From: Candidatus Rokuibacteriota bacterium
GTDB lineage: Bacteria > Methylomirabilota > Methylomirabilia > Rokubacteriales > JACPHL01
Direction of reading: 5' to 3'
Assembly: GCA_016188625.1 (NCBI GenBank)
Contig: JACPHL010000013.1
Location: forward strand, 1-7,698
DNA: 7,698 nucleotides
Position numbers and translations under genes: made by a program
The notes under the pieces: model-generated
Databases searched by the model: none
What the model saw: only the letters and a program-made list of their open reading frames with translations
Told to the model about the DNA's origin: nothing
Shown here: positions 1 to 7,698 of the stretch, piece after piece
Layout of the letters: each line of letters starts with the position of its first letter
Position numbering within the stretch: the first letter of the stretch is position 1

Positions 1-7
1 CCCGGGA

Positions 8-73
8 GGGCCCCGCCCGGCGAGCCACTGACGGGTGCGCCGCGGAGCGTGTGGAGCGAGGGGCTGATGCCTC
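8..73 (-). repeat. Dispersed repeat, copy 1 (minus orientation)
   Basis: The reverse complement of this stretch matches 4733-4798 over 66 bases with three substitutions and no gaps. The core, read on the minus strand, is CCCCTCGCTCCACACGCTCC, followed by a conserved CGGCGCACCCGTC block and a GTGGCTCGCCGGGCGGGGCCC block. It starts about 40 bases after the stop codon of the small minus-strand gene at 115-336 and runs in that gene's direction, so it could be transcribed as part of its 3' end. Similarity to copy 2 fades at about base 7, near the window edge. No coding capacity is convincing. Confidence 0.85.
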
Positions 74-89
74 CCGGGGCGCCGTCTAT

Positions 90-104
90 GGGGGCAGCGC
101 CCCC
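90..104 (-). terminator. GC hairpin after the small membrane gene
   Basis: A perfect six-base inverted repeat (GGGGGC / GCCCCC, loop of three) sits 11 bases past the stop codon of the minus-strand gene at 115-336 and before repeat copy 1. The minus-strand bases that follow contain no run of T, so it is not a classical intrinsic terminator. It may slow polymerase or protect the 3' end of the transcript. Confidence 0.35.
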
Positions 105-114
105 CTTCGAGTGT

Positions 115-336
115 TTACCAGGGCTGCGCGGCCCGCTGCTCCAGGATGGTCGCCACCACGCCGCCGGCCGTCGCCACCACGAGGGCGAGGATCAAGAGCG
201 CGCCGAAGAGGCGGCGCCCGCGGGGGGCGGGCGGCCGCCAGGCGGCGGCGAGGACTCCGAGCCCGAAACCCATCAGGCCGAGCGCCAGGGCGAGGTAGGC
301 CCCTCGGAGGAGGCTCACGGCCCCTCGATTCCCCAA
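115..336 (-). CDS. Small two-helix membrane protein, unknown function
   Basis: A 73-residue protein that I do not recognise. It has two strongly hydrophobic stretches, about residues 8-32 (rich in Leu, Ala and Gly) and about 43-63 (Leu-Phe-Gly-Ala-Leu-Leu-Ile start), joined by a short basic, Pro/Arg-rich loop at 33-42. This suggests a hairpin-like inner-membrane protein with the positive loop in the cytoplasm. The listed start is a TTG. An in-frame GTG six codons in (minus strand, 316-318) has a GAGGGG stretch just upstream and is an equally good choice. The hydrophobic pattern is unlikely in an out-of-frame shadow, and the gene is divergent from the kinase gene. It could still be spurious, because any GC-rich frame stays open easily. 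Confidence 0.5.
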   Translation of the reverse strand: MGNRGAVSLLRGAYLALALGLMGFGLGVLAAAWRPPAPRGRRLFGALLILALVVATAGGVVATILEQRAAQPW

Positions 337-347
337 GGCCTTCCGCC

Positions 348-364
348 GGGGGGCGCGGCCCCCC
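348..364. other. Perfect GC hairpin in divergent spacer
   Basis: GGGGGGC and GCCCCCC form a perfect seven-base stem around a three-base GCG loop, 12 bases upstream of the minus-strand gene start. The rest of the 337-475 spacer shows no recognisable gene or operator. Confidence 0.4.
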
Positions 365-475
365 CGTCCGGCCTGACGGTCCGCGGGTCCAGCATGGCGC
401 CCCCATTGTCGCCGGGCCCGGAACGGACCGCAAGAGGGTCGCTCCCGGGCGCCCGAAGGCCCCAGAGAGGCATCC

Positions 476-504
476 TTCTCTTTTTCCGGTGGTTCGGCTA
501 CAAT
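476..504 (+). promoter_or_regulatory. Sigma70-type promoter for kinase-BON gene
   Basis: The -10 hexamer TACAAT (499-504) matches five of six consensus bases and lies in an AT-richer patch of an otherwise very GC-rich spacer. The best -35 at a 17-base spacing is TTCTCT (476-481), only three of six. The predicted transcription start is near 511, giving a leader of about 130 bases. The same GCTACAAT core recurs in the promoter at 5159-5186, which supports it as a real element of this genome. Confidence 0.5.
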
Positions 505-566
505 ACCTGAAGGTTTCGCGATCCGCGTGTCGCCCGTAACCGCTTGTCTCCGTTGAGGTCGTCTCG

Positions 567-613
567 GTCCCGGGAGAACGCCGCCGGGACGCCGCCCCCC
601 CGCGGGGTGGCGT
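567..613 (+). promoter_or_regulatory. Leader with two overlapping hairpins
   Basis: Between the promoter and the ribosome binding site are two stems that cannot fully coexist. GTCCCGG (567-573) pairs perfectly with CCGGGAC (584-590). ACGCCGCCCC (589-598) pairs with GGGGTGGCGT (604-613) through ten pairs, one a G-T wobble, around a five-base loop. They share bases 589-590. The second hairpin ends 16 bases before the Shine-Dalgarno sequence. I recognise no riboswitch class. It may be only a consequence of high GC. Confidence 0.35.
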
Positions 614-629
614 GAGCCCGGTCCGGCAC

Positions 630-636
630 GGAGGGG
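630..636 (+). promoter_or_regulatory. Ribosome binding site fixing the kinase start
   Basis: GGAGGGG lies five bases before the ATG at 642. It favours that ATG over the in-frame GTG at 612, which falls inside the leader hairpin. Confidence 0.7.
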
Positions 637-641
637 ATCCC

Positions 642-1469
642 ATGGCGATCGTCACCATCTCCCACCAACTCGGCGCCGGGGGGCCCGAGATCGGCATGGC
701 CGTCGCCGAGCGGCTCGGGTTCCGGTACGTGGATCAGGACATGATCGTCCAGGCCGCCCGGCGGTACGGGGTGGTGGAGGAGCGGCTGACCCAGCTCGAC
801 GAGACCAAGCCTTCCCTGTTCGAGCGCTTCGACGCCGAGACCCGCCTCTACCTCACGGTGCTCCAGACCGCCCTCTACGATGTCGCCGAGGGCGACCACG
901 CGGTCATCATGGGGCGGGGGGGCCAGTACCTCCTGCGCGGGATCGCCCACGCGCTTCGGACCCTGGTGATCGCCCCCTTCGACCTGCGGGTCAAGCGGGT
1001 GATCAAGAAGATGGCCGAGCAGATGGGGGAGGCGGTGGACGCCCGGGCGGCGGCGGACATCATCCGGCGGACCGACGCCGAGAAGGCCGGGCGCATGCGC
1101 TACCTCTACGATGTGGACTGGACCGATCAGGGGCTCTACGACCTGGTCCTCAACGCCGAGAAGCTCTCCATCGAGGCGGCCGTGGAGGTGATCCTCGGGC
1201 TGGTCCGCCGGCCCGAGATGGCCACCACGGAGGAGTCGCGCCGGCAGGTCGCCAACCGCGCCCTCGCCTCCCGGGTGCGGGCGGCCCTGGCGGCCGACCC
1301 GGAGACCAGGAAGTACCGGATCAACGTGGAGGTGGATCGGGGGGTGGTCGCGCTCGAAGGGACCGCCGCCCTCGACAAGGCGATCGAGGTGGCCCGGGGC
1401 GTGCCCGGGGTCGTGGAGGTTAAGGGGCAGATCCTCGAGGTCCCGCCGATCCCGCCCTTCGTGGCGTGA
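642..1469 (+). CDS. Cytidylate-kinase-like protein with C-terminal BON domain
   Basis: 275 residues. Residues 1-190 resemble the cytidylate-kinase-like family (Cytidylate_kin_2), P-loop NMP-kinase-fold proteins often annotated only as kinase-like. The start MAIVTISHQLGAGGPEIG is the glycine-rich nucleotide loop in the SxxxGxGG form usual for this family. Also visible are a GRGG turn at 91-94 and an Arg-rich lid-like segment at about 142-156 (RRTDAEKAGR). Residues about 200-266 form a BON domain (basic N-terminal helix, a strand ending GVVALEG, then GVPGVVEVKGQI). BON domains are usually periplasmic and membrane-associated, but no signal peptide or membrane helix is visible, so this one is probably cytoplasmic. 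The kinase substrate cannot be told from sequence; true CMP kinase activity is not assured. The ATG is chosen for its GGAGGGG. It converges with the SPOR gene across a 10-base gap that has no terminator. Confidence 0.85.
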   Translation: MAIVTISHQLGAGGPEIGMAVAERLGFRYVDQDMIVQAARRYGVVEERLTQLDETKPSLFERFDAETRLYLTVLQTALYDVAEGDHAVIMGRGGQYLLRGIAHALRTLVIAPFDLRVKRVIKKMAEQMGEAVDARAAADIIRRTDAEKAGRMRYLYDVDWTDQGLYDLVLNAEKLSIEAAVEVILGLVRRPEMATTEESRRQVANRALASRVRAALAADPETRKYRINVEVDRGVVALEGTAALDKAIEVARGVPGVVEVKGQILEVPPIPPFVA

Positions 1470-1479
1470 TCGGGGAGGG

Positions 1480-2175
1480 CTATTTGCCGCGGACCACGCG
1501 GCTTTCCACCCCGAGATGCTCCAGCTCCCGTCCGCGGCCGCGGGCCTCGTCCTCGGAGAGGAACTGCCCGTAGCGGACGTGGTAGATGGTGGTGGGGCTC
1601 TCGGTCGAGACGATGCGGATCTCGTACCCCCGCTCCTTGAGCGCCCGGCCCGCGACGACCGCCTCCCTCAGGGAGGCGGCCTTCGTCACCTCCACGTGGC
1701 CCCCCCCTCCGGGGGCCTCGACGATCGTCCCCCGGCCGAGGGCCGCCACCACCCGCTTCGCCCCATCGAGGGAGTCGAGCCCCTCCACGGTCACGCGATA
1801 GTGGCGGGTGACCTCCTGCTTCCGGAACCTGATGGTGGCGTAGCCGAGGCGGTTCAGGAGCTCCTCCATCCGGTCGGCCGCCTCCGCGGCGAGGAAGGGG
1901 CCCGCCTCGAGGGCGTAGCGAGCGGCGGAGGCGTCCCCCTCGGCCGGGGGGCCGCCGGGGGCCGCCGGCCGGTCGGTCGCGGGACCGGTGGCGGGGGTCG
2001 GGGCCTGGGGGGGGACGGCGACCTCGGCCGGCGCGGGCAGGAGAACCCGCGGCGGGCTCGGGCGGAAGACCCCGTCGAGCCGGCGACCCAGCCCGGCGAC
2101 GACGAGGAGGACGAGGAGGGCGACGACGGCGAGCCCGAGGGCGACGTCGGCGTAGCGGCGGACGCGAGGAAACAC
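1480..2175 (-). CDS. Membrane-anchored protein with two SPOR-like repeats
   Basis: 231 residues. A short basic N-terminus (residues 1-8) precedes one transmembrane helix (about 10-30), giving an N-in, C-out inner-membrane protein. A Pro/Ala-rich linker (about 38-82) spans part of the periplasm. Two SPOR-type modules follow. The first (about 86-163) contains YALEAGPFLAAEAADRMEEL and a YRVTV strand. The second (about 168-228) contains REAVVAGRALKERGYEIRIV and a YHVRYGQF strand, close to the family pattern of strand-helix-strand with VRVGPF. SPOR domains bind septal peptidoglycan stripped of stem peptides, so a cell-division or envelope role is likely. The start is a GTG without a clear Shine-Dalgarno sequence, and no better in-frame start is obvious. 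It diverges from htrA across 64 bases. Confidence 0.85.
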   Translation of the reverse strand: MFPRVRRYADVALGLAVVALLVLLVVAGLGRRLDGVFRPSPPRVLLPAPAEVAVPPQAPTPATGPATDRPAAPGGPPAEGDASAARYALEAGPFLAAEAADRMEELLNRLGYATIRFRKQEVTRHYRVTVEGLDSLDGAKRVVAALGRGTIVEAPGGGGHVEVTKAASLREAVVAGRALKERGYEIRIVSTESPTTIYHVRYGQFLSEDEARGRGRELEHLGVESRVVRGK

Positions 2176-2205
2176 GGCTACTTACTTAGCGAGGGGGGTC
2201 GGCGG

Positions 2206-2250
2206 ATGTCAAGGAAATTCCTCGGCGGCGAGACCCGGCATGGCCCCTGA
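2206..2250 (+). other. Possible 14-codon upstream ORF overlapping htrA start
   Basis: An ATG at 2206 is preceded by GAGGGGGG (2191-2198). It opens a 14-codon frame ending at TGA 2248-2250, which overlaps the htrA ATG at 2240 in another frame. The htrA ATG has no good Shine-Dalgarno of its own, so coupling is possible. The segment also holds the palindrome AGGAA-A-TTCCT (2212-2222). The evidence is thin. Confidence 0.25.
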
Positions 2251-3409
2251 GCATCGCCGGGCCCTGCCCGTCCTGGCGACGCTGCTGGTCGGGCTCGCCC
2301 TGGGCGCGGCGCTCTTCGCCTGGGGGCAGCGCTACTCCCCCCGCGCCGGGGGTCCGGCGCCCGTGGGCGGCCCGGCCCCGATGGAGGCGCTGGAGCTTCA
2401 GTCGGCGTTCGTGCGGGTGGCGGACCAAGTCCGCCCCGCGGTGGTCAACATCGGGACCGTCCACCGCACCCGGCGCCCGCGCCCCTTCGGCCCCGAGCCG
2501 TTCACCCAGGACCCGGCCTTCAAGGAGTTCTTCGAGGACTTCTTCCGTCAGCTCCCCCAGGGCGAGCGGCAGCAGTCGAGCCTCGGCTCGGGGGTCGTCC
2601 TCGACAAGACGGGCGACATCCTGACGAACTTCCACGTCATCAAGGGCGCGGACGAGATCACCGTCCGGCTCGCCAACAAGAAGGAGTACCGCGGCCGGGT
2701 GGTGGGCACCGATCCCAAGACCGACCTGGCGGTGGTGCGCATCGTCCCCGACGAGGAGCTGGTGACGGCCCGCCTCGGGGACTCCGACCGGCTCCGGGTG
2801 GGGGAGTGGGCCATCGCCATCGGCAACCCCTTCGGCCTGGATCAGACGGTCACGGTGGGGGTGATCAGCGCCACCGGCCGCTCCGAGGTCGGGATCGCCG
2901 CCTACGAGAACTTCATCCAGACCGATGCCTCCATCAACCCCGGCAACTCGGGCGGCCCGCTCCTCAATCTGAAGGGGGAGGTCATCGGGATCAACACGGC
3001 CATCGTCTCCACCGGACAGGGGATCGGGTTCGCCATCCCCATCAACCTGGCCCGGCGGGTCGCCGAGCAGCTGGTGGCCAAGGGCAAGGTCACGCGCGGC
3101 TGGCTCGGGGTCGCGCTCCAGCCGCTCACGGCCGAGCTGGCCGAGGCGCTGAAGGCGGGGGGCTCGAAGGGCGCGATCGTCTCCCGGGTCTACCCGGGCG
3201 GCCCCGCGGAGGCCGCCGGGCTCCAGCAGGGGGACCTGATCCGGCAGTACGGCGACGTGGCGGTCCAGGACCCCCGCCATCTCCAGCGGCTGGTGGCCGA
3301 CTCGGACGTCGGACGGGGGGTGGCCCTCCGGGTGTTGCGAAAGGGCCGGGAACTGACGCTCTCCATCACCGTCGCGGAGATGCCGGCGGAGCCCCGCCCT
3401 CCCGCGTGA
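2240..3409 (+). CDS. htrA: HtrA/DegP-type periplasmic serine protease
   Basis: 389 residues, an S1C-family protease and chaperone acting on misfolded envelope proteins. Residues 1-30 (basic MAPEHRR, then a Leu/Ala-rich helix) are a signal anchor or signal peptide. The trypsin-like domain spans about 50-275 with a complete catalytic triad: His132 in TNFHVIKG, Asp162 in KTDLAVVRI and Ser237 in INPGNSGGPL. The QTDASINPGNSGGP stretch is characteristic of the family. A single PDZ domain follows (about 285-378, with RGWLGV at the start and a GGPAEAAGLQQGDLI core). One PDZ gives a DegS- or HhoB-like layout rather than the two-PDZ layout of E. coli DegP. The start lacks a strong Shine-Dalgarno. It leads a probable operon: the next gene begins 22 bases after the stop. 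No clear promoter is visible in the 64-base divergent spacer. Confidence 0.95.
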   Translation: MAPEHRRALPVLATLLVGLALGAALFAWGQRYSPRAGGPAPVGGPAPMEALELQSAFVRVADQVRPAVVNIGTVHRTRRPRPFGPEPFTQDPAFKEFFEDFFRQLPQGERQQSSLGSGVVLDKTGDILTNFHVIKGADEITVRLANKKEYRGRVVGTDPKTDLAVVRIVPDEELVTARLGDSDRLRVGEWAIAIGNPFGLDQTVTVGVISATGRSEVGIAAYENFIQTDASINPGNSGGPLLNLKGEVIGINTAIVSTGQGIGFAIPINLARRVAEQLVAKGKVTRGWLGVALQPLTAELAEALKAGGSKGAIVSRVYPGGPAEAAGLQQGDLIRQYGDVAVQDPRHLQRLVADSDVGRGVALRVLRKGRELTLSITVAEMPAEPRPPA

Positions 3410-3431
3410 CCGTCCCGAGCGAGCGCCGGTC

Positions 3432-3929
3432 GTGATCCTCACCTGGCGGGCGATCAAGGAGCGGATCCTGTCCGTCCTGCACCTCGACGAGGAGCCGTGG
3501 CGGATCGCCGCCGGCATGGCGGTGGGGGTCTTCATCAGCGTCACCCCCTTCTACGGCTTCCACACCGTGATGGCGCTCCTCTGCGCCTTCGCCTTCCGCC
3601 TCAACAAGGCGGCCACCATCACCGGGGCCTGGCTCAACCTCCCCTGGTTCGCCCCCTTCGTCTACGGCTTCTCCCTCGAGGTCGGGGAGCTCATCCTCTC
3701 CGGGGGCGCCCAGGGGCTCGGGTGGGGGGCGCTGGCGGAGGTGGCCCAGCCCTATCTCAAGGCCGCCGCGAATCGGGAGACGGCCCGCTCCCTGTTGAAC
3801 CTGCTCTGGCAGCTCATGTTCGTCGCCTCCAAACCCCTGGTGGTGGGGACGAGCGTGAAGGAGGTCCGCCGGCTCCGGGCCCGGATCCACGCCCACGCCG
3901 ATCCGCCCGAGCGCCGGAAGGAGCCATGA
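3432..3929 (+). CDS. DUF2062-family membrane protein
   Basis: 165 residues matching the DUF2062 pattern: a short amphipathic N-terminus, then [19 protein letters not shown] with YGFHT, then a [12 protein letters not shown] motif at about 68-79. Hydrophobic segments at about 25-55, 60-90 and 121-141 suggest an integral inner-membrane protein. The biochemical function of the family is not established; members often sit near glycosyltransferase or envelope genes, which agrees with galU immediately downstream. The start is a GTG 22 bases after htrA, with no strong ribosome binding site, so coupling to htrA is plausible. The C-terminus is basic and charged (about 144-165). The TGA at 3927-3929 overlaps an ATG at 3926, one of two possible galU starts. 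Confidence 0.85.
3916..3923 (+). promoter_or_regulatory. Ribosome binding site for galU
   Basis: GGAAGGAG is only two bases before the ATG at 3926 but eight before the in-frame ATG at 3932. The spacing favours 3932, which also gives the more family-like N-terminus [17 protein letters not shown]. Confidence 0.65.
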
Positions 3930-3931
3930 GG

Positions 3932-4387
3932 ATGACGATCCGCACCGCGGTCTTCCCCGCGGCGGGCCTGGGCACGCGCTTTCTGCCGGCCACCAAGGCC
4001 CAGCCCAAGGAGATGCTCCCCCTGGTGGACAAGCCCACCATCCAGTACGTCGTGGAGGAGGCGGTGGCCTCCGGGCTCGACCGCATCATCATCGTGACCG
4101 GGCGCGGCAAGCGGGCCATCGAGGACCACTTCGACGCCTCGGTGGAGCTCGAGTTCTACCTGGAGGAGCGGGGCAAGCACGAGGAGCTCGCCCAGATCAA
4201 GACGATCTCGGACCTGGCCTCGGTCAGCTACGTCCGGCAGAAGGAGCCGCTCGGGCTCGGCCACGCCATCCTCTGCGCCCGGCCCCTGGTGGGGGAGGAG
4301 CCCTTCGCCATCTTCCTCGGGGACGACGTCATCACGGCCGAGCCCCCCTGCATGGCCCAGCTCCTCGCGATCTTCCACCGGGGGTGA
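3932..4387 (+). CDS. galU: GalU N-terminal fragment
   Basis: 151 residues covering most of the nucleotide-binding half of GalU, with the glycine-rich loop, Lys26 and the LGDDV metal-binding region, ending at a TGA (4385-4387). If translated as it stands it would lack the sugar-binding half and should not be active alone. An alternative start at 3926 adds two residues. Confidence 0.65.
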
Positions 4388-4734
4388 TCAAGGGGCATCG
4401 GGTCGAGGAGCGGGTCTGGGAGGTCGAGGACCTGATCGAGAAGCCGAGCCCCGAGGCGGCGCCCTCGGACCTGGCCATCATCGGCCGGTACGTGCTGACC
4501 CCCGAGATCTTCCCCGTCCTGGCGGAGACCGCCCCCGACCGCCGCGGGGAGATCCAGCTCACCGACGGGCTCCGCCGGCTCCCCCGGCTCTACGCCTACG
4601 AGTTCGAGGGGAAGCGCTACGACACCGGCGACAAGCTCGGCTTCCTCAAGGCCACGGTGGAGTTCGCCCTGACCCGCCCGGACCTCGCCGACGCCTTCCG
4701 CGACTACCTCCGCTCCCTCCGCCTAGGAGGGTGA
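4384..4734 (+). CDS. galU: GalU C-terminal fragment
   Basis: 116 residues starting at a GTG that overlaps the preceding stop in a GTGA arrangement, the geometry of translationally coupled genes. It holds the EKP motif (19-21), GEIQLTD (55-61) and YDTGDK (79-84). It could in principle be made as a second polypeptide, but the roughly 20 residues missing at the junction make a functional split enzyme doubtful. Its stop codon lies inside the first bases of repeat copy 2. Confidence 0.6.
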
Positions 4735-4798
4735 GGCGTCAGCCCCTCGCTCCACACGCTCCACGGCGCACCCGTCTGTGGCTCGCCGGGCGGGGCCC
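4733..4798 (+). repeat. Dispersed repeat, copy 2 (plus orientation)
   Basis: This copy is 63/66 identical to copy 1 in inverted orientation and begins on the galU TGA. Three nested pairings can be drawn: GCCCC (4742-4746) with GGGGC (4792-4796), CCACA (4752-4756) with TGTGG (4777-4781), and ACGG (4763-4766) with CCGT (4772-4775) around a CGCAC loop. Of the two copy differences that fall in stems, one keeps a pair (A-T to G-T) and one breaks a terminal pair (A-T to A-A), so covariation neither supports nor excludes a folded RNA. The substitutions are at 4738, 4763 and 4777. Confidence 0.85.
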
Positions 4799-5158
4799 CT
4801 CCTCCTTCGTTCTGAGCCCGCGAGCCGGCTTCCCCACCCGGCTCGCTCACGACGGGGACCCGCGCCGCTCCGCTTAACGTTCCGCTCGGGGCCGACGCCT
4901 CCCCCCAAGGGTGCTCGGGCCAAGCCGGCGCTCGGAGTGGACCATCCATCCGCGAGGCGAGGGTCCGGAGCGTGCGAGCTGCTGGCTTTCGCATGGGAGG
5001 CTCCGCCGGGGGTTCCCGGCGAGCGAATTCGGGCGAGCCGTGTGGCCGTGCGCAGCGCAGGGCGGGGCGGAGCGCGCGGGCCCGACACCGCTGACCTCCG
5101 GTCGGGACCTGAACGTCCTCCCCCTCAGGGGGCTGGGGGGTCGCGCGGAGCCGGTTGC
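4799..5158. other. Gene-free region with several hairpins
   Basis: About 360 bases between repeat copy 2 and the hsp20 promoter hold no convincing gene. Frames are open but their translations are low-complexity Arg/Gly/Pro with no family resemblance, and the long plus frame crosses the promoter. Three perfect stems are visible: GCGAGCCGG (4820-4828) with CCGGCTCGC (4838-4846); CGCCGGG (5004-5010) with CCCGGCG (5015-5021), loop GGTT; and CCCCC (5120-5124) with GGGGG (5128-5132). None is followed by a T run. The stretch may be a non-coding RNA, a decayed element or plain spacer. Confidence 0.5.
4820..4846 (+). terminator. Perfect nine-base-pair hairpin after galU
   Basis: GCGAGCCGG and CCGGCTCGC form a perfect stem around a nine-base loop, about 85 bases after the galU stop and just beyond repeat copy 2. 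No T tract follows, so intrinsic termination is uncertain. Confidence 0.35.
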
Positions 5159-5186
5159 TTGACTTCCCGCGGGGGTCTGCTACAAT
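5159..5186 (+). promoter_or_regulatory. Strong extended -10 sigma70 promoter for hsp20-pncB-trpC
   Basis: TTGACT (5159-5164, five of six consensus) is followed by a 16-base spacer and TACAAT (5181-5186, five of six), with a TG-n extension at 5178-5179. The predicted start is near 5193, leaving a leader of about 35 bases before the hsp20 GTG. I see no CIRCE-type inverted repeat for HrcA and no sigma32-like element, so the small heat-shock gene appears to be under a housekeeping promoter. Confidence 0.8.
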
Positions 5187-5227
5187 CGGCCCTACTTCGG
5201 GGCCCGCCCCGAAGCCTTGAGCCTGGG

Positions 5228-5596
5228 GTGGATCTACGCGATTTCTCGGCCCTGCGGTTCCTCTACGCCTTCCCCCCCGCCGAAGGCACGGAGGGGCTCT
5301 GGCGCCCGCCCGTGGACCTCTACGAGACGGCGGCGGAGGTCGTCGTCGAGCTCGAGATCCCCGGCGCCGCGCCCGGCAGTCTGAGGATCGTCTGTAACGG
5401 GGATCGCCTCTTGATCGAGGGGGCGACGGAGCCCCGCGCCCTCGCCCCCGCGGACGGGCGCTTCCTCTGCCTCGAGCGCGCCTCGGGGCCCTTCCGGCGC
5501 GTCCTCGACCTCCCCGGGCGCGTGGATCGGGAGCGCGCCGCCGCCCGCTACCGGGACGGCATCCTCACCATCACCCTCCCCAAGGCGAGGGCGTGA
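5228..5596 (+). CDS. hsp20: Small heat-shock protein, Hsp20/alpha-crystallin family
   Basis: 122 residues, an ATP-independent holdase that keeps unfolding proteins soluble. The alpha-crystallin domain covers about 26-119, beginning RPPVDLYETAAEVVVELEIP. It contains NGDRLLIEG (58-65), ERASGPFRRVLDLP (83-96) and the family signature GILTITLPK (111-119). The N-terminal arm is short (about 25 residues), and the protein stops three residues after the signature, so the usual C-terminal extension with its I-x-I/V oligomer-linking motif is absent. Assembly into large oligomers may be reduced. The GTG start is the first in-frame start after the promoter but lacks a good Shine-Dalgarno; the frame stays open upstream through the promoter. 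Its stop is four bases before the pncB start. Confidence 0.85.
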   Translation: MDLRDFSALRFLYAFPPAEGTEGLWRPPVDLYETAAEVVVELEIPGAAPGSLRIVCNGDRLLIEGATEPRALAPADGRFLCLERASGPFRRVLDLPGRVDRERAAARYRDGILTITLPKARA

Positions 5597-5600
5597 GATT

Positions 5601-6809
5601 GTGACCGACTCCCCCGCCTTCCACCTCGCCTCCGACGAGGAGATCCGCGCCGGCCGGGTCTCCGACGTGTATTTCACCCGCACCGTCCAGATCCTGCGCC
5701 AGCGGGGGATCACCCGGCGCGCCAAGGCCGAGGTCCGGCTGAAGAGCCTCCCCCGGGACTGGCAGTGGGGGGTCCTGGCGGGGATCGAGGAGGTGGCCCA
5801 TCTCCTCGAGGGCCGCCCCGTGGACGTCTGGGCGATGGAGGAGGGGACGGTCTTCCTCCCCTACCAGCCGGTGCTGGTGGTGGACGGCGTCTACCTGGAA
5901 TGGGCCGAGTACGAGACCGCGCTCCTGGGCCTCCTCTGCCAGGCCTCGGGGGTGGCCACCAAGGCCGCCCGCTGCAAGAAGGCCGCAGGGGAGCGGCCGG
6001 TGGTCAGCTTCGGGGCCCGGCGGATGCACCCCGCCATCGCCCCCATGATCGAGCGGAACGCCTTCGTCGGGGGGTGCGACGGGGTCGCGGTGACCAAGTC
6101 CGCCGAGCTGATCGAGCAGGATCCCGCGGGGACCATCCCCCACGCCCTCGTCCTGATCTTCGGCGACACCGTGGAGGCCCTCCGGGCCTTCCACGAGGTC
6201 ATCGACCCCAAGGTCCGCCGGGTCGCCCTGATCGATACCCTCCAGGACGAGAAGTTCGAGGCCATCCGGGTGGCCGAGGCCCTCGGCAAGGACCTCTACG
6301 CGGTCCGGCTGGACACCCCGTCCTCCCGCCGGGGGGACTTCTTCCGGCTCCTGGAGGAGGTCCGCTGGGAGCTCGACTACCGCGGCTTCGAGCACGTCAA
6401 GCTGATCGCCTCGGGCGGGATCGACGAGCACGAGATCCCGCGCCTCAACCCGCTCGTGGACGCCTACGGCGTCGGGACGGCCATCGCCAACGCCCCGACC
6501 CTCAACTTCGCCCTGGACATCATGGAGATCGAGGGGCGCCCGGTCGCCAAGCGAGGCAAGAGATCCGGCTCCAAGCAGGTCTACCGCTGCCGGGCGTGCT
6601 TCGCCTCGGTCGTGGTCCCCGCCCACAGGCCCCAGGAGCGCTGCCCCTGCGGAGGCCCCTACGAGGCCCTCCTGAAGCCGCTCCTGCGGCAGGGCAGGCT
6701 GAGCCGCGACCTCCCGCCCCCCCGCACGATCCGAGAGTACGTCCTCGAGCAGCTCCGTCACGTGACCCTCGACATCGAGCGGCGGGAGGGGCCCCGGAAG
6801 GACTACTGA
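5601..6809 (+). CDS. pncB: Nicotinate phosphoribosyltransferase
   Basis: 402 residues. It converts nicotinate and PRPP to nicotinate mononucleotide in NAD salvage, in the cytoplasm. The sequence follows the shorter archaeal-type form: SDVYFTRT (21-28), EGTVFLPYQPVL (81-92), SFGARRMHPAIAP (136-148, His143 in the region of the catalytic His), ALIDT (209-213), VRLDTPSSRRGDF (235-247) and the phosphate-binding IASGGID (269-275), followed by YGVGT. A C-terminal segment carries CRAC (330-333) and CPC (348-350), a probable zinc knuckle that I believe also occurs in related members. The GTG start lies four bases after hsp20 and is likely translationally coupled. The C-terminal codons contain GGAAGG, which serves the next start. 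A nicotinamide enzyme is less likely given the motif set. Confidence 0.9.
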   Translation: MTDSPAFHLASDEEIRAGRVSDVYFTRTVQILRQRGITRRAKAEVRLKSLPRDWQWGVLAGIEEVAHLLEGRPVDVWAMEEGTVFLPYQPVLVVDGVYLEWAEYETALLGLLCQASGVATKAARCKKAAGERPVVSFGARRMHPAIAPMIERNAFVGGCDGVAVTKSAELIEQDPAGTIPHALVLIFGDTVEALRAFHEVIDPKVRRVALIDTLQDEKFEAIRVAEALGKDLYAVRLDTPSSRRGDFFRLLEEVRWELDYRGFEHVKLIASGGIDEHEIPRLNPLVDAYGVGTAIANAPTLNFALDIMEIEGRPVAKRGKRSGSKQVYRCRACFASVVVPAHRPQERCPCGGPYEALLKPLLRQGRLSRDLPPPRTIREYVLEQLRHVTLDIERREGPRKDY

Positions 6810-6823
6810 TGGCGCGGCCCTGA
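6796..6823 (+). promoter_or_regulatory. Four-codon minicistron with Shine-Dalgarno before trpC
   Basis: GGAAGG (6796-6801) is ideally placed, seven bases before an ATG at 6809 that overlaps the pncB stop in a TGATG. That ATG opens Met-Ala-Arg-Pro-stop (6809-6823), in frame with and four bases short of the trpC ATG at 6827. The trpC ATG itself has no ribosome binding site, so trpC is probably reached by reinitiation. Confidence 0.5.
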
Positions 6824-6826
6824 CCG

Positions 6827-7615
6827 ATGGGGCTCCTCGACGAGATCCTGGGGAGCAAGCGGGAGGAGATCTCCCGTCGGCGGCGCGAGGTTCCGGCGGC
6901 GAGCCTGGAGGCGGAGGTCCGAGGACTCCCCCCTCCGCGCGACCTGGAGGCTGCCCTCGTCCCGCGCCCCCCCTCACCGGTGCGCCTCCTCGCCGAGCTG
7001 AAGCGGGCCTCCCCCCTCAAGGGGGTCCTCGCCCGGGGGTTCGATCCGGTCGCCCTGGCCCCGCGCTACGCCGCCGCCGGCGCCGCGGCGCTCTCGGTCC
7101 TCACCGACCCGGCCTTCTCGGGAGAGCTCGCGGATCTCGACCGGGTCCGGGCGGCCGTGGACTGCCCGCTCCTCCGGAAGGACTTCATCCTGGAGGAGTA
7201 CCAGCTCTGGGAGGCGCGGGCCCACGGAGCCGACGCGGTCCTCCTGATCGTGGGGATCCTGGAGCCGGGGCGCCTGCGCGACCTGGCCCAGGCCGCGAAG
7301 GGGCTCGGGCTGGCCTCGCTGGTCGAGGTCCACACCCGGGCCGAGCTGGAGAGGGCCCTGGACCTGCCGGCCCGCCTGATCGGGATCAACAACCGCGACC
7401 TCCAGAGCTTCGAGACGCGGCTCGAGACCACAGAGGCCTTCGCTCCCCTGGTCCCGCCCGGCCCGCTGGTGGTCTCGGAGAGCGGGATCTTCACGCGGGC
7501 GGACGTCGAGCGGGTCGTCGCTGCCGGGGCCCGGGCCGTGCTGGTCGGCGAGGCCCTGTCCCGGAGCCCCGATCCGGTCGCCACGCTCCGCGAGCTGGCC
7601 CTCCTCGATGGCTAG
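6827..7615 (+). CDS. trpC: Indole-3-glycerol-phosphate synthase
   Basis: 262 residues, the usual length of the stand-alone enzyme that closes the indole ring from CdRP in tryptophan synthesis. It is a TIM barrel with the catalytic set in order: Glu57 and Lys59 in AELKRASP, Lys118 in LLRKDFI, Glu167 in LVEVH, Asn188-189 in IGINNRDL, and Glu218 in VSESGI, with VGEAL (240-244) near the end. The substrate-binding SPSKG motif reads SPLKG here, one substitution. No other trp gene is visible, and no fused TrpF domain follows. The chosen ATG matches the typical GLLDEIL start; an upstream in-frame ATG at 6809 is blocked by TGA 6821-6823. It is the last gene of the operon, followed by a hairpin and repeat copy 3. 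Confidence 0.95.
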   Translation: MGLLDEILGSKREEISRRRREVPAASLEAEVRGLPPPRDLEAALVPRPPSPVRLLAELKRASPLKGVLARGFDPVALAPRYAAAGAAALSVLTDPAFSGELADLDRVRAAVDCPLLRKDFILEEYQLWEARAHGADAVLLIVGILEPGRLRDLAQAAKGLGLASLVEVHTRAELERALDLPARLIGINNRDLQSFETRLETTEAFAPLVPPGPLVVSESGIFTRADVERVVAAGARAVLVGEALSRSPDPVATLRELALLDG

Positions 7616-7632
7616 TCTCGGCCTCTGGTCCA

Positions 7633-7653
7633 GGGCGGGGGAGGATCCCGCCC
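7633..7653 (+). terminator. Terminator-like hairpin after trpC
   Basis: GGGCGGG (7633-7639) pairs perfectly with CCCGCCC (7647-7653) around a seven-base loop, 17 bases after the trpC stop. The following bases, CTCGTTGTGT, are the most T-rich nearby but are not a true U tract. It is a plausible weak intrinsic terminator. Confidence 0.45.
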
Positions 7654-7678
7654 CTCGTTGTGTCCGGGGAGCGCCCCA

Positions 7679-7698
7679 CCCCTCGCTCCACACGCTCC
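7679..7698 (+). repeat. Dispersed repeat, copy 3 (plus orientation, truncated by window end)
   Basis: The last 20 bases are identical to the repeat core CCCCTCGCTCCACACGCTCC found at 4743-4762 and, inverted, in copy 1. The rest of the repeat would lie beyond the window. It begins 63 bases after the trpC stop, in trpC's orientation. Bases upstream of the core do not match the other copies. Confidence 0.8.

Follow-up and report, generated by a model that had tools for sequence, protein, structure and literature searches.

What accumulates behind the stop codons of this bacterium, a transcribed signal at the end of genes or a piece of mobile DNA? The question arises from a stretch of 7,698 bases, the entire contig C22 and hereafter the window, of a groundwater Rokubacterium genome (2.60 Mb in 344 contigs, 84% complete). 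The window's gene content is unremarkable and includes a broken nucleotidyl transferase gene, an Hsp20 gene and one for indole-3-glycerol phosphate synthase. A sequence-only reading had noticed a 66-base repeat following three genes, always in the orientation of the gene before it, and had offered two explanations, a 3' untranslated element for termination or mRNA stability, or insertion behind genes by a small non-autonomous element. Context counts were made on 100 stretches of the source genome (842 kb) and supplemented by whole-genome searches. Gene neighbours were taken from a home-made codon-usage gene caller, on which the gap lengths depend.

The repeat is real. Its two 66-base copies (8-73 on the minus strand, 4733-4798 on the plus strand) match at 63 of 66 bases (95%), the window closes with a third, truncated copy, and the distances to the stop codons had been read about right (38 bases, an overlap with the stop, and about 50-60 bases). 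A 17-base core, present exactly in the cut third copy (7682-7698), has 84 matches with up to two mismatches in the 2.60 Mb, against three for the reversed control. The 66 bases are, however, only the left part, one arm, of a unit of 172-174 bases whose ends, GGGAGGCGTCGGCCCC and its complement, are inverted repeats. The assembly breaks at the repeat, which places both window ends within copies; two of the three window copies are therefore truncated by the contig and not by biology. The features of the window are:

1..75, plus strand (folding strand): second copy, truncated where the contig begins; it is the minus-strand copy seen earlier at 8-73
90..115, minus strand: hairpin at a gene end, from a second repeat family (ACTCGAAGGGGGGCGCTGCCCCC) with 86 such sites in 842 kb
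4730..4903, minus strand (the best-folding strand; the earlier 66-base copy reads plus): complete 174-base element, aligned with 50 other copies
4730..4746, plus strand: left end, inverted-repeat arm GGTGAGGCGTCAGCCCC
4888..4903, plus strand: right end, inverted-repeat arm GGGGCCGACGCCTCCC, from the copy alignment
4907..4943, plus strand: fragment belonging to a third repeat family (AAGGGTGCTCGGGCCAAGCCGGCGCTCGGAGTGGACC), immediately after the complete element
7667..7698, minus strand: third copy, its first 32 bases and then the contig end, from the copy alignment

The covariance model recovers the second copy at 1-53 on the plus strand, cut at its 5' side. Within the left end of the complete element, TGA at 4732-4734 is the stop codon of the preceding gene, and this TGAGGC variant of the end recurs in the stretches L022, L035 and L047. 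Among the aligned copies of the 842 kb, about 51 have 172-174 bases, two 188, one 107 and six 52; the remaining copies are cut or truncated. The 52-base form is a palindrome of little more than the two ends joined. Full copies share a median pairwise identity of 89.6%, are very G+C-rich and lack TA at their ends; nearly all copies lie, as non-coding DNA, between called genes. In L074 (about 2050-2330), 41 bases from the 3' end of a gene, its stop codon included, recur as a direct repeat on the other side of an element. The nucleotidyl transferase (GalU-like) gene of the window is split into two frames (3932-4387 and 4384-4734) matching positions 6-115 and 156-239 of Pfam PF00483, with about 40 positions missing; the break may be real decay or an assembly error.

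The placement of the copies follows gene ends and not gene strands. Copies with both neighbours known lie in 20 convergent, 33 tandem and 3 divergent gaps, where intergenic length predicts 5.4, 37.6 and 13.1 (chi-square p 4e-11), and the neighbouring gene ends comprise 93 3' ends and 45 5' ends. The constant orientation described earlier applies to the three copies of the window; across the genome, the copies in same-strand gaps run 14 times with the genes and 19 times against them (p 0.49). The convergent enrichment shows that copies are truly linked to gene ends, and this mixture that they are not linked to gene orientation. Random placement, which would have spoken against the earlier reading, was thus found for the strand and not for the gene ends. 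Avoidance of promoter regions alone would give the same placement without any targeting.

The complete window copy folds as a single rod, with -110.3 kcal/mol (z -5.7) on the minus strand and -86.7 kcal/mol (z -2.9) on the plus strand. The same strand is favoured by energy in all 53 copies of the source genome, which are not independent of each other, and one strand in 24 of 25 copies of relatives, where both strands fold well (mean z -5.2 and -4.3). Copies lying sense and antisense are equally stable (-112.8 and -112.1 kcal/mol), which argues that the structure belongs to the element and not to the host gene. Double changes that keep the pair occur within the source genome at 12 of 49 pairs. 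In 42 aligned members across genera, changes on both sides occur at 18 of 30 pairs; the covariation score was 0.231 against 0.075 on shuffling (0/500) and at most 0.077 with the partners slid. Since the alignment was fitted to the model, the score is tilted towards the structure, but by much less than this wide margin would require. Conserved internal loops accompany the covarying helices. In a palindrome, covariation can partly stem from arm-to-arm repair. For strand polarity, G.U was compared with A.C: with pairs taken from the folding strand's own structure, a biased choice, 163 cells stood against 11, while a strand-symmetric pair set favoured G.U at 18 pairs against 5 and, counted in cells, only at 163 against 147. 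As the G.U evidence partly depends on the strand structure used, the fold appears to have a moderate strand asymmetry.

A search with the covariance model over 95 genomes of the phylum was positive in 11, with several genera of the same order represented; copy numbers of relatives are lower bounds, as the best candidates per genome were scored. The carrier relatives are labelled Candidatus Rokuibacteriota. One carrier (G002) comes from another family, and within the class a further family contributes two genomes with weak matches only. Copies of the relatives measure about 250-290 bases and have a variable tip. Since the two 188-base copies of the source genome retain part of this tip, the 172-base form is probably an internal-deletion derivative. 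The plasmids, phages and viral contigs searched held no match. A contig filed under Candidatus Wallbacteria (L160, JACPRK010000024.1, 6926-7010) ends in a copy of the source genome's own 172-base type and is likely mis-binned or mislabelled.

Three operon junctions offered a comparison of filled and empty sites in the relatives, separate from the source genome's own copies. Upstream of murC, behind a gene of the FtsW/RodA family, the junction measures 291-335 bp with the element in G019, G037, G028 and G039, against 12 bp in G033 and -8 bp in most others. G033 belongs to the same genus as G019 and G037, and its MurC is 96% identical to the query. The murC copy of G039 is reversed. Between etfA and the acyl-CoA dehydrogenase gene, about 271-331 bp in G019, G025 and G037 stand against 0 bp in G033 and -4 to 17 bp in most others; between degT and a glycosyltransferase gene, 251-296 bp in G028, G037 and G039 stand against -4 to 7 bp in most non-carriers, and G025 has a short palindrome of joined arms. 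In tree tests, one origin of the three degT copies was rejected (AU p 1.5e-5), a single origin of the murC copies was not (AU p 0.33), and for etfA, whose junctions also hold older nested fragments in the flanks, the test gave AU p 0.067. Independent insertion of the three etfA copies was considered and dropped, the test being not significant and the flanks holding these fragments. The four murC copies may represent one ancestral insertion, hence part of the spread may be inheritance. Inheritance thus goes together with repeated arrival at the same junction, or with the exchange of a resident copy for a different one. Repeated arrival could reflect targeting or simply a tolerance of such junctions for inserts. 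At the degT junction of L211 (G033) and L212 (G019), a different palindrome, GGGTCAGGTCTTGCA...ATGCAAGACCTGACC, occupies the place where relatives carry the rod; it extends into the beginning of the following gene, the same junction having been entered by another type of element.

Which explanation accounts for this pattern? If the repeat were a host RNA element (terminator, stability or processing signal) selected behind genes, with the rod as the functional RNA, one would expect the observed excess of 3' ends (93 to 45), the covarying rod and the energy advantage of one strand, which holds for all 53 copies of the source genome and for 24 of the 25 from relatives. Such an element should, however, read with its gene, and the folding strand does so in 19 same-strand gaps and runs against the genes in 14; sense and antisense copies are equally stable, a T-tailed hairpin is lacking, and the orthologous junctions are empty in most relatives. 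We therefore rate this origin as very unlikely. An intrinsic terminator was rejected after no G+C-rich hairpin followed by a T run was found at window positions 4600-5300, and an oriented 3' untranslated element because of the mixed orientation and the presence inside operons of relatives in both orientations; the first explanation of the sequence-only reading is not supported. Rfam covariance models gave no match near the gathering score in the window and none at E 0.5 in the relatives. An artefact of assembly or binning, with repeats made at contig ends or by chimeric contigs, could draw on the many copies near contig ends. Three contig ends (L013 1-290, L053 1-350, L071 4060-4387) fold back at a copy, with the flanking gene piece duplicated in inverted order, and these fold-backs are probably assembly artefacts at palindromes. 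Many other copies, however, lie deep inside contigs with different flanks, and homologues lie inside long contigs (up to 81 kb) of independent genomes. The artefact is refuted for the family as a whole and has next to no probability as its explanation; single copies at contig ends remain uncertain.

The second explanation offered at the outset has held. Because of the dozens of copies, the internal-deletion forms, the patchy presence in relatives and the filled and empty orthologous junctions, the repeat is, with high probability, a family of non-autonomous, MITE-like, almost wholly palindromic mobile elements of Rokubacteria. An enzyme acting in trans would have transferred the unit, by copying or by relocation, to non-coding sites; there it would persist mainly behind stop codons, in convergent gaps and operon junctions, and rarely between divergent promoters. 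Most likely, insertion behind stop codons is tolerated or targeted and effects on transcripts are at most incidental; by analogy to ERIC, flanking transcripts may experience at most an effect on processing or stability. Later fates would include loss of the middle (52-107 base forms), truncation, overlay by other repeats and a flip in place, the latter, as at murC of G039, being most simply explained by recombination between the inverted ends.

The mode of movement was approached through candidate enzymes and target sites. A narrower form of the mobile reading holds that, as with REPINs or integron attC sites, the unit can move only as a folded single strand, be it ssDNA or RNA, and that the covariation marks the substrate of an enzyme. 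The covarying helices with conserved internal loops, the preference of G.U over A.C at 18 against 5 pairs and the lack of a detected target duplication are consistent with it. Yet a Y1 transposase (PF01797) was found neither in the source genome (84% complete) nor in several other carriers, though present in the carriers G019, G037 and G028 and also in G018; no integron integrase exceeds the cut-off in the source genome, in contrast to several non-carriers. Furthermore, the relatives' copies fold well on both strands, and by cells the G.U comparison amounts to just 163 against 147. We regard this narrower form as possible and rather doubtful. A carrier transposon with matching ends was not seen by eye in the 842 kb of this 84% complete genome. 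In the search for target-site duplications, the longest flank matches resembled those of a swapped-flank control, a comparison that might overlook duplications if they are old, short or variable. The flanks were in general no more complementary than swapped flanks; a small excess was confined to the 14 bases adjoining the ends on the outside (5.31 against 4.75, 0/300), where the palindrome may simply extend by a few bases. That a folded single strand of fixed polarity moves and is steered to junctions of stop and start codons in operons, the rod being the substrate of an enzyme not previously linked to the mobilisation of repeats, appears unlikely; if true, conserved gene clusters would be entered repeatedly without being broken.

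Further repeats surround the element. The second family is a hairpin, ACTCGGAGGGGGGC-NNN-GCCCCCCTTCCGA, often situated a few bases past stop codons and beside the element; this family could represent a hairpin proper to gene ends or a mobile palindrome in its own right. In the window, the hairpin at 90..115 sits between the stop of the minus-strand gene and the second element copy. The module of 4907..4943 is also found beside many other gene-end hairpins. Additional modules (e.g., CGCGGGCAAAGCCCGCG...GGAGCGGACCATCC) combine with the element into intergenic mosaics, and G044, which belongs to a different genus, has a related module at its etfA junction (L195, near 2650-2720).

The element is short, multi-copy and intergenic, with terminal inverted repeats and with filled and empty sites in relatives, all properties of MITE-like repeats. 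Target-site duplication is listed for most, not all, such families and is not a condition for the kind (PMC2229807). Among known repeats, comparison by description, not by sequence, leads to YPAL/RU-2 of Yersinia, which has about 168 bp, is mainly intergenic, not A+T-rich and without TA ends, is predicted to form long stem-loop transcripts, inserts at or beside dyad symmetry and is known from filled and empty sites (PMC2229807). The element shares the size, the palindromic build, the lack of A+T-richness and of TA ends, and its copies too often adjoin a palindromic gene-end hairpin. It differs in that YPAL generates a target duplication of 3-26 bp (PMC2229807), none being detected here, and in its terminal inverted repeats, very G+C-rich sequence and Rokubacterium host. 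ERIC (IRU, RU-1), found in transcribed regions between genes (PMC2229807), is likewise a small non-coding intergenic repeat with one long stem-loop, but has 127 bp, TA ends and a target duplication, and it is for ERIC that orientation-dependent effects on mRNA have been demonstrated (PMC2229807). Correia elements (NEMIS) resemble the element in terminal inverted repeats, size (about 107-155 bp), hairpin transcripts and long and short forms; they differ in TA ends, an IHF site and a known processing by RNase III (PMC2229807). REP sequences and REPINs are also extragenic palindromes of high copy number with a strand-folded unit, yet they consist of short units tied to a Y1 (RAYT) transposase (PMC3116915), whereas the element is one 172-base rod. 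A REP/REPIN identity with RAYT was rejected for lack of a Y1 transposase in the source genome, and an integron attC site for lack of an integrase over the cut-off there and because the window copies stand beside housekeeping genes. By these likenesses, the element comes closest to YPAL/RU-2 and, in kind, is to be grouped with ERIC and NEMIS.

In the open-access literature we found no paper describing the element, which is apparently a palindromic family of mobile repeats, hitherto undescribed, from an uncultured lineage. For the source genome, it probably explains the frequent breaks of the assembly. For the biology of such repeats, the filled and empty junctions at murC, etfA and degT make two old questions testable by comparison: why these repeats gather behind stop codons, and whether the operons they have entered change.
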